From the NCBI RefSeq assembly GCF_028561335.1, contig NZ_JAQQTG010000015.1, forward strand, positions 65,433 to 129,432: DNA of 64,000 bases. Direction: 5' to 3'. The notes beneath the pieces are model-generated. The model made no database searches. It had not been told where the DNA came from and saw only the letters and a list, made by a program, of their open reading frames with translations. The translations under genes were made by a program, and so were the position numbers. This document shows positions 1-64,000 of this stretch, piece by piece (the first letter of the stretch is position 1; each line of letters begins with the position of its first letter). This DNA is from Aequorivita todarodis (GTDB taxonomy: Bacteria; Bacteroidota; Bacteroidia; Flavobacteriales; Flavobacteriaceae).

Positions 1-641
1 GCGTTGAAGTTCCCGGTTGCACCACCAAATTTTGCGGCACTTTTTACATCGTTCATCAAATCAAACTGTTCTTCAATGCGGACCACGAATACTTCAATTT
101 CTTTTCCCAAACGGGTTGGGGAAGCCGGCTGGCCGTGCGTTCTTGCAAGCATGGAAACCTGCGCCCACTCCTCGGAAAGTGCTTTCAGTTTGTTTTTTAC
201 CTCTACTAAAAGCGGCACATACACATTGTTTATGGCATCTTTCAAAGATAGTGGAATGGCCGTATTGTTTATATCCTGCGAAGTCAATCCAAAGTGGATA
301 AACTCTTTGTATTGCTGAAGTTTTAAAGCATCAAATTTTTCTTTGATGAAATATTCAACCGCTTTTACATCGTGGTTGGTAACCTTTTCGATCTCTTTAA
401 TTTTAATGGCATCCTGAACTGAAAAATTCAAGTAAAGCTCGCGTAATTCATGGAAAAGATTTCTGTTAAAATCCTTCAATTGCGGTAAATCCAGTTCCAC
501 CAAGGCGATAAAATATTCAATTTCCACCTGCACACGGTACCGTATGAGCGCTTCTTCAGAAAAAAACGGGATCAGGGCTGCGGTTTTTGGGGCGTATCTG
601 CCATCAATAGGCGAAATGGCTTGTAGAGCATTGGTGTACAT
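1..641 (-). CDS. purB: Adenylosuccinate lyase, N-terminal part (cut by window edge)
   Basis: This enzyme of purine synthesis removes fumarate from SAICAR and from adenylosuccinate in the cytoplasm. The visible 213 residues start MYTNALQAISPIDGRYA, the usual N-terminus of the family. They continue through LTSQDINNTA to the conserved loop MLARTHGQPASPTRLGKE, which carries a catalytic-region histidine. The ATG at 639-641 is chosen because the family begins with the short stretch before SPIDGRY and because a TATCTTTG promoter element lies 20 bp upstream. The C-terminal half, with the flexible serine loop, lies outside the window. Identification is secure from the motifs. Confidence 0.96.
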   Translation of the reverse strand, partial: MYTNALQAISPIDGRYAPKTAALIPFFSEEALIRYRVQVEIEYFIALVELDLPQLKDFNRNLFHELRELYLNFSVQDAIKIKEIEKVTNHDVKAVEYFIKEKFDALKLQQYKEFIHFGLTSQDINNTAIPLSLKDAINNVYVPLLVEVKNKLKALSEEWAQVSMLARTHGQPASPTRLGKEIEVFVVRIEEQFDLMNDVKSAAKFGGATGNFN

Positions 642-660
642 GGTTCAAAATTTAAAAGCG

Positions 661-668
661 CAAAGATA
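661..668 (-). promoter_or_regulatory. Bacteroidota -7 promoter element for purB
   Basis: Read on the minus strand this is TATCTTTG, a perfect TAnnTTTG, 20 bp before the purB ATG. No clear TTG -33 box is visible. Confidence 0.55.
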
Positions 669-823
669 CGAAACGCTGTCGAGTTATAAAGGAAGGGTTT
701 GCTTATTAAATTTGGAGCATTTATATGGTTTGTATTAACGGAATGCCAATAAAATCCCGTTTTAAGATAACGGATAGTTAAAAATAAGGCGGTTCAATAA
801 ACTTTAAGATTTCATTATAAATA

Positions 824-831
824 TAAGTTTG
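824..831 (+). promoter_or_regulatory. -7 promoter element for the Q/N-rich microprotein
   Basis: TAAGTTTG fits TAnnTTTG and stands about 60 bp before the ATG at 893. With the hairpin at 1052-1087 it brackets the small ORF as a self-contained transcription unit. Confidence 0.5.
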
Positions 832-892
832 GTTCGGGTTGTAATTTTAATGGTGAAAAGAAAAATGAATTATTAATTTAAAAAAAATTGTT

Positions 893-1009
893 ATGAGCAC
901 ACAAAATCAAGCCCAGCAAAGGAATCCTCAAAACCAACAACAAAACCAACAGAGGAATCCTCAAAACAGACCACAAAACCAACGTCGTCGTGAAGAGGAA
1001 GAAGAGTAG
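893..1009 (+). CDS. Q/N-rich 38-residue microprotein
   Basis: A 38-codon ORF whose product is almost only Gln, Asn, Arg and Glu. It opens MSTQNQAQQRNPQNQQQ, contains two copies of QRNPQN, and ends in a basic RRR followed by EEEEE. No domain is recognised; it is predicted to be disordered and cytoplasmic, without signal or membrane segment. The case for a real gene rests on context: a TAAGTTTG promoter element upstream, an ATG after an A-rich leader, and a rho-independent terminator about 40 bp after the TAG. Function is unknown. RNA or nucleoid binding is conceivable from the charge pattern but is only a guess. Confidence 0.55.
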   Translation: MSTQNQAQQRNPQNQQQNQQRNPQNRPQNQRRREEEEE

Positions 1010-1051
1010 ATGGTAAGTTTTAAGAATGTGTATCCGGTTTTTGGATACGGC

Positions 1052-1087
1052 GAAACCCCTTAATCAACACAATGAGAAAGGGGTTTC
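1052..1087 (+). terminator. Terminator after the Q/N-rich microprotein
   Basis: Perfect 10-bp stem GAAACCCCTT / AAGGGGTTTC with a 16-nt loop, followed by TTATTG. A smaller hairpin (GTATCC/GGATAC, 1030-1048) precedes it. Confidence 0.7.
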
Positions 1088-1396
1088 TTATTGTGGGGAT
1101 ATAAAAAATAGTGAATCAACAAATATATTGAAAATTATGGGTTTTAGGACAAGATTTTAATATTTTGTGTTAATTGAACAGCGTAATTATTGATATTTTG
1201 GCTAAACAGTTGAATACCTACATTTTTTCAACTGCAAAACCCTTCCGGAGCTCGCTGCACGGAAGGGTTTTATATTTATGGAAATTTACGGATTCACTTA
1301 AAATACTATTTTAAGTTAATCATTTATCTTTTTGAGTTAAGCAAATTCAGCTTGTTGTTATACATTGGCCTTGTAAAGAATTGCTATGAAGAAGTG
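1088..1396 (+). other. Gene-free stretch with two adjacent hairpins, possible small RNA end
   Basis: No credible ORF is seen. At 1209-1234 AGTTGAA pairs with TTCAACT. Directly after it, at 1236-1271, a 12-bp perfect stem AAAACCCTTCCG / CGGAAGGGTTTT is followed by a T-rich run. That is a strong terminator with no gene in front of it on the plus strand. It may end a small RNA of unknown start, or read-through from the microprotein unit. Confidence 0.35.
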
Positions 1397-1434
1397 AAAA
1401 CCCCGGGTCAAATTTTATGTTGACTGGGGTTTTT
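1397..1434 (-). terminator. Terminator of the AraC regulator gene
   Basis: AAAACCCC and GTCA pair with TGAC and GGGGTTTT around an AT-rich loop, and the stem ends at the stop codon of the minus-strand gene. It is symmetric enough to work in both directions. Confidence 0.6.
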
Positions 1435-2476
1435 ATTTGTTCCGCTGTTTTTTCCGAAATTCTGACGGGGAGATGCTGTGTTTTTCCTTGAAAATCTTTG
1501 AAAAATAGCTTTTACTGCTCAAGCCAATGGCGCTTACAATTTCAGAAATACTTAAATCTGTCTTGGTCAATAAGTTATAAGCCGCGTCCAGTCGTGTTTT
1601 TTGCACGTAGTTATTTACCGTTGTACCATACAATTTTTTGAAACCTTGCTGCAGTTTGTTCACGTTCAGACCAGCTTCCCTGGCTAAGATTTCCACCGTT
1701 GGGACATCAGAGATATTGCTTTCAATAAGGCTGGAAATATGGTTTATTTGTTTCAGTTCCGAGGAGCGTAGGAGGGTGCGGCTGCCTTCGTCCTTTTTGT
1801 CATCTTGATATTGCAGGATTTGATGGGTTAAAATCTGGTAGGCCATGCCTTCCAAAAAGAGTTTTCGCGTAAAGTTTTCAGAAGTGAACTCGCGCATCCC
1901 GGTTAAAATATCAGAAATGCTAAGACTGTAGTTTCCACTGTAATAAAAGGCGCCCTTGGCTTTAACATCCTTAAAAAGTTGTTCCAGTTCGTCATCAAGG
2001 CTCTTAATGTCGCACGCCATTTTTGCCTGAAACTTTTCCCTTTCAATTTCCAGGCTGTTCACCGTTATTCTCTGGTTGGCCTTAAATAATAACACATGCC
2101 CATTGCGTTTGCTACTGGCCACGATTGCATTTTGGAATTGTTCAATGGTATGCAGCTCGTCCTCGTTTTCAAAACGGTGCCGCAAAATTCCTTCTACGGT
2201 ATAAAGAAATTTTAAGGGGTGAATGTTGTTTACCACAAAGTGTATTTCCATATCCTCGTTGAAAAGGCAATCGTACTGAATGAGCCCCAGACCGCCTTCA
2301 AAGTTGATGCCGCGGATGGTCCCCTCGCCGACCGGGGATGGCAATTTTAGCAAGTATTCATCGCAATTTTCTGAAAATGGAATATTGAAAACCTTGGCGA
2401 TGTCCCGAATTACATCTTTAAGCGGGAGCGAGTTGACCTGGATAGCATTCATGAAAAGGTTGTTTTGTGGTGCCAA
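1433..2476 (-). CDS. AraC-family transcriptional regulator, soluble
   Basis: 347 residues. The last 100 or so form two helix-turn-helix units of the AraC/XylS family: VEILAREAGLNVNKLQQGFK, then the signature region ISEIVSAIGLSSKSYFSKIF and PSEFRKKQ. The first 240 residues are an uncharacterised sensor region without membrane segments or a recognised ligand fold, so the effector is unknown. A second in-frame ATG eight codons in (first base 2452, MNAIQVNSL) is an equally likely start because no ribosome-binding site decides between them. It is transcribed alone and ended by the hairpin at 1397-1434. Targets cannot be inferred; the nearest minus-strand gene upstream is a small membrane peptide with its own terminator. 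Confidence 0.85.
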   Translation of the reverse strand: MAPQNNLFMNAIQVNSLPLKDVIRDIAKVFNIPFSENCDEYLLKLPSPVGEGTIRGINFEGGLGLIQYDCLFNEDMEIHFVVNNIHPLKFLYTVEGILRHRFENEDELHTIEQFQNAIVASSKRNGHVLLFKANQRITVNSLEIEREKFQAKMACDIKSLDDELEQLFKDVKAKGAFYYSGNYSLSISDILTGMREFTSENFTRKLFLEGMAYQILTHQILQYQDDKKDEGSRTLLRSSELKQINHISSLIESNISDVPTVEILAREAGLNVNKLQQGFKKLYGTTVNNYVQKTRLDAAYNLLTKTDLSISEIVSAIGLSSKSYFSKIFKEKHSISPSEFRKKQRNK

Positions 2477-2590
2477 AATACTATTATGAAACCAAATGTT
2501 TTACTACATATCGTTTCAATATTTAACGCATTTACTTTTAACATCCTAAGATATTGCTTTAAAATAGGTTATGCTAATTGTTTTAAAGTA

Positions 2591-2621
2591 AAAAACCGAC
2601 AAAGTGTTTCTTGCCGGTTTT
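2591..2621 (-). terminator. Terminator after the small membrane peptide gene
   Basis: On the minus strand AAAACCGGCA pairs with TGTCGGTTTT (one bulge) and is followed by a T run. It lies 25 bp after the stop at 2646. Confidence 0.6.
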
Positions 2622-2645
2622 GCAGTAAATCCTTAAAACGTAATC

Positions 2646-2822
2646 TTATTCATAATAGCGCTTTCTTTTTTTGCGCCGTTCCATAAAAAAGGAAATCACC
2701 AAAAGAGCAGCCAAAACATAAAATGCTGCTTTGGCGGGTTCAATGGGGCCGAATCCCAAACCTAAAAAACCGAGAATGGCTGCCACCACTGTCAGAAAAA
2801 AAAGAAGGATTGTCCAAAACAT
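2646..2822 (-). CDS. Small two-helix membrane protein, DUF1328-like
   Basis: 58 residues: MFWTILLFFLTVVAAILGFL, a glycine-rich turn GLGFGP, a second hydrophobic helix (about 33-46) and a basic tail ERRKKRKRYYE. Length, the first helix with its AAILGF motif and the second helix match DUF1328 (YtjA-type) inner-membrane peptides, whose function is not established. The tail rich in Arg and Lys predicts both ends on the cytoplasmic side. A TATCTTTA element (near the TAnnTTTG consensus) lies at 2868-2875 and a terminator follows at 2591-2621, so the gene appears monocistronic. Confidence 0.7.
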   Translation of the reverse strand: MFWTILLFFLTVVAAILGFLGLGFGPIEPAKAAFYVLAALLVISFFMERRKKRKRYYE

Positions 2823-3191
2823 ACTGAGGAAGTTTAGAGGTCTGTAAACAGTTAATTGTCAATCTCATAAAGATATTAACTTGCTGAAGATTTAACTAAT
2901 TGTATTCAAATAATTTTTAACGTATTACAATAAAGTTTACCAAAAAATTATTGTGCCGAAAGCTGCCCGTACTGAAAACAGAAATCTCTTTTGAAGAACG
3001 GAATAGGTACCTTGAAGGAGTTCTTTGCTGTTTTTCGATTTTTGTTTTTATGCTGTTTTTTTTTAAACCTTTTGTAGCTCCAAATATTACTTGAAATTGT
3101 TTCGCAATTGATATTTTTAAAAAGTATTTGTTTAATAGAAGCACTAATATTGGCGTATCAAGTTGCTAAGGTGCCCGTTTTTCAAATATAT
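2823..3191. other. 369-bp intergenic stretch
   Basis: AT-rich DNA between the start of the small membrane peptide and the 3' end of catalase. Only the near-consensus TATCTTTA element (2868-2875, minus) is recognisable. A 75-codon minus-strand ORF here is Lys/Phe-rich with no family resemblance and is not called. No clear catalase terminator is seen. Confidence 0.4.
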
Positions 3192-4655
3192 TTATGACAA
3201 ATCCAAATCGGCAATGTTGATGCCCAATGCCTTTGCAACGCCTTTTCCGTATTCCGGGTCTGCTTTATAGCAATTCCCAATATGTCTTTCTTGAATAAAT
3301 TTTTCGGCACCTCCAATTTGCCGCGCCGTATTATTGAACAATACTTGTTGTTGTTCTGAAGACATTATCCTAAATAAATTTCCCGGTTGTGTGTAGTAAT
3401 CTTCGTCCTCTCTATGGTCGTAATGAAAGGCATCGCCCTCTAAAGCCAATGGAGGCTCTGCAAACTCTTTGCTTTCCGCCCACTGCCCATAGCTATTTGG
3501 TTCGTAATGAAGCGTTGCTCCTTCGTTGCCGTCCACGCGCATGGTCCCATCGCGGTGCGGGTTGTGAAATGGGCATTTCGGTTTATTGACGGGAATTTGA
3601 TAATGATTTACTCCCAATCTATAGCGTTGTGCATCGCCGTAAGAGAACAAGCGGCCTTGCAACATTCTGTCTGGTGAAAACCCAATACCGGGAACTACAT
3701 TGGCAGGATTAAAAGCTACTTGCTCCACATCTGCAAAGTAATTTTCTGGATTTTTGTTGAGTTCCATCACGCCAACATCCTTCAATGGATAATCTCCGTG
3801 CGGCCACACTTTAGTCAAGTCGAAAGGATTGAAGCGATACTCTTTTGCATCTGCTTCGGGCATAATTTGCACTTTTAAATACCATTTTGGGAAATCACCA
3901 TTTTCAATAGCATCAAACAAATCACGCTGATGGCTTTCCCTGTCTTTTCCCACGATGCTTTCCGCTTCGGCATCAGTTAAATTTTTAATTCCCTGCGCGG
4001 TCTTAAAGTGAAATTTTACCCAGAAACGTTCGTTGTCGGCATTTAAAAAACTAAAGGTGTGGCTTCCATAACCATTCATATGTCTATATGATTTTGGGAT
4101 ACCTCTTTCACTCATCGTAATGGTAACTTGGTGCAAGGCTTCAGGCAAAAGGGTCCAAAAGTCCCAGTTATTATTTGCGCTTCTTAAGTTGGTTTTTGGG
4201 TCGCGTTTTACGGCCTTGTTAAGGTCTGGAAATTTGTAGGGATCTTTCATGAAGAAAACAGGCGTGTTGTTCCCTGCCAGATCCCAATTGCCTTCTTCGG
4301 TATAAAATTTTAGTGCGAAACCCCTAATATCCCTTTCTGCATCTGCTGCGCCTCTTTCTCCGGCAACAGTTGAAAAGCGGGCAAACATCTCTGTTTTTTT
4401 ACCGATTTCAGAAAATATTTTGGCTTTCGTATATTTGGTAATGTCGTGGGTTACGGTAAATGTACCAAAGGCTCCTGAACCTTTTGCGTGCATTCTTCTT
4501 TCGGGGATTACTTCTCTGTCAAAATGAGCCAATTTTTCTAGAAACCAAAAATCTTCTAAAAGCATTGGCCCTCTTTTCCCTGCTGTTTTTACGTTTTGAT
4601 TTTCTGCAATTGGCCTACCCGATACAGATGTTAGCTTTTTCTTTTCGTCTTTCAT
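3192..4655 (-). CDS. katA: Catalase, small-subunit monofunctional heme type
   Basis: 487 residues, the normal size of clade-3 catalases, decomposing hydrogen peroxide in the cytoplasm. Seen: the active-site histidine in [15 protein letters not shown] (His56), the distal asparagine in [11 protein letters not shown], and the heme-ligand tyrosine in [14 protein letters not shown]. The ATG at 4653-4655 ([10 protein letters not shown]) is preferred over an in-frame start 27 codons upstream, because that extension is unlike any catalase N-terminus. A TAGCTTTG promoter element lies about 100 bp upstream of the chosen start. The gene stands alone. Other peroxide and superoxide enzymes (tpx, ahpC, sodC) lie in the window but in separate units. 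Confidence 0.97.
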
Positions 4656-5100
4656 AATATTCAGTTTATAATTTGTAACTCGATTCGTTTTTAATGGCAG
4701 GCAACATTTTGATGATCGCAAATAGTTTTTAGCCACAATATACCGTTACTTTCAAAGCTACAATATTTTCCTGATTTCTGCACCACTACCACGAGGGTTT
4801 CAATCTTGGCATTCAGTATTTTAACTTTCTTTCCCAGTACGGCAATGGTTTTATATATTTCTTATTGTTTGAAGGTAAAAGGGTGTTAAGCCTGTTTTTA
4901 CATTTTTGTTCGTTTTGGGTAGCTGGAATCCCTTGCGGCATTTTTTTTTGATGCTTTTTTTTCGAAATATGAAACTGTGTTGTCCAATGGAGCAAAATGG
5001 GTCAATTTACCATTTTCGTTTACAATATATTCAATTGCAATCCTTTTGGCTATGTCCAAGAGTTTTGAAAAGTTTAATTTAAAATAAAAAATAGCCTCGC
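4656..5100. other. 445-bp intergenic stretch between acs and katA
   Basis: It contains the katA promoter element (4753-4760) and otherwise no convincing gene. A minus-strand reading frame at 4898-5134 overlaps the acs end and has some protein-like composition, but it has no recognised family and no start signal. Confidence 0.4.
4753..4760 (-). promoter_or_regulatory. -7 promoter element for katA
   Basis: On the minus strand TAGCTTTG fits TAnnTTTG and gives a 5' leader of about 90 nt before the katA ATG. Confidence 0.45.
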
Positions 5101-7008
5101 TTAAGCCGTCCCATCCATAATCTCCTGAACACATTCAGGATTGAGCAGCGTAGAAATATCGCCCAGATTGCTGGTGTCCTTCTCGGCAATCTTTCTAAGA
5201 ATACGGCGCATTATTTTGCCGCTTCGGGTTTTTGGGAGGCCCTTTACAAACTGAATTTTGTCTAATTTGGCAATGGGGCCAATATGTTCGGTTATTATCT
5301 GGTTTATCTCTTTGCGCAGGTTTTCATGCAGCCTGCTCTCGCCTGTTTCCTTAAGTATTACGAACCCATAAAGTGCATTTCCTTTCACATCATGCGGAAA
5401 GCCCACAATGGCGCTTTCTGCAACCGCTGGGTGTTCGTTTACGGCATCTTCAATAGGGGCGGTGCCCAAATTGTGTCCAGAAACAATAATTACATCGTCC
5501 ACACGGCCGGTGATCCGGTAATAACCCGTGCTGTCGCGCAAAGCACCATCTCCCGAGAAATACTTGTTTTTAAAAGTCGAAAAATAGGTTTCGCGGTAGC
5601 GCTCGTGGTTGCCCCATATGGTTCGGGCCATTCCCGGCCAGGGAAACTTTATACATAGACGACCATTAACTAGGTTGCCTTTAAGCTCGTCGCCGTTTTC
5701 ATCCATAAGTGCAGGCTGCACTCCGGGTAGCGGCAGCGTAGCATACGTGGGAATGGTGGGCGTGGCGTAGGGAATGGGCGAAATCATAATGCCGCCCGTT
5801 TCCGTCTGCCACCACGTATCTACAATGGGGCAGTTTTTTTTCCCGATATTATCGTTGTACCAATGCCAAGCCTCCTCATTGATGGGCTCGCCTACACTGC
5901 CCAATATTTTAAGGGAAGAAAGATCATAGTTTTCCGAAAAATCCAGACGTTCCTTTGCCAAGGCACGGATAGCAGTTGGAGCGGTATAAAACTGGTTTAC
6001 TTTGTGCTTTTGGACAATATCCCAAAAGCGTCCAAAATCTGGATAGGAGGGAACGCCCTCAAACATGAGGGTTGTGGCACCATTTGCCAAAGGGCCGTAC
6101 ACTATGTAACTATGGCCTGTGATCCAGCCAATATCTGCCGTACACCAAAACACGTCGTTTTCGCGGTATTGGAAAACGTTTTTAAAAGTATAGGCCGTAT
6201 AGACCATATAACCGGCAGTGGTATGTACCATTCCTTTAGGTTTTCCGGTACTTCCGGAAGTGTAGAGAATAAACAACGGGTCTTCGGCATCCATAATTTC
6301 GGGAATGCATTCGCTGTTTGCTTCCTCAAGCAAAGGTTGAAGCCATTTGTCGCGATTTGGTGCCATAGTTATTTCACTATTGATGCGTTTTGCCACCAAA
6401 ACGGTTTTCACCCCTGGACAGGATTGCAAGGCTTCGTCCACGATACCTTTTAAATCTATTGTTTTATTGCCGCGGTAGGAACCATCGCTGGTGATGACCA
6501 TTTTGCAGTCAGAATCATTAATCCGAGTGTGAAGCGCCGTAGAAGAAAACCCTGCAAATACCACGGAATGTATGGCGCCAATTCGCGCACAGGCCAACAA
6601 TGAAACCGCCAGTTCAGGAATCATAGGCAAATAGATACACACCCGATCTCCTTTTTTTACGCCGTGGTCCAGCAAGACGTTTGCAAACCTACAAACGCGG
6701 TCGTGGAGCTGTTTATAGGTAATATGCTCCGCTTGCTCGGAAGGGTCGTTGGGTTCAAAGATAATGGCGGTTTTGTCGCCACGGGTATAAAGATGTCTGT
6801 CTATACAGTTTTCGGAAACATTCAGTTTTGCGCCTTTGTACCATGAAACTTCAGGTTTGGAAAGGTCATACTCCAAAACTTGGTCCCAGCGTTTGCGCCA
6901 CAAAAAATTTTCCTCGGCTATTTCTTCCCAAAAATTTTCGGGATCGCGGACGGATTTTCTATAAACCTGAAAATATTCTTCTAAGTTTTTTATGTGGTAA
7001 TTGCTCAT
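5101..7008 (-). CDS. acs: Acetyl-CoA synthetase, AMP-forming
   Basis: 635 residues, full length. It activates acetate with ATP and CoA to acetyl-CoA in the cytoplasm. Seen in order: an N-terminal ACS extension (YFQVYRKSVRDPENFWEEIA), the P-loop-like YTSGSTGKPKGMVHT, DTWWQTETGG, the hinge region GRVDDVIIVSGHNLGTAPIE, and LPKTRSGKIMRRILRKIA. The lysine in the last motif is the catalytic residue that is reversibly acetylated in this family. The ATG at 7006-7008 gives the standard N-terminus. It stands alone between katA and tRNA-Ser with no partner such as actP nearby. It would recapture acetate and can supply the TCA cycle alongside the beta-oxidation genes at 56-62 kb. Confidence 0.97.
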   Translation of the reverse strand: MSNYHIKNLEEYFQVYRKSVRDPENFWEEIAEENFLWRKRWDQVLEYDLSKPEVSWYKGAKLNVSENCIDRHLYTRGDKTAIIFEPNDPSEQAEHITYKQLHDRVCRFANVLLDHGVKKGDRVCIYLPMIPELAVSLLACARIGAIHSVVFAGFSSTALHTRINDSDCKMVITSDGSYRGNKTIDLKGIVDEALQSCPGVKTVLVAKRINSEITMAPNRDKWLQPLLEEANSECIPEIMDAEDPLFILYTSGSTGKPKGMVHTTAGYMVYTAYTFKNVFQYRENDVFWCTADIGWITGHSYIVYGPLANGATTLMFEGVPSYPDFGRFWDIVQKHKVNQFYTAPTAIRALAKERLDFSENYDLSSLKILGSVGEPINEEAWHWYNDNIGKKNCPIVDTWWQTETGGIMISPIPYATPTIPTYATLPLPGVQPALMDENGDELKGNLVNGRLCIKFPWPGMARTIWGNHERYRETYFSTFKNKYFSGDGALRDSTGYYRITGRVDDVIIVSGHNLGTAPIEDAVNEHPAVAESAIVGFPHDVKGNALYGFVILKETGESRLHENLRKEINQIITEHIGPIAKLDKIQFVKGLPKTRSGKIMRRILRKIAEKDTSNLGDISTLLNPECVQEIMDGTA

Positions 7009-7187
7009 AATTAAAAGGATTTGTGGAGTTATTCTGAAAATGAACGATTTGATTCAGAAATATATTTAATTATGATGAGTCTTAAAACGAAAAGGTGAAT
7101 TTTGTGATATAATATTTCAGAAACCGTCTAATGAACAGGAGTTGGCAAACTTTCTTTTGTATGCGAAAAAATATCGTCTAAAATAAA

Positions 7188-7220
7188 AAAGCCCGATAAA
7201 CACAGTGTTTATCGGGCTTT
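7188..7220 (-). terminator. Strong terminator after tRNA-Ser
   Basis: A perfect 16-bp stem (AAAGCCCGATAAACAC with its complement) and a one-base centre lie 4 nt after the tRNA 3' end on the minus strand, followed by U-rich sequence. Confidence 0.85.
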
Positions 7221-7223
7221 CAG

Positions 7224-7308
7224 CGGAGAAAGAGGGATTCGAACCCCCGGAGGTGTGACCCTCAACAGTTTTCAAGACTGCCGCATTCGACCACTCTGCC
7301 ATTTCTCC
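7224..7308 (-). tRNA. tRNA-Ser (anticodon UGA)
   Basis: 85 nt. Acceptor arms GGAGAAA (7302-7308) and TTTCTCC (7225-7231) pair perfectly. The D-arm region is TGGCAGAGTGGTCGAATGC. The anticodon stem-loop CAGTCTTGAAAACTG carries TGA. There is a long variable arm typical of serine tRNA, then the T arm GGGGGTTCGAATCCC. The discriminator base is G and CCA is not encoded. It is followed at once by a terminator and preceded by a TATATTTG promoter about 100 bp upstream. Confidence 0.97.
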
Positions 7309-7375
7309 AGTGGTTTACCGTGGGAGGCGGTTTTGCCGCTTCGACCTCCCGAAAACTATCGGGATCTCCAGTGGT
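7304..7375. repeat. 11-bp direct repeats around a hairpin, upstream of tRNA-Ser
   Basis: TCTCCAGTGGT occurs at 7304-7314 (overlapping the tRNA 5' end) and again at 7365-7375. The 50 bp between them hold GGGAGG/CCTCCC with an inner CGG/CCG stem, and a degenerate copy of the TCCCGATAGCTATCGGGA palindrome seen intact at 50777. The layout resembles a small palindromic insertion with target duplication, or a 61-bp tandem duplication of the tRNA leader. Confidence 0.5.
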
Positions 7376-7408
7376 ATGCGTTCTTTAAGCGTTTTGCTTA
7401 AGAGGTTG

Positions 7409-7416
7409 CAAATATA
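7409..7416 (-). promoter_or_regulatory. -7 promoter element for tRNA-Ser
   Basis: On the minus strand TATATTTG fits TAnnTTTG, about 100 bp before the mature tRNA 5' end. The leader between carries two hairpins that RNase P processing would remove. Confidence 0.55.
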
Positions 7417-7535
7417 GAAAGCTTTTTTGAAATATTCTAATCCTTTTTTGATGTTTTTAGTCGTGGAAGACAATCACCCAAAAATCTGCATATATGCTCA
7501 ATAAAACTTAGGGAAAGCCTCCAAAAATATTCATA

Positions 7536-7543
7536 TAAATTTG
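7536..7543 (+). promoter_or_regulatory. -7 promoter element for the hybrid two-component gene
   Basis: TAAATTTG fits TAnnTTTG and lies 43 bp before the ATG at 7587. No good -33 TTG is seen. Confidence 0.45.
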
Positions 7544-7586
7544 GCTGTAATATTTTTAGTAACTTTCATTCGCAAACCAACCCTTA

Positions 7587-10500
7587 ATGAAATCTTTAAA
7601 ACTGCTTCTTTTTTGCTTGCTGCCCTGTATTGCCATTTCCCAAAGCAATAAACAAGTGGCGTTTCGTGAACTTACCGTAGAACAGGGTCTGTCGCAAAAC
7701 AGTGTGGTGAGTATTGCCCAGGACAGCACAGGGTTTATGTGGTTTGCTACACAGGACGGGCTTAACAAATATGACGGCCGCGATTTTTCGCATTTTGATA
7801 TTCAGTTTGAAGACGTAACACGTCCCACCTATAGCAAGCTCGGCAAAATATATGTAGCGAAAAAGGGGGAATTATGGATTGTTTCCAATTCGGGAAAGTT
7901 GCAAAAGTACAATCCGCAGCGTGATGCGTTCGATGTCGTTTCTGGCGTTAAAAAGGTGAGTACCCTCATTCAGAGCGAAACTTTAAATTACTTTATAGGA
8001 ACCTATGGAAACGGTATTTATACAATTAATCACCAAGCGGAAGATACTATTCAATTTTTGAAACCAAAAGATTCCAAACGGACGATTTACGATTTTTTTG
8101 AAACGGACAACAACACCATTTTAGCCAGCACAAATAACGGTTTCTTCGAAATAAAAAACGAGGCCTATGTTTTTCGCGAAATTATGCCTGAAACAAATTT
8201 TAGCGCTATTTCGCAATCCAAAAATAATACGCTCTACTTGGGAAGCTACGGAAAAGGACTTTTTATAAAATATCCAAACGAATCAAATTTTCAGCATTTC
8301 AAAGGTTTTAAGCATGTTGAAATCCCCCAAAATTTAATTATCCAAGATCTTTTGATTGACAAAAGAAACCAATTGTGGATCGCAACCTACGGCCAAGGCG
8401 TTTATTTGGTAAATTTTGAAAAGGAAACAATCCAAAATTTTACCGAAGACAAAAACAATCCCTATGCGCTTCACTATAACGACGTGCTTTCCTTGTTTGA
8501 GGATAATACGGGAACCATTTGGCTGGGCACGGACGGCACCGGACTGAGCTATTTTGATGAATATTTGGTAAAGTTCAATGTGCTTACCAACGACCAGGTG
8601 CCATTGAACGTAAATGTGGACGTTATTAGGGCGATCGCAAAAGATGCCGAAAACAATATTTGGGTGGGAACCTCCGGAAAGGGATTGACGCGTTTAAATA
8701 TTGACAAACAGGATTTTTATACCTATACCGCTCAAAATTCCGAGCTGCTGGGAGATCGAATAATGAGCTTATTGGTTGATGAAGATAACCTGTGGATAGG
8801 CCATCAAACCCAAGGGCTGCAGCTTATGGATACCAAAGGAAAAATTACTTCTTTTGCGGAAACTGCGTCATTCACAATCTGGAAAATCCATAAGGATGAA
8901 AATGGCGTCCTCTGGCTCTGCACAAGAGATCATGGGCTTGTTCAATTTGATAAAAACCTTGGGATTATGCAGCAATTCACCAGCGAAAATTCAAACCTTT
9001 CCACAAATAACATTAGGACTATTGAAAGAGGAAAGGCCCAGGAACTTTGGATCGGAACGGAAACCGACGGACTCTTCAAGTTAGACACCAAAACTAAAAT
9101 GATCGAAAAAGTTGAAAGTATAAATAGCAATATAAAATCATTATTTTTTAATGGCCCGCTTCTTTTAATTGGAACCAACGGAGAGGGGCTGCAAGTTTTC
9201 AATCCCAAGGAAAAGACCATTGAAAAATTCACAACCAAAGAAGGTTTGCCAAACAATGTTATTTACGGTATCCTTCCCGATGGAATGGGCTACCTGTGGC
9301 TGAGCAGCAACAAGGGAATCACAAAGCTGAAAATTGAAAACAATACAATTTCTGAAATCAAAAATTATAGTAATTACGACGGACTTCAGGCCTTTGAGTT
9401 CAATACTGGGGCTTATTATAAGGACAAGAACGGAGTCTTGTATTTTGGAGGCTTGGAAGGACTCAATTGGTTTGATCCGAACCAGTTAATAACGAACCCA
9501 ATAAAACCAAAAACGGTTATTTCGGGTTTTGAGGTATTCAATAAAGAAAGAGGGCTCGCTAAGGACCAAAAATTAGAGCATGACGAAAACACCGTGACCT
9601 TTACCTTTTCATCCTTACATTTTTCCCAGCCCGAGCGCAATCAATATAAGTATAAACTCATAAATAACGATGACGATTGGATAGAAGCTGGAAACAACAA
9701 CGTGGCACATTATACAAATTTGCCCCCGAATGACTATGAATTCCAAGTCATTTCCAGCAATTATGACGGGGTGTGGAATACAACTCCGGCAAGCTATTCT
9801 TTCAGCATACTAAAACCTTGGTATGCAACCACTTTTGCGAAGGTTATGTATGCAATATTGATTCTTTTGTTTGCGTATTACCTTTATAGATATTTAAAAT
9901 GGCGCTGGCAAATAAAAAATCAATTGCGGTTGGAGCACGAAGAAACCGAGCGTCTTAAAAAACTGGACGAACTCAAGACCAAACTATACACAAATATTTC
10001 ACATGAATTCCGAACTCCCTTAACGCTAATCTCAGGCCCCATTGAAAACCAACTTGCAAAGCCTAAAATTTCCAAGGAGGATAAAAAAGAACTATCGCTT
10101 GTAAAACAAAATGCAGACAGGCTCCTTAGTTTGGTCGGCCAGATGCTCGATTTGTCCATGATAGATTCCGGGCAGCGGAAATTAACTATAAAACGAGGAG
10201 ATCTTTCGGTCTTGTTCAAACAGCTTATAAGTGCATTTCAATATAAGGCTTCAGATAAAAAAATAACGATTACCAGCAAGATCCACAATTTAAAAAATGT
10301 TTGGTTTGATAAGGATGTTATTGAAAAAGTCGCTTCAAATTTAGTGTTGAATGCCATAAAATATTCCCCCGAAGGCGGTAAGATTTTTTTTGAGGCATCC
10401 GAACAGGAAGAAGCATTGGTGCTATCAATAATAAATACCACCCAAAATGTTGGGAAAAAGGATTTGAGCAAACTCTTCCAGCGCTTTTATCAGGACGACC

Positions 10501-11474
10501 AACTTTCCGACGGCGTTGGTGTTGGCTTGGCATTGGTTAGAGAGTTGGTAACGCTTTCAAAGGGAACCATCGTTGCCAATACGATTGCGGATAACGAAAT
10601 ACAGTTTTCCGTATCACTGCCCATAAACAAAGAAGCCTTTGAAGATGAGGTTTTAATTACCGATGAAGAAATTGTGATGGAGCCCACGGTAGAACGAACA
10701 TTTGTCAATTCAAACAAGGAAAGACCGCTGCTCTTGGTTGTTGAAAACGAACCCGATATACGCGCTTTTATTATTTCAATATTTAAGGCCGACTATCAAA
10801 TAAAGGAAGCCGAAAATGGCAAAATAGGGGTGGAAATAGCGTTGAAAGACATCCCAGACTTGATTATCAGCGATATCATGATGCCAGAGGTTGACGGCAT
10901 CCAGCTTTGCAACACCCTTAAGTCAAACGAACTTACCAGCCACGTTCCCATAATTTTATTGACGGCAAAAGCGGGCGAGGAAAACGAAATTGAAGGAATA
11001 AAAACAGGTGCCGATGTTTATGTAACCAAGCCTTTCAACAGTGAAAAGCTGAAAATATGGGTCGAAAAACTTATTGAAAACAGAAGGCAATTGCAAAAAC
11101 ATTTCAGCAAAACCTTAAGCATCAATCCGGAACTTGCCATAACTTCCGCAGAAAGTGAATTTTTAAAACGTTTGCAAAAAGTTTTGGATGAACATATTAC
11201 CGATCCCGAATTTTCAAGTGACGGTTTTGGCAAACTCATGCACATGAGCCGTACACAGCTTCACCGAAAACTGAAAGCGATTACCGGCATGTCTGCCAGT
11301 GAGTTTATACGTTCGCAACGTTTAAAATTGGCCATTCGTTTGTTAAGGGATTCTGATGCCTCCGTAGCCGAAATTGCCTACCAAGTTGGGTTCAATACGC
11401 CTTCCTATTTTGGCAAATGTTTTAAAGAGGTGTATAATTGTTCGCCTACCGAATATCTTTCCAAAAACCCGTAA
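7587..11474 (+). CDS. Hybrid two-component system (propeller sensor kinase + receiver + AraC)
   Basis: 1295 residues in the Bacteroidota HTCS order. Signal peptide MKSLKLLLFCLLPCIAISQS; about 14 propeller repeats with motifs such as LWIGT (25-690); Y_Y_Y domain; one membrane helix near 752-772; HisKA with ISHEFRTPLTLISGP (His about 806); HATPase with N box SNLVLNAIKYSPEGGKI and G2 motif GVGVGLALV; receiver with IISDIMMPEVDG (Asp about 1095) and the TKPF lysine; C-terminal AraC DNA-binding domain. The periplasmic propeller senses an unknown ligand, usually a glycan in this family. No SusC/SusD pair or glycoside hydrolase lies nearby, so the target is open. Odd: the kinase G1 box, normally DxGxGI, reads NTTQNV, so nucleotide binding may be altered. 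Confidence 0.93.
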   Translation: MKSLKLLLFCLLPCIAISQSNKQVAFRELTVEQGLSQNSVVSIAQDSTGFMWFATQDGLNKYDGRDFSHFDIQFEDVTRPTYSKLGKIYVAKKGELWIVSNSGKLQKYNPQRDAFDVVSGVKKVSTLIQSETLNYFIGTYGNGIYTINHQAEDTIQFLKPKDSKRTIYDFFETDNNTILASTNNGFFEIKNEAYVFREIMPETNFSAISQSKNNTLYLGSYGKGLFIKYPNESNFQHFKGFKHVEIPQNLIIQDLLIDKRNQLWIATYGQGVYLVNFEKETIQNFTEDKNNPYALHYNDVLSLFEDNTGTIWLGTDGTGLSYFDEYLVKFNVLTNDQVPLNVNVDVIRAIAKDAENNIWVGTSGKGLTRLNIDKQDFYTYTAQNSELLGDRIMSLLVDEDNLWIGHQTQGLQLMDTKGKITSFAETASFTIWKIHKDENGVLWLCTRDHGLVQFDKNLGIMQQFTSENSNLSTNNIRTIERGKAQELWIGTETDGLFKLDTKTKMIEKVESINSNIKSLFFNGPLLLIGTNGEGLQVFNPKEKTIEKFTTKEGLPNNVIYGILPDGMGYLWLSSNKGITKLKIENNTISEIKNYSNYDGLQAFEFNTGAYYKDKNGVLYFGGLEGLNWFDPNQLITNPIKPKTVISGFEVFNKERGLAKDQKLEHDENTVTFTFSSLHFSQPERNQYKYKLINNDDDWIEAGNNNVAHYTNLPPNDYEFQVISSNYDGVWNTTPASYSFSILKPWYATTFAKVMYAILILLFAYYLYRYLKWRWQIKNQLRLEHEETERLKKLDELKTKLYTNISHEFRTPLTLISGPIENQLAKPKISKEDKKELSLVKQNADRLLSLVGQMLDLSMIDSGQRKLTIKRGDLSVLFKQLISAFQYKASDKKITITSKIHNLKNVWFDKDVIEKVASNLVLNAIKYSPEGGKIFFEASEQEEALVLSIINTTQNVGKKDLSKLFQRFYQDDQLSDGVGVGLALVRELVTLSKGTIVANTIADNEIQFSVSLPINKEAFEDEVLITDEEIVMEPTVERTFVNSNKERPLLLVVENEPDIRAFIISIFKADYQIKEAENGKIGVEIALKDIPDLIISDIMMPEVDGIQLCNTLKSNELTSHVPIILLTAKAGEENEIEGIKTGADVYVTKPFNSEKLKIWVEKLIENRRQLQKHFSKTLSINPELAITSAESEFLKRLQKVLDEHITDPEFSSDGFGKLMHMSRTQLHRKLKAITGMSASEFIRSQRLKLAIRLLRDSDASVAEIAYQVGFNTPSYFGKCFKEVYNCSPTEYLSKNP

Positions 11475-11561
11475 ACCCTCTAAAAACAGCTAATTTTTTC
11501 CGCTGAAACATATCTTCTATGTTTTGGAACATTTGTAATATCCCTCCTTTTCCTTTCACTA

Positions 11562-11569
11562 TAAATTTG
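11562..11569 (+). promoter_or_regulatory. -7 promoter element for the microprotein-lipoprotein pair
   Basis: TAAATTTG fits TAnnTTTG, 22 bp before the ATG at 11592. It supports an independent transcript after the HTCS gene. Confidence 0.45.
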
Positions 11570-11591
11570 GTGTCATTAAAAGGCTTCATCA

Positions 11592-11729
11592 ATGAAAGAC
11601 TCCCTTGATAGCAATAAAAAAGACGATGTTATTTATATGAGCATCGATCATTTGAAACGGGGCAAATATGAATTGAAGCTCCTTTTGGACAACAAAGTGA
11701 TGAAAACCATAAAAATCTTAAAGAAATGA
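11592..11729 (+). CDS. 45-residue microprotein, translationally coupled to a lipoprotein gene
   Basis: 45 codons, MKDSLDSNKKDDVIYMSIDH and then LKRGKYELKLLLDNKVMKTIKILKK. The second half has the pattern L-x-x-G-x-Y-x-L-x-(6-7)-V-x-K-x-I-K-I-x-K-K, as in the last two strands of C-terminal beta-sandwich sorting domains of Bacteroidota surface proteins. Here it stands without a passenger and without a signal peptide. Its TGA overlaps the next ATG (ATGA at 11726-11729), so the two are probably co-translated. A promoter element lies 22 bp upstream. Function is unknown. A relation to type IX secretion is suggested only by the pattern and is weakened by the missing signal peptide. Confidence 0.55.
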   Translation: MKDSLDSNKKDDVIYMSIDHLKRGKYELKLLLDNKVMKTIKILKK

Positions 11730-12136
11730 AAACAAATAATAACAACTTTATAAATCCTAAGTTTTTGGCAATAGCTGGAATATTTGCACTTTTTATATCC
11801 TGTGGATTGGAAGATGCCGGAAAAAGCCAATGCGCCATTGATGTTGAAGACACCTTGGATACCTGGCAGACAACCTATAACCTCCAAATGACCGAGGCCG
11901 TAGATAGTGAAGGCAACACACAATCCTTAGAGGCGTGTTTAATTAGAAAGGGATTGACTGAAGAATATATTCAATCGTTAAAAAATAGGCGGGGATGGAT
12001 GAATTCCAACGGGGGCTGTAACGGCGACGAAAAAAGCGCGCTCAATTCACGCATCAATAAGCGTGTGCAAGAATTGGAGGAGGATATGGAAAGCACTTGG
12101 AACCGCTGCGAAGAAGTATATGGAAGTGGAGGTTAA
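11726..12136 (+). CDS. Small lipoprotein of unknown function
   Basis: 136 residues. The N-terminus carries a hydrophobic segment (FLAIAGIFALF) and a lipobox ISCG with Cys26, so it should be lipidated and exported. The mature part is polar, with Cys residues at about 36, 71, 98 and 128 that could form two disulfides, a predicted helical region (RINKRVQELEEDMESTWNR) and a Gly/Ser end. No family is recognised. It overlaps the preceding microprotein gene by four bases, which argues for a joint job. The next gene downstream has its own structured leader. Confidence 0.65.
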   Translation: MKTNNNNFINPKFLAIAGIFALFISCGLEDAGKSQCAIDVEDTLDTWQTTYNLQMTEAVDSEGNTQSLEACLIRKGLTEEYIQSLKNRRGWMNSNGGCNGDEKSALNSRINKRVQELEEDMESTWNRCEEVYGSGG

Positions 12137-12149
12137 TTTTTAATTGTTT

Positions 12150-12218
12150 AATTAGTAGCGAAAGGGTAGCGGTAAAAGTTCAAAATTTTTATCGCTATTT
12201 TTGTGCTTGCTACTAATT
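12150..12218 (+). promoter_or_regulatory. Nested inverted repeats with embedded promoter before the nitroreductase gene
   Basis: The outer arms AATTAGTAGC (12150-12159) and GCTACTAATT (12209-12218) pair perfectly. Inside them TAGCGGTAAAA (12167-12177) pairs with TTTTATCGCTA (12187-12197) with one wobble. A consensus -7 element TATTTTTG sits at 12196-12203 within the structure, 28 bp before the ATG at 12231. The arms could be operator half-sites around the promoter, or an intrinsic terminator of the lipoprotein transcript. Confidence 0.5.
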
Positions 12219-12230
12219 TATTTTTTATAA

Positions 12231-12869
12231 ATGGCTTCAAAAACAATTGAGAAACTGCAATGGCGCTACGCCACCAAAAGGTTTGATTCCACTAAAAATC
12301 TTTCCGAGGAAAAGCTGAATATTTTGAAGGAAACTTTCAATCTAACAGCAACTTCTTATGGTTTGCAACCACTGAAATTAGTGGTGGTGAGCAATACCCG
12401 TTTGAAAGCGCAATTGATGCCGCTCACGTTCAATCAACCGCAGGTTCGCGATGCTTCCCATGTCTTGGTACTTTGTATTGAAAAAAATATAGATGCCAAT
12501 TTTATTGTGGACCATTTTAAAAGAGTGGAAGGAGAGCGAAATACACCCCGTACCATTTTGGATCCTTTCGAAAAGGCACTGATACATAATTTTTCAGAAA
12601 AACAAGCACCCGAAATCCGACAGTGGATGGCCAACCAACTCTACCTAACATTGGGAGCCCTGCTCACGGTTTGTGCTGTTGAAAATATTGACGCCTGCCC
12701 CATAGAAGGTTTTGAACCAAAAAAATATGACGAGCTGCTGGGTCTGGATAAAAAAGGACTGGAGTCGTTAATAGTGCTGCCCGTGGGCTATCGCGATGAA
12801 TCAGACTTCTTCATACACTTAAAAAAAGTACGTCGGGGTGTGGACGAGCTGATCATTGAACTGGATTAA
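12231..12869 (+). CDS. NAD(P)H-dependent oxidoreductase, nitroreductase family (NfsB-like)
   Basis: 212 residues, the usual length. It is an FMN-dependent cytoplasmic enzyme reducing nitro compounds or quinones with NAD(P)H. Seen: the N-terminal RYATKRFDSTKNL that opens NfsB-type enzymes and supplies FMN phosphate contacts; SYGLQPLKLVVVS; the helix LYLTLGALLTVCAVENIDACPIEGF with the PIEGF motif near the flavin; and the end GYRDESDF. The physiological substrate cannot be read from the sequence. The inverted-repeat leader immediately upstream suggests regulated expression. It is monocistronic. Confidence 0.9.
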   Translation: MASKTIEKLQWRYATKRFDSTKNLSEEKLNILKETFNLTATSYGLQPLKLVVVSNTRLKAQLMPLTFNQPQVRDASHVLVLCIEKNIDANFIVDHFKRVEGERNTPRTILDPFEKALIHNFSEKQAPEIRQWMANQLYLTLGALLTVCAVENIDACPIEGFEPKKYDELLGLDKKGLESLIVLPVGYRDESDFFIHLKKVRRGVDELIIELD

Positions 12870-13044
12870 GAACTGACAATCTGTCCAAAAAATTAAAATT
12901 TCTTTAAAATTCCCTGTTAAAGGTTTCTTATAAATACCCCCACTAAAGAAGTTTGCGGGTTGCAAATTCGATTTTGGTATTTATCTTGTTGCATACTGAA
13001 CGCATTCTTTTTAAAATTCTGGTTTAATATAAAAACTTTTAAAA

Positions 13045-13551
13045 ATGAAAACAATGGCGTTAGCGTTTGCAGTGGCCTTAAGCCTAACGAGCTGCAATGC
13101 ACAGGAAAAAAAAGGAGATGCGGAAAACAACGATACCGCAATGACAAACAAAACTGAAACCCAAAACGAACCGCGCGGCACATGGAAGGTAAACAAGGAG
13201 GTTGACGAAAACGGAAACCTGATCCGCTATGATTCCATTTATACCTATTCCTACGGCAATGTGAACGGAAAAGAAATCCCACCACAAAAAATGGACAGCG
13301 CGATGGCCTCTTTCCAAAAATACATGCAGGAACGGATGCCACAATCGTTCACGCAGGGAATGATGCATCCGTTTTTGAGTGATTCAATCAACGGCAACTT
13401 TTTTGAAAAGGGCTTTTTCGAAAACCATTGGGAAAATTTTTTCCCAGAGATGCAGCAACAGCTAAAACAAATGGACTCGCTGCATCAGCAATTTTTCCAA
13501 CAAGCCCAGCCGGGATTGTTCCCGCTGGAGGAAAAGAAAAATAAGTCGTAA
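13045..13551 (+). CDS. Lipoprotein of unknown function
   Basis: 168 residues. Signal MKTMALAFAVALSLTSC with a lipobox LTSC (Cys17), then an acidic low-complexity linker. After it comes RGTWKVNKEVDENGNLIRYD, a pattern recalled from other Flavobacteriia lipoproteins of unknown role. The C-terminal part is rich in Phe, Met and Gln (QKYMQERM, MQQQLKQMDSLHQQFFQQAQ) and probably helical. The ATG at 13045 is the only start that gives a complete signal. It is followed by a terminator at 13610-13633 and stands alone. An envelope role is likely from lipidation only. Confidence 0.7.
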   Translation: MKTMALAFAVALSLTSCNAQEKKGDAENNDTAMTNKTETQNEPRGTWKVNKEVDENGNLIRYDSIYTYSYGNVNGKEIPPQKMDSAMASFQKYMQERMPQSFTQGMMHPFLSDSINGNFFEKGFFENHWENFFPEMQQQLKQMDSLHQQFFQQAQPGLFPLEEKKNKS

Positions 13552-13609
13552 TTCCCAATTTTGGGAATCGGACCATTTAGGAATCTGAAAAATTTGAATT
13601 CCAACTAAT

Positions 13610-13633
13610 AAACTTCTACGCAAGTGGAAGTTT
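13610..13633 (+). terminator. Terminator after the lipoprotein gene
   Basis: 10-bp stem AAACTTCTAC / GTGGAAGTTT (one G-T pair), loop GCAA, followed by seven T. Confidence 0.75.
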
Positions 13634-13680
13634 TTTTATGGAATTTGCTCAAGGAACTTTCTGTTCAACGGCACAAACCT

Positions 13681-13688
13681 TATATTTG
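13681..13688 (+). promoter_or_regulatory. Possible -7 promoter element for the aminotransferase gene
   Basis: TATATTTG fits TAnnTTTG but lies about 160 bp before the ATG at 13847. The leader would be long and ends in an A/T-only run of AATAA-type repeats (about 13790-13843). Confidence 0.3.
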
Positions 13689-13846
13689 GACGGAAGTTGA
13701 AGTTTATAAACTATAAGTATTTGAGGACATCAATTCATCGACAAATATTTCATCTTTGAGAAATAGCTTCGTAATAAAAATTAGCAATAGCCAATAACAA
13801 TAAAGAATAACAATAAGTAATAATAATAAAGAATAAACAATAAACC

Positions 13847-15037
13847 ATGCCCGGATTTGAAATTTTTGGCGCCGAGGAGCGCAAACAGGTAAACGACGTA
13901 TTGGAAACAGGCGTGCTGATGCGCTATGGTTTTGACGGCATGCGCAATAACCATTGGAAAGCCAAGGAATTTGAAATCGCTTTTGCCAAAAGAATGGACG
14001 TAGCTCATTGCCAGTTGGTTTCCAGTGGAACTGCCGCCTTGACCGTCGCTTTGGCCTCCGCGGGAATAGGAGCGGGCGATGAGGTTATCATGCCCACTTT
14101 TACCTTTGTGGCGAGTTTTGAATCTATTTTGGCACTGGGGGCCGTCCCCATTTTGGTAGATATTGACGATACGCTGACACTCGATCCAAAGGCTGTGGAA
14201 GCAGCAATCACTTCAAAAACAAAATGTGTAATGCCCGTGCATATGTGCGGTTCTATGGCAGATTTGAGAGCTTTAAAGGCAATCTGCGACAAACATAATT
14301 TGATTCTTTTGGAAGATGCCTGCCAGGCCCTTGGGGGAATTTACGAGGGAAAACCATTGGGAAGCTACGGCGATTTAGGCTGTTTTTCTTTTGATTATGT
14401 AAAAACCATTACTTGTGGCGAAGGCGGGGCGGTCATTACCAACAATGAAAAATTTGCACTAAACGCAGATCATTACCAAGACCACGGGCACGACCACGTG
14501 GGCAACGATCGCGGAGCGGAAACCCATCCCTTTTTGGGGTATAATTTCAGGATTTCTGAATTGAATGCGGCAGTTGGTTTAGCACAATTGGACAAATTGG
14601 ACGGAATTTTAAAAACGCAGAAAGAAAATTATACAATGCTTCGCGAAGCATTGGAAACCATTGACGGGGTTACTTTCAGAAGGGTTCCCGAAGGCGGTGA
14701 AGAAAACCATTCCTTCCTTAATTTCTTCCTTCCTACGGAGGAAATTACCAAAAAAGCACACAAAGCGTTATTGGAAGCTGGCGTGGACGCTTGTTTTTAT
14801 TGGTACACCAACAACTGGCACTACATAAACGGTTGGGAGCACTTGCGAAAATTGAAATCTTTGGGGAATATTTCTTCAGAAGTAAAAAACCAAATGCAGG
14901 ATTTGAACAAAACAGATTTCTCAAAAAGTGATGCCGTTATGGGGCGCACCATTTCATCTTTGATAAAAATTGGCTGGACCGAAAAACAGGTCAATGAACG
15001 CGCGGCTATAATGAAACGTATTCTTTCCTCCATTTAA
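13847..15037 (+). CDS. kdnA: PLP-dependent sugar aminotransferase, probably 8-amino-Kdo (KdnA) type
   Basis: 396 residues of the DegT/DnrJ/EryC1/StrS fold. Seen: SSGTAALTVALASAGIGAGD (phosphate loop), LLEDACQALGG (PLP-binding Asp), and the Schiff-base lysine in SFDYVKTITCGEGGAV. The segments MPGFEIFGAEE, DHGHDHVGNDRGAETHP, CFYWYTNNWHY and SDAVMGRTISSLIKI match my recollection of Shewanella KdnA, which makes 8-amino-3,8-dideoxy-octulosonate for the lipopolysaccharide core. Its usual partner, the alcohol dehydrogenase KdnB, is not adjacent. The aminotransferase family is certain; the KdnA substrate is a likely but unproven reading. It is transcribed alone after an A/T-rich leader. Confidence 0.7.
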   Translation: MPGFEIFGAEERKQVNDVLETGVLMRYGFDGMRNNHWKAKEFEIAFAKRMDVAHCQLVSSGTAALTVALASAGIGAGDEVIMPTFTFVASFESILALGAVPILVDIDDTLTLDPKAVEAAITSKTKCVMPVHMCGSMADLRALKAICDKHNLILLEDACQALGGIYEGKPLGSYGDLGCFSFDYVKTITCGEGGAVITNNEKFALNADHYQDHGHDHVGNDRGAETHPFLGYNFRISELNAAVGLAQLDKLDGILKTQKENYTMLREALETIDGVTFRRVPEGGEENHSFLNFFLPTEEITKKAHKALLEAGVDACFYWYTNNWHYINGWEHLRKLKSLGNISSEVKNQMQDLNKTDFSKSDAVMGRTISSLIKIGWTEKQVNERAAIMKRILSSI

Positions 15038-15183
15038 CATATAATCCCTTTAATTATGTAGCGGCTAAACCTTTCATCCCGTTTTATTTGCGCCATAACG
15101 AATAAAGGTCTCTAAGACATTTATTAAGCTGTAAAGTGAGTATTTTTACTGAAAAACTTGTTTGCACTTTTAATAATATGGCT

Positions 15184-16638
15184 ATGAAATACGCACTATT
15201 TCTTCTAGTACTTTTATTTGGAATCCCTTCATTTTCGCAAGTGGGTATAGGCACGACAAGTCCCAATGCGCAATTGGACATTCGTTCCAGTTCGCAAACG
15301 TTGCCTTCAAATAATGATGGTATCCTCATTCCAAAAGTCAATAATTTTCCCGGAACCCCGCCCACAGCGGCACAGGATGGGATGATGGTCTTTGCCACTG
15401 GTAGCGGCATACCACTCAAAGGATTTTACTATTGGAATAATGCCACTACAAGCTGGATTCCGATTTCCGGGGCAAAAAAAATTGACGACCTCTCCGATGG
15501 AAAATCAGATAGCAGCGGATCTTCAATTTTTTTGGGAATGGGAGCTGGAGTGAACGATGCTTCCACTACCAATAGAAATATTGGGGTAGGATTGAATGCC
15601 CTTAATAGAAATACGAACGGAACAAACAATACGGCTATTGGGTATCAAACACTGAATAATAATCAATCGGGAAACTCAAATACTGCTGTTGGCTCCCAAA
15701 GTCTTCGGGCAAATACGGGTATTATCAGTAACACGGGATCTTACAACACGGCAACAGGTTCGCAAACCTTAAAAGATAATACGGTTGGAAGTTATAATAC
15801 TGCCACTGGTTTTTCGGCATTAAATAGGAATGTAGGTGGTGGGTTTAATACTGCCGTTGGTTATTTGACACTTTTTAGTAATACGGGCGGAAACTATAAT
15901 ACCGCGGTTGGTAATGGGGCTCTTAATCTTCTTGCTGGGGGAAGTAAAAATGTTGCAATTGGTGCAACTGCAGGCGCAAACCTTACATCTGGAGCTGGAA
16001 ATATTTTAATAGGTTCTGATTCTGGAGGAACTGGAAATAGCTATAGCTATAATGATAGGCTCTATATTGAAAACAGCAATTCCGATACACCTTTAATCGG
16101 AGGAGATTTTGCAACCGATAGGGTGGGGGTCAATAGGCCCATTGGTCTATTGACCAATACTTTTGAGGTCGGCGGTGAGGCATCAAAGGCATCAGCAGGA
16201 GATTGGCTAGCAAATTCAGATAGAAGATTGAAGAAAAATATCCATGCCTTAGATGGGAGCACTGCACTTGAAAAAATTTCAAGAATGAATGGCGTCAGTT
16301 ATGAATGGAATGATACCCAAACTGGAGTGCCAAGACCTAAAGGCATTCAGTACGGTTTTATTGCACAAGAACTGATGGACGTGTTTCCTGAAAAAGTTGT
16401 CAAGGATAAACAAGGATTTTATCAAACGGCCTATGGAACTTATGACGCATTTTATGTGCAAGCAATTAAGGAACTGAAGCAAGAGCTTGACAAAAAAGAA
16501 GCGAGAATTACGGAATTAGAAAATAAGGTCAACCAATTCCAGGCTTATAAAGCCGAAAATGAAAAGATCGAAAATTTAGAAAATAGGCTTAAGAAACTTG
16601 AGGTTTTATTGATAAATAAAACAGTTTCAAAAGACTAA
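15184..16638 (+). CDS. Surface protein with repeat stalk and S74 intramolecular chaperone
   Basis: 484 residues from the ATG at 15184, which gives a clean signal peptide (MKYALFLLVLLFGIPSFSQ) followed by VGIGTTSPNAQLDI, a common opening of such proteins. An earlier in-frame start 16 codons upstream would spoil the signal. Residues about 125-300 contain at least seven NTA(I/V/T)G-type repeats, as in trimeric adhesin heads. Residues about 345-440 are a peptidase S74 domain with SDRRLKKNI, the Ser/Lys autocleavage signature, and YGFIAQELMDVFPE. The end is a coiled coil (about 445-480). In phage tailspikes this domain assembles trimers and cuts itself off. Here it probably serves an exported trimeric fibre. 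Its 3' end meets ribB tail to tail. Confidence 0.87.
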   Translation: MKYALFLLVLLFGIPSFSQVGIGTTSPNAQLDIRSSSQTLPSNNDGILIPKVNNFPGTPPTAAQDGMMVFATGSGIPLKGFYYWNNATTSWIPISGAKKIDDLSDGKSDSSGSSIFLGMGAGVNDASTTNRNIGVGLNALNRNTNGTNNTAIGYQTLNNNQSGNSNTAVGSQSLRANTGIISNTGSYNTATGSQTLKDNTVGSYNTATGFSALNRNVGGGFNTAVGYLTLFSNTGGNYNTAVGNGALNLLAGGSKNVAIGATAGANLTSGAGNILIGSDSGGTGNSYSYNDRLYIENSNSDTPLIGGDFATDRVGVNRPIGLLTNTFEVGGEASKASAGDWLANSDRRLKKNIHALDGSTALEKISRMNGVSYEWNDTQTGVPRPKGIQYGFIAQELMDVFPEKVVKDKQGFYQTAYGTYDAFYVQAIKELKQELDKKEARITELENKVNQFQAYKAENEKIENLENRLKKLEVLLINKTVSKD

Positions 16639-16639
16639 A

Positions 16640-17788
16640 TCAATAACCTACATACTCCATAATTTCCAACCCATACCCAATCATTCCCACACGTTTGGTC
16701 TGTTCGCTGTTGGAGAGCAGACGAATTTTATGGATCCCCAGATCGTGAAGTATTTGTGCCCCAATCCCGAAATCCTTGCTGTCCATTTCAATACGTGGAG
16801 CCTTGGCAATCTCGTTGGGCTTTTGGTTTTCCTTCAATTCCTTTAAACGGCTCAAAAGATTTAAGGATTGGCTCTGTTGGTTTATAAAAACAATAGCACC
16901 TTTCCCTTCCCCGTTGATTACGTTGAACATATCGTCCAGCTTCTGTTCGGCGTTGTTGGTGAGTGTTCCCAAAATATCGCCATTTACCAAAGTTGCGTTT
17001 ACGCGAACCAGTACGGGTTCATTTTCCTTCCACGTACCTTTTGTAAGGGCGATGTGGATTTGGTCGTTTGTGGTCTGTTTGTAAGCGCGAAGCCTAAAAT
17101 TCCCAAATTTTGTATTTATTTTAAAATCTTCCTTTTTTTCAATCAAGGAATCGTGTTCCATTCGGTATTTTACCAAATCTTCAATAGAGATAAGTTTTAA
17201 ATCAAACTTCTTGGCAACCTTCATCAACTCTGGAAGACGCGCCATCGTACCATCTTCATTTAAAATTTCAACCAAAATCCCTGCGGGTTTCAGTCCTGCC
17301 AATCGGGCTAAATCAATGGCAGCTTCGGTGTGGCCAGTTCTTCTTAAAACGCCGCCCTGTTTCGCGCGAAGCGGAAAAATATGTCCCGGTCTGCCCAAAT
17401 CACTGGCTTTTGTGTTATCATTGACCAAGGCTTTAATGGTTTTTGCACGGTCGTGGACTGAAATGCCCGTAGTACAACCGTGGCCAATCAAATCGACCGA
17501 AACGGTAAACTGGGTGTGGTGCAGTACGGTGTTGTTTTCAACCATCATGTTCAGATCAAGTGCGTTGCAACGTTCTTCGGTTAAAGGGGCACAAATTAGG
17601 CCTCTGCCGTGGGTTGCCATAAAATTGATCATCTCTGGCGTTACCATTTCCGCTGCGGCAATAAAGTCTCCTTCGTTTTCCCGGTTTTCATCGTCAACAA
17701 CAATAATTATCTTTCCATTGCGAATATCTTCAATGGCTTCTTCAATCGTGTTTAGGTGAACGGAAGTTTCTTTTTCTGTGGAAATCAT
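16640..17788 (-). CDS. ribB: 3,4-dihydroxy-2-butanone-4-phosphate synthase with degenerate GTP cyclohydrolase II half
   Basis: 382 residues from the ATG at 17786-17788; the in-frame extension of 18 codons is rejected. The first 205 residues are an intact RibB domain converting ribulose 5-phosphate to the four-carbon riboflavin precursor, with VDDENRENEGDF, HGRGLICAPL, DRAKTIKALV and GHTEAAIDLARLAG. The second half has the RibA fold but lacks the three zinc cysteines: the expected HSEC..CDCG region reads RVNATLVNGDILGTLTNN. It should therefore not hydrolyse GTP, a state recalled from other Bacteroidota. A separate RibA must exist elsewhere. It is preceded by a TATCTTTG promoter. Confidence 0.93.
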   Translation of the reverse strand: MISTEKETSVHLNTIEEAIEDIRNGKIIIVVDDENRENEGDFIAAAEMVTPEMINFMATHGRGLICAPLTEERCNALDLNMMVENNTVLHHTQFTVSVDLIGHGCTTGISVHDRAKTIKALVNDNTKASDLGRPGHIFPLRAKQGGVLRRTGHTEAAIDLARLAGLKPAGILVEILNEDGTMARLPELMKVAKKFDLKLISIEDLVKYRMEHDSLIEKKEDFKINTKFGNFRLRAYKQTTNDQIHIALTKGTWKENEPVLVRVNATLVNGDILGTLTNNAEQKLDDMFNVINGEGKGAIVFINQQSQSLNLLSRLKELKENQKPNEIAKAPRIEMDSKDFGIGAQILHDLGIHKIRLLSNSEQTKRVGMIGYGLEIMEYVGY

Positions 17789-17808
17789 AGCTATAAATAA
17801 AGGTTCTG

Positions 17809-17816
17809 CAAAGATA
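17809..17816 (-). promoter_or_regulatory. -7 promoter element for ribB
   Basis: On the minus strand TATCTTTG, a perfect TAnnTTTG, 20 bp before the ribB ATG. No FMN riboswitch fits in the 78 bp between lptG and ribB. Confidence 0.5.
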
Positions 17817-17866
17817 TGAAATGTACCGCTGTAATCGGCCAAAAGAATTTTTGCTTTAAGACCGTT

Positions 17867-19312
17867 CTATTTGGATTTCGATTTCTTCTTTATTCCAAAT
17901 ATCCGCCCAAGGCGTTGCATAAATGAATCAAAATCGAAAATTCCTTGATCGGTAGTGGCGCGGTAGGTAAGCCAGATGCTCAACGGAAGCATTATGCCGG
18001 TGCTGAGCCAGGATGCGATAAATGGTGCCATGGTTCCGTCTTCTGCGCTATTCTTTGCAAAGATTCCGATGAAATGATACGTGAGAAATAATAAGATCGC
18101 GACAACCATCGGAAGCCCCATGCCACCTTTGCGAATGATGGCCCCGAGTGGTGCGCCCACAAAAAACAGGATGATGCAGGCAATTCCCAAGGCATATTTT
18201 TCGTGCAGGGCTATTTCGGTTTTGTTCAATCGTTTTGTTTTGGATTTGAATTCCACCTTTTTTGCATCCACCGTTTGCAGCGTGCCCTTCGCATTGTTTA
18301 GGGCGAGTTTTACGATTTGCAATTGCTGTGTGGGATTATAAATTTCCAGAATTGTATTGATGTCGGGCGGTTTTACAGATTCAGTGGCTGGGTTTTCCTG
18401 TAATTTCTCAACACCACTTCGGTAATACATATTTTTGGTGTAGGATGCAATATCCTTGGAATAACTATCGGAAAGTGAATCTATCTCAACCCGAAGCTCA
18501 CTGATGTTGTACATATTCTGGTTGTTGAGGTTATTCTCCTTATCAATATCCTTGTTGTTCAGTTCGGTAAGGTCGATATTGATGGCGTATTCGTCAAAAT
18601 AGCTTTTTGCAAAGGGTTCCCCTTTTTGTTTCGCGGGGTTATTCGTCTGTATATCTTCGTAATAATTGCCCTGCTTGAGGATTAGCGAGAGCGTATTGCT
18701 GCCTTCCTCACTGGCAAGTTCTCCTTTGTCTGCAATTATTACGGTAAAATTTCCATTGGGCCGGGCTGGATTTTTTTTATGGATTACCACATCTTTCAGA
18801 TATTGGTCGCGGTCGCCACTTTTCTCTTCAACTTTTATGTTGAACATATCGCCAATTTGGCTAAACTGCCCTTCCGAAATAACCATGGAAGGCTGAAACT
18901 GTGAGATATTCCGACGCAGATTTTGCCATTTATATTCGGAATAGGGGATGACGTTGTTTGCGAAAAAGAAGGCCGTAATAGAAAGTATAACAATAAAACC
19001 AATAACACTGCCCATGGCTCGCTGAAGCGAAATTCCGGTAGATTTCATTGCTGCGAATTCATATTTTTCAGCAAAACTTCCAAAAACCATCAATGAGGTT
19101 ACTAAAATTGTTAACGGAAGTACTAATGGAATTAATCGTGGAGAGACATACCAAAGAAATTTCAGAATAATCCATACGTCCAAGTCCTTTCCCGCAAGCT
19201 CAGAAATGTAGAGCCAGATGGTCTGCAGCACAAATATGAACATTAAAATAATGAAGACGCTTACAAACGTCTTCAAAAAGGTTACCAATATGTACCTGTC
19301 CAGTATTTTCAC
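17867..19312 (-). CDS. lptG: LptF/LptG-family permease (lipopolysaccharide export)
   Basis: 481 residues, YjgP/YjgQ family. It is the inner-membrane part of the Lpt machine that extracts lipopolysaccharide for transport to the outer membrane. Seen: MKILDRYILVTFLKTFVSVF (first helix), a cluster of helices to about 125 with EKYEFAAMKSTGISLQRAM (coupling helix contacting the ATPase), a long periplasmic beta-jellyroll (about 130-370), and three C-terminal helices. It starts at a GTG (19310-19312), 10 bp after lolA, so the two are co-transcribed. Assignment to LptG rather than LptF is by habit for this cluster and is uncertain. Confidence 0.9.
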   Translation of the reverse strand: MKILDRYILVTFLKTFVSVFIILMFIFVLQTIWLYISELAGKDLDVWIILKFLWYVSPRLIPLVLPLTILVTSLMVFGSFAEKYEFAAMKSTGISLQRAMGSVIGFIVILSITAFFFANNVIPYSEYKWQNLRRNISQFQPSMVISEGQFSQIGDMFNIKVEEKSGDRDQYLKDVVIHKKNPARPNGNFTVIIADKGELASEEGSNTLSLILKQGNYYEDIQTNNPAKQKGEPFAKSYFDEYAINIDLTELNNKDIDKENNLNNQNMYNISELRVEIDSLSDSYSKDIASYTKNMYYRSGVEKLQENPATESVKPPDINTILEIYNPTQQLQIVKLALNNAKGTLQTVDAKKVEFKSKTKRLNKTEIALHEKYALGIACIILFFVGAPLGAIIRKGGMGLPMVVAILLFLTYHFIGIFAKNSAEDGTMAPFIASWLSTGIMLPLSIWLTYRATTDQGIFDFDSFMQRLGRIFGIKKKSKSK

Positions 19313-19322
19313 TTGCCCGCGG

Positions 19323-19961
19323 TTAGAGTTTATTTATGTAATAACCGTCTTTTTTGTATTTAGCCTCGTCAAAAGTAAACAAGGTTTTGGAAACAGGTTG
19401 GTTTGTTTTGAAGGAATTTACGGTAAGGGTGTATTTAGTGCCTTTGGCGTCGGTCTGAATCAATTTGTAAATGTGTTTTGTCTGTGAATCAATGCCCAAA
19501 AGGATGTCTTTAATCTCTGCTTTTGAATCTATGGGAATAAGCTTCACATATTGAATTTTTCTACCTTTTACGTTTTGCTCAATATCCATTTTATAGGTGT
19601 ACCCCTTTTCATAAAAAGTCAGCATTTTTGAAGGGGTAATATCTTTGTCATCCTTTGGGTTGTATGCCGAGATGGTTACTTCTTCGTCTTCGGGAACGAT
19701 GGTGTAAATATTTTTTCCGTCGAAAATGCGCGTGGTCCCAAGCATGTTGAGAACGTATTTATCTCCCTGTAGCGTAACGTCGCCCCGGGTTTCCTGGTTT
19801 ACGTTTTCCTTGGAATTGTTCAAGTTATATTTGAAGTCGATTGTGATGTTATCGTAGCTTTTTACTTTGGCAGAAACTTCTTTTAGCAAGGATTTTGCAT
19901 CCTGTGCCTGCGAAAAAGTGGCTGTAAAAAGAGCGATTATAATAATGCTGATTTTCTTCAT
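19323..19961 (-). CDS. lolA: Outer-membrane lipoprotein carrier protein
   Basis: 212 residues. A periplasmic chaperone that ferries lipoproteins from the inner membrane to the outer membrane. Signal peptide MKKISIIIIALFTATFSQA; mature part with SYDNITIDFKYNLNN, GDVTLQGDKYVL and GIDSQTKHIYKL, typical of the open beta-barrel LolA fold. The ATG at 19959-19961 is chosen because it starts the signal peptide and lies just after the ftsK stop codon. An earlier in-frame ATG would overlap ftsK. The lolA-lptG pairing matches their shared role in moving envelope lipids. Confidence 0.93.
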   Translation of the reverse strand: MKKISIIIIALFTATFSQAQDAKSLLKEVSAKVKSYDNITIDFKYNLNNSKENVNQETRGDVTLQGDKYVLNMLGTTRIFDGKNIYTIVPEDEEVTISAYNPKDDKDITPSKMLTFYEKGYTYKMDIEQNVKGRKIQYVKLIPIDSKAEIKDILLGIDSQTKHIYKLIQTDAKGTKYTLTVNSFKTNQPVSKTLFTFDEAKYKKDGYYINKL

Positions 19962-19962
19962 T

Positions 19963-22320
19963 TTAATTATTGTTAGTTTCATTATCTAATAATTGGTTTA
20001 ACGCATCAATGGTAGGAACCAAAACCTGTCTTGCTTTGCTACCTTCAAAGGGGCCCACAATTCCGGCTGCCTCCAATTGGTCAATTATTCTTCCGGCGCG
20101 ATTGTAGCCCAGTTTCAACTTTCGCTGTAACAATGAGGCGGAACCTTGTTGTGCAATGACCAATACTTCTGCGGCTTCGCGGAACATCGCATCGCGTTCG
20201 TCGATGTTAATATCAAGATTTGTGCCACCTTCCTCACCCGAATATTCGGGTAGCATATATGCGTCTGGATATGCTTTTTGCGAACCGATAAACTCGGTAA
20301 TATCAGCAACTTCGGGCGTGTCCACAAAGGCACATTGAATACGCGTAAGTTCATTTCCTTGCGTGTAAAGCATATCGCCCCGTCCGATAAGCTGATCGGC
20401 GCCCGAGTTGTCCAAAATGGTCCGGGAATCTATTTTACTGGTAACCCGAAAGGCGATACGCGCGGGGAAATTTGCCTTAATAATCCCTGTAATAACGTTT
20501 ACGGAAGGTCTTTGGGTAGCAACTATCAAATGGATTCCGATGGCCCGAGCAAGCTGCGCCAACCTTGCGATTGGTGTTTCCACTTCCTTGCCGGCGGTCA
20601 TAATCAAATCGGCAAACTCATCAATAACCAAAACGATGTAGGGCAAAAAGCGATGTCCTTCGTTGGGGTTCAATTTCCGGTTTTTGAATTTCGTGTTATA
20701 TTCTTTTATGTTGCGGACCATGGCATCCTTCAGCAAATCGTAACGGGCGTCCATTTCGATACAAAGCGAATTCAACGTATTGATAACCTTTGCGGTATCC
20801 GTAATGATTGCTTCCTCGGTATCGGGCAGCTTTGCCAAATAGTGGCGTTCAATTTTGTTGAAAAGCGTCAGCTCCACTTTTTTGGGATCTACCAAAACAA
20901 ATTTTACTTCCGCAGGGTGTTTCTTGTATAAAAGCGAAGTCAATACGGCATTCAGCCCGACCGATTTTCCCTGGCCCGTGGCTCCTGCCATAAGCATGTG
21001 CGGCATTTTTGCAAGATCTACCACAAAGGTTTCATTGCTGATGGTTTTTCCAAAGGCGATGGGCAGTTCCATTTCGGCATTTTGAAATTTCGCAGAAGCA
21101 ATCACTGAACGCATCGAAACAACTTTTGGATTTTTATTCGGAACTTCAATACCAATCGTTCCACGACCTGGAATTGGCGCAATAATACGGATCCCCAAAG
21201 CCGAAAGCGATAGGGCAATATCATCCTCAAGGTTTTTTATTTTTGAGATACGGACTCCGGCATCGGGCACAATTTCATATAGCGTAACCGTTGGCCCAAC
21301 GGTGGCTTTAATGTTTGCGATGCCTATTTTATAATTGTTCAGTGTTTCAACAATTCGGTTTTTATTTTCCTCAAGCTCCTCCTGATCGATGGTTATGGCA
21401 GCGCCCACGGTATGGTCGCGCAACAGTTCGATACTTGGGAATTTGTAGTTGCTCAGCTCCAGTTTTGGGTCGAATTCGCCAAAATCCTTTACCAACCTAT
21501 CGCTCAGGTTTTCTATTTCCTCTTCATCGGCAGCCTGTTCTACCTCCATTTCCACATCGCCCTCCACGTCTGATTTTAGGATTAATTTTTCAATTGCGGG
21601 TGGAGGGGAAGTTACTTTTTCTTCAATATAGGGCTCGGGAATGTCTTCTTCGTCTTCATCCTCAATTTCACTATTTACAGTTGAAGTTTTGTGGTCGGCT
21701 TTATTTTCATCGGAAACAAACTCTGAAGCAATTTGTTCTTTTGAACTTTTGAATGCACCGATCGCCATTTCAGGAGTTAGCTTCAAACGGACTACCAAAT
21801 AAACAATAAGTACAAAAATCATAATGAGCATAGCGCCGACCAACCCAAGATAATCCTGCATCAGGTCATTGGTTTCATAACCTATGATTCCACTGAAAAT
21901 GTTTGTTTTTTCGCCAAAGAATCCAAAAAATACCGAAATCCAAAGCATCAGCAGCAAGCCCCAAAACCAAAACTTGGCCAAGGGCTTTTTGGCGTAATCG
22001 AAAAAGTAATAAACGCCTGTGAGGGTTACAAGAAATGCAAAAATAAAGGCTGAAATCCCGAACCCATCATAAATGAAGAAGTGCGCCACGTTGGCCCCGA
22101 ATTTATTGAGCCAGTTTTTGGTTTGCAGTTCGCGTTCCGCCAAGAGGCCTATTTCGCTTTGGTCTGCCTGCCAGGTAAAAAAATAGGAGACAAAAGAAAA
22201 CAAAAGCGCCAGCCCCAACAAAAACAAAAAGCTACCCAAAAGAATTTTCTGTTGTTTGGATAGCGAAAAGCTCAGTTTTTTGCGGGGTGTTTTAGGTGTT
22301 GATTTCTTCTTTTTGGCCAT
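19963..22320 (-). CDS. ftsK: DNA translocase FtsK
   Basis: 785 residues from the ATG at 22318-22320 (MAKKKKSTPKTPRKKLSF); the 21-codon extension upstream is non-coding in character. Four membrane helices (about 25-200), an acidic linker (about 215-300), then the motor: beta domain, Walker A GATGQGKSVGLNAV, Walker B VLVIDEFADLIM, and a C-terminal winged-helix gamma domain (KLKLGYNRAGRIIDQLEAAG) that reads KOPS-type sequences. It pumps chromosome ends across the septum and activates XerCD at dif. It is shorter than E. coli FtsK because the linker is brief, which is normal in this phylum. lolA follows without a gap. Confidence 0.96.
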   Translation of the reverse strand: MAKKKKSTPKTPRKKLSFSLSKQQKILLGSFLFLLGLALLFSFVSYFFTWQADQSEIGLLAERELQTKNWLNKFGANVAHFFIYDGFGISAFIFAFLVTLTGVYYFFDYAKKPLAKFWFWGLLLMLWISVFFGFFGEKTNIFSGIIGYETNDLMQDYLGLVGAMLIMIFVLIVYLVVRLKLTPEMAIGAFKSSKEQIASEFVSDENKADHKTSTVNSEIEDEDEEDIPEPYIEEKVTSPPPAIEKLILKSDVEGDVEMEVEQAADEEEIENLSDRLVKDFGEFDPKLELSNYKFPSIELLRDHTVGAAITIDQEELEENKNRIVETLNNYKIGIANIKATVGPTVTLYEIVPDAGVRISKIKNLEDDIALSLSALGIRIIAPIPGRGTIGIEVPNKNPKVVSMRSVIASAKFQNAEMELPIAFGKTISNETFVVDLAKMPHMLMAGATGQGKSVGLNAVLTSLLYKKHPAEVKFVLVDPKKVELTLFNKIERHYLAKLPDTEEAIITDTAKVINTLNSLCIEMDARYDLLKDAMVRNIKEYNTKFKNRKLNPNEGHRFLPYIVLVIDEFADLIMTAGKEVETPIARLAQLARAIGIHLIVATQRPSVNVITGIIKANFPARIAFRVTSKIDSRTILDNSGADQLIGRGDMLYTQGNELTRIQCAFVDTPEVADITEFIGSQKAYPDAYMLPEYSGEEGGTNLDINIDERDAMFREAAEVLVIAQQGSASLLQRKLKLGYNRAGRIIDQLEAAGIVGPFEGSKARQVLVPTIDALNQLLDNETNNN

Positions 22321-22373
22321 TAATGGGACGGTTGTCTTTTCAGCAAAAATACAAATATTGAAATTGAAAATTT

Positions 22374-22401
22374 CAAATAACAAACTCCAAATTCCAAATA
22401 A
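22374..22401. repeat. Degenerate heptamer array upstream of ftsK
   Basis: Four 7-nt units in register: CAAATAA, CAAACTC, CAAATTC, CAAATAA. It stands between ftsK and the inserted three-gene cassette and resembles the CAAATCA units at 50797. Confidence 0.5.
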
Positions 22402-22528
22402 AATTTCAAATTAATAAAAAAAACAAACCTGCCTGCCCTCATGCAGCTTCCAAACTTTGATTATCGAAGGTTCCGAATGTTTGGATTCAATTAAAGGTTA
22501 CTTCCAAAATACGCCATAGTTTATGGAA

Positions 22529-23527
22529 TTATATATTGGGAAGTGTATATTTTATTACTAATCCGCCATCTTTTTGCCAGCGGACCCAGCCTTTGCCCAC
22601 TTCGCGATAATTTTTATCCTTTAAAATGATTTGGACCCATTCGTCCTTCACTTGCAAGGGTTGCATGTGAACAAACGCGGTGCTGACTTCCCCAGCCTTT
22701 TTTAGCGGTTTTATTTTCGGGACTTGTGTTTTTCCTTCAATAAAATCAATGGCTGAAACCGTCAAAAGAAACTCGGGCCAAAAGAGGAGCTCGCCGTTTT
22801 GTTTGTTGAGGAAGGCAGTCTTTCCGGTCTTTGAATTTACTTCTACTTCAATAAATTCACGACCGACGGCTTTCACTTTAAAATAAAAGATGCCAAATTG
22901 TTGGTTCATTGCCTCGGGCCATAGCCACGGCGGGGCGGCAATAAGATTGAAATCGCCAAACGGGTCCCGGCCCAGCGCAAGGCTGTCCATAGGTGTATGT
23001 TGGGCTATGGATTTTTCGAGTGTCACGTTTCCGAAGAAAAAAAGGGTGGGATATTCATAAAAATTTGGCTTGAAAAATCCGAGGCCGATTTCGCCATTTT
23101 CCCCAATTGGGGTTTTTATCGGGATGGAATGGGAAGCATCATTTTTATAAAACGTTGCCATTCCTATCGGCTTGGTTTGTGGAGTTGGGGTAGTGGGCGT
23201 GGGTCTAAATTGTTCCTTTTCCTCTTTTGCCTTTTCACGCTGAACATAGCGGTAATGGGTTATGCCGTATAAAAGAAGCACCATTATCAGTAAAACAAAA
23301 TTTGCGTAAACAATAAATTTATGCCGAACAAAATGGGCAATAAAGAAAGATGCTATAAACGTGATTCCCGCAAAGAGAACTCCGTATCCCAAAACAATGG
23401 CACCTCCTGCCAATCCTTGTCCTTTGCCCGCATCAATTAGCCCAGCAAAATATAGACCCGCAATAAAAAACGTTACCGGCATTAATAGGTAAAAGACGAT
23501 GCGCGCAGGTTTGAAGAATTTTTGCAT
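22529..23527 (-). CDS. Membrane protein of unknown function, paralogue of the next gene
   Basis: 332 residues, no recognised family. Residues 1-95 contain about four hydrophobic helices (VFYLLMPVTFFIAGLYFAG, AIVLGYGVLFAGITFIASFF and others). A Pro/Thr linker follows (PTPTTPTPQTKP), then a soluble domain of about 200 residues, probably periplasmic. That domain shares VKxxGRxxxEIxVNxxTGKTA, a tryptophan-rich (W)xEF segment and the end GKGWVRWQKDGGLVIKY with the gene at 23538-24182, so the two arose by duplication. It is third in a tightly packed operon headed by a vWA protein (10-bp gap). Placement inside the otherwise standard dgkA-ftsK order suggests insertion. Confidence 0.7.
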   Translation of the reverse strand: MQKFFKPARIVFYLLMPVTFFIAGLYFAGLIDAGKGQGLAGGAIVLGYGVLFAGITFIASFFIAHFVRHKFIVYANFVLLIMVLLLYGITHYRYVQREKAKEEKEQFRPTPTTPTPQTKPIGMATFYKNDASHSIPIKTPIGENGEIGLGFFKPNFYEYPTLFFFGNVTLEKSIAQHTPMDSLALGRDPFGDFNLIAAPPWLWPEAMNQQFGIFYFKVKAVGREFIEVEVNSKTGKTAFLNKQNGELLFWPEFLLTVSAIDFIEGKTQVPKIKPLKKAGEVSTAFVHMQPLQVKDEWVQIILKDKNYREVGKGWVRWQKDGGLVIKYTLPNI

Positions 23528-23537
23528 ACCTTAAATT

Positions 23538-24182
23538 TTAAGCGAACAGATTATAGCTTATCAGCAGTTTTCCATCTTTTTTCCACCGTATCCAGCCTTT
23601 TCCCTTCACGGTGTTGTAATCGTCTGCCAGTATTTCCACTTCCATCCAATCGCTCATCACGTAGCGGACCCTAAAATTTGTGGGGCTAACCACGCGTCCT
23701 GCCGATTTTACGAAGGGGTTGTCAAAAACCTTTTGGTCCTTATCCCTAAATTCTACCGAATGGCAATTGAGAAAGAATTCGCCCCAAGTTATAAAGCTTC
23801 CCTGCCGAGCGCTTACGTAGGCTGTTTTTCCTGTTGCTTCATTGACGATAATTTCGTGGTAGTCCCTTCCCAATTTTTTCACTTTCATTATAAAAAGGCC
23901 ATAATCCAGTTTTTCGTGAAAAGGAGCAAAGTCTTTCGGTGCATAGGCAATGCCATCAACGTGGTTGCCGTGTCTTTTTACAAATGTGATGCTGTCTATG
24001 GGCCGTTCCTGACTGCCCGGCCTGCTGTTGGGAATATCGTATAGGTAGAGAGTTTCAGCTTCGTCAATTCTGGGCGAAAAGAAGCCTTCGCCCATTTCAT
24101 CGTTTTGGGAAATTCCTGTATTATTTCCAAAGCAAAAAAACAAACAGAGTATTAGAATCGATACAATTTTTTGCCGCCTCAT
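23538..24182 (-). CDS. Exported protein of unknown function, paralogue of the neighbour
   Basis: 214 residues. An N-terminal signal (IVSILILCLFFCFGNNTGIS) is followed by one soluble domain of about 185 residues. The shared region begins at FIMKVKKLGRDYHEIIVNEA and runs to GKGWIRWKKDGKLLISYNLF, the same order as in the 22529-23527 protein but without its membrane helices. No catalytic motif is visible; the conserved Trp, Gly and aromatic positions suggest a beta-rich binding domain. Its ATG overlaps the stop of the upstream vWA gene (24179-24182), which indicates translational coupling and a common function. Confidence 0.7.
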   Translation of the reverse strand: MRRQKIVSILILCLFFCFGNNTGISQNDEMGEGFFSPRIDEAETLYLYDIPNSRPGSQERPIDSITFVKRHGNHVDGIAYAPKDFAPFHEKLDYGLFIMKVKKLGRDYHEIIVNEATGKTAYVSARQGSFITWGEFFLNCHSVEFRDKDQKVFDNPFVKSAGRVVSPTNFRVRYVMSDWMEVEILADDYNTVKGKGWIRWKKDGKLLISYNLFA

Positions 24183-25585
24183 TTCACTTCTTTTACTTCC
24201 GTAACGGTTTCACCTTGCTTTATTTCTATTGTAAATTGGGCGCTTTTTGCAGAACTGTTATATACGCCGTGCTCTACCAAGGTAACCTTATAAGTGCCCG
24301 GGATTAATATTATTTCCTTGTTTTGTTTGTAGGTCCTTCCGCCGTAAACTGTATTTCCCGCAGGGTCCGTTATTTTAATTCCAACGTCAAAAGGTTCATT
24401 TTTATAGGTTCCGCCAATTATGGCCACGCCAGATTTAAAATCGTGCGCTACTTTGGTTACTTCGCCATTGCCTAAGGTTACATTTTTCAGAAGGTGCGTT
24501 GCTTCCAAACCGTGAATGGTCCGCGCATTAACTTCAATGTTATAGACACCCGCATCTACCTGTAATTCCTTTTCCTCTCCGTAGGTTCTGCTGCCGATTA
24601 CATTTTTTCCTTCGGTAGTTTTTACTGAAATATTGCTGTCCCAAAGCACGCCGTTGTTTGAAATGGCAATATGCAATTTGGCTCCGTCCAGCGATATCGT
24701 TTTATAGACCGTTTTGTCATTGAAGGTCTGCACGTTTTTAACAAGGACAGGGGAAATAGCATTTTGGCTGTGCTGCCAAACTTCCAAGTCATAAGTAGCC
24801 TGTGGAAGGTATAAATAGGTAGTATCTGTGTATGTGCGTCCGCGCTCGGCTTTATTCTTGGTTCCTGCTATATAGGCTTGCACATCCGCATCCAAGGGTT
24901 TTCCGTCTTTTAGTACGAAAACCCCGAGGTTTCCTTTAGGTTTGTCAACGGTCTGTGAGGCTACTTCGGTCATTGCCTCGCTTAAGCCACTGGCATCGGC
25001 GGCATCGTAATAGTTGCCATCGCCGGCTTTTGCGGCACATTCCAATTGTTTTGTTTCTCCCGCTTTTAAACCGAAGCCAACGATGTGCAGCTTAAAATCG
25101 ATTCCTTCTTTTTTTGCATCGGCCACGACCTTACAGATGTGTCCATCGCAGGATTCTATTCCATCGGTAATCAAGACGATGGTCGCTTTTTCCTTGCTTT
25201 TCCGGAGTTGGTCAATAACCGTGGAAGCGGAATAGGCGAGGGGCGTCATTCCGAGAGGTTTTATGGCTTTTACCGCTGCGGCCACTTGGCTTTTTGACGT
25301 ATTGGAAATGGGAAGCAAGGTTTCCACATCGCGACAGTCCCCTTTTTTTCGATGCCCGTAAGCCACGAGGCCTATCTTTTGGTTTTCGGCAAAATCGTTT
25401 ATCGAATTTGAAAGTACCGTGGATGCAATTTCCATCTTCGTCTTGCCCTGGATTTGGCCCCACATGGAGCCGCTGGCATCATAAATAAAGATAATAGGTG
25501 AAGGGACTTCTGGAGCTTGCTTGGTTTGCGCAATGCTCTGGAAAGATAAAAGCAGCGCACACAAAGTGATGGGTAATTGTTTCAT
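24179..25585 (-). CDS. Exported von Willebrand A protein with three C-terminal beta modules
   Basis: 468 residues from the ATG at 25583-25585; a TTG two codons upstream is less likely. Signal peptide MKQLPITLCALLLSFQSIAQ. The vWA domain (about 30-205) has the metal site DASGSMW, a Thr in MTPLAYS and LITDGIES. Behind it are three repeats of about 85 residues, each with G(R/S)(R/T)TY followed by a (L/Y)xxGxYxxxV strand: GRTYTDTTYLYLPQATYDLEV, GSRTYGEEKELQVDAGVYNI and GGRTYKQNKEIILIPGTYKV. The protein is probably periplasmic or surface-exposed and binds a partner through the metal site. It is first gene of the three-gene cassette. Cargo or enzyme partner is unknown. Confidence 0.82.
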   Translation of the reverse strand: MKQLPITLCALLLSFQSIAQTKQAPEVPSPIIFIYDASGSMWGQIQGKTKMEIASTVLSNSINDFAENQKIGLVAYGHRKKGDCRDVETLLPISNTSKSQVAAAVKAIKPLGMTPLAYSASTVIDQLRKSKEKATIVLITDGIESCDGHICKVVADAKKEGIDFKLHIVGFGLKAGETKQLECAAKAGDGNYYDAADASGLSEAMTEVASQTVDKPKGNLGVFVLKDGKPLDADVQAYIAGTKNKAERGRTYTDTTYLYLPQATYDLEVWQHSQNAISPVLVKNVQTFNDKTVYKTISLDGAKLHIAISNNGVLWDSNISVKTTEGKNVIGSRTYGEEKELQVDAGVYNIEVNARTIHGLEATHLLKNVTLGNGEVTKVAHDFKSGVAIIGGTYKNEPFDVGIKITDPAGNTVYGGRTYKQNKEIILIPGTYKVTLVEHGVYNSSAKSAQFTIEIKQGETVTEVKEVK

Positions 25586-25756
25586 AATCAAGTAATTTGG
25601 CTATACTAAAATTAGTTAAAATTTATTTGGAAATAAACTTACGGCCAAATGGAAGGGATTTCAATTACCCGTTTGGGTGGTTTTGGGGAGCTGATAAATG
25701 TTAGCAGCTAAACGTTAATTGGCAGAAATTGATCGGAGCTAAAATGAAAGACATTT

Positions 25757-26116
25757 TTAAAACTTCGGAATATAAATAATGCACCCGATACTCACTGCGG
25801 TAAGTGCAGCGAAAAAGACCGCTCCCGCAGCCACATCCTTTATAAAACCTATTTTGTTGTGAAAATCGGGGTGGACAAAATCGGCAATTTCCTCGGCTGC
25901 GGTATTTAGGCCCTCAATGCTCATTACCAGCCCGATGGCGAATATTTGCAGCATCCATTCCGTGGCGGAGATTTCAAAGTAAAATCCCGCAAAGGTCATA
26001 ATGATGCCGATTACCGCCTGTACCTGTATGCTCGCCTCGTGCCGCAACAAGAGCAAAGCGCCCTTGAATGCGTACCCGCATCCTTTTAGGCGCTTTCCTA
26101 TATATGAATTCCACAT
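25757..26116 (-). CDS. dgkA: Diacylglycerol kinase family protein (prokaryotic, small)
   Basis: 119 residues. An integral membrane kinase of the DgkA/undecaprenol-kinase type that phosphorylates a membrane lipid alcohol with ATP. Seen: the amphipathic start RLKGCGYAFKGALLLLRHE, three membrane helices, and the signature EGLNTAAEEIADFVHPDFHN followed by KDVAAGAVF. The catalytic Glu in EGLNTA and the Asp in KDVAAGA are present. Its start overlaps the tpx stop by one base (26116). In Gram-positives this subfamily acts on undecaprenol; the substrate here is not decided by sequence. It sits in the envelope/division cluster. Confidence 0.93.
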   Translation of the reverse strand: MWNSYIGKRLKGCGYAFKGALLLLRHEASIQVQAVIGIIMTFAGFYFEISATEWMLQIFAIGLVMSIEGLNTAAEEIADFVHPDFHNKIGFIKDVAAGAVFFAALTAVSIGCIIYIPKF

Positions 26117-26616
26117 TAGCGTAGTGAACTTATTGCGGCGGAGTAATCGGGTTCTTCGCCAATGCTCGGTACCTGCTGGCTGTGGATTACTTTTGCGTTT
26201 TCGTCCAGAACCACGACGGCGCGCGAATGTAGCCCCCGTAGGGCTCCGCTGGTCATTTCCACCCCGTAGCTTTTTCCGAAGTTGCCGTCGCGGAAATCAG
26301 AAAGCATTTCCAAGTTTTTTATCCCTTCGGCGGCGCAAAATCGTTTTTGCGCAAAGGGCAGGTCTTTTGAAACACAAAGGATTTTGGTATTGTTGAGTTT
26401 TGAAGCTTCTTCGTTGAATTTTCGCGCCGATGTGGCGCAAACTCCCGTATCGATACTGGGAAAAATGTTCATGATTACTCGCGATCCTTTATAATCGGAA
26501 AGCTTTTTTGAGCCTAAATCCTGCGCCGTAAGATTAAAATCTGGGGCGGTGTCGCCAATTTTTGGAAGTGTTCCCACGGTTTCCACGGTATTTTCTCCAA
26601 GTTTTATTTGTGCCAT
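26116..26616 (-). CDS. tpx: Thiol peroxidase (atypical 2-Cys peroxiredoxin)
   Basis: 166 residues from the ATG at 26614-26616 (MAQIKLGENTVETVG), the normal Tpx length; the 12-codon extension is rejected. It reduces hydrogen and alkyl peroxides using thioredoxin. Peroxidatic Cys60 is in SIDTGVCATSARKF and resolving Cys94 in KRFCAAEG; both and the catalytic Thr57 and Arg are present. GNFGKSYGVEM is the usual C-terminal motif. It leads the minus-strand block tpx-dgkA with one-base overlap. The thioredoxin at 33371-33685 in this window could be its reductant, though no link is shown. Confidence 0.96.
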   Translation of the reverse strand: MAQIKLGENTVETVGTLPKIGDTAPDFNLTAQDLGSKKLSDYKGSRVIMNIFPSIDTGVCATSARKFNEEASKLNNTKILCVSKDLPFAQKRFCAAEGIKNLEMLSDFRDGNFGKSYGVEMTSGALRGLHSRAVVVLDENAKVIHSQQVPSIGEEPDYSAAISSLR

Positions 26617-26755
26617 AGTTTCTAAAATATTTGTTTCCCTAAAAATAAGCATTCATTTTAAGTTAGTTTGCAAAAGCGGTCATAAAGGTTGGGTTTTTTC
26701 AGAAATAAAACGAAAACTACCCAAAAGGGTAATTGATTGGGGCTTGGCTTTAAAA

Positions 26756-26763
26756 TACATTTG
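26756..26763 (+). promoter_or_regulatory. Complete Bacteroidota promoter before the PCMD/beta-helix gene
   Basis: The -7 element TACATTTG lies 31 bp before the ATG at 26795, and a TTG -33 box stands at 26733-26735 with a 20-bp spacer, within the known 17-23 range. Confidence 0.6.
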
Positions 26764-26794
26764 AAACACTAACTACTTGTTTAAACATCAGATT

Positions 26795-28360
26795 ATGAAA
26801 AGGTTATTCTACATTTTGGCATTTTTATTTATTGTGCCCGCCATTGCCCAAACCGATTGTATTGAGATTCCCAATGGAAATTTTCAGGAATGGTCTGCAA
26901 ATGACGATCCGGTAAACTGGCTTACCACAAATATGGGCGATACATACGGCACGCCCAATGTGGGTTTTGATATGCGGAATGTGTTCAAAACGCCTGGAAA
27001 ATTTGGCTTTGGCGTGCGCATAAAGAATGCTTCGGTGCTTGAGATGCTCAAAAAGGAAAAACCCGAAGAGTTTGCAAAATTGCCTCCCTCCATTAAAGAA
27101 CAACTTCGGAAGAGTTCCTTCAGCGGCTCCTTGTTTACCTGTCAGGGCGATTGTGAAGGCGCTACCTTGGCAGAGAACGAAATCTTTATGCGCGAAAATA
27201 TGAGCTTCCCTGTGGCAAAAGCTCCCGGGGCCCTGTGCGGGTATTACAAGGCAAACCTAAAGGAAGGTGATAAACTGTGGATTTGGCCTATACTTTTTAC
27301 GGACAACAAAGCTTTTGCCGGTGGCGTAATGCCCGGGGAAACGGCTTCCGTAATTTCAAAAAGTACAGGCGACTGGACACCGTTCAGAATTCCGCTGCGT
27401 ATTTTACCGGGCCGAAAAGTGGCAAAGGCAACCGTACAATTGCAAATGGTAAACAGCGGTTTTCCCGTAACGCCGCCATATGGAATGAGCGCTATGGAAT
27501 TGGCCCAAAAATACCCTAGTACCGATGGTAGCGAAATATTTATTGACGAGCTCTGTTTTTGTGGCGAAGCAGATTACATTGCCGAGGACGACCCCATTCT
27601 GGATGGAATTGACTTGGGCGGAGGTGTTTCAGAAAATCCCAATGACGACGGTAATGACGGTAATGATGATGACAATTCAGAAAACATTTGGGTCGCCACC
27701 CAGGGTAACGATGCTAATTCGGGAGCCAAAACAGCCCCATTTGCAACACTTCAAAAAGCCTTGGATGTTGCTCACGGAAAACGTAAAAGCGGCAAAAAGG
27801 CGACCATTATTATCAGGGACGGTACCTATAATCAGTCCGCAACGGTGCAGTGGGGCGCTTCGGGTTTACCGCCACTTACCATAAAGGCGGAACATGCCCA
27901 TCAGGCTATTTTTGTGGGTTCCGAAAAAATTTCAAACCACATTACATGGCAGCATTTTGGGCAGGATATTTATAAGGCATCTGAAGCAAAGCTGCATCCC
28001 AATATGATAGCTGCGGTTACCGATTATTCAAACCCGTACCAAAATTCGGTTCCGGCATTGCTCGTAAACGGCGAAGTTTTGGCTTATACCCAAGCCGTCC
28101 AGCAAACCGATGGCAGCTATTTTATTTCGCCGCAGCTAACGATGGTGCATCCAAAAAATGGTGTGGTATTGGGCAATGCAAGCGTTGAGGTTTCAGTTTT
28201 GCCACACGCCCTAAAAATGGAAGGCGGAAGCTCCGTGCTTGTTACGGGGCTTAGGTTTAAAGGCTATCCCATATCAAGTTTGCCTGCCGGTACGGTTGAA
28301 TTTAAATCCGGATTGGATGTGGGGGGCAATGTGAACGTGAGCAATTGTTTGTATAAATAA
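26795..28360 (+). CDS. Exported protein: PCMD-like domain plus incomplete parallel beta-helix
   Basis: 521 residues from the ATG at 26795, which gives the signal MKRLFYILAFLFIVPAIAQ. Residues about 20-265 resemble the carbohydrate-binding-like domain found in PCMD proteins (CIEIPNGNFQEWSANDDPVN, CGYYKANLKEGDKLWIW). A linker of Asp and Asn (about 285-310, built from near-repeats of GGTAATGAC) follows. Then comes the start of a polysaccharide-lyase-type helix: NIWVATQGNDANSG and APFATLQKALDVA, a DUF1565-like motif. The protein stops after about 210 residues of this region, at the point where helix turns begin (VSNCLYK). Enzymes of this fold are usually longer, so it may be truncated or only binding. 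Confidence 0.65.
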   Translation: MKRLFYILAFLFIVPAIAQTDCIEIPNGNFQEWSANDDPVNWLTTNMGDTYGTPNVGFDMRNVFKTPGKFGFGVRIKNASVLEMLKKEKPEEFAKLPPSIKEQLRKSSFSGSLFTCQGDCEGATLAENEIFMRENMSFPVAKAPGALCGYYKANLKEGDKLWIWPILFTDNKAFAGGVMPGETASVISKSTGDWTPFRIPLRILPGRKVAKATVQLQMVNSGFPVTPPYGMSAMELAQKYPSTDGSEIFIDELCFCGEADYIAEDDPILDGIDLGGGVSENPNDDGNDGNDDDNSENIWVATQGNDANSGAKTAPFATLQKALDVAHGKRKSGKKATIIIRDGTYNQSATVQWGASGLPPLTIKAEHAHQAIFVGSEKISNHITWQHFGQDIYKASEAKLHPNMIAAVTDYSNPYQNSVPALLVNGEVLAYTQAVQQTDGSYFISPQLTMVHPKNGVVLGNASVEVSVLPHALKMEGGSSVLVTGLRFKGYPISSLPAGTVEFKSGLDVGGNVNVSNCLYK

Positions 28361-28402
28361 TTCAAGGTTTTAACTATTTAGTTCCAACCGTGCTCTTCCT
28401 CG

Positions 28403-29092
28403 TTATTTTGATTTTCGCATATCACTAAGTTCGTGTCCCTCGGTATTGAAAACTTCGGCATCTATTTTTTTGGAAAGATTTTCTATTTGAAGAATAATGC
28501 TGCCGTTTCTTTTTTTATCGAAAAGGGTAGTATAAAGCGCAAGCCCTTTGATGCCACAATTGGCTAAGGTTTCAATCTCCTCGCCGTCCTTTCCAGCACC
28601 CACAAATTGATAGGCCATTACCTGTGTAAGGCTCAGTTCAATTTCCTTTGCTACCCAAAAGGTTGCATCTATTTCTTCGTTGCCACAAAAAATTTCTTGG
28701 GTACTATATCCGTTTATTTCCTTTCTGTTCTCGGTATAATTTACTTCTGAATTGGACAAAACATCTTTTTCCCCTGAGGCATATTTCATTGTTGGCCAAT
28801 ATTTATTGTTCATTGGTAAGATATATCCGCCTTTTTTACCGTTCATTTCAAAAAGCCCTGTAATCGTGGAATCGGCGGGACTAAAAACCAATCGCAGGTC
28901 TGGCTGATTGCCTCCGGCGTGAATTATTATTGCGGTCTTGTCTTTCCCAAAAAAGTAGGAAACTGAATCACTATGCTTGTTTCCGCTGCTGCTTTCCTGG
29001 GAAATTTTAAGCTCAAAACTGCCCGTGAAATTTTGGGTAAAGCCCATTTGATTTGCAATGAAGAAAATTGCTATTAAGATTGAATGTTTCAT
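28403..29092 (-). CDS. Exported DUF4412-like protein
   Basis: 229 residues. Signal MKHSILIAIFFIANQMGFTQ, then a single domain opening FTGSFELKISQ with SVSYFFGKDKTAIII, PADSTITGLFEMNGKKGG and KEINGYSTQEIFC. This succession recalls DUF4412, a periplasmic beta-sheet fold of unknown role that resembles LolA-like lipid binders. It stands alone, downstream of and co-directional with the histidine kinase/regulator pair after a 48-bp gap, but no overlap or shared promoter proves an operon. Its 3' end faces the beta-helix gene. Family assignment is tentative. Confidence 0.55.
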   Translation of the reverse strand: MKHSILIAIFFIANQMGFTQNFTGSFELKISQESSSGNKHSDSVSYFFGKDKTAIIIHAGGNQPDLRLVFSPADSTITGLFEMNGKKGGYILPMNNKYWPTMKYASGEKDVLSNSEVNYTENRKEINGYSTQEIFCGNEEIDATFWVAKEIELSLTQVMAYQFVGAGKDGEEIETLANCGIKGLALYTTLFDKKRNGSIILQIENLSKKIDAEVFNTEGHELSDMRKSK

Positions 29093-29140
29093 TGGTGTTG
29101 TTTTTAGGATTTGAAAAGCGTTGTTCCCTCACTGAAAAAT

Positions 29141-29773
29141 TCAGAAAAGCCCTTTTTTAAAGCCTTTTGTAACGGCTTCTGCCCGGGAATTGACGTGCAA
29201 TTTTTTATAGATGTTTTTTATATGGGCCTTAATGGTGTTCGTTGATACGAACAGCTCATCGGCAATTTGCCTGTTATTGGTGCCATTGCTCAATTTTTGA
29301 AGCACTTCCAGCTCTCTTTCACTTAAAATATTTTCTTTGGAAGGCTTAAACGAGGCGATGACCAATCGGGCAATGGAAGGACTCATAGGCGCGCCGCCTT
29401 CAAAGACTTCGCGAATGCCGTTGAGCAAAAATTTTGAATGGTTGCCTTTTAGCAAATAGCCTACAGCTCCCTGTCGCAATGCCGAAAAAACGAGCTCAGA
29501 TTCCTCGTGTACGGTAAGCATCACGATGTTCAAGTCGGGCTGCAGTTTTTTAAATGCTCCAATGGCCTCGATCCCACTTATTCCGGGCAGGTCTATGTCC
29601 AGCAATAATACATCGGGGAGGAGTTCCGAAAAACCCTCCAAAGCCGTCTCGGCAGAAAGAAAGGCGCCACTTACCTTAAAACCCTCAGTACTGTTCAACA
29701 TTTGCTGAAGTGATTTCAGGATAAGGGCATCGTCCTCCACTATGCATATTCGTATGGTTTTCTGGGCATTCAT
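29141..29773 (-). CDS. Response regulator, NarL/LuxR type
   Basis: 210 residues. The receiver domain (1-125) has the acidic pocket EDD at 13-15, the phospho-acceptor Asp59 in VLLLDIDLPG and the lysine in GYLLKGNHS. The LuxR helix-turn-helix (about 146-210) reads LSERELEVLQKLSNG and STNTIKAHIKNIYKKL. It lies 32 bp behind the propeller histidine kinase and is surely its partner: phosphotransfer to Asp59 would activate DNA binding. The regulon cannot be told; the adjacent DUF4412-like gene is one possible target. Confidence 0.93.
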   Translation of the reverse strand: MNAQKTIRICIVEDDALILKSLQQMLNSTEGFKVSGAFLSAETALEGFSELLPDVLLLDIDLPGISGIEAIGAFKKLQPDLNIVMLTVHEESELVFSALRQGAVGYLLKGNHSKFLLNGIREVFEGGAPMSPSIARLVIASFKPSKENILSERELEVLQKLSNGTNNRQIADELFVSTNTIKAHIKNIYKKLHVNSRAEAVTKGFKKGLF

Positions 29774-29805
29774 TGGCTTTCAGAAAGATAGGTGTTTATA
29801 TTGTT

Positions 29806-32800
29806 TTATCCATTACCCAAGCGGGTAGTTTCCAGAAGGAGCGTAAGTTTGGTGCCGCCGTTGGTTTCAGATTTTATTTTTAAAAGTCCGCCCAGGGCCT
29901 CTGCGCGTTCCTTCATATTTAACAGCCCGTTGCCTCGCTTGGTTGTTTCATTGTCAAAACCCTTTCCGTTGTCCTTGAGTATGAGCTGTAACCTACCGGG
30001 TTTTGAATTCACTTTAAAACTGATTTCCGAAGGGTTCGCGTGTTTTATGCTATTGTTTATGGCTTCCTTTAAAAGAAGAAGCAGGTGTCTTCTTTCGGAC
30101 ATGTTCAGCACTTTCTTTTTGAGGTTTTCCGAAATATGTTCAGCCTTGAATTGAACTTTTGCATATTCACAGAATTTTCCGGCAAATTCCACAAATCGGT
30201 TCAACGTATCAAAAACATTGTCCTTGGTTGGGTCCAGCGCCCAAATAAAATCGTGCATCCCGCTGTTCAGCTCTTGCAGGTTGGTATCAATTTGATTGAG
30301 GTATTCCAGCATTTCAGGGTTTTTTTCAGAATTCATTTTGGCGAGTTCGGTAATGAGCGCAATGCGGGTAATCTGCGTGCCCGCTTCGTCGTGAAAATCG
30401 CGGGAGCTGCGCTTTCTGAAGATATCGCGTTCCTGCGTCCGTGCCAGTTCAAGTTGCCGTTCCTGCTGCAGGCGAAATTTCAAAAATAAATAGACACTGC
30501 CAATGGCCAAAAAACCGTAGAGCAGGTATGCCCACCAGCTTAAATACCACGGAGAGGGCATTTTTAGCACGAGCCGGGCCGTTTCGCTCCACAGGCCGTC
30601 GTTGTTGGCAGCCTTTGCCAGTAGGGTATAGGTACCGGGGTCTAAATTGGAACGGGTAATCACGGGGTTTTCCGATTCAATCCAGGCATCGTCAAAACCT
30701 TCCATTTTGTGGGCGTAGCGCATTTCCTCGGGAAGGGTAAAATTAACGGCGTTTATGGTGAAGGAAATAATTTTGTCCGAAGCTTTCAGGGTAACTTTTT
30801 GGACATAGGGAATATCCTTGGGGATGGAAGTTGTTTCTAACTTTTTATCGGAAATGGGCACGGGCACGTTCAAAATCCGAAAGTCTGAAAATGACACTTT
30901 CGGCGGAAATGGATTGGTATATATTTCCTTCGGTTTAAAACGCACGATGCCTTTGGTGCCGCCAAAATAGATGATGCTGTCCTTGGTAAGTTGCGCGGCA
31001 TTGTGATTGAACTCAAAATTTTTGGCATTCAATATTTTTTTATAGGAAGTGGCCTTTTTTTCGGAAGTGTTTAGTTTGGAAATGCCGTTTCCGGTGCTAA
31101 TCCAGTATTCGTTTTCCTTCGTTTTTATTATTTCTGAAGTGAAATTGCTGGAAAGCCCATTTTCAACGGTATATTTATAATGTTCTGGATTTTCGGAAGT
31201 GAGCAATTCCTCGACATTCGGGAAATGGAAGACCCCGGCTTCGGTGGCGAGCAATGCCTCATTTCCGCTGAAATGGTAATCGTTCACCACTTTCATTAAA
31301 AATGGGGCATCGCCCTTTATTCTTTTAAAGGAGGTTTCCGTGGCGGGGTTTTCAATAATAACGCCGCCCAAATTGAAATTTCCCGCCCATATCCGTTGCT
31401 GTGGGTCAATGGCCAAGGTAACTACATAATCTTTTGAGGAGGTTTCCGGGTTTTGGTCTTTATACCGAAACTGTCGTGCCTTTCCGTCGCCATCAAAGGC
31501 AATTATTCCTGCTCCGTGGGTTGCCAGCCAGGTTTTGTTCCCCGCATCGTTTACAATTTCATAAATCCGTTTTTCGGGAAGTTTGTTTTCCGCAATGGAG
31601 CCTTCGGGCACTGTTGAAATGGTATATTCAAAATTGTTTCTGTCGGGCCAACTGATTATATGAAGCCCCCCGGGACTGCTGGCCCAAATGTTTCCCTTTT
31701 TGTCTTCTTCCAAAGAATAGATGGCGCTGCTCCGCAAGTGGTTGTCGCCATTCCCTTGTTTTATGTGATGGTATTTTTCCTCGCCATTTTCATCTTTCCA
31801 AAGCACGGTAATGCCGCTGTCCATAAAGCCGAACCAGAGATAACCCTGGGAGTCCTCCAAAATACTGAAGGCATTGTTGCTGGAAATACTTTGTGGGTCG
31901 GCGTTGTTGTGTTTCAGTATTTCGAATTGGTTCAGGTAGGGGTCATACACATCCAAACCCGCGGGAGAGCCGAGCCATATTCTGTTTTGCGCGTCGCGGT
32001 ATAGTTTTTTTATTGCGTTTTGTGAAATGGACGCCGGGTTGTCCGTTTCACTTCTGTAATAGTTGATTGTATTATTTTTTTGGTCAAAAACAGCCACGCC
32101 GAAATAACTGGCTATCCAAAGTCTGTTTAACTGGTCTTCCTCAAAATCATAAACCGTGGTTTTTCCTTCCTCGGAATCGACAAGTTGGGGTAAATGCTGA
32201 AAAGCAGGATTGCGAATGTCGCCGGTCATTTGGATAACGCCATCATAATCCGTCCCGATCCAGATTGTTCCCAAGGCATCCTGAAACAATGTCCCCAGGC
32301 CCTTTTCACGCAGGTTTATCGGAATCGTGATTTGTTTGAAAACATTTTTCCTTGGGTCAAATTCAATCAAACCTTCGTCGGTGGCAAGAAGCAATGAACC
32401 GTTTTTTAGGGGAAGCATATCGATAATGGAATAAATCTGGGGAATGTTTTCCGTATCCTTTTTATGCCACCAAGAAGTGATTTGGTGCGTTTTCGTGTTA
32501 ATTTTTGAAAGCCCCGCATTGGTGCCCAGCCAGAGATAGTCGCCCTCCTCACGGATTACCTTTATTATTCTTCCCGCCAGGCAATTTTTACAATCCCCGA
32601 CTTTGGTAAAGTTTGTGAATTTTTCTGTTTGGGGATCGTATTTTGAAAGCCCAGCGGAAGTGCCGACCCAAATCATTTTGTTCTTATCCTCGAAGACGCT
32701 TCTTATTTTATGATTTGGAAGGGTATTGGTGCTGTCCGCTGAAACATTAAAAACCTTGAAACTGCTTCCGTTTCCCCTGTTCAGGCCATTTGCCGTCCCA

Positions 32801-32958
32801 ATCCATAAATAGCCATTGCTGTCCTGGAACAATGCGGTAATGTTTGAGCCCGACAATCCTTGCTCCACCCCGTAATGTTGAAATGAAAAATGGTTTTGCG
32901 CCAAAAGAACGCTCGTGAAGCCTAAAAACAATAATAATTGAAACAGAAAAATTTTCAT
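29806..32958 (-). CDS. Propeller sensor histidine kinase (HisKA_3 class)
   Basis: 1050 residues. Signal MKIFLFQLLLFLGFTSVLLA. A two-component-propeller region (about 22-690) with many LWIGT/IWVGT turns. A Y_Y_Y domain (about 715-795), a membrane helix YLSWWAYLLYGFLAIGSVYL near 803-826, and the dimerisation helix with RDFHDEAGTQITRIA (His about 856). The ATPase has KEAINNSIKHANP (N box) and an intact DNGKGF. Unlike the HTCS at 7587 it has no receiver or DNA-binding domain and signals to the separate LuxR-type regulator immediately downstream. Input is unknown. The H-D-E-A form of the phospho-acceptor motif is a variant of the usual H-(D/E)-x-x-Q. Confidence 0.93.
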   Translation of the reverse strand: MKIFLFQLLLFLGFTSVLLAQNHFSFQHYGVEQGLSGSNITALFQDSNGYLWIGTANGLNRGNGSSFKVFNVSADSTNTLPNHKIRSVFEDKNKMIWVGTSAGLSKYDPQTEKFTNFTKVGDCKNCLAGRIIKVIREEGDYLWLGTNAGLSKINTKTHQITSWWHKKDTENIPQIYSIIDMLPLKNGSLLLATDEGLIEFDPRKNVFKQITIPINLREKGLGTLFQDALGTIWIGTDYDGVIQMTGDIRNPAFQHLPQLVDSEEGKTTVYDFEEDQLNRLWIASYFGVAVFDQKNNTINYYRSETDNPASISQNAIKKLYRDAQNRIWLGSPAGLDVYDPYLNQFEILKHNNADPQSISSNNAFSILEDSQGYLWFGFMDSGITVLWKDENGEEKYHHIKQGNGDNHLRSSAIYSLEEDKKGNIWASSPGGLHIISWPDRNNFEYTISTVPEGSIAENKLPEKRIYEIVNDAGNKTWLATHGAGIIAFDGDGKARQFRYKDQNPETSSKDYVVTLAIDPQQRIWAGNFNLGGVIIENPATETSFKRIKGDAPFLMKVVNDYHFSGNEALLATEAGVFHFPNVEELLTSENPEHYKYTVENGLSSNFTSEIIKTKENEYWISTGNGISKLNTSEKKATSYKKILNAKNFEFNHNAAQLTKDSIIYFGGTKGIVRFKPKEIYTNPFPPKVSFSDFRILNVPVPISDKKLETTSIPKDIPYVQKVTLKASDKIISFTINAVNFTLPEEMRYAHKMEGFDDAWIESENPVITRSNLDPGTYTLLAKAANNDGLWSETARLVLKMPSPWYLSWWAYLLYGFLAIGSVYLFLKFRLQQERQLELARTQERDIFRKRSSRDFHDEAGTQITRIALITELAKMNSEKNPEMLEYLNQIDTNLQELNSGMHDFIWALDPTKDNVFDTLNRFVEFAGKFCEYAKVQFKAEHISENLKKKVLNMSERRHLLLLLKEAINNSIKHANPSEISFKVNSKPGRLQLILKDNGKGFDNETTKRGNGLLNMKERAEALGGLLKIKSETNGGTKLTLLLETTRLGNG

Positions 32959-33088
32959 TCATAAAATGGTTAGCCTCTGAAAGTTACGAAATTATCCGTG
33001 AATGAAGTATTTAAGCGTAAACAAGATACGATTGTTTTAAACTCTAAATCTGTTGTTACAACACGTGAGACCAGGATGGGGCAAAAAA

Positions 33089-33120
33089 AAATCCCTCTGC
33101 AATAAGTTGCAAAGGGATTT
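33089..33120 (-). terminator. Terminator of the ahpC-trx-DUF6952 operon
   Basis: 14-bp stem AAATCCCTCTGCAA / TTGCAAAGGGATTT with one mismatch and a 4-nt loop. On the minus strand it is followed by eight or more T. Confidence 0.8.
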
Positions 33121-33141
33121 TCCCAACATTAATCTAAAAAT

Positions 33142-33390
33142 TTATCGGTCTATGGAGCCCAATACTTTCTGTGCAAATGCATTTGCCGCATCGCGCTCCG
33201 GGATGCCGTCCTCAATCATTTTGTGGACTTCCACCGCTCCGCAAAGATTGGTGATAAGTTCGCCAATGATGTCCATCTCTTCATCGGTTATCCGGCTGTA
33301 TTCGCTATACGATTCCAAAACTTCGATACAATTTTCTATCTGTGCCGTGGAATTGTTTCGCTGAATATGTCTAATTACGGGCAACTTCAT
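33142..33390 (-). CDS. DUF6952 family protein
   Basis: 82 residues, MKLPVIRHIQRNNSTAQIEN through EEMDIIGELITNLCGAVEVH to AQKVLGSIDR. Length, start and end match what I recall of DUF6952, a small acidic cytoplasmic protein found after thioredoxin in Flavobacteriia and without known function. Its ATG overlaps the thioredoxin gene by 20 bp, and a strong terminator follows, so it is the last gene of the peroxide-defence operon. A redox-linked role is inferred from context alone; the single Cys is not in a CxxC motif. Confidence 0.8.
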   Translation of the reverse strand: MKLPVIRHIQRNNSTAQIENCIEVLESYSEYSRITDEEMDIIGELITNLCGAVEVHKMIEDGIPERDAANAFAQKVLGSIDR

Positions 33391-33685
33391 CTACAAGATC
33401 TTTTAAGAGTTCAAACTTGTTGGTCTGTACCTGGTTTACCAATTCGCCGTTTTTAAAACTTGCGAAGGTTGGCAGATTGTCCACATTCGCCATTTTTCTA
33501 CTTTCCGGGAATTTTTCGGCGTCAACCAAAACGAATTTGTAATCTTCAGTTTCCGAAGCCAATTTTTTAAATTTCGGCTTCATCAATCTGCAATTGCCGC
33601 ACCAGCCCGCCGAAAACTGGACGATTACGTCCTTCTCTTCCGCTACAAGTTGTTGTAGGCTATCGTCTTTTAGTTCGAGTACCAT
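33371..33685 (-). CDS. Thioredoxin family protein
   Basis: 104 residues, a stand-alone thioredoxin fold without signal peptide. The active site is WCGNC (Cys29, Cys32) rather than the standard WCGPC. The cis-proline is in DNLPTFASFKNGE. The Pro-to-Asn change in the CxxC loop should alter redox potential. Three bases separate it from ahpC and it overlaps DUF6952, so it most likely reduces AhpC, replacing the AhpF found in other phyla. The Tpx in this window may also use it. Confidence 0.93.
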   Translation of the reverse strand: MVLELKDDSLQQLVAEEKDVIVQFSAGWCGNCRLMKPKFKKLASETEDYKFVLVDAEKFPESRKMANVDNLPTFASFKNGELVNQVQTNKFELLKDLVDEVARN

Positions 33686-33688
33686 AAT

Positions 33689-34324
33689 TTAGTTTCTTAA
33701 ATAAGTGGCAACACCTTCACGGTTGGCGATCATTGCTTCTTTTCCTTCTTCCCAGTTTGCTGGGCAAACCTCCCCTTTTTGCTGTACGTGGGTGTAAGCA
33801 TCTACCAATCTAATGAACTCGTTTACATTTCTTCCCAAAGGCATATCGTTCACACTTTCGTGGAAAATTTTTCCTTCTTCGTCAATCAAATAAGTTGCGC
33901 GATAGGTTACGTTGTCACCGTCAACCATCAATAAGCCGGTTTCCTCGTCATAACGCTCATTGGTAATATCAAGGATTCCAAGGGCGTTCGAAAGGTTGCG
34001 GTTTGTATCTGCAAGCAGCGGGTAGGTTACACCTTCAATTCCACCGTTGTCCTTTGGCGTGTTCAACCACGCGAAGTGTACTTCGGGAGTATCGCAAGAG
34101 GCACCGATAACCATAGTGTTACGGTCTGCAAATTTTGAAAGTGCTTCCTGAAAAGAGTGGATTTCGGTTGGGCATACAAAAGTGAAATCTTTTGGATACC
34201 AGAAAAGCAATACTTTTTTGTTGTTTTTCTTTGCTTCTTCAAGCACATTAAGTTTAAAAGTATCCCCCATTTCGTTCATTGCATCTACTGAAATGTTTGG
34301 GAATTTTTTTCCTACTAATGACAT
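33689..34324 (-). CDS. ahpC: Peroxiredoxin AhpC, typical 2-Cys
   Basis: 211 residues, somewhat longer than E. coli AhpC. Peroxidatic Cys51 is in YPKDFTFVCPTEIHSF, the resolving Cys is in GEVCPANWEEG, and the catalytic Arg follows in the usual place. It reduces hydrogen peroxide and organic hydroperoxides in the cytoplasm. No ahpF is adjacent; the next gene is a thioredoxin, the likely electron donor. The promoter element TATCTTTG at 34362-34369 gives a leader of about 35 nt. No OxyR-type operator could be recognised by eye. Confidence 0.96.
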   Translation of the reverse strand: MSLVGKKFPNISVDAMNEMGDTFKLNVLEEAKKNNKKVLLFWYPKDFTFVCPTEIHSFQEALSKFADRNTMVIGASCDTPEVHFAWLNTPKDNGGIEGVTYPLLADTNRNLSNALGILDITNERYDEETGLLMVDGDNVTYRATYLIDEEGKIFHESVNDMPLGRNVNEFIRLVDAYTHVQQKGEVCPANWEEGKEAMIANREGVATYLRN

Positions 34325-34361
34325 AATTTTATTATTTATTGTTATTGATTATTTTCTGTGG

Positions 34362-34369
34362 CAAAGATA
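34362..34369 (-). promoter_or_regulatory. -7 promoter element for ahpC
   Basis: On the minus strand TATCTTTG, a perfect TAnnTTTG, 38 bp before the ahpC ATG. Confidence 0.55.
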
Positions 34370-34478
34370 GAAACTCCTTATGGATAAAGGAAAGTTCCCG
34401 AATGGATTAATCTATAAACCGATAGATTTTTGCAATAGGTTAAATTTTTAACAATAAATAAAAATTATCGAAGAAGAA

Positions 34479-35972
34479 TTATGCTTTTACGGGCGAAGCC
34501 AACTCTCTAATCTTGATTCGAAAAGCAGCAAAAAGAAGCGTCATAAATGGGCTGAGCCAGTTGAAAACGGCATAGCCGGCATAATGGAGGGTATCTACGC
34601 CCAGCACTCCGCTGTGATAGGCACCGCAGGTGTTCCAGGGTACCAGAACAGAAGTTACTGTTCCCGAATCCTCCAAAGTCCGTGATAGGTTTTCGGGCGC
34701 CAACCCTTTGTCTCTAAAGGCTTTGGCGTACATTTTTCCCGGAATTACAATGGCGAGATATTGATCGCTGGCCGTAACGTTCAATGCCAGACAGCTTACC
34801 ACGGTGCTGGCAAACAGACCGAAGGTGGTGTGGAACAATTTTAGCAAAGCCTTGCTGATGGCGGCCAATGCCCCAATGGCATCCATGATTCCGCCAAAAG
34901 TCATTGCACAAAGTATTAACCAAATGGTATTCAGCATCCCGGACATTCCACCGGCAGAGAAAAGATCCTTTAAGGCCTCGTTTTCTGTTGGGATCGCGGT
35001 GTCAACGGTAATTGCGTTCATGATTCCCTTATATCCGTTTTCAAAGGTCAAGTAGGTTCCGCCACCAATATTGGCTACAATATCCGGTTGAAAAATTAAA
35101 GCCGCAAGGGCCCCCAGTAGTGTTCCAATCAATAAGGCTATAAGAGGAGCGGTTTTTTTTATAATAAGAAATATTACAATAAGCGGAACTATAAACAGCC
35201 AAGGACTTACGTTAATAGATTCATTTACCGCTGCCAAGATTAAATGTGTATCCGCTGTTCCCGAGGTGTCTATGTTTAGCCCAATAATTATAAATACCAG
35301 GAGCGTTACAATTAAAGTAGGAATGGTGGTATAGAGCATATATCTAATGTGGGTGAACAAATCTGTACCTGCCATGGCAGGAGCCAGGTTGGTGGTGTCG
35401 CTCAAAGGTGAAATTTTATCACCAAAGTACGCTCCCGAAAGTATTGCCCCAGCGGTCATTCCCAATGGAATGTTTAATGCGTCTGCAATCCCAATTAAAG
35501 CTATACCTACGGTAGCCGAGGTAGTCCAACTGCTGCCCGTTGCTACCGAAATAATGGCACAGATAATTACACAGGAGGCCAAAAATATGGTCGGGTTTAA
35601 AATCTGAAGACCGTAATAGATCATCGTTGGTATAATGCCGCTAATAAGCCAAGTTCCCGCCAAAGCCCCAACCATCAATAAAATTAAAATAGCTCCTGCG
35701 GTCGATTTTATGTTGATCGCCACTTCCTCCAGCATTTGGTCAAATTTCACCTTGTTGAAGAAGCCCACTATTGCCGCCACGGCCCCGCCCATTAAGAGAA
35801 TGAATTGGTTGCTTCCACTCAGTGCATCATCGCCATAGGCATAGAAAACATTGTAAAAAAGCATCCCAATAAGTACAAAAACAGGAATCAGTGCCTCCCA
35901 AATATTCAGTTCTACGTTTTCAACTATCTGTTCTTCCTTTGGGTCGGTGGGTTTGATGTCTTGGCTCTGCAT
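34479..35972 (-). CDS. nhaC: Na+/H+ antiporter, NhaC family
   Basis: 497 residues, about 11-12 membrane helices, in the inner membrane. Seen: ALIPVFVLIGMLFYNVFYAY (first helix), VATGSSWTTSATVGIALIGI, and ILSGAYFGDKISPLSDTTNL, the charged loop typical of NhaC, and later LNVTASDQYLAIVIPGKMY and LVPWNTCGAY. It exports sodium in exchange for protons, or possibly a sodium-coupled organic acid as in some NhaC members (malate/lactate type). Its N-terminal 22 residues are acidic and cytoplasmic. It is transcribed alone; the palindromic repeat at 36031-36058 lies in its upstream region. Confidence 0.92.
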   Translation of the reverse strand: MQSQDIKPTDPKEEQIVENVELNIWEALIPVFVLIGMLFYNVFYAYGDDALSGSNQFILLMGGAVAAIVGFFNKVKFDQMLEEVAINIKSTAGAILILLMVGALAGTWLISGIIPTMIYYGLQILNPTIFLASCVIICAIISVATGSSWTTSATVGIALIGIADALNIPLGMTAGAILSGAYFGDKISPLSDTTNLAPAMAGTDLFTHIRYMLYTTIPTLIVTLLVFIIIGLNIDTSGTADTHLILAAVNESINVSPWLFIVPLIVIFLIIKKTAPLIALLIGTLLGALAALIFQPDIVANIGGGTYLTFENGYKGIMNAITVDTAIPTENEALKDLFSAGGMSGMLNTIWLILCAMTFGGIMDAIGALAAISKALLKLFHTTFGLFASTVVSCLALNVTASDQYLAIVIPGKMYAKAFRDKGLAPENLSRTLEDSGTVTSVLVPWNTCGAYHSGVLGVDTLHYAGYAVFNWLSPFMTLLFAAFRIKIRELASPVKA

Positions 35973-36030
35973 GAAGAAATTTTAAAATGGATTGTAATGT
36001 TACGATTTTGTATATTATTAAACAAATATC

Positions 36031-36058
36031 GTAGGCGCGCGATTAATCGCGCGCCTAC
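36031..36058. repeat. Perfect 28-bp palindrome overlapping a stop codon
   Basis: The arms GTAGGCGCGCGATT and AATCGCGCGCCTAC are exactly complementary. The right arm contains the stop codon (36055-36057) of the PLP-enzyme gene. An imperfect relative stands right behind the stop at 46151-46153. It could be a terminator for the minus-strand gene, but it lacks a T tract. Confidence 0.75.
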
Positions 36059-37257
36059 ATGTTGATTCCAACTTGCACCATACATTCCCGCATCATCTTA
36101 TAAGTGCGGGCAATATCGTTGTCCAGACCTATACTGAAACGTATCAGCCCATCGCTAAGTCCCATTTCCTTTTGTTCCTCTTCGGGAATTTCAGAGGAAG
36201 TTGAAGAACCCGGCGCACTGAAAAGGGTTTTGTAAAAACCAAGACTCACGGCCAAGTACCCTAAATTGCGTTCCTGCATCAATTCCATCAATTCGTTGGC
36301 TTTATCAATTCCGCCTACGTCAATGGTCAACATTCCGCCAAAGCCGTATTCCTCGTTCATCATTTTTTTGAAAAGCTCGTGGCCCGTATGCGATTTCAAT
36401 CCTGGATAAACTGTTTTTAAACCATCGGCCTCAAATTTTTCAGCTAAATACAAGGCATTCTCACTGTGCTGTTTTATTCGAATGTGAAGCGTTCGTAAAT
36501 TTTTCAGAATAGAAGCCGCCCGCAGACTGTCCATTGCGGGGCCAAGCAGCATATTTGCGCCATCGTTCACGTTTCGGAGACTATCAATAAATTCCTGAGT
36601 GCCGCAGGTTACGCCGCCCATGGTGTCGCTGCTTCCGTTGATGAATTTTGTCAAGCTGTGCAAAACCACATCGGCGCCCAACTTTGCAGGAGAAATGCTC
36701 AATGGCGAAAAAGTATTGTCAACCATCAATTGCAGGCCGTGCTTTTTCGCAATTTTGGAAAGGGCCCCAATATCGGCTATTTCCAAAAGTGGATTGCTCA
36801 CGGTTTCACAATAAATAATTTTTGTGTTTTCAGTAATTGAATTTTCAACTTCATCCAATTTTGTAATATCAACAAAAGAGGTTTCAATATTTAACTGTGG
36901 GGCAAAGTTTTTTAAGAAAGCATAGGTTCCCCCGTAAATGGTTCGGCTGGAAACTATGTGGTCTCCCGCTTTGCAAAGCTGAAGAATTGCTGGAGTAATT
37001 GCGCCCATTCCGCTCGCGGCAACGTTTGCGGTCTCGGTGCCTTCCATTGCGGCCAAAGCCTGCCCCAAATAGAGATTGGAAGGCGTGGAGTGGCGTGAAT
37101 ACAAATAACATCCTTCGGCGTTGCCTTCAAAAGTATCGAACATCGTTTTTGCGGAAAGGAAGGTATAGGTGGAAGAATCTGAAATGGAAGGATTAACGCC
37201 CCCAAATTCACCAAAGTATTGTAAATCCTGAATTTTGTCTGCTGGTTTAAAAGCCAT
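36055..37257 (-). CDS. Cys/Met-metabolism PLP enzyme (methionine gamma-lyase or cystathionine lyase/synthase type)
   Basis: 400 residues from the ATG at 37255-37257; the 18-codon extension upstream is rejected. Fold type I PLP enzyme with YSRHSTPSNLYLGQALAAMEG, SGMGAITPAIL, VDNTFSPLSISP and the Schiff-base lysine in LHSLTKFINGSSDTMGG. SGMGAIT is typical of methionine gamma-lyases. The loop that carries the active-site Cys in that enzyme (LYGCT) reads TIYGGT here, as in cystathionine enzymes, so the substrate stays open. It is monocistronic, with its stop codon inside the perfect palindrome. It acts in methionine, cysteine or homocysteine breakdown. Confidence 0.85.
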   Translation of the reverse strand: MAFKPADKIQDLQYFGEFGGVNPSISDSSTYTFLSAKTMFDTFEGNAEGCYLYSRHSTPSNLYLGQALAAMEGTETANVAASGMGAITPAILQLCKAGDHIVSSRTIYGGTYAFLKNFAPQLNIETSFVDITKLDEVENSITENTKIIYCETVSNPLLEIADIGALSKIAKKHGLQLMVDNTFSPLSISPAKLGADVVLHSLTKFINGSSDTMGGVTCGTQEFIDSLRNVNDGANMLLGPAMDSLRAASILKNLRTLHIRIKQHSENALYLAEKFEADGLKTVYPGLKSHTGHELFKKMMNEEYGFGGMLTIDVGGIDKANELMELMQERNLGYLAVSLGFYKTLFSAPGSSTSSEIPEEEQKEMGLSDGLIRFSIGLDNDIARTYKMMRECMVQVGINM

Positions 37258-37402
37258 GATAATTGTTTTAGGTTGTACGGCAAATTTGCGAAAATTTAAA
37301 GGAGTGGTCAAATATTAAATCCCAAATTCCAAATGCTGAAACAGTTTCTATCATTCCGAGTCGCTCTTTGTCAGAAAAGACGCAGACTAAGAGCCATGCT
37401 CC

Positions 37403-37450
37403 AAAACCTTAAAACCTTAAACTTTTAAACTCCTAAACTTTTAAACTATT
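37403..37450. repeat. Octamer array upstream of lpdA
   Basis: Six 8-nt units in perfect register: AAAACCTT twice, then AAACTTTT, AAACTCCT, AAACTTTT, AAACTATT. It ends 13 bp before the lpdA -7 element and covers the -33 region. Confidence 0.6.
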
Positions 37451-37462
37451 CTCCAGTTATCG

Positions 37463-37470
37463 TACCTTTG
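37463..37470 (+). promoter_or_regulatory. -7 promoter element for lpdA
   Basis: TACCTTTG fits TAnnTTTG, 25 bp before the ATG at 37495. The place of the -33 box is taken by the octamer array. Confidence 0.55.
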
Positions 37471-37494
37471 CCACTTCATTAAAAAACACACTTT

Positions 37495-38898
37495 ATGAGC
37501 AAATATGATGTAGCAGTAATAGGTTCGGGGCCCGGCGGTTATGTGGCGGCTATCCGTTGCGCCCAGTTGGGAATGAAAACCGCAATCATTGAAAAATACG
37601 ATGTTTTGGGCGGAACTTGTCTAAACGTGGGTTGTATTCCCAGCAAGGCTTTGTTGGATTCTTCACATCATTACGAGGATGCCCTGAAGCATTTTGAGGA
37701 TCACGGAATTGAAATTCCGGGCGACATAAAGTTGAATTTCAAAAAAATGATTGAGCGCAAGGCTGCGGTGGTGGACCAAACCACAAAGGGAATTGCGTTT
37801 TTGATGGATAAAAACAAAATTGATGTTTTCACCGGAATGGGCGCGTTTAAGGATGCAACCCATATTGAAATCACGAACGGTGAGAAAACTGAAACCATTG
37901 AAGCTACAAATACTATTATCGCTACGGGAAGTAAGCCTGCATCCCTTCCTTTTATAAAGTTGGATAAAGACCGAATTTTAACTTCCACAGAAGCTTTAAG
38001 CTTGAAGGAAGTTCCCAAACATCTCGTAGTTATTGGCGGCGGGGTAATTGGATTGGAATTGGGCCAAGTGTATAATCGTCTGGGTTCTGAGGTTTCCGTG
38101 GTTGAATATATGGACCGTATTATCCCAACTATGGATTCCGCCCAAAGCAAGGAATTGATGAAGGTGATGAAGAAACAAGGTGTGAAATTTTACGTTTCGC
38201 ATAAAGTTTCCGCAGTTTCAAAGAAAGGAAAAGAGGTAACCGTTACGGCTACCGATAAAAACGATAAGGAAGTAACTTTCAAAGGCGATTATTGCTTGGT
38301 TTCCGTTGGAAGAAAGCCTTATACGGAAGGTTTGAAGGCTGAAAACGCTGGGGTAAAAATTACCGAACGCGGAATGATTGATGTTAACGACCACCTGCAA
38401 ACAAATATTAAGAACATTTACGCCATTGGCGATGTGGTTCGCGGGGCAATGTTGGCACACAAGGCTTCGGAAGAAGGAGTTTTGGTCGCTGAAATTATTG
38501 CGGGGCAGAAGCCACATATTGATTACAATTTAATTCCCGGCGTGGTTTACACCTGGCCGGAAGTTGCTTCCGTTGGGAAAACCGAAGAGCAGCTTAAAGA
38601 TGCGAAGATTGAGTATAAAAGCGGCCAGTTCCCGATGCGCGCTTTAGGAAGAAGCCGTGCAAGTGGCGATACCGATGGTTTTGTAAAAATTCTTTCCGAT
38701 AAAAAAACCGATGAGGTGCTTGGAGTGCATATGGTGGGCGCGCGTGTCGCCGATTTAATCGCAGAAGCCGTTACCGCCATGGAATTCCGTGCAAGCGCCG
38801 AGGATATTGCCAGAATGAGCCACGCCCACCCAACCTATGCCGAGGCAGTAAAAGAAGCCGCCCTTGCCGCCACGGATGATAGAGCGTTGCATATCTAA
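37495..38898 (+). CDS. lpdA: Dihydrolipoyl dehydrogenase (E3)
   Basis: 467 residues, full length. This flavoprotein reoxidises dihydrolipoamide of the pyruvate, 2-oxoglutarate and glycine-cleavage complexes with NAD+. Seen: the FAD motif VAVIGSGPGGYVAAIRC, the redox disulfide GGTCLNVGCIPSKALL (Cys42, Cys47), the NAD motif VVIGGGVIGLELG, the second FAD motif NIYAIGDVV, and the dimer-interface HAHPTYAEAVKEA with the catalytic His-Glu pair. No E1 or E2 gene is near, so it is a shared stand-alone E3. A TACCTTTG promoter precedes it and a perfect terminator follows. Confidence 0.97.
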   Translation: MSKYDVAVIGSGPGGYVAAIRCAQLGMKTAIIEKYDVLGGTCLNVGCIPSKALLDSSHHYEDALKHFEDHGIEIPGDIKLNFKKMIERKAAVVDQTTKGIAFLMDKNKIDVFTGMGAFKDATHIEITNGEKTETIEATNTIIATGSKPASLPFIKLDKDRILTSTEALSLKEVPKHLVVIGGGVIGLELGQVYNRLGSEVSVVEYMDRIIPTMDSAQSKELMKVMKKQGVKFYVSHKVSAVSKKGKEVTVTATDKNDKEVTFKGDYCLVSVGRKPYTEGLKAENAGVKITERGMIDVNDHLQTNIKNIYAIGDVVRGAMLAHKASEEGVLVAEIIAGQKPHIDYNLIPGVVYTWPEVASVGKTEEQLKDAKIEYKSGQFPMRALGRSRASGDTDGFVKILSDKKTDEVLGVHMVGARVADLIAEAVTAMEFRASAEDIARMSHAHPTYAEAVKEAALAATDDRALHI

Positions 38899-38917
38899 TA
38901 GTTCAGTTTATTTCAAT

Positions 38918-38950
38918 AAAAAATGTCGGCAAAATCTGCCGACATTTTTT
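38918..38950. terminator. Bidirectional terminator between lpdA and sodC
   Basis: Perfect 14-bp stem AAAAAATGTCGGCA / TGCCGACATTTTTT with a 5-nt loop. A-rich and T-rich flanks let it stop transcription from both sides of this convergent pair. Confidence 0.9.
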
Positions 38951-38971
38951 GTATAAAATACGATCAGGGAA

Positions 38972-39571
38972 TTATTTAATAATTCCACCGCAACTTATTC
39001 TGCCACCAGCATTGCCAGTGGGTTGGGTAACGAAATCGTCCACCCCTTCGTGTACGATTACTGCTTTGCCAACAATATCTTTGTTTTCATCACCGCAGCC
39101 GATGCACCATTCGTCGGTTTGCATAGAAATTTTACCAGTACCGTCGTCGGCTACTTCAAAATTGCCTATGTCGCCTTTGTGGTATCCTTCGGCATCGCCC
39201 CATTTTCCGTGTTTGGTGTGGGTTGGATTCCAGTGGCCGCCGGAAGAGGTTCCATCTTCGGCACTACAATCTGCTTTTTCGTGGATATGTATGGCGTGCG
39301 TGCCAGGTTTTAAACCAGAGAATTTGGCCTCCATTTTCACAATTCCGTCTTCTTCCGTGAAGTAAACTTCACCTTCGGCGGTGCTTCCGCTTTTTGGCTC
39401 CATCATAACAGAAACCGTTTTGGGGGCTTCTTTCATAGCATTTTGATCTATGGAATCCATTTGGATGGAATCATTCATTCCGTCCATATTGTCCATGTCC
39501 TTTTTTTCATTTTTACAGCCTACAAATGCTGTAATGGCAAGGGCTGCAATCAATATTCCTAATTTTTTCAT
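38972..39571 (-). CDS. sodC: Superoxide dismutase [Cu-Zn], lipoprotein
   Basis: 199 residues. Signal MKKLGILIAALAITAFVGC with a lipobox FVGC (Cys19), so it should be membrane-anchored in the envelope and protect it from superoxide. A Met/Asp-rich linker (KKDMDNMDGMNDSIQMDSID) precedes the enzyme domain. Metal-site and disulfide motifs are present: GTHAIHIHEKADC, SGGHWNPT, KHGKWGDAEGYHKGDIGN and the end GNAGGRISCGGI. Cu ligands in HIH and at the C-terminal VHEG, and the Zn histidines and Asp, are all found. The Met-rich linker might hold copper, an inference only. It is transcribed alone. Confidence 0.95.
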   Translation of the reverse strand: MKKLGILIAALAITAFVGCKNEKKDMDNMDGMNDSIQMDSIDQNAMKEAPKTVSVMMEPKSGSTAEGEVYFTEEDGIVKMEAKFSGLKPGTHAIHIHEKADCSAEDGTSSGGHWNPTHTKHGKWGDAEGYHKGDIGNFEVADDGTGKISMQTDEWCIGCGDENKDIVGKAVIVHEGVDDFVTQPTGNAGGRISCGGIIK

Positions 39572-39768
39572 TTTGAAAATTTTTAATAGTTAATGTTTGT
39601 TGGTTAAATTTTAAGATTATTAAAGGTAAGATTTCAATTTGCAGCAGACAACATTTTAAAAAAATCTTAGCATTTGTTTTAGTCGGTTTTCTTTAGTTGG
39701 TAGTCGGTATTCAGAAATAATTACACATCAATCAGCCGAATATTTTATTAACCATTAATTGCCAACAG

Positions 39769-40983
39769 CTATTCAATAAGCTTCGTGATTATCTGTGTTT
39801 TGGAATGCAATGTTCTATGCACGGGGCATTTATCGGCAATTTCGAGCAGCTTTGCTTTTTGTTCTTCGGAAAGATTTCCTTCCAACTTTATTTCACGGGT
39901 AAAGGTGTCTATTTTGGCCGAATCTTCCTCGCAATGCTCACAATCCACCGCGTGGTCTTTCGAATAGTTGATGTGGCAAGTAACATTTTCAACTTCCCAT
40001 TTCTTTCTTCGCGCATACATTTGTATGGTCATCACGGTACAGGCGGCGAGGCCCGCGGAAAGAAATTCATAAGGGGAAGGTCCAAAGTTGTTTCCGCCAA
40101 AAGAGGTTGGCTCGTCCGCAATAAAATAATGGTCGCCCAATTTTAAGTGCGTGGTAAACATTTTATCTCCATCTAAACTTGCGGCAACCTTGCTTTTACT
40201 TTGAATTTTTTCAACTGGTGGAATTTCTACATATCGCGAAGCCCAACCTGCAATCACTTCCCCCACATAATGTGAGTCCTCTTTTTTGCTCAATAAATGG
40301 TCGGCGCCGTCCAACGATACAAAACTCTTGGGATGATGCGCGGCGATATAGATTTCTTCGGCATTTTTTATTCCAACCACCCGGTCTTGCGGAGAATGCA
40401 AAATCAACAGTGCTTTTTTGAAATTGCCCACAACTTCACGCAAGGGCTTATTTTCGAGGTCGTCCAAAAACTGTTTTTTAATGGTAAAATCAATGCCGCC
40501 CAAATTTACTTTTGCCTTTCCGCTTTTGGTAATTTCGTGCGCACTATCCTTTAATAGGTGCATCACGTGCGAGGGATGGCTGGGCGAATTGATAACGGCC
40601 ACCGCCTTTATCGACGGAATTCTGGCTGCGGCAAAGATTGCTGCTGCGCCCCCAAGGGAATGGCCGATAATAAGGGTGGGGGCTTTGTATTTTTTCTTTA
40701 GGAAATTTGCTGCCTCAATTAAATCTTCCACATTTCCGGAGAAATTGGTATTTTCAAAATCGCCCTCGCTTTCGCCCAAACCTGTAAAATCAAACCTTAA
40801 CACCCCAAAACCCGAATCGGTAAGGGCTCGCCCCACGTTTTTAACGGCGGTCAAATTTTTGGTACACGTAAAGCAATGCGCAAAAATCACAAAATTGTGC
40901 GGTTGTTGGTTTATGGGAAGCTCCAATCGGCCTGCCAGTTGTTCTTCGTCTTTGTTTGTAAAGGAAACTTTGTGGATGTTCAT
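39769..40983 (-). CDS. Fusion of alpha/beta hydrolase and OsmC-like peroxidase domain
   Basis: 404 residues. Residues 1-255 are an alpha/beta hydrolase: HCFTCTKNL after strand 3, nucleophile elbow GHSLGGAAA, an acid in SPQDRVVG and a His in DGADHLLS. Residues about 265-404 are an OsmC/Ohr domain with the two redox cysteines in GLAACTVMTIQMYARRK and DKCPVHRTLHS. OsmC proteins reduce organic hydroperoxides. A joint job, such as releasing oxidised acyl chains and reducing them, is an inference. Such fusions are recalled from other bacteria, so it is not a frameshift artefact. It lies 9 bp downstream of the lipid kinase gene and is probably co-transcribed with it. Confidence 0.92.
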   Translation of the reverse strand: MNIHKVSFTNKDEEQLAGRLELPINQQPHNFVIFAHCFTCTKNLTAVKNVGRALTDSGFGVLRFDFTGLGESEGDFENTNFSGNVEDLIEAANFLKKKYKAPTLIIGHSLGGAAAIFAAARIPSIKAVAVINSPSHPSHVMHLLKDSAHEITKSGKAKVNLGGIDFTIKKQFLDDLENKPLREVVGNFKKALLILHSPQDRVVGIKNAEEIYIAAHHPKSFVSLDGADHLLSKKEDSHYVGEVIAGWASRYVEIPPVEKIQSKSKVAASLDGDKMFTTHLKLGDHYFIADEPTSFGGNNFGPSPYEFLSAGLAACTVMTIQMYARRKKWEVENVTCHINYSKDHAVDCEHCEEDSAKIDTFTREIKLEGNLSEEQKAKLLEIADKCPVHRTLHSKTQIITKLIE

Positions 40984-40992
40984 GGTTTGGTT

Positions 40993-41895
40993 TTAGGTGG
41001 AGTGTAATTTACAGAATTTTTCAGGCAAAGCCATCAATAACTTTTCTTGTGCCACAGAAACGTTTACTTCGTTTACTTCGCCCATATATTCGCCGTCAAT
41101 CTGGAAGGGAATTTTTTTGCGGGACTTGATGCTTGCCTTTTCGGTAGAAATTATTTGCACGAAGTCTGAAGACATATCGGGTTGGTCGTGCATCGTTTTA
41201 AAAATTTCAATAAAATCCAAATTCTTAAAAACCAAGACCTCAAACTTGCCGTCGTTTACCTTGCCGCGCGGGTTGATGGTGGCGCCAGTTCCAAATTTAT
41301 TGGCATTGGCAATAGCCAGCAAAATACCCGAAACTTCGACTATTTCGTCTCCAGTTTTAATGGTAAAGTGAAATGGGGAATCTGAATTTATAAGCGTAGG
41401 GATAGATTGCAGGAAATAGCCGAGTTTGCCCCGCACGCCAGAGGTTTCGTAATTTTTAACCAGTTCGGCATTGATGCCCAAATCGGCGATGTGAAGGCAT
41501 ATTTGGCTGTTTATAAAAAGCACGTCAATTTTCATGTAGCAATCGGAAAAGGCGATGATTATCTGCTCTTCGAGAGTCTCGGGAAGGCCAAAGTTTACGG
41601 CCATTCCATTTGCCGAGCCCGCGGGAATTATTCCGAGAATAATTTCCGTTTCAAAAACACACTGCGCAACCAATGAAATCGTGCCATCGCCACCAGCGAC
41701 TATAACCCGCGCGGGTTTTAAATCTTCGATAATTGATTTTATTGCCTTTTCGTCCTCTTTCCCTGTGGTTTGGTAGAGTTTGAATTGGTAGCCTTGTTTA
41801 ATGGCTTCAATCTTTACGGCGTCTATAATGGTTTTCTTTTCGGAACTTCCGGCTATGGGGTTTACGACCAATAAAATATAATTTTCTGATTTCAT
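40993..41895 (-). CDS. Diacylglycerol/lipid kinase family protein (DgkB/YegS-like)
   Basis: 300 residues of the soluble DAGK-catalytic fold. Seen: ILLVVNPIAGSSEKK (nucleotide loop), VAGGDGTISLVAQ (the GGDGT signature), LGIIPAGSANGMAVN and LLAIANANKFGTGATINPRG. It phosphorylates diacylglycerol or a related lipid at the inner face of the membrane. It is divergent from a phosphatidate-phosphatase-like gene (66 bp apart), which would catalyse the opposite step. It is upstream of the hydrolase-OsmC fusion by 9 bp, suggesting a lipid-related operon. Exact substrate undetermined. Confidence 0.92.
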   Translation of the reverse strand: MKSENYILLVVNPIAGSSEKKTIIDAVKIEAIKQGYQFKLYQTTGKEDEKAIKSIIEDLKPARVIVAGGDGTISLVAQCVFETEIILGIIPAGSANGMAVNFGLPETLEEQIIIAFSDCYMKIDVLFINSQICLHIADLGINAELVKNYETSGVRGKLGYFLQSIPTLINSDSPFHFTIKTGDEIVEVSGILLAIANANKFGTGATINPRGKVNDGKFEVLVFKNLDFIEIFKTMHDQPDMSSDFVQIISTEKASIKSRKKIPFQIDGEYMGEVNEVNVSVAQEKLLMALPEKFCKLHST

Positions 41896-41960
41896 TAGTA
41901 AAAATTGAATTTAAAAATACCTATTTTGGAAATGCTAAACCGTTAACGAAATCTCAATTA

Positions 41961-42926
41961 GTGAAACTTGATTTAAAACTGTACCGCGGCTATGTAAACG
42001 ATGAAGAATTGGTTGTCTTCGGCCACGTCTTTAAATCCTGGGCGCCCGATAAATACAGATTGGACCGAAAGGGAATCCGGCATGCGGTGTCCGTAATCCA
42101 TATGTTCCGCATAAAACCTTTGGAAAACGTTCCGGTGAAATTGAAATTTAAGAATATGGAGGTCTCTACCAAAACATTGGCTGATGGATACTTTCGATTT
42201 ACCATTCCGTATTCCGAAAAGTTGGAGAGTGGCTGGCATCCGTTTCAGGTTAGTTGTGAACTTTATGACTACGGCATCGTAGAAAATTCTGAATTATTGA
42301 AGCCTTTTGAAAGCAAGGTGGGCGTAATTTCAGACATTGACGATACTTTTTTGGTTTCGCACAGCGGAAATTTTTTCAAAAAACTGTATATCCTTCTTTT
42401 TAAAAATATCAACAAACGAAAGGTTTTTGAGGATGTCGTACCGCACTACCAAGCCTTGAGCAAGGCGGGACAGGAGAACGAAACGGCTTCCAATTCCTTC
42501 TTCTATGTCTCCAGCAGCGAGTGGAACCTTTATGAATTTATCGACTCCTTTGCACGGCTCCATAAATTGCCGAAAGCCGTGATAAAACTTAAAAAGATAA
42601 AAACGGGAATCTCTGATTTTCTTTTCACTGGAAGGGGCAGTCACGACCACAAGTTTGAAAAAATAAAGGATATAATCATGTTTTATCCCAAACTGGAATA
42701 TGTGCTTCTGGGCGATGATTCGCAGAAGGACCCTTATCTATATGAACGGATTGTAAAGATATTTCCCCAAAATATAAAGGCGATTTACATTCGGCAGACT
42801 TCAAAACGAAAAAAGGAGAACACCCAAGAAATTCTAAAAAATATTGAATCCATGGGCGTCTCCACTTGCTATTTTGCCAACAGCGAAAAGGCCATTGCGC
42901 ATTCCGAAAACATCGGAATTATTTAA
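41961..42926 (+). CDS. App1-type phosphatidate phosphatase (DUF2183)
   Basis: 321 residues. The N-terminal 95 form a beta domain (VFGHVFKSWAPDKYRLDRKG). The catalytic part has the HAD-like DxDxT motif in VGVISDIDDTFLVSHSG, then FFYVSSSEWNLYEFI and YVLLGDDSQKDPYLYERI. The eukaryotic homologue App1 dephosphorylates phosphatidate. It starts with GTG (41961-41963), since no ATG lies near the conserved start. It is divergent from the lipid kinase with a 65-bp shared control region, so the two may balance phosphatidate and diacylglycerol. It ends 6 bp from the S9 peptidase gene, tail to tail. Confidence 0.88.
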   Translation: MKLDLKLYRGYVNDEELVVFGHVFKSWAPDKYRLDRKGIRHAVSVIHMFRIKPLENVPVKLKFKNMEVSTKTLADGYFRFTIPYSEKLESGWHPFQVSCELYDYGIVENSELLKPFESKVGVISDIDDTFLVSHSGNFFKKLYILLFKNINKRKVFEDVVPHYQALSKAGQENETASNSFFYVSSSEWNLYEFIDSFARLHKLPKAVIKLKKIKTGISDFLFTGRGSHDHKFEKIKDIIMFYPKLEYVLLGDDSQKDPYLYERIVKIFPQNIKAIYIRQTSKRKKENTQEILKNIESMGVSTCYFANSEKAIAHSENIGII

Positions 42927-42932
42927 GTTTTA

Positions 42933-44873
42933 TTATTTAACTTCGGTTGCTTCCGTTTTGCCGGTATCCATGGGAGTTTGCGTTTCACCTTTTAAATAAT
43001 GGTCCAAAAATTTAAGAATCCTTCCGTAGGCTTCTATTTCGTTTTCCTTTTTTACAAAGCCGTGGCCTTCATCTTCAAAAACCACGTATTCCACGGGCAC
43101 ACCGTTCTTTTTAACACCTTCCACGATTTCATCCGATTCAATTTTCAGCACCCGCGGATCCTGTGCACCTTGAAGTACCATTAAAGGTTTGGTGACGTTT
43201 TCGGTATGGAACAAGGGCGAAATTTGCTTCAACCGCACGGAATCTGCCGTATTCGGGTCGCCCATTTCGGTATAGAGCGCATCCTTGAACGATGCCCACC
43301 AGGGCGGAATGCTCTTTAGGGTTCGTATCCAGTTTGTTACGCCAAAAATATTAACGCCCACCTGAAATTCATCCGGCGCATAGGTGAGGGCTGCCATCGT
43401 CATATAACCACCATAGGAACCTCCAATAATTCCAATTTTGTCTTTGTCGATAACATCTTGGCTTGCCAACCAATCTTTCCCGGCAATGCAATCTTTTAAA
43501 TCCTTATCGCCGTGGTTTTGATCGTCCATTTGGAAAAAAGTTTTCCCATAGCCACTGCTTCCGCGGTTGTTTACTGCCAAGATTGCATACCCGTGGTTTA
43601 CCAAATATTGGATCAGGGAGCTGAAACTTTGCCTGGATTGTCCTCCCGGTCCGCCGTGCACCCAAACCAATGCCGGCACTTTATTGTTGGCACTCGCTTG
43701 TTTGGGTTGATAATAAACTGCCGGGATTTCCAAACCGTCAAAAGATTTGAAACGAACTACTTCAGCCTTTACCAAATCATCCGGATTTATCTCCTTGTTC
43801 AAAACATTGGTAAGCTTGTGGTATTTTCCAGTTTCAATGTTATATGAATACGTATTTGTGGGAAGTTGCGAGCTGCCAACCGTTAACAATGCCATAGTTT
43901 CATCCCTTGAAAAACTTGCGGCACTTATCGCCTGCCCATCAATTTCGGGGAAATTTAATTCTTTGCCCGTCGCCACTTCGGTAACATACATCTCTGTTTT
44001 GGCGTCTTCGTTGGTAAACATAACCTGATACTTTCCGTTGTGGGTAAAGTAGAAGGCGATAATATCCCAATCCTTTTCCAAAACCTTTTCCTTGCTGCCG
44101 TCTTCAATGTTGTATTTCATCAGATAACTGAATTCCCCGTCGGCGTCGGTGGTGTAGTAAAACGACTTTCCATCGGGTGAAAAATCCTGGGGTGAATTTT
44201 TGCTCAATGTTTCGTTAATCTTGGTCTTTTGATTTGTTTTAAGATTCAGCAGAAATAAATCACTATCGTTGGTATTTACAGCTTTGGAGAGCAACATGTA
44301 ATTTTTATCCGCTGAAATTCCGCCGAAATCCATGGCATCGTCATTTTTAAGAAGAAGTTTGGGTTTAAAGGTGGCAATGTCCATTTCATAAACGTCCATC
44401 ATTTGTGGGTTGCGCTCGTTGCTATTGTAGTAAAAGCTTTTGCCATCCTTGGCCCAACCCTGAAAGAGCGCCCTAACGTTTTGCTCGGGCGTGAGTCTTT
44501 GAATGCCACTGCTATCCTTCACGAAGATTTTAAAAATTTCATCACCGTTGCCGTCCATTCGGAAGAGAATCCTGTCATCATTCGGAAAATAGGAAATACC
44601 GTACACCGAAGCGCTATCCGATTGGGTAATCGGCATAAAATCGCCGCCTTCCGTAGGTACAGAATACATATTGAATACCCCGGAACGATTGCTGGTTATC
44701 AAGACTTTGGATTTATCCGGTGAAAAACCATTTGCAAAAGCGTTTTCATTACCCATAAATTGCTCTATGGAATAAGTTTTTACCTCGGCAACGTCTTTTG
44801 GCTCCTCGTTTTGGTTGTTTTTGCACGCAACAAGGAGCAGGAGCGCCGAAAAAATTAAACTGAAATTTTTCAT
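42933..44873 (-). CDS. S9 family prolyl-oligopeptidase-type peptidase, lipoprotein
   Basis: 646 residues. Lipobox LLLVACK (Cys17) after MKNFSLIFSALLLL places it in the envelope. A seven-bladed TolB-like propeller (about 35-370) gates a hydrolase domain (about 385-630) with nucleophile GGSYGGYMTMAA, Asp in QGAQDPRVL and His in EDEGHGFVKKE. It should cleave short peptides, as dipeptidyl or acylaminoacyl peptidases do. A Thr/Glu-rich tail closes it. It is monocistronic. It is one of four envelope peptidases in the window (with M1, M28, M23), in line with a protein- or peptide-using lifestyle. Confidence 0.95.
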   Translation of the reverse strand: MKNFSLIFSALLLLVACKNNQNEEPKDVAEVKTYSIEQFMGNENAFANGFSPDKSKVLITSNRSGVFNMYSVPTEGGDFMPITQSDSASVYGISYFPNDDRILFRMDGNGDEIFKIFVKDSSGIQRLTPEQNVRALFQGWAKDGKSFYYNSNERNPQMMDVYEMDIATFKPKLLLKNDDAMDFGGISADKNYMLLSKAVNTNDSDLFLLNLKTNQKTKINETLSKNSPQDFSPDGKSFYYTTDADGEFSYLMKYNIEDGSKEKVLEKDWDIIAFYFTHNGKYQVMFTNEDAKTEMYVTEVATGKELNFPEIDGQAISAASFSRDETMALLTVGSSQLPTNTYSYNIETGKYHKLTNVLNKEINPDDLVKAEVVRFKSFDGLEIPAVYYQPKQASANNKVPALVWVHGGPGGQSRQSFSSLIQYLVNHGYAILAVNNRGSSGYGKTFFQMDDQNHGDKDLKDCIAGKDWLASQDVIDKDKIGIIGGSYGGYMTMAALTYAPDEFQVGVNIFGVTNWIRTLKSIPPWWASFKDALYTEMGDPNTADSVRLKQISPLFHTENVTKPLMVLQGAQDPRVLKIESDEIVEGVKKNGVPVEYVVFEDEGHGFVKKENEIEAYGRILKFLDHYLKGETQTPMDTGKTEATEVK

Positions 44874-45031
44874 AAAGATGTGATTTGCAGGTTATACTGT
44901 TGATTTTCAAAACAAAACTAATCATTTTTGCTTTGTAAGCACTATTTGTATGCTTTGAAAGGCCTAATTTTTTGGTAGTAGTTTAACGTTTCGGCTTTTT
45001 TTATAAACAAGGATTGTTATAATTTTAGAAT

Positions 45032-46153
45032 ATGAACAAAAGAGAAGCCAAGAGCGGATTTATCTTCACGAAACACACTCCCAAAGACCAATCGCCATTT
45101 GAGAAACTTTTCGACGTTTTTCAGGAATTGATAACCCACACTTCGGGCGATTTCGACGAGGCGATGGACTGGTTAAAACAATTGGATGAGGAATATAACC
45201 TCACCACCGAAGATTATACCTTGGATGATTTCGTGGAAGACCTGAAGAAGAAGGGATATCTACGGGAAGAAATAAAGGTTGACGGTTCAAACGGTTTGGC
45301 AATCACCGAAAAAACCGAGAGGGCACTTCGGAAACGAGCGTTGGAACAAATCTTCGGAAAGCTCCGAAAAAGCGGCGCAGGAAACCATCGAACCAAGCAA
45401 ACGGGCAGGGGAGATGAGCAGGCTGGCGAGTTTCGGGATTATCGTTTTGGCGATTCCTTGGAACAAATCTCGATGACGGAAAGTTTCAAAAATGCGCAGA
45501 TAAATCACGGTTTGGGCGATTTCACCCTTTCCGAAAACGATTTGGTGGTTGAGGAAACCATGTACAAAACCCAAATGAGCACGGTTTTGATGATTGATAT
45601 CAGCCACAGTATGATTCTTTATGGCGAAGATAGAATTACGCCCGCAAAAAAAGTGGCAATGGCGCTTTCCGAATTTATAACCACGCGCTACCCAAAAGAT
45701 ACCTTGGATATTTTGGTCTTCGGAAATGACGCTTGGCCCATTAAAATCAAGGATTTGCCGTATTTAAATGTTGGTCCCTATCATACCAACACCGTGGCTG
45801 GGCTGGAGTTGGCGATGGATTTATTGCGAAGAAAACGGAACACCAATAAACAGATTTTTATGATAACCGACGGAAAACCAAGCTGCGTGCGGCTTCCCGA
45901 CGGCAGGTATTATAAAAACAGCAACGGTCTGGACAGTTATATTGTAAACAAATGCTACGCAATGGCCTCACAGGCAAGAAAACTCCATATCCCGATTACC
46001 ACTTTTATGATTGCTGAAGACCCGTATTTAATGCAGTTTGTGGAGGAATTTACGGCAGCCAATAAGGGCAAGGCATTTTACACGGGATTAAAAGGTTTGG
46101 GGGAAATGATTTTTAGCGATTATGAAACGAATCGCAGAAAGCGGATAAAATAG
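45032..46153 (+). CDS. vWA-domain protein, partner of the AAA ATPase
   Basis: 373 residues, cytoplasmic (no signal). Residues 1-165 are helical and charged, with DFVEDLKKKGYLREEIKV and AGNHRTKQTGRGDEQ. Residues about 180-365 are a vWA domain with the metal site LMIDISHSMILYG, a Thr in NTVAGLELA and MITDGKPSC. This arrangement equals the vWA half of magnesium-chelatase/MoxR-type pairs. The AAA ATPase follows 107 bp downstream on the same strand. Such pairs insert metals or remodel proteins; the client is unknown and there is no chlorophyll or cobalamin pathway in sight. A palindromic repeat follows the stop codon at once. Confidence 0.88.
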   Translation: MNKREAKSGFIFTKHTPKDQSPFEKLFDVFQELITHTSGDFDEAMDWLKQLDEEYNLTTEDYTLDDFVEDLKKKGYLREEIKVDGSNGLAITEKTERALRKRALEQIFGKLRKSGAGNHRTKQTGRGDEQAGEFRDYRFGDSLEQISMTESFKNAQINHGLGDFTLSENDLVVEETMYKTQMSTVLMIDISHSMILYGEDRITPAKKVAMALSEFITTRYPKDTLDILVFGNDAWPIKIKDLPYLNVGPYHTNTVAGLELAMDLLRRKRNTNKQIFMITDGKPSCVRLPDGRYYKNSNGLDSYIVNKCYAMASQARKLHIPITTFMIAEDPYLMQFVEEFTAANKGKAFYTGLKGLGEMIFSDYETNRRKRIK

Positions 46154-46260
46154 TAGGCTCGCGATTTATCGTGAGCAATCGAGTTTCAATGGAAATATCT
46201 TTTGTGACCTTTGTGAAAAACATTGTGCCCTCTGTGGTTAAAAAATACAGTTAAAAAATT
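46154..46260. repeat. Repeat-rich spacer between vWA and AAA genes
   Basis: Behind the stop codon GTAGGCTCGCGATT matches the palindrome arm at 36031 in 13 of 14 bases, and GCTCGCGAT / ATCGTGAGC (46157-46176) still forms a hairpin. Then a run with TTTGTG, CTTTGTG, ATTGTG and TCTGTGGTTAAA (46201-46241) follows, a degenerate short-period repeat leading up to the next ATG. Confidence 0.5.
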
Positions 46261-47724
46261 ATGGAAATAGAAAAAATCAAAACATTTGGCGAACTCAAAA
46301 AAGCGGGTTACGAACCAAAATCAATCAAAGAAGAATTGCGAAGGAATTTGCTTCAAAAAATCATGAAGAAAGAAACGCCGTTCGTCGGAATCCACGGATA
46401 TGAGCTTACCGTAATCCCAGAACTGGAACGCGCCATTCTTTCCAAACACAACATAAACCTGTTGGGGCTTCGCGGGCAGGCAAAAACCCGATTGGCACGG
46501 CAAATGGTCGGGCTTTTGGACGAATACATCCCAATTGTGGAAGGCAGCGAAATAAATGACGACCCTTTCAACCCTATTTCGCGTTATGCGAAGAACCTGA
46601 TGCACGAAAAAGGTGATGATACCCCAATCGGTTGGTTGCACCGGAACGACCGCTTTTCAGAAAAACTTGCGACGCCCGATGTTACCGTGGCAGATATCAT
46701 AGGCGATGTGGACCCTATAAAAGCCGCAAACCTAAAATTGACCTATGCTGACGACCGCGTGATTCATTTTGGGATGATTCCTCGAAGCAACCGTTGTATT
46801 TTTGTAATCAACGAATTGCCCGACTTGCAGCCGCGAATTCAGGTGGCACTTTTCAATATTTTGCAGGAAGGCGATGTTCAGATTCGTGGCTTTGCCGTGC
46901 GATTGCCGTTGGATATTCAGTTTGTTTTCACAGCAAACCCCGAGGATTATACAAACCGTGGGAGCATTGTTACCCCATTGAAGGATAGAATTGGCTCCCA
47001 AATTTTGACCCACTATCCCGAGGATATCGAAACGGCTCGAACGATAACGGAACAGGAAACGGCAGAGGCCGTCAAAGCAAAAGAAAACGTTTATGTGCCC
47101 GATTTGGCAAAGGACATTTTGGAACAGATAAGTTTTGAGGCGCGAGAAAATCATTTTATCGATGCCAAAAGTGGCGTGAGCGCCCGTTTGAGTATTACCG
47201 CTTTTGAAAATCTATTGAGCACGGCGGAAAGAAGGGCCTTGCGAAATGGCGAGGAAAAAACAAGTGTGCGCTTGGGCGATTTTGTCGGCATCATTCCTTC
47301 CATAACCGGCAAGATTGAACTGGTGTACGAGGGGGAGCAGGAAGGCGTTTCACAGGTTGCGCAGCAATTGATTGCGGATGCCGTGAATACTATTTTTAAG
47401 GAGAAATTTCCGAAGATAGAAAAGTTAACGAAAGAAAGTGACCCAGATCCGTACGCCGAAATAGTTGCCTGGTTTTTTGAGGAGAATGATTTTGAATTGC
47501 TCGATTCCTATTCCGATGAGGAATATAAGAATGAGCTGGACCGAATCATTCCGTTGCAACAATTGATAGAAAAATACCAGCCCGAAACCCCAAAACAGGA
47601 CAGCTACTTTTTAAAGGAAGTAATTCTGTGGGCATTGGCCGAAAATAAAAAACTGAGCAGATTCAGTTTAGGCAATGGTTTGCACTTCAAGGATTTGTAC
47701 GGAAGTTATATCAGCGGACTTTAA
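46261..47724 (+). CDS. AAA+ ATPase of the magnesium-chelatase/MoxR group
   Basis: 487 residues. Nucleotide loop LLGLRGQAKTRLARQM; Walker B-like RCIFVINELPDLQPRIQVAL, where the usual Asp-Glu is Asn-Glu; ELPDLQPRIQ resembles the insert of BchI/ChlI; sensor 1 QFVFTANPEDYTNRG; arginine finger region TPLKDRIGSQI. Residues about 300-380 form the C-terminal lid and the last 100 are acidic. It acts with the vWA protein upstream. The Asn in Walker B may slow hydrolysis, though similar proteins in this phylum probably share it. Not a sigma-54 activator: the GAFTGA loop is absent. Confidence 0.88.
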   Translation: MEIEKIKTFGELKKAGYEPKSIKEELRRNLLQKIMKKETPFVGIHGYELTVIPELERAILSKHNINLLGLRGQAKTRLARQMVGLLDEYIPIVEGSEINDDPFNPISRYAKNLMHEKGDDTPIGWLHRNDRFSEKLATPDVTVADIIGDVDPIKAANLKLTYADDRVIHFGMIPRSNRCIFVINELPDLQPRIQVALFNILQEGDVQIRGFAVRLPLDIQFVFTANPEDYTNRGSIVTPLKDRIGSQILTHYPEDIETARTITEQETAEAVKAKENVYVPDLAKDILEQISFEARENHFIDAKSGVSARLSITAFENLLSTAERRALRNGEEKTSVRLGDFVGIIPSITGKIELVYEGEQEGVSQVAQQLIADAVNTIFKEKFPKIEKLTKESDPDPYAEIVAWFFEENDFELLDSYSDEEYKNELDRIIPLQQLIEKYQPETPKQDSYFLKEVILWALAENKKLSRFSLGNGLHFKDLYGSYISGL

Positions 47725-47744
47725 ATTTGGAAAGTTTCATCGTA

Positions 47745-47783
47745 AAAAAAACCGCCATTCTTTAAAGGAGTGGCGGTTTTTAC
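47745..47783. terminator. Bidirectional terminator between AAA and LysM genes
   Basis: AAAAACCGCCATTC pairs with GAGTGGCGGTTTTT (one G-T), loop TTTAAAG, with A and T runs outside. It serves this convergent pair. Confidence 0.8.
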
Positions 47784-47798
47784 GTTTTTAAGCGAGTA

Positions 47799-48176
47799 TT
47801 AAATATTTGGAATCACCAATTCATCGCCCGGATGGATCAGGTCTGCAGATTTCAACTTGCCTTTGTTCGCTTCGTAAATGGCATTGTACTTATTGGCATC
47901 GCCGTAGTAGTGCTTTGCAATTTTGCTCAACGATTCTCCACTCTTTACGGTGTGGTGGGCATAGGCCGAAGTGTCGGCAACTTTAATGTCGGCCATAATA
48001 TCGGTTGGGTTTTCGCCGCCCACGCGTTTTATTTCGTCCCAAAGAAGATTTTTTTCATACTGGTTTTTGGCTGTGCCCCAGACTTTGAGTTGGCCGTTTT
48101 CTTCTTTTACATCCCCGTTTTGGATGTTTAGCTTTTCACCTAAATCCAAGACGCTTTGGTATTTTGATTTGATCAT
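47799..48176 (-). CDS. BON-LysM protein, Kbp/YgaU-like
   Basis: 125 residues without signal peptide. The first half (SVLDLGEKLNIQNGDVKEE, LKVWGTAKNQYEKNLLWDEI) is a BON-like domain. The second (HHTVKSGESLSKIAKHYYGD to LIHPGDELVIPNI) is a LysM domain. This order and length equal E. coli Kbp (YgaU), a cytoplasmic potassium-binding protein, which fits the absence of a signal. Peptidoglycan binding is less likely. Monocistronic; a near-consensus TATCTTTA element stands about 30 bp upstream on the minus strand. Confidence 0.85.
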   Translation of the reverse strand: MIKSKYQSVLDLGEKLNIQNGDVKEENGQLKVWGTAKNQYEKNLLWDEIKRVGGENPTDIMADIKVADTSAYAHHTVKSGESLSKIAKHYYGDANKYNAIYEANKGKLKSADLIHPGDELVIPNI

Positions 48177-48347
48177 TTTGTAAAAAATTTTAAAATTAAT
48201 TCTTAAAGATACAATTTTATAGCGTTCATTTTCCCCATTGGCAAAATTTTAATAATATGTCCATTTAATTGTTATTCTTCTTAAAAATTTACAAAAAGTT
48301 TAACTAAAGATTAATTTCAATTGTGAAAAAGTTCACTGCGCTTGAAA

Positions 48348-48355
48348 TATCTTTG
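48348..48355 (+). promoter_or_regulatory. Promoter of the fasciclin gene
   Basis: TATCTTTG (perfect TAnnTTTG) 29 bp before the ATG at 48385, with TTGTG at 48321 as a -33 box at a 24-bp spacing, just above the usual range. Confidence 0.6.
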
Positions 48356-48384
48356 GTGGAAACTTTAAATCAACAAAAACTATT

Positions 48385-49023
48385 ATGAAACTAAGAACAA
48401 TCGTAATGTCTCTTGCAGTAGTAACAATGCTTTTTGCAAGCTGTGAAGACTCAAAAAAGAAAGAAGCTGAGGCTCAGGCCCAAGCTGAACAGATGCGCAT
48501 GGAGCGCGAAAAGGATTCCTTGATGAAAGTTGAGGCGGACAACCAAGCAAAAATGGCCGAAATGGAGGCCAATTCAATTGCTGCTAAAGCAATGGGCAAT
48601 GCAGATTTGTCAACCTTGGTAAGTGCCCTTCAGGCTGCCGATATGGCGCAGACACTGAAAGGCGAAGGGGAATATACCGTTTTTGCACCTACAAATGATG
48701 CTTTCGCCAACTTGCCAAAAGGTAAATTGGACGAATTGATGAAACCGGAAAACAAAGCCAAACTTCAGGAATTGCTTAAATACCACGTTGTTTCCGGAAA
48801 ATGGACTTCTGCGGACCTGATGGCCAAAATCAAGGAAGCCAATAACAAGTTTGAAGTAACCACTATGGACGGTGAAAATATTACCCTTTCCGAAAAAAAT
48901 GGCAAAGTGATGGTAAAAGATGCTAAGGGCAATAATGCTTCGGTGACCTCCGACCAAATGGACGCCTCAAACGGTGTTGTATATACTGTTGACAAGGTTT
49001 TGATGCCTACAACAAAAATTTAA
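48385..49023 (+). CDS. Fasciclin-domain lipoprotein
   Basis: 212 residues. Lipobox LFASCE (Cys20) after MKLRTIVMSLAVVTM. A strongly charged helix rich in Ala, Glu and Met (about 22-66) probably forms a coiled-coil stalk. Residues about 72-210 are one FAS1 domain: NADLSTLVSALQAADM, the H1-like YTVFAPTNDAFANLP, LLKYHVVSGK, and the H2-like ASNGVVYTVDKVLMP. FAS1 domains bind cell-surface or matrix molecules, so an adhesion role at the outer membrane is likely. Own promoter and terminator make it monocistronic. Confidence 0.95.
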   Translation: MKLRTIVMSLAVVTMLFASCEDSKKKEAEAQAQAEQMRMEREKDSLMKVEADNQAKMAEMEANSIAAKAMGNADLSTLVSALQAADMAQTLKGEGEYTVFAPTNDAFANLPKGKLDELMKPENKAKLQELLKYHVVSGKWTSADLMAKIKEANNKFEVTTMDGENITLSEKNGKVMVKDAKGNNASVTSDQMDASNGVVYTVDKVLMPTTKI

Positions 49024-49042
49024 TCACAAGTAAGTGAAAAGC

Positions 49043-49066
49043 AAAAACCCCTTAATTGGGGTTTTT
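49043..49066 (+). terminator. Terminator of the fasciclin gene
   Basis: Perfect 9-bp stem AAAAACCCC / GGGGTTTTT with loop TTAATT, followed by further T. Confidence 0.85.
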
Positions 49067-49121
49067 TTTATGTAGAATTTTGTCCCGAGATATTTAAGTT
49101 TTTTCAAATCTTCAATAAATG

Positions 49122-50756
49122 TTATTTGTTGATTTGCTCAGAATTCACATAGAAATCCCTTTTTATTTCCATTGTTTTAATGGCCGATGAAAATTTCTTG
49201 GTTTTCCATTCTGCAGTAGGGTAGATCCATTCTTCTTTTCCGTTAACGACTGCTATTACCGGCATATCAAAGTTTTTTACGATATCTGAATAACGAAATT
49301 TTAAACTTTTTCCATCAATTGAATATTCAATTTTTGGAACCATGGTGGTCCGTAGATATTGGTTAAAAAATTCAGTAAGGTCTATTCCGCTTTTTTTACT
49401 GATAAAATCTTCAATCTGTTTCGTAGTTACGGTTTGATGATAAAATTCCTTATTTAAACCGCGAAGGATATTTCGCCATTTTTCGTCATCGTCAATGAGT
49501 TGCCGAATGTTGTGGAGCATATTTCCGCCTTTGTAATACATATCGCCGCTTCCCGAATTGTCAACATTATACTGCCCAATAATTGGACTTTGGTTCATAA
49601 TCTTTTTTCGGGTACCAATAACGTATTCCGAAGAAGCCTTTTTTCCGTAGTAATAGTCCAAGTAAAGATTTTCGGAATAATTGGTAAATCCTTCGTGGAT
49701 CCACATATCGGCCACATCTTTGTTGGTAATGCTGTTCGCAAACCATTCGTGCCCGCTTTCGTGGATGATTATAAAATCGAACTTCAGGCCCCAACCCGTG
49801 CCGGAGAGGTCGCGGCCCAAATAGCCATTTTCAAATTTGTTGCCGTATGTTACGCTGCTTTGGTGCTCCATTCCCAAATATGGGGCTTCCACCAGCTTGT
49901 AGCCGTCTTCGTAAAAAGGATAGGGGCCAAACCAATGCTCAAAAGCTTCCATCATCATCGGAGCCTGTTTGAATTGTTCCTTTGCCTTCGCCTCATTTTC
50001 CCGAAGTACGTAATAATCCATATCCAGCGGACCTTTTTCGCCTTTGTACTTTTCGCCCCAATGTACATAATCGCCAATGTTGATGTCCACGCCATAAGCG
50101 TTTATGGGGTTTACCACTTGCCATACCCAGGTTTTTGTAGTATCGGTTTCAATTACTTTAATCAATCTTCCGTTGCTAACGTCCATCAAATCCTTTGGCG
50201 TTGTTACTGAAATGGTAACCCCATTATCGGGCTCTTCGGAAGGATGGTCCTTCAAGGGCCACCAAACGCTGGAGCCGATTCCTTGGTTGCTCGTTGCAAT
50301 AAAATGCTTGCCATTGCTGTCCTTGCTCCAAGTAAAACCGCCATCCCAAGGCGGACGTCTTGCTACGATTGGTTTTCCTGAGAAGTAAATTGTAATTTTC
50401 TCTTCCTTTCCTTTTTCCTGTTTCTTCTGAAGTTTTAAAAAATGGGCATTTCCTTCGGAAGTATAAAAAATCTCTTTTCCGTCTTGGAGTATTTTATCAA
50501 TCTTCATCGGTGCTTGCAGGTCAATCTGCATAACCTCCTTTGGCTCCAAAACTTTATAGGAAATGGTATTGCTGCCCTCAATGGTTTTTTCGGAGGGATT
50601 CACCTTTACCTTTAAATCGTAATGGGTAACATCCCACCAAGCACGCTCGGGGGTGATGCTTCCTATAAGTGTATCGGCGCGGGTGAATTTCTTTTGGGGA
50701 AAAACTGAAGTAACCCATAGAAAACAGATTGAAATAAATAATAATTTTTTAAGCAT
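49122..50756 (-). CDS. M1 family metallopeptidase
   Basis: 544 residues. Signal peptide MLKKLLFISICFLWVTSVFP. The zinc site is complete: HESGHEWFANSITNKDVADM followed by WIHEGFTNYSE, giving HExxH and the third ligand Glu 18 residues on. GMEHQSSVTYGNKF is the exopeptidase (GxMEN-like) loop in variant form, and the catalytic Tyr is in GSGDMYYKGGNMLH. It is shorter than PepN because the C-terminal helical domain is missing, as in many Bacteroidota M1 enzymes. It removes N-terminal residues from peptides in the periplasm or outside. It lies downstream of the four-helix-bundle element on the same strand. Confidence 0.95.
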   Translation of the reverse strand: MLKKLLFISICFLWVTSVFPQKKFTRADTLIGSITPERAWWDVTHYDLKVKVNPSEKTIEGSNTISYKVLEPKEVMQIDLQAPMKIDKILQDGKEIFYTSEGNAHFLKLQKKQEKGKEEKITIYFSGKPIVARRPPWDGGFTWSKDSNGKHFIATSNQGIGSSVWWPLKDHPSEEPDNGVTISVTTPKDLMDVSNGRLIKVIETDTTKTWVWQVVNPINAYGVDINIGDYVHWGEKYKGEKGPLDMDYYVLRENEAKAKEQFKQAPMMMEAFEHWFGPYPFYEDGYKLVEAPYLGMEHQSSVTYGNKFENGYLGRDLSGTGWGLKFDFIIIHESGHEWFANSITNKDVADMWIHEGFTNYSENLYLDYYYGKKASSEYVIGTRKKIMNQSPIIGQYNVDNSGSGDMYYKGGNMLHNIRQLIDDDEKWRNILRGLNKEFYHQTVTTKQIEDFISKKSGIDLTEFFNQYLRTTMVPKIEYSIDGKSLKFRYSDIVKNFDMPVIAVVNGKEEWIYPTAEWKTKKFSSAIKTMEIKRDFYVNSEQINK

Positions 50757-50776
50757 AATAATTTTATTAAATCACA

Positions 50777-50794
50777 TCCCGATAGCTATCGGGA
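50777..50794. repeat. 18-bp perfect palindrome TCCCGATAGCTATCGGGA
   Basis: Self-complementary over its full length, immediately next to the heptamer array at 50797. A degenerate copy (15 of 18) stands upstream of tRNA-Ser near 7348-7365. Confidence 0.65.
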
Positions 50795-50796
50795 CA

Positions 50797-51248
50797 CAAA
50801 TCACAAATCACAAATCACGATAGCCTTGTTTTTATCTTGATTTCCTTTTTTCTACAATTGCGGAAAAAATCTTTTTTAACTCATCCGCTTCATTTATTAA
50901 TTCGACCAACTTAATAGAATGTTGGTTATTAAATTCATTTTGTAACAATTTTAACCAAAGAAGCGATTCTTTTGCTTCCTTCCGGCATATTTTTATTCTA
51001 AAATCAAAATCTTTATCACTTATATGTTCATTGGATTCTATATAATTGGCAGCAACTGACCCTGAAGACCGGATTAACTGCTTGCCATCCTCAATGTTTG
51101 CTATACTTTTTTGAAGCGAATAGATTAAATTCCGAGCTGATTTTGCAAACAAAAAGGTTCTAACTTCCAAATCATAAGGTTTTTCCATAAATAAACTTTT
51201 TCAATCCTTTTTACGGTTTGTGATTTGAGATTTGTTTTTTGAGATTTC
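50797..51248. mobile_element. Four-helix-bundle gene between inverted heptamer arrays (element A)
   Basis: Left array: CAAATCA three times (50797-50817). Right array: TGATTTG, AGATTTG, TTTTTTG, AGATTTC in 7-nt register (51221-51248). Bases 50797-50814 match the complement of 51217-51234 in 17 of 18 positions. Between them is only the gene 50832-51188. The right array ends at the stop codon of the M28 peptidase. No transposase is encoded, so any mobility would need help in trans. Confidence 0.5.
50832..51188 (-). CDS. Four-helix-bundle protein (23S rRNA IVP family)
   Basis: 118 residues. Family hallmarks: MEKPYDLEVRTFLFAKSARN at the start, then IRSSGSVAANYIESNEH and FDFRIKICRKEAKESLLWLK and a final helix LINEADELKKIFSAIVEKRK. 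Four amphipathic helices, no signal. Members of this family are encoded inside intervening sequences of 23S rRNA in some bacteria, and a relative (Avd) helps diversity-generating retroelements; no reverse transcriptase is present here. The gene is tightly framed by inverted heptamer arrays, as is a broken relative at 58471-58623. Function remains unknown; nucleic-acid binding is the usual suggestion. Confidence 0.9.
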   Translation of the reverse strand: MEKPYDLEVRTFLFAKSARNLIYSLQKSIANIEDGKQLIRSSGSVAANYIESNEHISDKDFDFRIKICRKEAKESLLWLKLLQNEFNNQHSIKLVELINEADELKKIFSAIVEKRKSR

Positions 51249-52579
51249 TATCTAAATACTGAATTTGGAAACACAACAACGCTTTCAAAACCATCTTTTC
51301 CAACGGAAGCTACTCCGAAAAAATAGTTGTCAATCACAATACCTTCCAAGGTAAATTCTGAAACATCGCCTACGTATCGGCTGTGGTCCCAAGTTGGACT
51401 TGTGGTATCGCGCCAATAAATTTTATAACCCACTGCGCCATCAACTTTGTCCCATTTCAGCTTTGCGGAAGGCTCTACAATGCCGCCAATGGCAACGTTT
51501 GTTGGCGCAGGGGGCGCCCACGCAAGACTGGCCAGATTTATGGCGTTCACCGCTGTGAGCTTGGCGGCGTAATCGAAGTTTACAAATTTCAGTTTGTCGC
51601 CGTATTCTATTCCGTTTTCAGTGCGGATGTCTTGGTGCTGCTGATTGTAATTTTCGTGTGCTTCCATAATCCTGATTCCGGCCCAGCCCAAATCGTTAAA
51701 GGGACGATGGTGGCCGCCGCGACCAAAACGGTCCAATCTATAAATCATCATTGGGTTCATTTCTGGCATATATGTCTGCGTAGTCTTAAGAACATAACGG
51801 GCAAGTTGGCGCGAAATGCCGTCAACCTCGCCACCATAAAAGCGTCGCATTTGTCGCTCGCGTTCTGTTTCTGTGGGAGGAACGGGCTCGCTGAAAATCC
51901 TAAAATCGCGATTGCTTATTACGCCGTCCACGCCTTTTATGTTGCCAATCATATCGTTATTGAAAACGCCAATGATTTCCCAGCCTTGTGCTTTGGCATA
52001 GTCTGCAAAACCTTTACCGCCGAAAAGTCCCTGTTCCTCGCCGCTTAAACCTAAATAGATAATACTGCTTTCAAATTTATATTTTGAGAGAACCCGTGCC
52101 GCTTCAATGGTTCCGGCCATTCCGCTGGCATTGTCGTTGGCACCGGGTGCATCTTTGGTGAAATCGCTGCCGTCGCTATTTCGGGAGTCGATATCGCCAC
52201 TCATAATGATGTAGCGGTTGGGATATTTTGTGCCTTTTTGAACAGCGGCCACGTTTACAATCCAAGTATCCTTCGGAATGCGGTCATTGCCTTCAGCTTT
52301 TACGAAATCCTTTTGGTAGAAAACATTTAGGCAATCGTTACAATCTTTTGAAATGGTCTCGAATTCCCTTTTAATCCATCTTCGGGCAGCCCCGATTCCA
52401 CGGGTATTGCTTACGGTATCGCTAAATGTGTTGCGTGTGCCGAAGTTGGCAAGCGTGGTGATGTCTGCCCCAATCCGTTCCGCAGAAACCGAGTTGATGA
52501 TTTCATAAATTTTCTGATTGGTTTGGGAAAATATGGAAAACGAAATAGTTAGACTGACAATTAGAAAAAGACTTTTCAT
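51248..52579 (-). CDS. M28 family metallopeptidase with C-terminal fibronectin-like domain
   Basis: 443 residues. Signal MKSLFLIVSLTISFSIFS. The dizinc site is seen as APGANDNASGMAG (bridging Asp), GLSGEEQGLFGGKGF (catalytic Glu pair), FNNDMIGN (Asp) and RGGHHRPFND (His). The first ligand, His in the usual GHxD, is replaced by Asp in SGDIDSR. Residues about 355-443 form a fibronectin III-like domain (PPAPTNVAIGG, VGYKIYWRDTT). It is an exported aminopeptidase, probably of the outer face. The upstream 133 bp hold nothing recognisable. The stop codon touches the right heptamer array of element A. Confidence 0.93.
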   Translation of the reverse strand: MKSLFLIVSLTISFSIFSQTNQKIYEIINSVSAERIGADITTLANFGTRNTFSDTVSNTRGIGAARRWIKREFETISKDCNDCLNVFYQKDFVKAEGNDRIPKDTWIVNVAAVQKGTKYPNRYIIMSGDIDSRNSDGSDFTKDAPGANDNASGMAGTIEAARVLSKYKFESSIIYLGLSGEEQGLFGGKGFADYAKAQGWEIIGVFNNDMIGNIKGVDGVISNRDFRIFSEPVPPTETERERQMRRFYGGEVDGISRQLARYVLKTTQTYMPEMNPMMIYRLDRFGRGGHHRPFNDLGWAGIRIMEAHENYNQQHQDIRTENGIEYGDKLKFVNFDYAAKLTAVNAINLASLAWAPPAPTNVAIGGIVEPSAKLKWDKVDGAVGYKIYWRDTTSPTWDHSRYVGDVSEFTLEGIVIDNYFFGVASVGKDGFESVVVFPNSVFR

Positions 52580-52712
52580 CTAAGGAAATTTTTGTTTAAA
52601 AATACCAAAAAGAAAAGCAAAGACCTACAAGCTCGATAAAAACCTTTTTAGTGATAAAATTTCTGCTGAAAGATTTAGCGATTTAAGTATATATTAAAAC
52701 AATGCTGAAGTT

Positions 52713-53708
52713 TTATCTAAATCGATTTGTTGTGAAAAGTTGGATATCTGATTCTGAAAGTCCGACTTTGGTTTTTAAAATCTCCACATATTCGTCAGCG
52801 GTGTAAAGCGGATAATCCGTGCCGAAAACTATTCTGTCCTTGCCCAATTTATCGATATATCGTTTCAAGTCTGCAAATTCCGTATCGGTTAGTTTTTTTA
52901 CGCCTTCACTGTTTTTGTCAAGTGCCACGCCGGAAATGTCAAACAAAATGGAATGTTTTCTTAAAATTTCACTTTTGGAAAAAAGCGATATAAAAGTATC
53001 CAAAACATTCTTGGTTTTTTGGTTGAAGCCGCCCGAAGTCCCGAAATGCGCGATGGTAAGTTTGACGGGCGGTAAATCTCTTAAAATGGAATCTACAAGT
53101 ATTTCAACATCTGTTTCACCAAATTTAGGGTGCGAATTGTCAAAATGTAAGAGTATGGGCAGCTTGCTTTGGGCGGCCAATTTAAACACTGGGATTACTT
53201 TTTCTAAATGCGCCGGCTCGGTAAGATATACTTGGGAAGCATTAAAATGTAATTTTAGGCCGCTTTGCGTGTTTTTTGCCAAACATCGCTCCATTTCTTC
53301 CAAAGCGTATTCCTTTAGTGGGTCAATGGCAAAATAGGGTATTATTCTTTTTGGGTATTTTTTTGAAGCGTTAAAAAGATAATCATTCTCCCGCTGGAGT
53401 GCTTCATAGTTGTCTTTTCCCTTATAAAACTCTGGACTTCCATAAACGTAGCCCATTCCAATAAGTGCAATGGTGGTTGCTCCATTTCTCTTTAAAATGC
53501 TATCAATATTTGAATAATGGTAGTCTTCTTTGGAAAAAGGAATGCCAAGCGCCTTCCAATCCACAATGAGTTTTGGGCTCATAATATGAACGTGGCCATC
53601 GTACCATATTTTTATGCGCTTCTTTTTTCCTGCGTTTGGGATTACGGCAGAACAGGAAAGCAATACAATTATCATCCACAAATAATTGAAGATATGGATT
53701 CTTTTCAT
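52713..53708 (-). CDS. Amidohydrolase family lipoprotein
   Basis: 331 residues. Lipobox LLSCS (Cys19) follows MKRIHIFNYLWMIIVL. It is a TIM-barrel of the amidohydrolase_2 group: the metal motif DGHVHI on strand 1, LLHFDNSHPK, LTIAHFGTSGGF and the Asp in RIVFGTDYPLY. Enzymes of this group hydrolyse or decarboxylate small ring or amide compounds; the substrate is unknown. A lipidated, envelope-located member is uncommon because most are cytoplasmic. Three bases separate it from the upstream M23-type gene, so the two form an operon. Confidence 0.85.
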   Translation of the reverse strand: MKRIHIFNYLWMIIVLLSCSAVIPNAGKKKRIKIWYDGHVHIMSPKLIVDWKALGIPFSKEDYHYSNIDSILKRNGATTIALIGMGYVYGSPEFYKGKDNYEALQRENDYLFNASKKYPKRIIPYFAIDPLKEYALEEMERCLAKNTQSGLKLHFNASQVYLTEPAHLEKVIPVFKLAAQSKLPILLHFDNSHPKFGETDVEILVDSILRDLPPVKLTIAHFGTSGGFNQKTKNVLDTFISLFSKSEILRKHSILFDISGVALDKNSEGVKKLTDTEFADLKRYIDKLGKDRIVFGTDYPLYTADEYVEILKTKVGLSESDIQLFTTNRFR

Positions 53709-53711
53709 CGA

Positions 53712-54359
53712 TTAATAGGGGTTGGCTTCATAACTTGTATTTTTTTTAAGGCCGTGCGGATTTGGACTGGTATTGTTAAAATTATGTGGAATGGATTCGT
53801 AAGGGTACTGCCAACTGCCGGGACGCGTAACCACAAAATGCAGATGTGGATAGCCGGCCAGGCCTGTAGCACCGCTCTTTCCGATGGTATCAGCTTGCGA
53901 GACTATATCTCCTATCTCTACCAAAGCCCCGTTTAATGTTAGGTGCATATATTGGGCAAAGGAGCCGTCGTCGTGTTTTATGACCACCAAATTATTTGGA
54001 AATTCATAATCCAGGCCGCTTTCCTCAACCTGGACCACCGTCCCCGCACGCGAAGCTGTTATTATGGAGCTAATAACCATATTGAAATCCGTTGCAAATT
54101 GATCTGGTTGGCCTTCGCTGTGGTAGGAACCGCTACATTGGCTTAAACCCGTCCTAAATGTTTTACCCACGGGATAGGGCAGAACGTAGGCCGAGGTTTC
54201 CCAATCGGGATAATCCGCGTTCGGACAACCAACTTTTTCTGAACCTGTATTTGTGTGGTTAGTGTTCTGGTTTTCCGAAGCAGGATCTTGGGAGTCTTGA
54301 TTTTCTGAACATTCTGAAATTAAAAACAGTATTGGAATAAGCAGGGCAACTATTTTCAT
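53712..54359 (-). CDS. M23 family (LytM-like) peptidase lipoprotein
   Basis: 215 residues. The sequence MKIVALLIPILFLISECSEN gives a weak lipobox (ISEC, Cys17), followed by a polar linker of Asn, Gln and Ser. The M23 domain (about 90-200) has QFATDFNMV (the metal Asp), IITASRAGTVVQVEESG, YMHLTLNGALV and YPHLHFVVTRP with the HxH motif. The first zinc His is probably the one in YHSEGQPDQF. It may cut peptidoglycan cross-bridges or regulate amidases, or bind without cutting. It is upstream partner of the amidohydrolase gene (3-bp gap); a joint role in wall turnover is possible but unproven. Confidence 0.85.
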   Translation of the reverse strand: MKIVALLIPILFLISECSENQDSQDPASENQNTNHTNTGSEKVGCPNADYPDWETSAYVLPYPVGKTFRTGLSQCSGSYHSEGQPDQFATDFNMVISSIITASRAGTVVQVEESGLDYEFPNNLVVIKHDDGSFAQYMHLTLNGALVEIGDIVSQADTIGKSGATGLAGYPHLHFVVTRPGSWQYPYESIPHNFNNTSPNPHGLKKNTSYEANPY

Positions 54360-54485
54360 AATTGGAATATTTGTTTGGTTTAAATGTAGTTAGCCATAAT
54401 TTGTAGCAGCTTTAAATAAACCTTTTTTCAGTAAATAATAATTATATTTAAGCAATTTAGCTCCAACGTTCCATATTTTTGAAGG

Positions 54486-55547
54486 GTGGAAATACTCCGG
54501 GTTTTAATATTTTTATATTGCTTTCTGGGAATTTTTATTTCCGGAGGGCTGTTCTTTTATAAACGGAGTGTGGCCAATATTTCCTTGGCCTTGTTTATAC
54601 TTTTTTTCACGCTGGAACAGTTGGATTTTCTATACACCACCAGCCCTTTACTGGAACAATACCCTCAATATTTTTTGATTATTTACCCAATCTGCTTATT
54701 ATTTGGCCCATCTCTTTGGATTCATTTTAAATATGTAAAAAGCCCAGAAAGGAAATTCCAAGTTTGGGATTTGGCACATATGATTCCTTTTTTACTCTTT
54801 ATTCTAATTTTTATGGTCCCATTATTTAGGTTTTCAGGGGCAGAAAGACTGGCGTATTCCCAGGCTAATTTTATGGAGAAGATGATGCCGCTCAACTATC
54901 TGCGCACCACGCACGTAAGTATTTATGGTTTTGTGATGGTTTATTTTATTGTGAAAGAAAGGATATATAAAATGAAGAAACAGGGAATTTATCTCACTAT
55001 AATTGTGGCTATTTACTTTGTTTCGGCAATTTTGCAGAGTTACCTCACATCTTTTGCAGATAGCTATCGGCAGTTTGTAATTTACTTTTTCATCGCTTCC
55101 ACCATAATTCTGATTTCGGGATTTATACTTTATGCATATCCGAATATTTTGCAGCAAATCCATCAAAAATATTTCAGCAGCAATCTAAACGAGAAGGAAC
55201 GAAAACGGATCGCCCAGAAAATAGGGCAATTGGAGTCTGGGGAAAAATTCTTTTTGAACAGCGCAATCGATCTAAAAAGTTTTTGCGAAATGATAGGCGA
55301 GCGGCCACACTACGTCTCCCAGGTTTTTTCGGAGGAATTCAATACCTCGTTTTCCAATTTCATAAATGAAAAAAGGGTGGAATACGCAAAACAAATGTTG
55401 CAAAACCCTGAATTCGACAACCTAAAAATTCTGGCCATCGCCTTTGATTCGGGCTTTAACAACAACGTAACGTTCAACAAGGCATTTGTAAAATTCTGCG
55501 GAATGACTCCGGGAAAATTCAGAAAACACTCCCGAAAAAATAGTTAG
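54486..55547 (+). CDS. Membrane-bound AraC-family regulator
   Basis: 353 residues. Seven hydrophobic helices in the first 225 residues (VLIFLYCFLGIFISGGLFFY, ILFFTLEQLDFLY, LIIYPICLLFGPSLW and so on), then an AraC DNA-binding domain (about 255-350) with IDLKSFCEMIGERPHYVSQV and FDSGFNNNVTFNKAFVKFCG. It probably senses a membrane or external signal and binds DNA from the membrane. It starts with GTG; a TATTTTTG promoter element ends only 5 bp before, so the messenger may be nearly leaderless. Its last 4 bases overlap the convergent TolB-like gene. Confidence 0.88.
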   Translation: MEILRVLIFLYCFLGIFISGGLFFYKRSVANISLALFILFFTLEQLDFLYTTSPLLEQYPQYFLIIYPICLLFGPSLWIHFKYVKSPERKFQVWDLAHMIPFLLFILIFMVPLFRFSGAERLAYSQANFMEKMMPLNYLRTTHVSIYGFVMVYFIVKERIYKMKKQGIYLTIIVAIYFVSAILQSYLTSFADSYRQFVIYFFIASTIILISGFILYAYPNILQQIHQKYFSSNLNEKERKRIAQKIGQLESGEKFFLNSAIDLKSFCEMIGERPHYVSQVFSEEFNTSFSNFINEKRVEYAKQMLQNPEFDNLKILAIAFDSGFNNNVTFNKAFVKFCGMTPGKFRKHSRKNS

Positions 55548-56410
55548 TTTTCCTCAGCAACGAGCGCCAATTTCCTACCATCGGGGCTAATGGCCATACG
55601 GCTAATGTTTTTTATACCATAATCGCTTAAGGAAGCCACTTTGTTCCATTCGGGCTCGCCGAGGGTGTCGTACATAAACAGACTGCTACCGCTACCCACC
55701 AAAATCTGCGTGTCGTTTATCCAAACATAATCCTGAATTCCAATGGGCAACTGGGTCACGAAAAAATTTTCCAGCGAATCCATATCCAAAAGATAAAGGT
55801 CCAAATTTCCTTCATCGTTAACCAGGGTATAGCTCATCGTATTTGTTTTTGGAACTTTTTGAAGCGAACGGCCGGCATTGTAAAACAGAGTATCGGCAGT
55901 TTTTGAAGCCACATCGATTAGCACCAAATCCATTTTATCGCCATCCAAAACCGTGGCGAGCATTTTTTTGTCGTTGTAAAAGGCAAAATATGCAACTTGC
56001 AAATCTTTTATAATTTCTGAAGACTTGCCCGTAGCCGGACTGTAACGATACAACCGCTGCAAGCCATCTTTGTCCAATCTCACGGCAGCCACGTCTTCAT
56101 TTGAAGGAAATTTTTGTGGCGAATATTCGCCGCCCTCGGTTTTTTGATTGACCCACTTTTGAAGCTTTGAAGTCAAATCATATTCTGAAATATCTGTCTG
56201 CCCATTATTATTTCCGGCAAAAACAAGTTTTTCATTTGAAATGAAGGAAGGCTGATTGTCGTAACCTTCGTTATTTGAAATATTTCGGGCGTTTAGCACT
56301 TGCAACCCTTCGTATGCGGGCGCAATATCAAAAACATATACTTCGGTGTTTTCTTGTGCAAATGTGAAAGGGGAAGTGGCGAGGATAAAAAGGAAAAGGA
56401 GCTTTTTCAT
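55544..56410 (-). CDS. Exported TolB-like beta-propeller protein
   Basis: 288 residues. Signal MKKLLFLFILATSPFTFA. The rest is a six-bladed propeller of the TolB/PD40 kind with blade motifs such as GYDNQPSFISNEKLVFAGNN, GGEYSPQKFPSNEDVAAVRL, YVWINDTQILVGSG and ISRMAISPDGRKLALVA. There is no hydrolase domain, so it is a binding protein or a scaffold in the periplasm. It stands alone, convergent with the membrane AraC gene by a 4-base overlap. Confidence 0.82.
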   Translation of the reverse strand: MKKLLFLFILATSPFTFAQENTEVYVFDIAPAYEGLQVLNARNISNNEGYDNQPSFISNEKLVFAGNNNGQTDISEYDLTSKLQKWVNQKTEGGEYSPQKFPSNEDVAAVRLDKDGLQRLYRYSPATGKSSEIIKDLQVAYFAFYNDKKMLATVLDGDKMDLVLIDVASKTADTLFYNAGRSLQKVPKTNTMSYTLVNDEGNLDLYLLDMDSLENFFVTQLPIGIQDYVWINDTQILVGSGSSLFMYDTLGEPEWNKVASLSDYGIKNISRMAISPDGRKLALVAEEN

Positions 56411-56513
56411 TACAAATCATTTTTCTTCAAAAATAGCAAAGTCTGCGCCATAAAAAAGAAAACCACGGATTCAAAACTAACTTTAGCATTTATTTGAGAA
56501 ATCCCTAAAAAAA

Positions 56514-56544
56514 GACCCCAAAGGTTTCAAAAACCTTTGGGGTC
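56514..56544 (-). terminator. Terminator of the beta-oxidation operon
   Basis: Perfect 14-bp stem GACCCCAAAGGTTT / AAACCTTTGGGGTC with a 3-nt loop. On the minus strand a run of seven T follows. It lies 20 bp after the acyl-CoA dehydrogenase stop. Confidence 0.9.
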
Positions 56545-56563
56545 CGGTATAGTCAATACACTT

Positions 56564-58375
56564 TTAGAAAGGATATGTATTTTCAGCAATTACCTTATGG
56601 GCAATCGTTCGTCTCAACTCACCTATGTTCGGCATGTTTTGATATTTGGTGAAACGCTTAAGCCCCATCAGCATCGCGCGTTGCTCATCACCTTCGGCAA
56701 AGGAAAGAATGGATTCCTTGGCTTTTACGGTAATTATGTCAACGGCGTGATAAAGGTACAATTGCGACATTGCAATTTGTTCCTTTTGCGAATCCTCGCC
56801 GAAACGTTTTGCGTTTTTTTCCGTTCTCAATATTGCGCTTTCGGCCATATAGATTTCAATCAATATATCGGCGGCCGCCATTAGTGTTTGTTGGTGTTCC
56901 TCCAATTCGGTTCCGTATTTTTGAACGGCGCTTCCGGCAACCATTAAGAATACTTTTTTCAGTTTGGCGATCATCGCCTTCTCCTCTGAAAGCAATTCCG
57001 AAAAGTCCGGAGTTTCAAAGGAAGGGATTCCCATCAATTCCTCTGCCACTGCCTGCGCCGGATTCAACAAATCTACGTGGCCCTTCATCGCTTTTTTGAC
57101 GAGCATTCCCACGGCCAACATTCTGTTTATTTCGTTTGTTCCTTCGTAAATACGGGCAATACGAGCATCGCGCCAGGCAGATTCCATAGGAGTATCTGCA
57201 CTGTAACCCATTCCACCGTAAATCTGTATGCCTTCATCGCTACAATTTTGAATATCTTCGGAAACGGCTACTTTCAAAATGGAGCACTCAATGGCGTATT
57301 CCTCGACCCCTTTCAATTCGGCTTCTTGGTGGCTATTGCCAGCTTTTACGCGAAGCGCGATTCGGTCCTCAATATTTTTTCCGGCACGGTAGCTGGCGCT
57401 TTCGCCTACGTATGCGCTGGTTGCCATCTCGGCAAGTTTCAGTTTTATTGCCCCGAAGGAAGAGATGGGCACGCCAAACTGAACCCGTTCATTCGCATAT
57501 TTCACGGCGTTGGCAATTACCCGGCGTTGCGCGTCCAGACTGGCGGCGGCGAGTTTTATACGACCCACGTTCAGGGCGTTCATCGCAATCTTGAACCCTT
57601 CGCCGCGCTCGCCGAGCATATTTTCAACCGGAACTTTGGTATCACTGAAGAAAACCTGGCGGGTAGAGGAGGAGTGGATTCCGAGTTTATTTTCTTCCTC
57701 GCCCATTGAAATTCCGTTCTCAGGATCATTTTCAACAATAAACCCGGTGATGTACTTGTCATCCTCAATTCTGGCAAATACAATCATGGTATGGCAGAAA
57801 CCTGAATTGGAAATCCACATTTTTTGGCCGCTGATTTTGTAATATTTTCCATCATCGGAAAGCACCGCTTTGGTTTTACCGCTGTTGGCATCACTTCCCG
57901 CGCCGGGTTCCGTCAGGGCATAAGCGCCAAACCATTCGCCTGTGGCGAGTTTTGGGACGTATTTTTTCTTTTGCTCCTCGGTGCCGTAAAGGGTGATAGG
58001 CAATGTTCCAATACCTGTGTGGGCGCCAAAAGCCGTGGCAATGGAGCCCGTAGCACCTGAAATATAGTCACAGACCAACATGGTCGTGGTAAAGCTCATA
58101 CCGAGTCCACCGTATTCTTCGGGTACGGCTACACCGAGCAAACCGAGTTCCCCGGCTTTTTTCATGATTTCCTCGGTAAGTTCATAATCTTTATGCTCAA
58201 ACCGTTCTTTTTTGGGCCAGATTTCGCGATCTACAAATTCCTTCACGGAATCGCGCATCATTTTTTGTTCTTCGGAAAAATCTTCGGGTGTGAAGACGTC
58301 TTCGGCTTTGGTTTCCTTTACGAGAAATTGTCCTCCTCGAAGTAATTCGTTATTTTTTGTTTCAGTTGCGCTCAT
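56564..58375 (-). CDS. Acyl-CoA dehydrogenase
   Basis: 603 residues. This FAD enzyme does the first step of fatty-acid beta-oxidation, introducing the 2,3 double bond. Seen: ALTEPGAGSDANSGKTKA and KMWISNSGFCHTMIVFARI (FAD and substrate loops), ERVQFGVPISSFGAIKLKLA, IYGGMGYSADTPMESAWRDA and the catalytic Glu in RIARIYEGTNEINR. It is longer than the 380-residue short-chain type because of a C-terminal helical extension of about 170 residues, as in the very-long-chain enzymes. It is last in the MarR-fadB-thiolase order, from which it is separated by element B (58389-58680). Confidence 0.95.
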   Translation of the reverse strand: MSATETKNNELLRGGQFLVKETKAEDVFTPEDFSEEQKMMRDSVKEFVDREIWPKKERFEHKDYELTEEIMKKAGELGLLGVAVPEEYGGLGMSFTTTMLVCDYISGATGSIATAFGAHTGIGTLPITLYGTEEQKKKYVPKLATGEWFGAYALTEPGAGSDANSGKTKAVLSDDGKYYKISGQKMWISNSGFCHTMIVFARIEDDKYITGFIVENDPENGISMGEEENKLGIHSSSTRQVFFSDTKVPVENMLGERGEGFKIAMNALNVGRIKLAAASLDAQRRVIANAVKYANERVQFGVPISSFGAIKLKLAEMATSAYVGESASYRAGKNIEDRIALRVKAGNSHQEAELKGVEEYAIECSILKVAVSEDIQNCSDEGIQIYGGMGYSADTPMESAWRDARIARIYEGTNEINRMLAVGMLVKKAMKGHVDLLNPAQAVAEELMGIPSFETPDFSELLSEEKAMIAKLKKVFLMVAGSAVQKYGTELEEHQQTLMAAADILIEIYMAESAILRTEKNAKRFGEDSQKEQIAMSQLYLYHAVDIITVKAKESILSFAEGDEQRAMLMGLKRFTKYQNMPNIGELRRTIAHKVIAENTYPF

Positions 58376-58388
58376 ATTTTTTTAATTT

Positions 58389-58680
58389 GACGTAGGACGG
58401 TAAGACATAAGACGTAAGACTTAAGTTGCCATCACTATTACTGTTTTTTGTATTTTTTTTAATTATATTTTTAAGAAATATTCTTTTCTGGGTTTTCCAT
58501 AAATCTTGTAATTATTCCTTGAATGGATTGAACCTTTCTTTCTAAATGTTCAAAGGTTTCTTTTGCCAATTCAATTCTTTCATTCCAAATTGTAAGTTAT
58601 CTAAAATTATGTCTTGCTACCATATTATTTAGGTTTTAAAAATTTAGTCTTACGTCTTATGTCCTACCGTCTTAAGTCTC
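58389..58680. mobile_element. Decayed four-helix-bundle element between inverted heptamer arrays (element B)
   Basis: The left array in 7-nt register is GACGTAG, GACGGTA, AGACATA, AGACGTA, AGACTTA (58389-58423). The right array is GTCTTAC, GTCTTAT, GTCCTAC, CGTCTTA (58647-58674). Bases 58396-58421 match the complement of 58646-58671 in 25 of 26 positions. Inside lies only the broken four-helix-bundle gene. The right array ends next to the thiolase stop codon, so the element split the beta-oxidation operon. The rest of this 304-bp gap is empty. Confidence 0.55.
58471..58623 (-). pseudogene. Four-helix-bundle (IVP family) remnant with in-frame stop
   Basis: From the ATG at 58621-58623 the frame reads MVARHNFR, a TAA stop, then LTIWNERIELAKETFEHLER and ends RFMENPEKNIS before TAA at 58471. 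The opening (RHNFR-x-LTIW) equals the first residues of many four-helix-bundle proteins (HNFKKLxIW). Only about 50 of the usual 115-125 codons are left, so there is both a stop and an internal deletion. It was not made from the gene at 50832, whose N-terminus differs, so it belongs to another subgroup of the family. Confidence 0.6.
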
Positions 58681-59870
58681 TATTTAAGAAACTCATAAAC
58701 CCCAGCAGCCCCTTGCCCGGTCCCCACGCACATCGTTACCATTCCATACTTGCCTTGGAGGTTTCGTTTGCGCATTTCGTCAAAAAGTTGGACGGAGAGT
58801 TTAGCACCGGTACAGCCCAGTGGGTGGCCCAAAGCGATGGCACCGCCGTTTACGTTTACTCTTTCCTTATCCAATCCGAGTTCGCGGATTACCGCTAACG
58901 ACTGTGAGGCAAAAGCTTCATTCAATTCTATAAGTTCCATTTGGTCCTGCTTCATTCCTGCTTGTTTTAAAGCCTTCGGGATTGCGTAAACCGGACCAAT
59001 TCCCATAATGCTCGGCTCCACCCCAACAGCGGCAAAGCTTACCAATCTGGCAATAGGTTCCAGGTTTAGTTCCTTTACCATTTCCTCGCTCATAATAACG
59101 GCAAAGGCAGCGCCATCGCTCATTTGCGATGAGTTTCCTGCGGTAACGCTTCCGCCTTGGGCGAAAACGGGTCGAAGTTTGGAAAGAGCTTCAAGATTGG
59201 TTCCCTTTCTTGGACCTTCATCCTTGGTTACCGTATATTTTCTTGTTTCCTTTTTCCCTGAATCATTTACAAAAGTTTCCTCAATTTCTATGGGTACAAT
59301 TTGATCTTGGAAGCGATTTTCTTCCTGGGCCTTTAGCGCGCGCATCTGGCTTGTGTAGGCAAATTCATCCTGGTCCTCACGGGAAACGTTGTATTTTTTG
59401 GCAACTGCTTCCGCAGTTAGGCCCATATTCCAATAATAGTCCTCGTGGCCTTGCTTTGCCAATTTATAATCGGGAACGGGTTTGAACCCGCCCATAGGAA
59501 TAAAGCTCATACTTTCCGCACCTCCTGCGATGATACAATCTGCCATTCCATTTTGGATCTTGGCGGTTGCAATGGAAATGGTCTCCAATCCCGAAGCACA
59601 ATAACGGTTGACGGTCATCCCTGGAATTTCCACAATATCCAGACCCATCAACGAGATGAAGCGCCCCATGTTCAGGCCCTGTTCAGCTTCGGGCATGGCG
59701 TTGCCCACAATTACATCGTCAATTCGTTTTTTGTCGAGTTGCGGCAGTTCGTTCATTATATATTTAATGGTTTCCGCGGCCAGTTCATCCGGTCTTTTAA
59801 AACGGAATACTCCTCTGGGGGCTTTGCCCACTGCGGTTCGGTATGCTTTTACTATATATGCTGTTCTCAT
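58680..59870 (-). CDS. fadA: Acetyl-CoA C-acyltransferase (3-ketoacyl-CoA thiolase)
   Basis: 396 residues, last step of each beta-oxidation turn, releasing acetyl-CoA. Nucleophile Cys91 is in TVNRYCASGLETIS; then MSFIPMGGFKP, INEAFA-like ELNEAFASQSLAV, the His in GGAIALGHPLGCTGAK and the second Cys in VTMCVGTGQGAAGVYE. All catalytic residues are present. It belongs to the minus-strand unit with the FadB-like gene upstream (112 bp, filled by an inverted-repeat element) and the acyl-CoA dehydrogenase downstream. Acetyl-CoA formed joins the pool also fed by Acs. Confidence 0.95.
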   Translation of the reverse strand: MRTAYIVKAYRTAVGKAPRGVFRFKRPDELAAETIKYIMNELPQLDKKRIDDVIVGNAMPEAEQGLNMGRFISLMGLDIVEIPGMTVNRYCASGLETISIATAKIQNGMADCIIAGGAESMSFIPMGGFKPVPDYKLAKQGHEDYYWNMGLTAEAVAKKYNVSREDQDEFAYTSQMRALKAQEENRFQDQIVPIEIEETFVNDSGKKETRKYTVTKDEGPRKGTNLEALSKLRPVFAQGGSVTAGNSSQMSDGAAFAVIMSEEMVKELNLEPIARLVSFAAVGVEPSIMGIGPVYAIPKALKQAGMKQDQMELIELNEAFASQSLAVIRELGLDKERVNVNGGAIALGHPLGCTGAKLSVQLFDEMRKRNLQGKYGMVTMCVGTGQGAAGVYEFLK

Positions 59871-59875
59871 AATCG

Positions 59876-59980
59876 GCCCCCTCTAACTCCCCCAAAGGGG
59901 GAGAAATTGAAACGGGGTAGTTTTTTAATTAAACATTTTTTCTATTCTTACTCCTCCCCTTTGGGGAGGCAGGGTGGGGC
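59876..59980. repeat. 105-bp inverted-repeat element inside the beta-oxidation operon
   Basis: Left end with CTCCCCCAAAGGGGGAG (59887-59903) and right end with CCTCCCCTTTGGGGAGG (59953-59969) are each self-complementary. The two ends (59876-59903 and 59951-59980) also form an imperfect inverted pair of about 28 bp around an AT-rich centre. GC-rich ends are unlike the surrounding DNA. It fills almost the whole gap between the thiolase and FadB-like genes. Confidence 0.65.
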
Positions 59981-59982
59981 TT

Positions 59983-62391
59983 TTAATTTCTCAAAGGTTT
60001 CCCCTTCTGAATAATATGCTGAAGTCTTTCCAAAGTCTTACGTTCTCCGGTCAAACTTAGGAATGCTTCTCTTTCAAGGTCAAGCAAATATTGCTCGCTT
60101 ACGAAGCTAGCATCGCTTAAATCGCCTCCCGCCATTACATAAGCGAGTTTGTTGGCTATTTTTTTATCGTGTTCGCTGATGTAGTTTCCGGCTACCATTT
60201 GGTCGGTTCCCACCAGGAACATTCCCAAGGCTTGTTTTCCGAGTACTTTTACATCGGTGCGCCTTATTGGTTTGGTATAACCCTGATCGGCCATAAAACG
60301 GGCAACGGCTTTGGCTGCGGCAATCTGGCGATCTTGGTTTACGATTACAATATCCTTTCCTTTCTGCAGGATTCCGGTATCGAAGGCTTCGTAGGCCGAA
60401 GTGGAAACTTTGGCCATTCCGATGGTCAGGAAATATTCCTGAAGCCTGTTCAGCTCCACATCATCCTTCATAAAAGTATCACTGGCGCGCATCGCCATTT
60501 CCTTGGAACCACCGCCGCCGGGAATTACCCCCACGCCGAATTCCACCAAGCCAATATAACTTTCGGCCGCCGCCACCACGCGATCTGCGTGAAGTGCGAA
60601 CTCACACCCGCCGCCCAAGGTCATCCCGTGTGGGGCAACGATTACTGGGATGGAAGAGTAGCGAAGTCGCATACTGGTGTCCTGAAAATATTTTACGGCG
60701 GCATTCAGCTCATCATATTCCTGCTCTACGGCCATCATAAAGATCATCCCCACGTTCGCGCCTACCGAGAAGTTTTTGCCGTTATTGGCAATCACCAAGC
60801 CGTCAAAACTGGCTTCTGCCAAATCAATTGCTTTGTTTACGCCGGCAAGTACGTCGCCACCGATGCTGTTCATCTTGCTTCGGAATTCCACGTTCAAAAT
60901 TCCGTCGCCCAAATCTTCGACAACCACATCTTTGTTGCTCCAAACTTCCTTGGTCTTTCGGATGTTGTCCAAAATGATAAAGGCATCCTGTCCGGGTATT
61001 TTTTTATGGGTCTTGTCAGGAATGCTGTAATAATAGGTGTTGCCCTCGCGTACTTCGTAGAAGCTTTCCACGCCGTTTTTGAGCATTTCATTTACCCATG
61101 GAGCCGGTTCTTTTCCCAGATTCTTTATTAATTCAATTCCTTTTTTCACGCCAACGGCATCCCAAATTTCAAACGGACCATTTTCCCAACCGAAACCGGC
61201 CTTCATCGCGTCATCAATCTTATAAAGTTCGTCGGTTATTTCGGGTATTCTTTTGGAAACGTACGCGAACATCGCCCCGAAATTTTTTCGATAAAATTCG
61301 CCTGCTTTGTCATCGCCTTCAATAAGAATTGGGAAACGGTCTGCTACCACATCAACCGATTTGGTTTTTTCCAAAGTACCGAAAGACGCTTTTTTGCTCT
61401 TGCGGTATTCCATGGAATCCAAATCCAAAGCGAGGATTTCGCTGTTGCCGTCATCGTCTTTTACTTTTTTATAAAAACCCTGGCCGCTCTTGCTTCCCAA
61501 CCATTTGTTTTCCATCATGGTGTTGATAAACTTGGGCAGCTTGAAGGTTTCGTGCTCTTCGTCCTCGGGCACGTTTTCATAGATTCCGTTGGCCACGTGC
61601 ACCAAGGTGTCCAGACCAACAACGTCAACGGTTCTAAAGGTTGCGGATTTTGGACGGCCGATTACCGGGCCGGTAAGTTTATCTACTTCCTCAACGGTCA
61701 GGCCCATTTCCTTTACTTGGTGGAAAAGGCTTTGGATGCCGAAGATTCCGATTCTGTTTCCTATAAATGCGGGCGTGTCTTTTGCGACTACGGAAGTTTT
61801 TCCGAGGAATTTTTCGCCGTATTCCCTTAAAAAGTCGATTACCTCGGGCGCGGTTTTTGGCCCGGGAATGATTTCAAAAAGTTTAAGATAGCGCGGTGGA
61901 TTGAAGAAGTGCGTACCACAGAAGTGTTTCTGAAAATCCTCGCTATGGCCTTCGCTCATCAAATGGATTGGGATTCCGGAAGTGTTTGTGGTTATGAGTG
62001 TGCCTTCCTTTCTGTGCTTGGCCAGGTTTTCAAAGACCTGTTTTTTAATGTCGAGACGCTCCACTACCACTTCGATTATCCAATCGGCAGTTTTTACTTT
62101 TGAAATATCATCTTCCAAATTTCCCGTGGAGATGCGCTTTGCAAAATCCTTGTGATAGAGTGGGGCGGGATTGCTTTTTATGGCTTTCTGCAAATCGTTG
62201 TTCACAATTCGGTTGCGGACTGCCTTGTCTTCAAGAGTGAGGCCTTTTTTCTTTTCATCGTCCGTAAGCTCGCGCGGTACTATGTCCAGCAAAAGCACTT
62301 CCACGCCAATGTTGGCAAAATGGCAGGCTATGCCGCTTCCCATAATTCCGGAACCGATTACCGCTACTTTGTTAATTCTTCTTTTTGACAT
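59983..62391 (-). CDS. 3-hydroxyacyl-CoA dehydrogenase / enoyl-CoA hydratase, bifunctional
   Basis: 802 residues; does steps two and three of beta-oxidation. The dehydrogenase comes first: NAD motif KVAVIGSGIMGSGIACHFAN, GTHFFNPPRYLKLFEIIPG with the catalytic His, and the second helical domain. The hydratase/crotonase part is at about 480-700, with GLVIANNGKNFSVGANVGM, GGGCEFALHADRVVAA and VEFGVGVIPGGGGSKEMAMR. This order is the reverse of E. coli FadB but usual in Bacteroidota and Firmicutes FadN-like proteins. Upstream is the CCTAATT array and then the MarR gene, whose product probably controls this unit. Confidence 0.94.
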   Translation of the reverse strand: MSKRRINKVAVIGSGIMGSGIACHFANIGVEVLLLDIVPRELTDDEKKKGLTLEDKAVRNRIVNNDLQKAIKSNPAPLYHKDFAKRISTGNLEDDISKVKTADWIIEVVVERLDIKKQVFENLAKHRKEGTLITTNTSGIPIHLMSEGHSEDFQKHFCGTHFFNPPRYLKLFEIIPGPKTAPEVIDFLREYGEKFLGKTSVVAKDTPAFIGNRIGIFGIQSLFHQVKEMGLTVEEVDKLTGPVIGRPKSATFRTVDVVGLDTLVHVANGIYENVPEDEEHETFKLPKFINTMMENKWLGSKSGQGFYKKVKDDDGNSEILALDLDSMEYRKSKKASFGTLEKTKSVDVVADRFPILIEGDDKAGEFYRKNFGAMFAYVSKRIPEITDELYKIDDAMKAGFGWENGPFEIWDAVGVKKGIELIKNLGKEPAPWVNEMLKNGVESFYEVREGNTYYYSIPDKTHKKIPGQDAFIILDNIRKTKEVWSNKDVVVEDLGDGILNVEFRSKMNSIGGDVLAGVNKAIDLAEASFDGLVIANNGKNFSVGANVGMIFMMAVEQEYDELNAAVKYFQDTSMRLRYSSIPVIVAPHGMTLGGGCEFALHADRVVAAAESYIGLVEFGVGVIPGGGGSKEMAMRASDTFMKDDVELNRLQEYFLTIGMAKVSTSAYEAFDTGILQKGKDIVIVNQDRQIAAAKAVARFMADQGYTKPIRRTDVKVLGKQALGMFLVGTDQMVAGNYISEHDKKIANKLAYVMAGGDLSDASFVSEQYLLDLEREAFLSLTGERKTLERLQHIIQKGKPLRN

Positions 62392-62453
62392 ATTTTTTTA
62401 AAGTTATTGGTTAATAGTTATTAGTTATTTGTCAGTTCGAAATAACTATTTTT

Positions 62454-62523
62454 CCTAATTCCTAATTCCTAATTCCTAATTCCTAATTCCTAATTCCTAA
62501 TTCCTAATTCCTAATTCCTAATT
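62454..62523. repeat. Ten perfect tandem copies of the heptamer CCTAATT
   Basis: 70 bp with no substitution between copies, in the 156-bp gap between the MarR gene and the FadB-like gene. Perfect identity means recent slippage, so copy number should vary between strains. It lies 63 bp before the FadB start, where a promoter or leader would be. Confidence 0.92.
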
Positions 62524-62547
62524 CTGAAGTGTTATTTTCTCTACTCT

Positions 62548-63000
62548 CTACTCTGAATTATATATTTTCTTTGAATTTATCAACTCGTTAATTGTGTTTG
62601 CCACTTTTCGAAAGATTTGTAATTCTTCTGCGGGAACATTTTTTTTCACCGCTTCGTCAAAGCCCAGAACCACTCCTTTTGAAAAATCGCGCATTTCCTT
62701 TCCGAAAGGCGTTAAATGGATCAACACTCCGCGACCGTCCTCTGGGTTGGGTCTTCTTTCTATCAAACCTTTTTCTTCCATAGCTTTCAAGGTGCGGGAA
62801 AGGCTTGTGGCTTCCATCCCCATTTTCGGCCCGAGCGCGGTTGAGGGCGTTCCATCTTCGGGATCAATGCTTATTAAAGCAAAACCGGTTGCCATCGTAC
62901 TTCCCTTTTTGCCGGCTTCTTCGTTGTACATTTTTATGACGCTCATCCAAGTGGAGCGCAATATGTAGTCTATGGTCTTCTCTTTAATTTTCTCTTGCAT
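62548..63000 (-). CDS. MarR-family transcriptional regulator
   Basis: 150 residues from the ATG at 62998-63000 (MQEKIKEKTIDYILRSTWMS); the 17-codon extension is rejected because the promoter lies there. Winged helix: TALGPKMGMEATSLSRTLKAMEEKGLIERR with the wing NPEDGRGVLIHLTPFGKEM. It is first in the minus-strand beta-oxidation unit and most likely controls it, perhaps responding to acyl-CoA or fatty acids, as regulators at this place usually do. A perfect -7 element TATCTTTG is 26 bp upstream. No palindromic operator is obvious in the short leader. Confidence 0.92.
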   Translation of the reverse strand: MQEKIKEKTIDYILRSTWMSVIKMYNEEAGKKGSTMATGFALISIDPEDGTPSTALGPKMGMEATSLSRTLKAMEEKGLIERRPNPEDGRGVLIHLTPFGKEMRDFSKGVVLGFDEAVKKNVPAEELQIFRKVANTINELINSKKIYNSE

Positions 63001-63025
63001 TGAAGATTTTGAAAAAGTGGAATCC

Positions 63026-63033
63026 CAAAGATA
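63026..63033 (-). promoter_or_regulatory. -7 promoter element for the MarR gene
   Basis: On the minus strand TATCTTTG, a perfect TAnnTTTG, 25 bp before the chosen ATG. It falls inside the rejected N-terminal extension and so supports the shorter start. Confidence 0.6.
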
Positions 63034-63076
63034 CGAAATTTTATTATGCACGCATAGTATATTATGGAGTTTTTTG

Positions 63077-63247
63077 GACTTAGGATTTAATGACGTAGGA
63101 CTGGTTGATGTAAGAAGTAGGCCTTATAGAAATCACGTCCTTCCAATTATTAAATTACGGCACGAACAGTAGTTTAAGGTCTTACGTCCTACGTCTTACC
63201 GTCTTACGTCTTACCGTCTTACGTCCTATGTCTTACCGTCTTAAATC
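63077..63247. repeat. Heptamer arrays with inverted partner (locus C)
   Basis: Right array (63179-63245): nine units of GTCTTAC or GTCCTAC/T, some with an extra C, giving 7-7-8 spacing. It covers the stop codon of the DUF488 gene (63241-63243). Its end agrees closely with the right array of element B. Left side (63077-63120) is degenerate, but GACGTAGGAC (63092-63101) is the exact complement of GTCCTACGTC (63186-63195). The core of about 60 bp between them shows no coding remnant. Confidence 0.5.
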
Positions 63248-63762
63248 TCTTTAGAATAATCCAACTCCCCGTCCACTATTTTTGCGGGAGCAGTATAGGG
63301 ATGTTCCGTCGCTTTATTTTCGGCCATAATGTGCATTACGGTCCAACCATCCACTTTTAGAATATCCGCTATAAGCGAGCGGTGGCAACTCCACCAAACA
63401 GCTTCCGCACACATTATGGCAGTCCGTTTTTTTGAGGCGTTTTCTTTTAGAATTTTTAAGGAATGCTGAAACTGTTCAGTTTCCATATAATCTGCATACC
63501 CTTTAAAGGAATCGAGCCGCCACGCATCGTTTTTTGAATTTGGCTCTGGTTTTCTGCGGCCGCCCAAATCTACGAGATGGGTATATTCGATTCCGTTTTC
63601 GGGCAGTGTTGTTTCCAAATTGTCCTTATTGTACTGCGGAAATTTTCGGGAACCGGGATAATGGCGTACATCGGCGAGCATTTTTATATTGAAGGAATTC
63701 AGCAATTTTAAAAATTCGTCAAATGTTCTGGTTGAATGACCGATAGTCCAAATGGTCTTCAT
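63241..63762 (-). CDS. DUF488 family protein
   Basis: 173 residues from the ATG at 63760-63762; a TTG two codons upstream is less likely. Family marks: IWTIGHSTRTFDEFLKLLNS, MLADVRHYPGSRKFPQYNKD, YTHLVDLGGRRKP and AIMCAEAVWWSCHRSLIADI, which holds the conserved Cys and CHR. Cytoplasmic; the family's biochemical role is not established, though the conserved Cys-Glu and CHR suggest an enzyme or a nucleic-acid handling function. The stop codon lies inside heptamer array C. Confidence 0.93.
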   Translation of the reverse strand: MKTIWTIGHSTRTFDEFLKLLNSFNIKMLADVRHYPGSRKFPQYNKDNLETTLPENGIEYTHLVDLGGRRKPEPNSKNDAWRLDSFKGYADYMETEQFQHSLKILKENASKKRTAIMCAEAVWWSCHRSLIADILKVDGWTVMHIMAENKATEHPYTAPAKIVDGELDYSKEI

Positions 63763-63840
63763 TTTCAAATGAAAAAATTATCCTTAAAGGTAAGAAATCG
63801 GGAAGGCTCTATGAAGGATTATGGGTGGTTTAACGCAACT

Positions 63841-64000
63841 TTAATTGGTTACAAATTTTAAGCCCACTATTGAAATTATCAGGGTTGAAAGAAAAAGGAC
63901 ACGCCAAAAGGTGGCGGGTTCGTTAAAATAGAAAATTCCTATCAATACCGTTCCCACAGCCCCAATGCCAGTCCAAACCGCATAGGCGGTACCGATTGGA
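63841..64000 (-). CDS. Small multidrug resistance (SMR) efflux protein, C-terminal part (cut by window edge)
   Basis: The visible 53 codons read [20 protein letters not shown], then [20 protein letters not shown] and a final helix ending [19 protein letters not shown] and the F-x-E-P loop are typical of the SMR family (EmrE, SugE/Gdx). The part with the essential membrane Glu (near residue 13) is outside the window, so drug export and guanidinium export cannot be told apart. Four helices are normal for the family; the last two are seen here. Confidence 0.93.

Follow-up and report, generated by a model that had tools for sequence, protein, structure and literature searches.

The window analysed here, a stretch of 64,000 nucleotides of Aequorivita todarodis (genome label G000; other G-numbers denote relatives or named genomes), carries on its minus strand a gene for an S23 or four-helix-bundle protein of 118 amino acids (50832..51188). 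The protein matches the profiles PF05635 (E 1.9e-9, 38.1 bits, curated cut-off 33.8 bits) and TIGR02436 (E 1.4e-15, 57.5 bits, cut-off 24 bits), passing both cut-offs, and is related by profile to the solved structures 2gsc and 2rld. The unit sits between two peptidase-like protein genes, not inside an rRNA gene, and an Rfam scan of the window returned one tRNA and nothing else. On both sides the gene is bounded by arrays with a period of 7 nt, referred to below as arms. The upstream arm (51217..51247, minus strand) is made up of AAATCTC/AAATCAC heptamers on the gene strand and directly adjoins the stop codon of the M28-type peptidase gene lying upstream. The downstream arm (50795..50818, minus strand) consists of 3.4 copies of GTGATTT on the gene strand and is the inverse complement of the upstream arm. 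Positions 50796-50814 and 51217-51235, both inside the arrays, are inverse-complementary at 18/19 bases, a match that contains the 17/18 bases noticed in the original prediction. It had also been predicted that the arms would form a stem holding the gene in its loop, and in the predicted RNA fold the two arms indeed pair with each other and enclose the gene (z -2.5). The downstream arm is interrupted by a palindrome read from the sequence, CCCGATAGCTATCGGG (50778..50793), which lies within its outer part and beyond which an outer heptamer copy is located at about 50770-50776. This palindrome is present in G034 and absent from the copies of the unit in G004 and G011.

The suspicion that the window holds another unit of the same plan, broken and with a different heptamer, was borne out. 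Arms of the GTAAGAC type at 58389..58427 and 58640..58678 match each other at 34/39 positions and enclose a broken S23 gene on the minus strand (58492..58623), located by tblastn with the S23 proteins of relatives. The gene remains as two pieces, with the frame disturbed and the middle missing, which match the intact gene of the relative G005 at 71% over 24 amino acids and 54% over 26 amino acids. Further along lie a gene-less inverted pair of the GTAAGAC heptamer family (63076..63226, arms 63076-63126 and 63175-63226), matching at 35/51 positions with a modest arm score of 16.5, and a solo TTCCTAA array of 10.4 copies without a gene (62440..62540), whose best inverted partner is poor (score 9.0). 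A G+C-rich palindromic repeat (CCTCCCCAAAGGGGAGG ... CCCCCTTTGGGGGAGTTAG) occupies 59871-59982 and the same gap in G029, G022 and G030, and is also found on contig C11 of G000 near 108.6 kb. It is a second intergenic repeat family, present in gaps where relatives carry S23 units.

Arms were scored by aligning the upstream flank locally with the reverse-complemented downstream flank (150-nt flanks, threshold 16), with 338 ordinary genes in a 400-kb part of this genome as controls (mean 10.1, 95th percentile 14.0, 99th percentile 19.3). The window unit scores 18.5 and, set against these percentiles, is therefore unusual by itself but not extreme; the whole set of units is decisive. A profile search of its own genome (3.33 Mb) found 13 PF05635 genes. 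By eye, all 13 are surrounded by period-seven arms, with a different heptamer for each, and all 13 reach an arm score of at least 16, compared to 8/338 control genes. The search of 20 genomes, including this one, gave 132 PF05635 matches in 16 genomes drawn from the genus and order, of which 105 were used (13 own and 92 from 15 relatives); the 27 unused matches were mostly partial or near contig ends, and removal of one unit for a short flank left 104. As expected from the original prediction, inverted arms recur around other members of the family: 82/104 units score at least 16, as does the median in 38 of the 44 site groups into which they fall, and the mean score is 20.0 for a unit's own arms compared to 10.2 between arms of different units. 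The anticipated 7-nt periodicity of the flanks was likewise found, with lag-7 autocorrelations over the 60 nearest bases of 0.46 and 0.51, compared to about 0.30 for lags outside 7, 8, 14 and 21. Classified at the threshold, the arms are exclusively inverted in 68 units, both inverted and direct in 14, exclusively direct in 8 and of neither kind in 14.

The arms have a median length of about five heptamers, detection beginning at about three. The upstream arm is G-rich in 85/104 and 69/77 units; in the PYDLE protein type (L011, L103, L104 and the window unit, L012) it is C-rich, opposite to most units. A split of the proteins based on tryptophan was tried as a predictor of arm polarity and gave no clean rule. 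In the set of named genomes described below, AGT and TAG are enriched within heptamers and ATG is depleted, and the picture is partly different in the genus. Three S23 units (L009, L010 and L013), each with its own heptamer, lie in neighbouring gaps of one operon within 5 kb on contig C11 of G000 (about 116.3-121.0 kb). A gene-less inverted pair of the GTAAGAC type is located upstream of L009 in this operon, at about 121.29 kb.

PF05635 is present in 45/61 genomes of the phylum, and 20/29 new loci from these have an arm score above the 95th percentile of their own control. A scan of named genomes yielded 590 relatives, of which the best 80 were taken and 76 had enough flank. Among these best 80 of 590, 53/76 loci exceed the 95th percentile of their own control (15/21 labelled Bacteroidota and 38/55 others). 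Arms occur, within the same best 80, in Clostridia, Planctomycetota, Patescibacteria, Acidobacteriota, Cyanobacteria, Pseudomonadota, Ignavibacteria, an Anaerolineae and a Methanophagales archaeon, and the lag-7 value outside Bacteroidota is 0.44. Scores below 16 for both inverted and direct arms were obtained for 22/76 of these named loci and 9/28 phylum loci. S23 genes were also found on plasmids, in 29 records of which at least 20 are cyanobacterial. Five of six plasmid units inspected have an arm score of at least 27.5 and one scores 12; settings include cas6-S23-cas4, parA-S23-parB and a transfer operon, and the records name diverse neighbours. On plasmid pNe_5 of Nostoc edaphicum an S23 unit (L377) lies antisense between nrdB and nrdA, against the sense rule described below. 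Phage records gave no S23 match with one query protein. The arms are a trait of the protein family rather than of this genus. The original view of the unit as a chromosomal, intergenic counterpart of rRNA intervening sequences holds in that gene and arms form a unit between protein genes; the word chromosomal is too narrow, as cyanobacterial plasmids carry such units.

Comparison of units at one site and at different sites revealed how closely the arms follow the gene. For same-site orthologues with 50-65% protein identity, the arm match is 20.8 within species compared to 13.2 across species, which means that both arms change together; above 80% identity the two figures are nearly equal. At one site with different proteins the values are 15.8 within and 9.0 across species. 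When units at unrelated sites are compared, the arms of unlike proteins score at background (about 9.7), and similarity rises to 13.5 at 60-70% protein identity (26 pairs) and 17.6 above 70% (8 pairs). One pair of 88% identical proteins has an arm family common to both, in this case as direct arms, while the flanking proteins are without similarity.

Empty-site alleles, which had been proposed as a check, were found, and neither of the two outcomes named as refuting the original prediction was obtained. The window site was readable in 23/28 genomes of the genus and is filled in 8 and empty in 15, among them G020 with a flank that is 93% identical. Most empty alleles contain no array, a short one remaining in G006, and empty alleles at site C are gaps of 22-26 nt, also without array. 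Given these alleles, the short array in G006 excepted, the S23 genes at these sites did not merely land in old arrays. The gaps beside a nearby thiolase gene hold S23 in 13/26 genomes (first gap) and 15/27 genomes (second gap, a count that takes in the broken window copy), and the second gap is shorter than 40 nt in five genomes. By score, gene-less inverted arms are found in twelve genomes at the first gap and in seven at the second; in four of those twelve (G000, G029, G022 and G030) the feature is by eye the G+C-rich palindromic repeat and not heptamers. In G034 the gap between thiolase and acyl-CoA dehydrogenase genes (L146) is filled by a tandem pair of gene-less inverted heptamer units that are nearly identical to each other. 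At one and the same site, near relatives were found to differ both in the S23 gene and in its heptamer, as exchanged cassettes. Many units keep one site across species, which indicates that movement is rare or that cassettes are swapped by ordinary recombination. In a comparison of filled with empty alleles by eye, the junctions are AT-rich and resemble the arms, so that target-site duplications are hard to discern, and the unit contains no transposase.

Heptamers related to the units are also dispersed without a gene. The GTAAGAC family, searched as RTARGACRTARGAC, has 42 matches on ten contigs of G000, often as close pairs on opposite strands, and the reversed control has 1. The number of cognate arrays is 42 in G000, where the gene is broken, and 7 in G005, where it is intact; their abundance does not follow the presence of an intact S23 gene. 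The heptamer of a Phormidium unit has 113 matches in its own genome and 0-2 in four other genomes. The reversed control of this heptamer, CTGAGGGCTGAGGG, has 143 matches in one of these genomes, G097 (Thiohalocapsa, from L292), and is rare elsewhere; these matches are evidently a separate dispersed heptamer family. Long gene-less heptamer arrays number 33 in 400 kb and 29/33 are without an inverted partner. The idea that all heptamer arrays are paired units was rejected, since 4/33 of these arrays (three loci) have a partner beyond all controls.

At a given gap, gene and arms either both occur or are both missing, the two arms evolve jointly, and proteins that resemble each other retain similar arms even where their sites are unrelated. 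An S23 gene and its pair of period-seven arms probably constitute one small mobile or selfish cassette. Recognition of its own arms by the protein, as the original prediction supposed, is suggested by the way in which arms follow protein relatedness. That the cassette moves, and in what manner, is inferred. No movement event was seen in the genomes compared, and the S23 unit carries no catalytic domain. Also counting against the cassette are the units with direct arms or with neither kind, the long gene-less arrays that lack an inverted partner, the cognate array numbers of G000 and G005, the many units that keep one site across species and the 143 matches of the reversed control.

An alternative is an element acting at the RNA level, in which pairing of the arms within the operon mRNA would be followed by an RNase III cut that frees the S23 message, as in 23S rRNA intervening sequences, and compensatory change would keep the stem. 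Both neighbours are co-directional with the S23 gene in 94/97 clear cases, the remaining three being one site, compared to 201/338 control genes; by site group sense orientation holds in 41/44, and among the best 80 of 590 relatives in 55/72. This orientation speaks for an RNA-level element, as do the predicted fold, the concerted change of the arms and the excision of the Coxiella intervening sequence by RNase III, which has been published (PMC4990558). However, an excess of arm mismatches that still pair as G-U would be expected if an RNA stem were selected, and 343 such mismatches were found compared to 415 of the opposite kind (59 compared to 81 by unit). The RNA stem was for this reason rejected as the leading reading, and the idea that such a stem is the selected object is not supported. 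Furthermore, the 8/104 units with direct arms only and the frequent solo arrays do not fit. Matched arms suit DNA-level recognition or copying at least as well as an RNA stem, sense orientation may mean merely that silent copies decay, and an RNA-level element is considered unlikely.

Chances are poorer still that the repeats are passive, with arrays made by polymerase slippage, S23 genes there by chance and template switching keeping the arms alike. The abundance of gene-less arrays would agree with this, and a published discussion of heptamers supposes that they arise by slippage (PMC4692102). Most empty alleles at the window site and the short gaps at site C, however, lack an array, matched arms are rare at ordinary genes (8/338), arms track protein relatedness across unrelated sites, and the gene-arm association extends over many phyla. 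The median dN/dS of same-site orthologues is about 0.07 (41/54 pairs with a finite estimate), which means that the protein is used and under purifying selection. This value could point to a module that serves the host by regulating or insulating neighbouring operon genes, in line with the many units that keep one operon site across species and with arrays that adjoin the neighbouring codons (median 0 nt from upstream stop codon to array start in 75 units, 7 nt from array end to next start codon in 70 units). But occupancy is patchy even where the flanks of relatives are about 93% identical, one protein and its heptamer may be replaced by another at a site, stop codons lie inside 12/104 S23 genes, and the plasmid neighbours are diverse; of the explanations weighed here a host-serving module is the least probable.

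For the mobile or selfish cassette the following course of events is proposed. An S23 oligomer would read its own heptamer, perhaps with one heptamer per subunit. A period that is kept while the letters vary suggests that it is dictated by a protein, and binding of one heptamer per subunit would keep the period of seven and arms of about five units while the letters remain free. By bridging its two arms the oligomer might cause host replication or repair to copy or move the unit, and it could act in trans on inverted pairs that carry its heptamer but no gene, as RAYT is thought to serve REPINs. Copies would last where the host operon transcribes them, the arms leaving little room for a promoter, and the sense orientation is proposed to result from this dependence. 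S23p of X. campestris is described as a homopentameric ring (PMC4990558). A reverse transcriptase as partner was rejected, as RVT_1 has no match in G000 and matches in only 5/20 genomes searched. Although PF05635 and Avd of diversity-generating retroelements are reported to be structural homologues (PMC10053308), the units differ in this respect from such retroelements.

Among the closest known relatives of the unit are the 23S rRNA intervening sequences. The Coxiella intervening sequence is described with complementary ends, an S23 open reading frame and, before this frame, tandem heptamers whose number varies between strains (PMC4990558). The paired ends to which the original prediction referred for intervening sequences with this protein family are borne out in Coxiella, with heptamers in addition. 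The units share with these sequences the protein family, the approximate size, the complementary ends enclosing the S23 gene (18/19 in the window, and the fold) and the heptamers before S23. Unlike them, they lie between protein genes of operons, with many per genome and an own heptamer for each, and their S23 gene is under strong purifying selection whereas the Coxiella frame is described as decaying (PMC4990558). The 23S rRNA intervening sequences with S23 genes may be the same element landed in rRNA. In logic, the nearest system is REPIN/RAYT, in which a protein gene lies beside its own short repeats, as in the S23 units, and gene-less inverted pairs of those repeats are scattered among the genes (PMC3116915). 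Cognate heptamers of S23 units are dispersed, some as close opposite-strand pairs, and most long gene-less arrays are unpaired. The units differ from REPIN/RAYT in that their only gene is PF05635, which is no Y1/HUH transposase, in a variable heptamer array in place of a fixed palindrome, and in the many S23 types per genome (PMC3116915).

The STRR repeats of cyanobacteria, like the heptanucleotide repeats of Xanthomonas and Nostoc and the TAACTGA repeats, are heptamer arrays between aligned genes. Such arrays have been described in Xanthomonas and Nostoc (PMC4692102), and TAACTGA repeats in Beggiatoaceae, Cyanobacteria and five Bacteroidetes (PMC4679880), the role or origin being left open in both. 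They resemble the arrays analysed here in their position between aligned genes and sometimes in their inverted pairs, but were reported without a linked gene; a term search of the text of both papers found no mention of four-helix, S23 or 23S. The exact 21-mer of the Xanthomonas GGGAATC repeat occurs in 0/229 genomes of the class drawn, a sample thus without a suitable genome. No general link of PF05635 genes to heptamer arrays was found among the matches listed in a literature search with subscription journals and bioRxiv outside its scope; the Coxiella study reports heptamers for its single intervening sequence. The association of gene and array is real and general, and was not previously connected in the literature searched.

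S23/PF05635 genes are common, and published accounts of heptanucleotide repeats give no accepted origin for these (PMC4692102, PMC4679880). If gene and repeats belong together, the role of the one and the origin of the other become testable through a defined protein with a nucleic-acid partner specific to each unit. Filled and empty alleles, which occur naturally among near relatives, and the prediction that each protein prefers its own heptamer, would then be of use, and the 23S rRNA intervening sequences would gain a probable parent element. A broader proposal, put forward tentatively and at somewhat less than an even chance, is that of a pan-bacterial class of mobile elements without a transposase, in which a ring-forming four-helix protein would read its own heptamers, conserved in their period of seven and in the match between arms but freely drifting in their letters, and disperse gene-less arrays. 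Many orphan heptanucleotide repeats of cyanobacteria, Bacteroidota and others would stem from such a class, with the rRNA intervening sequences as one landing place. The findings point to a widespread, little-noticed kind of mobile or selfish DNA.
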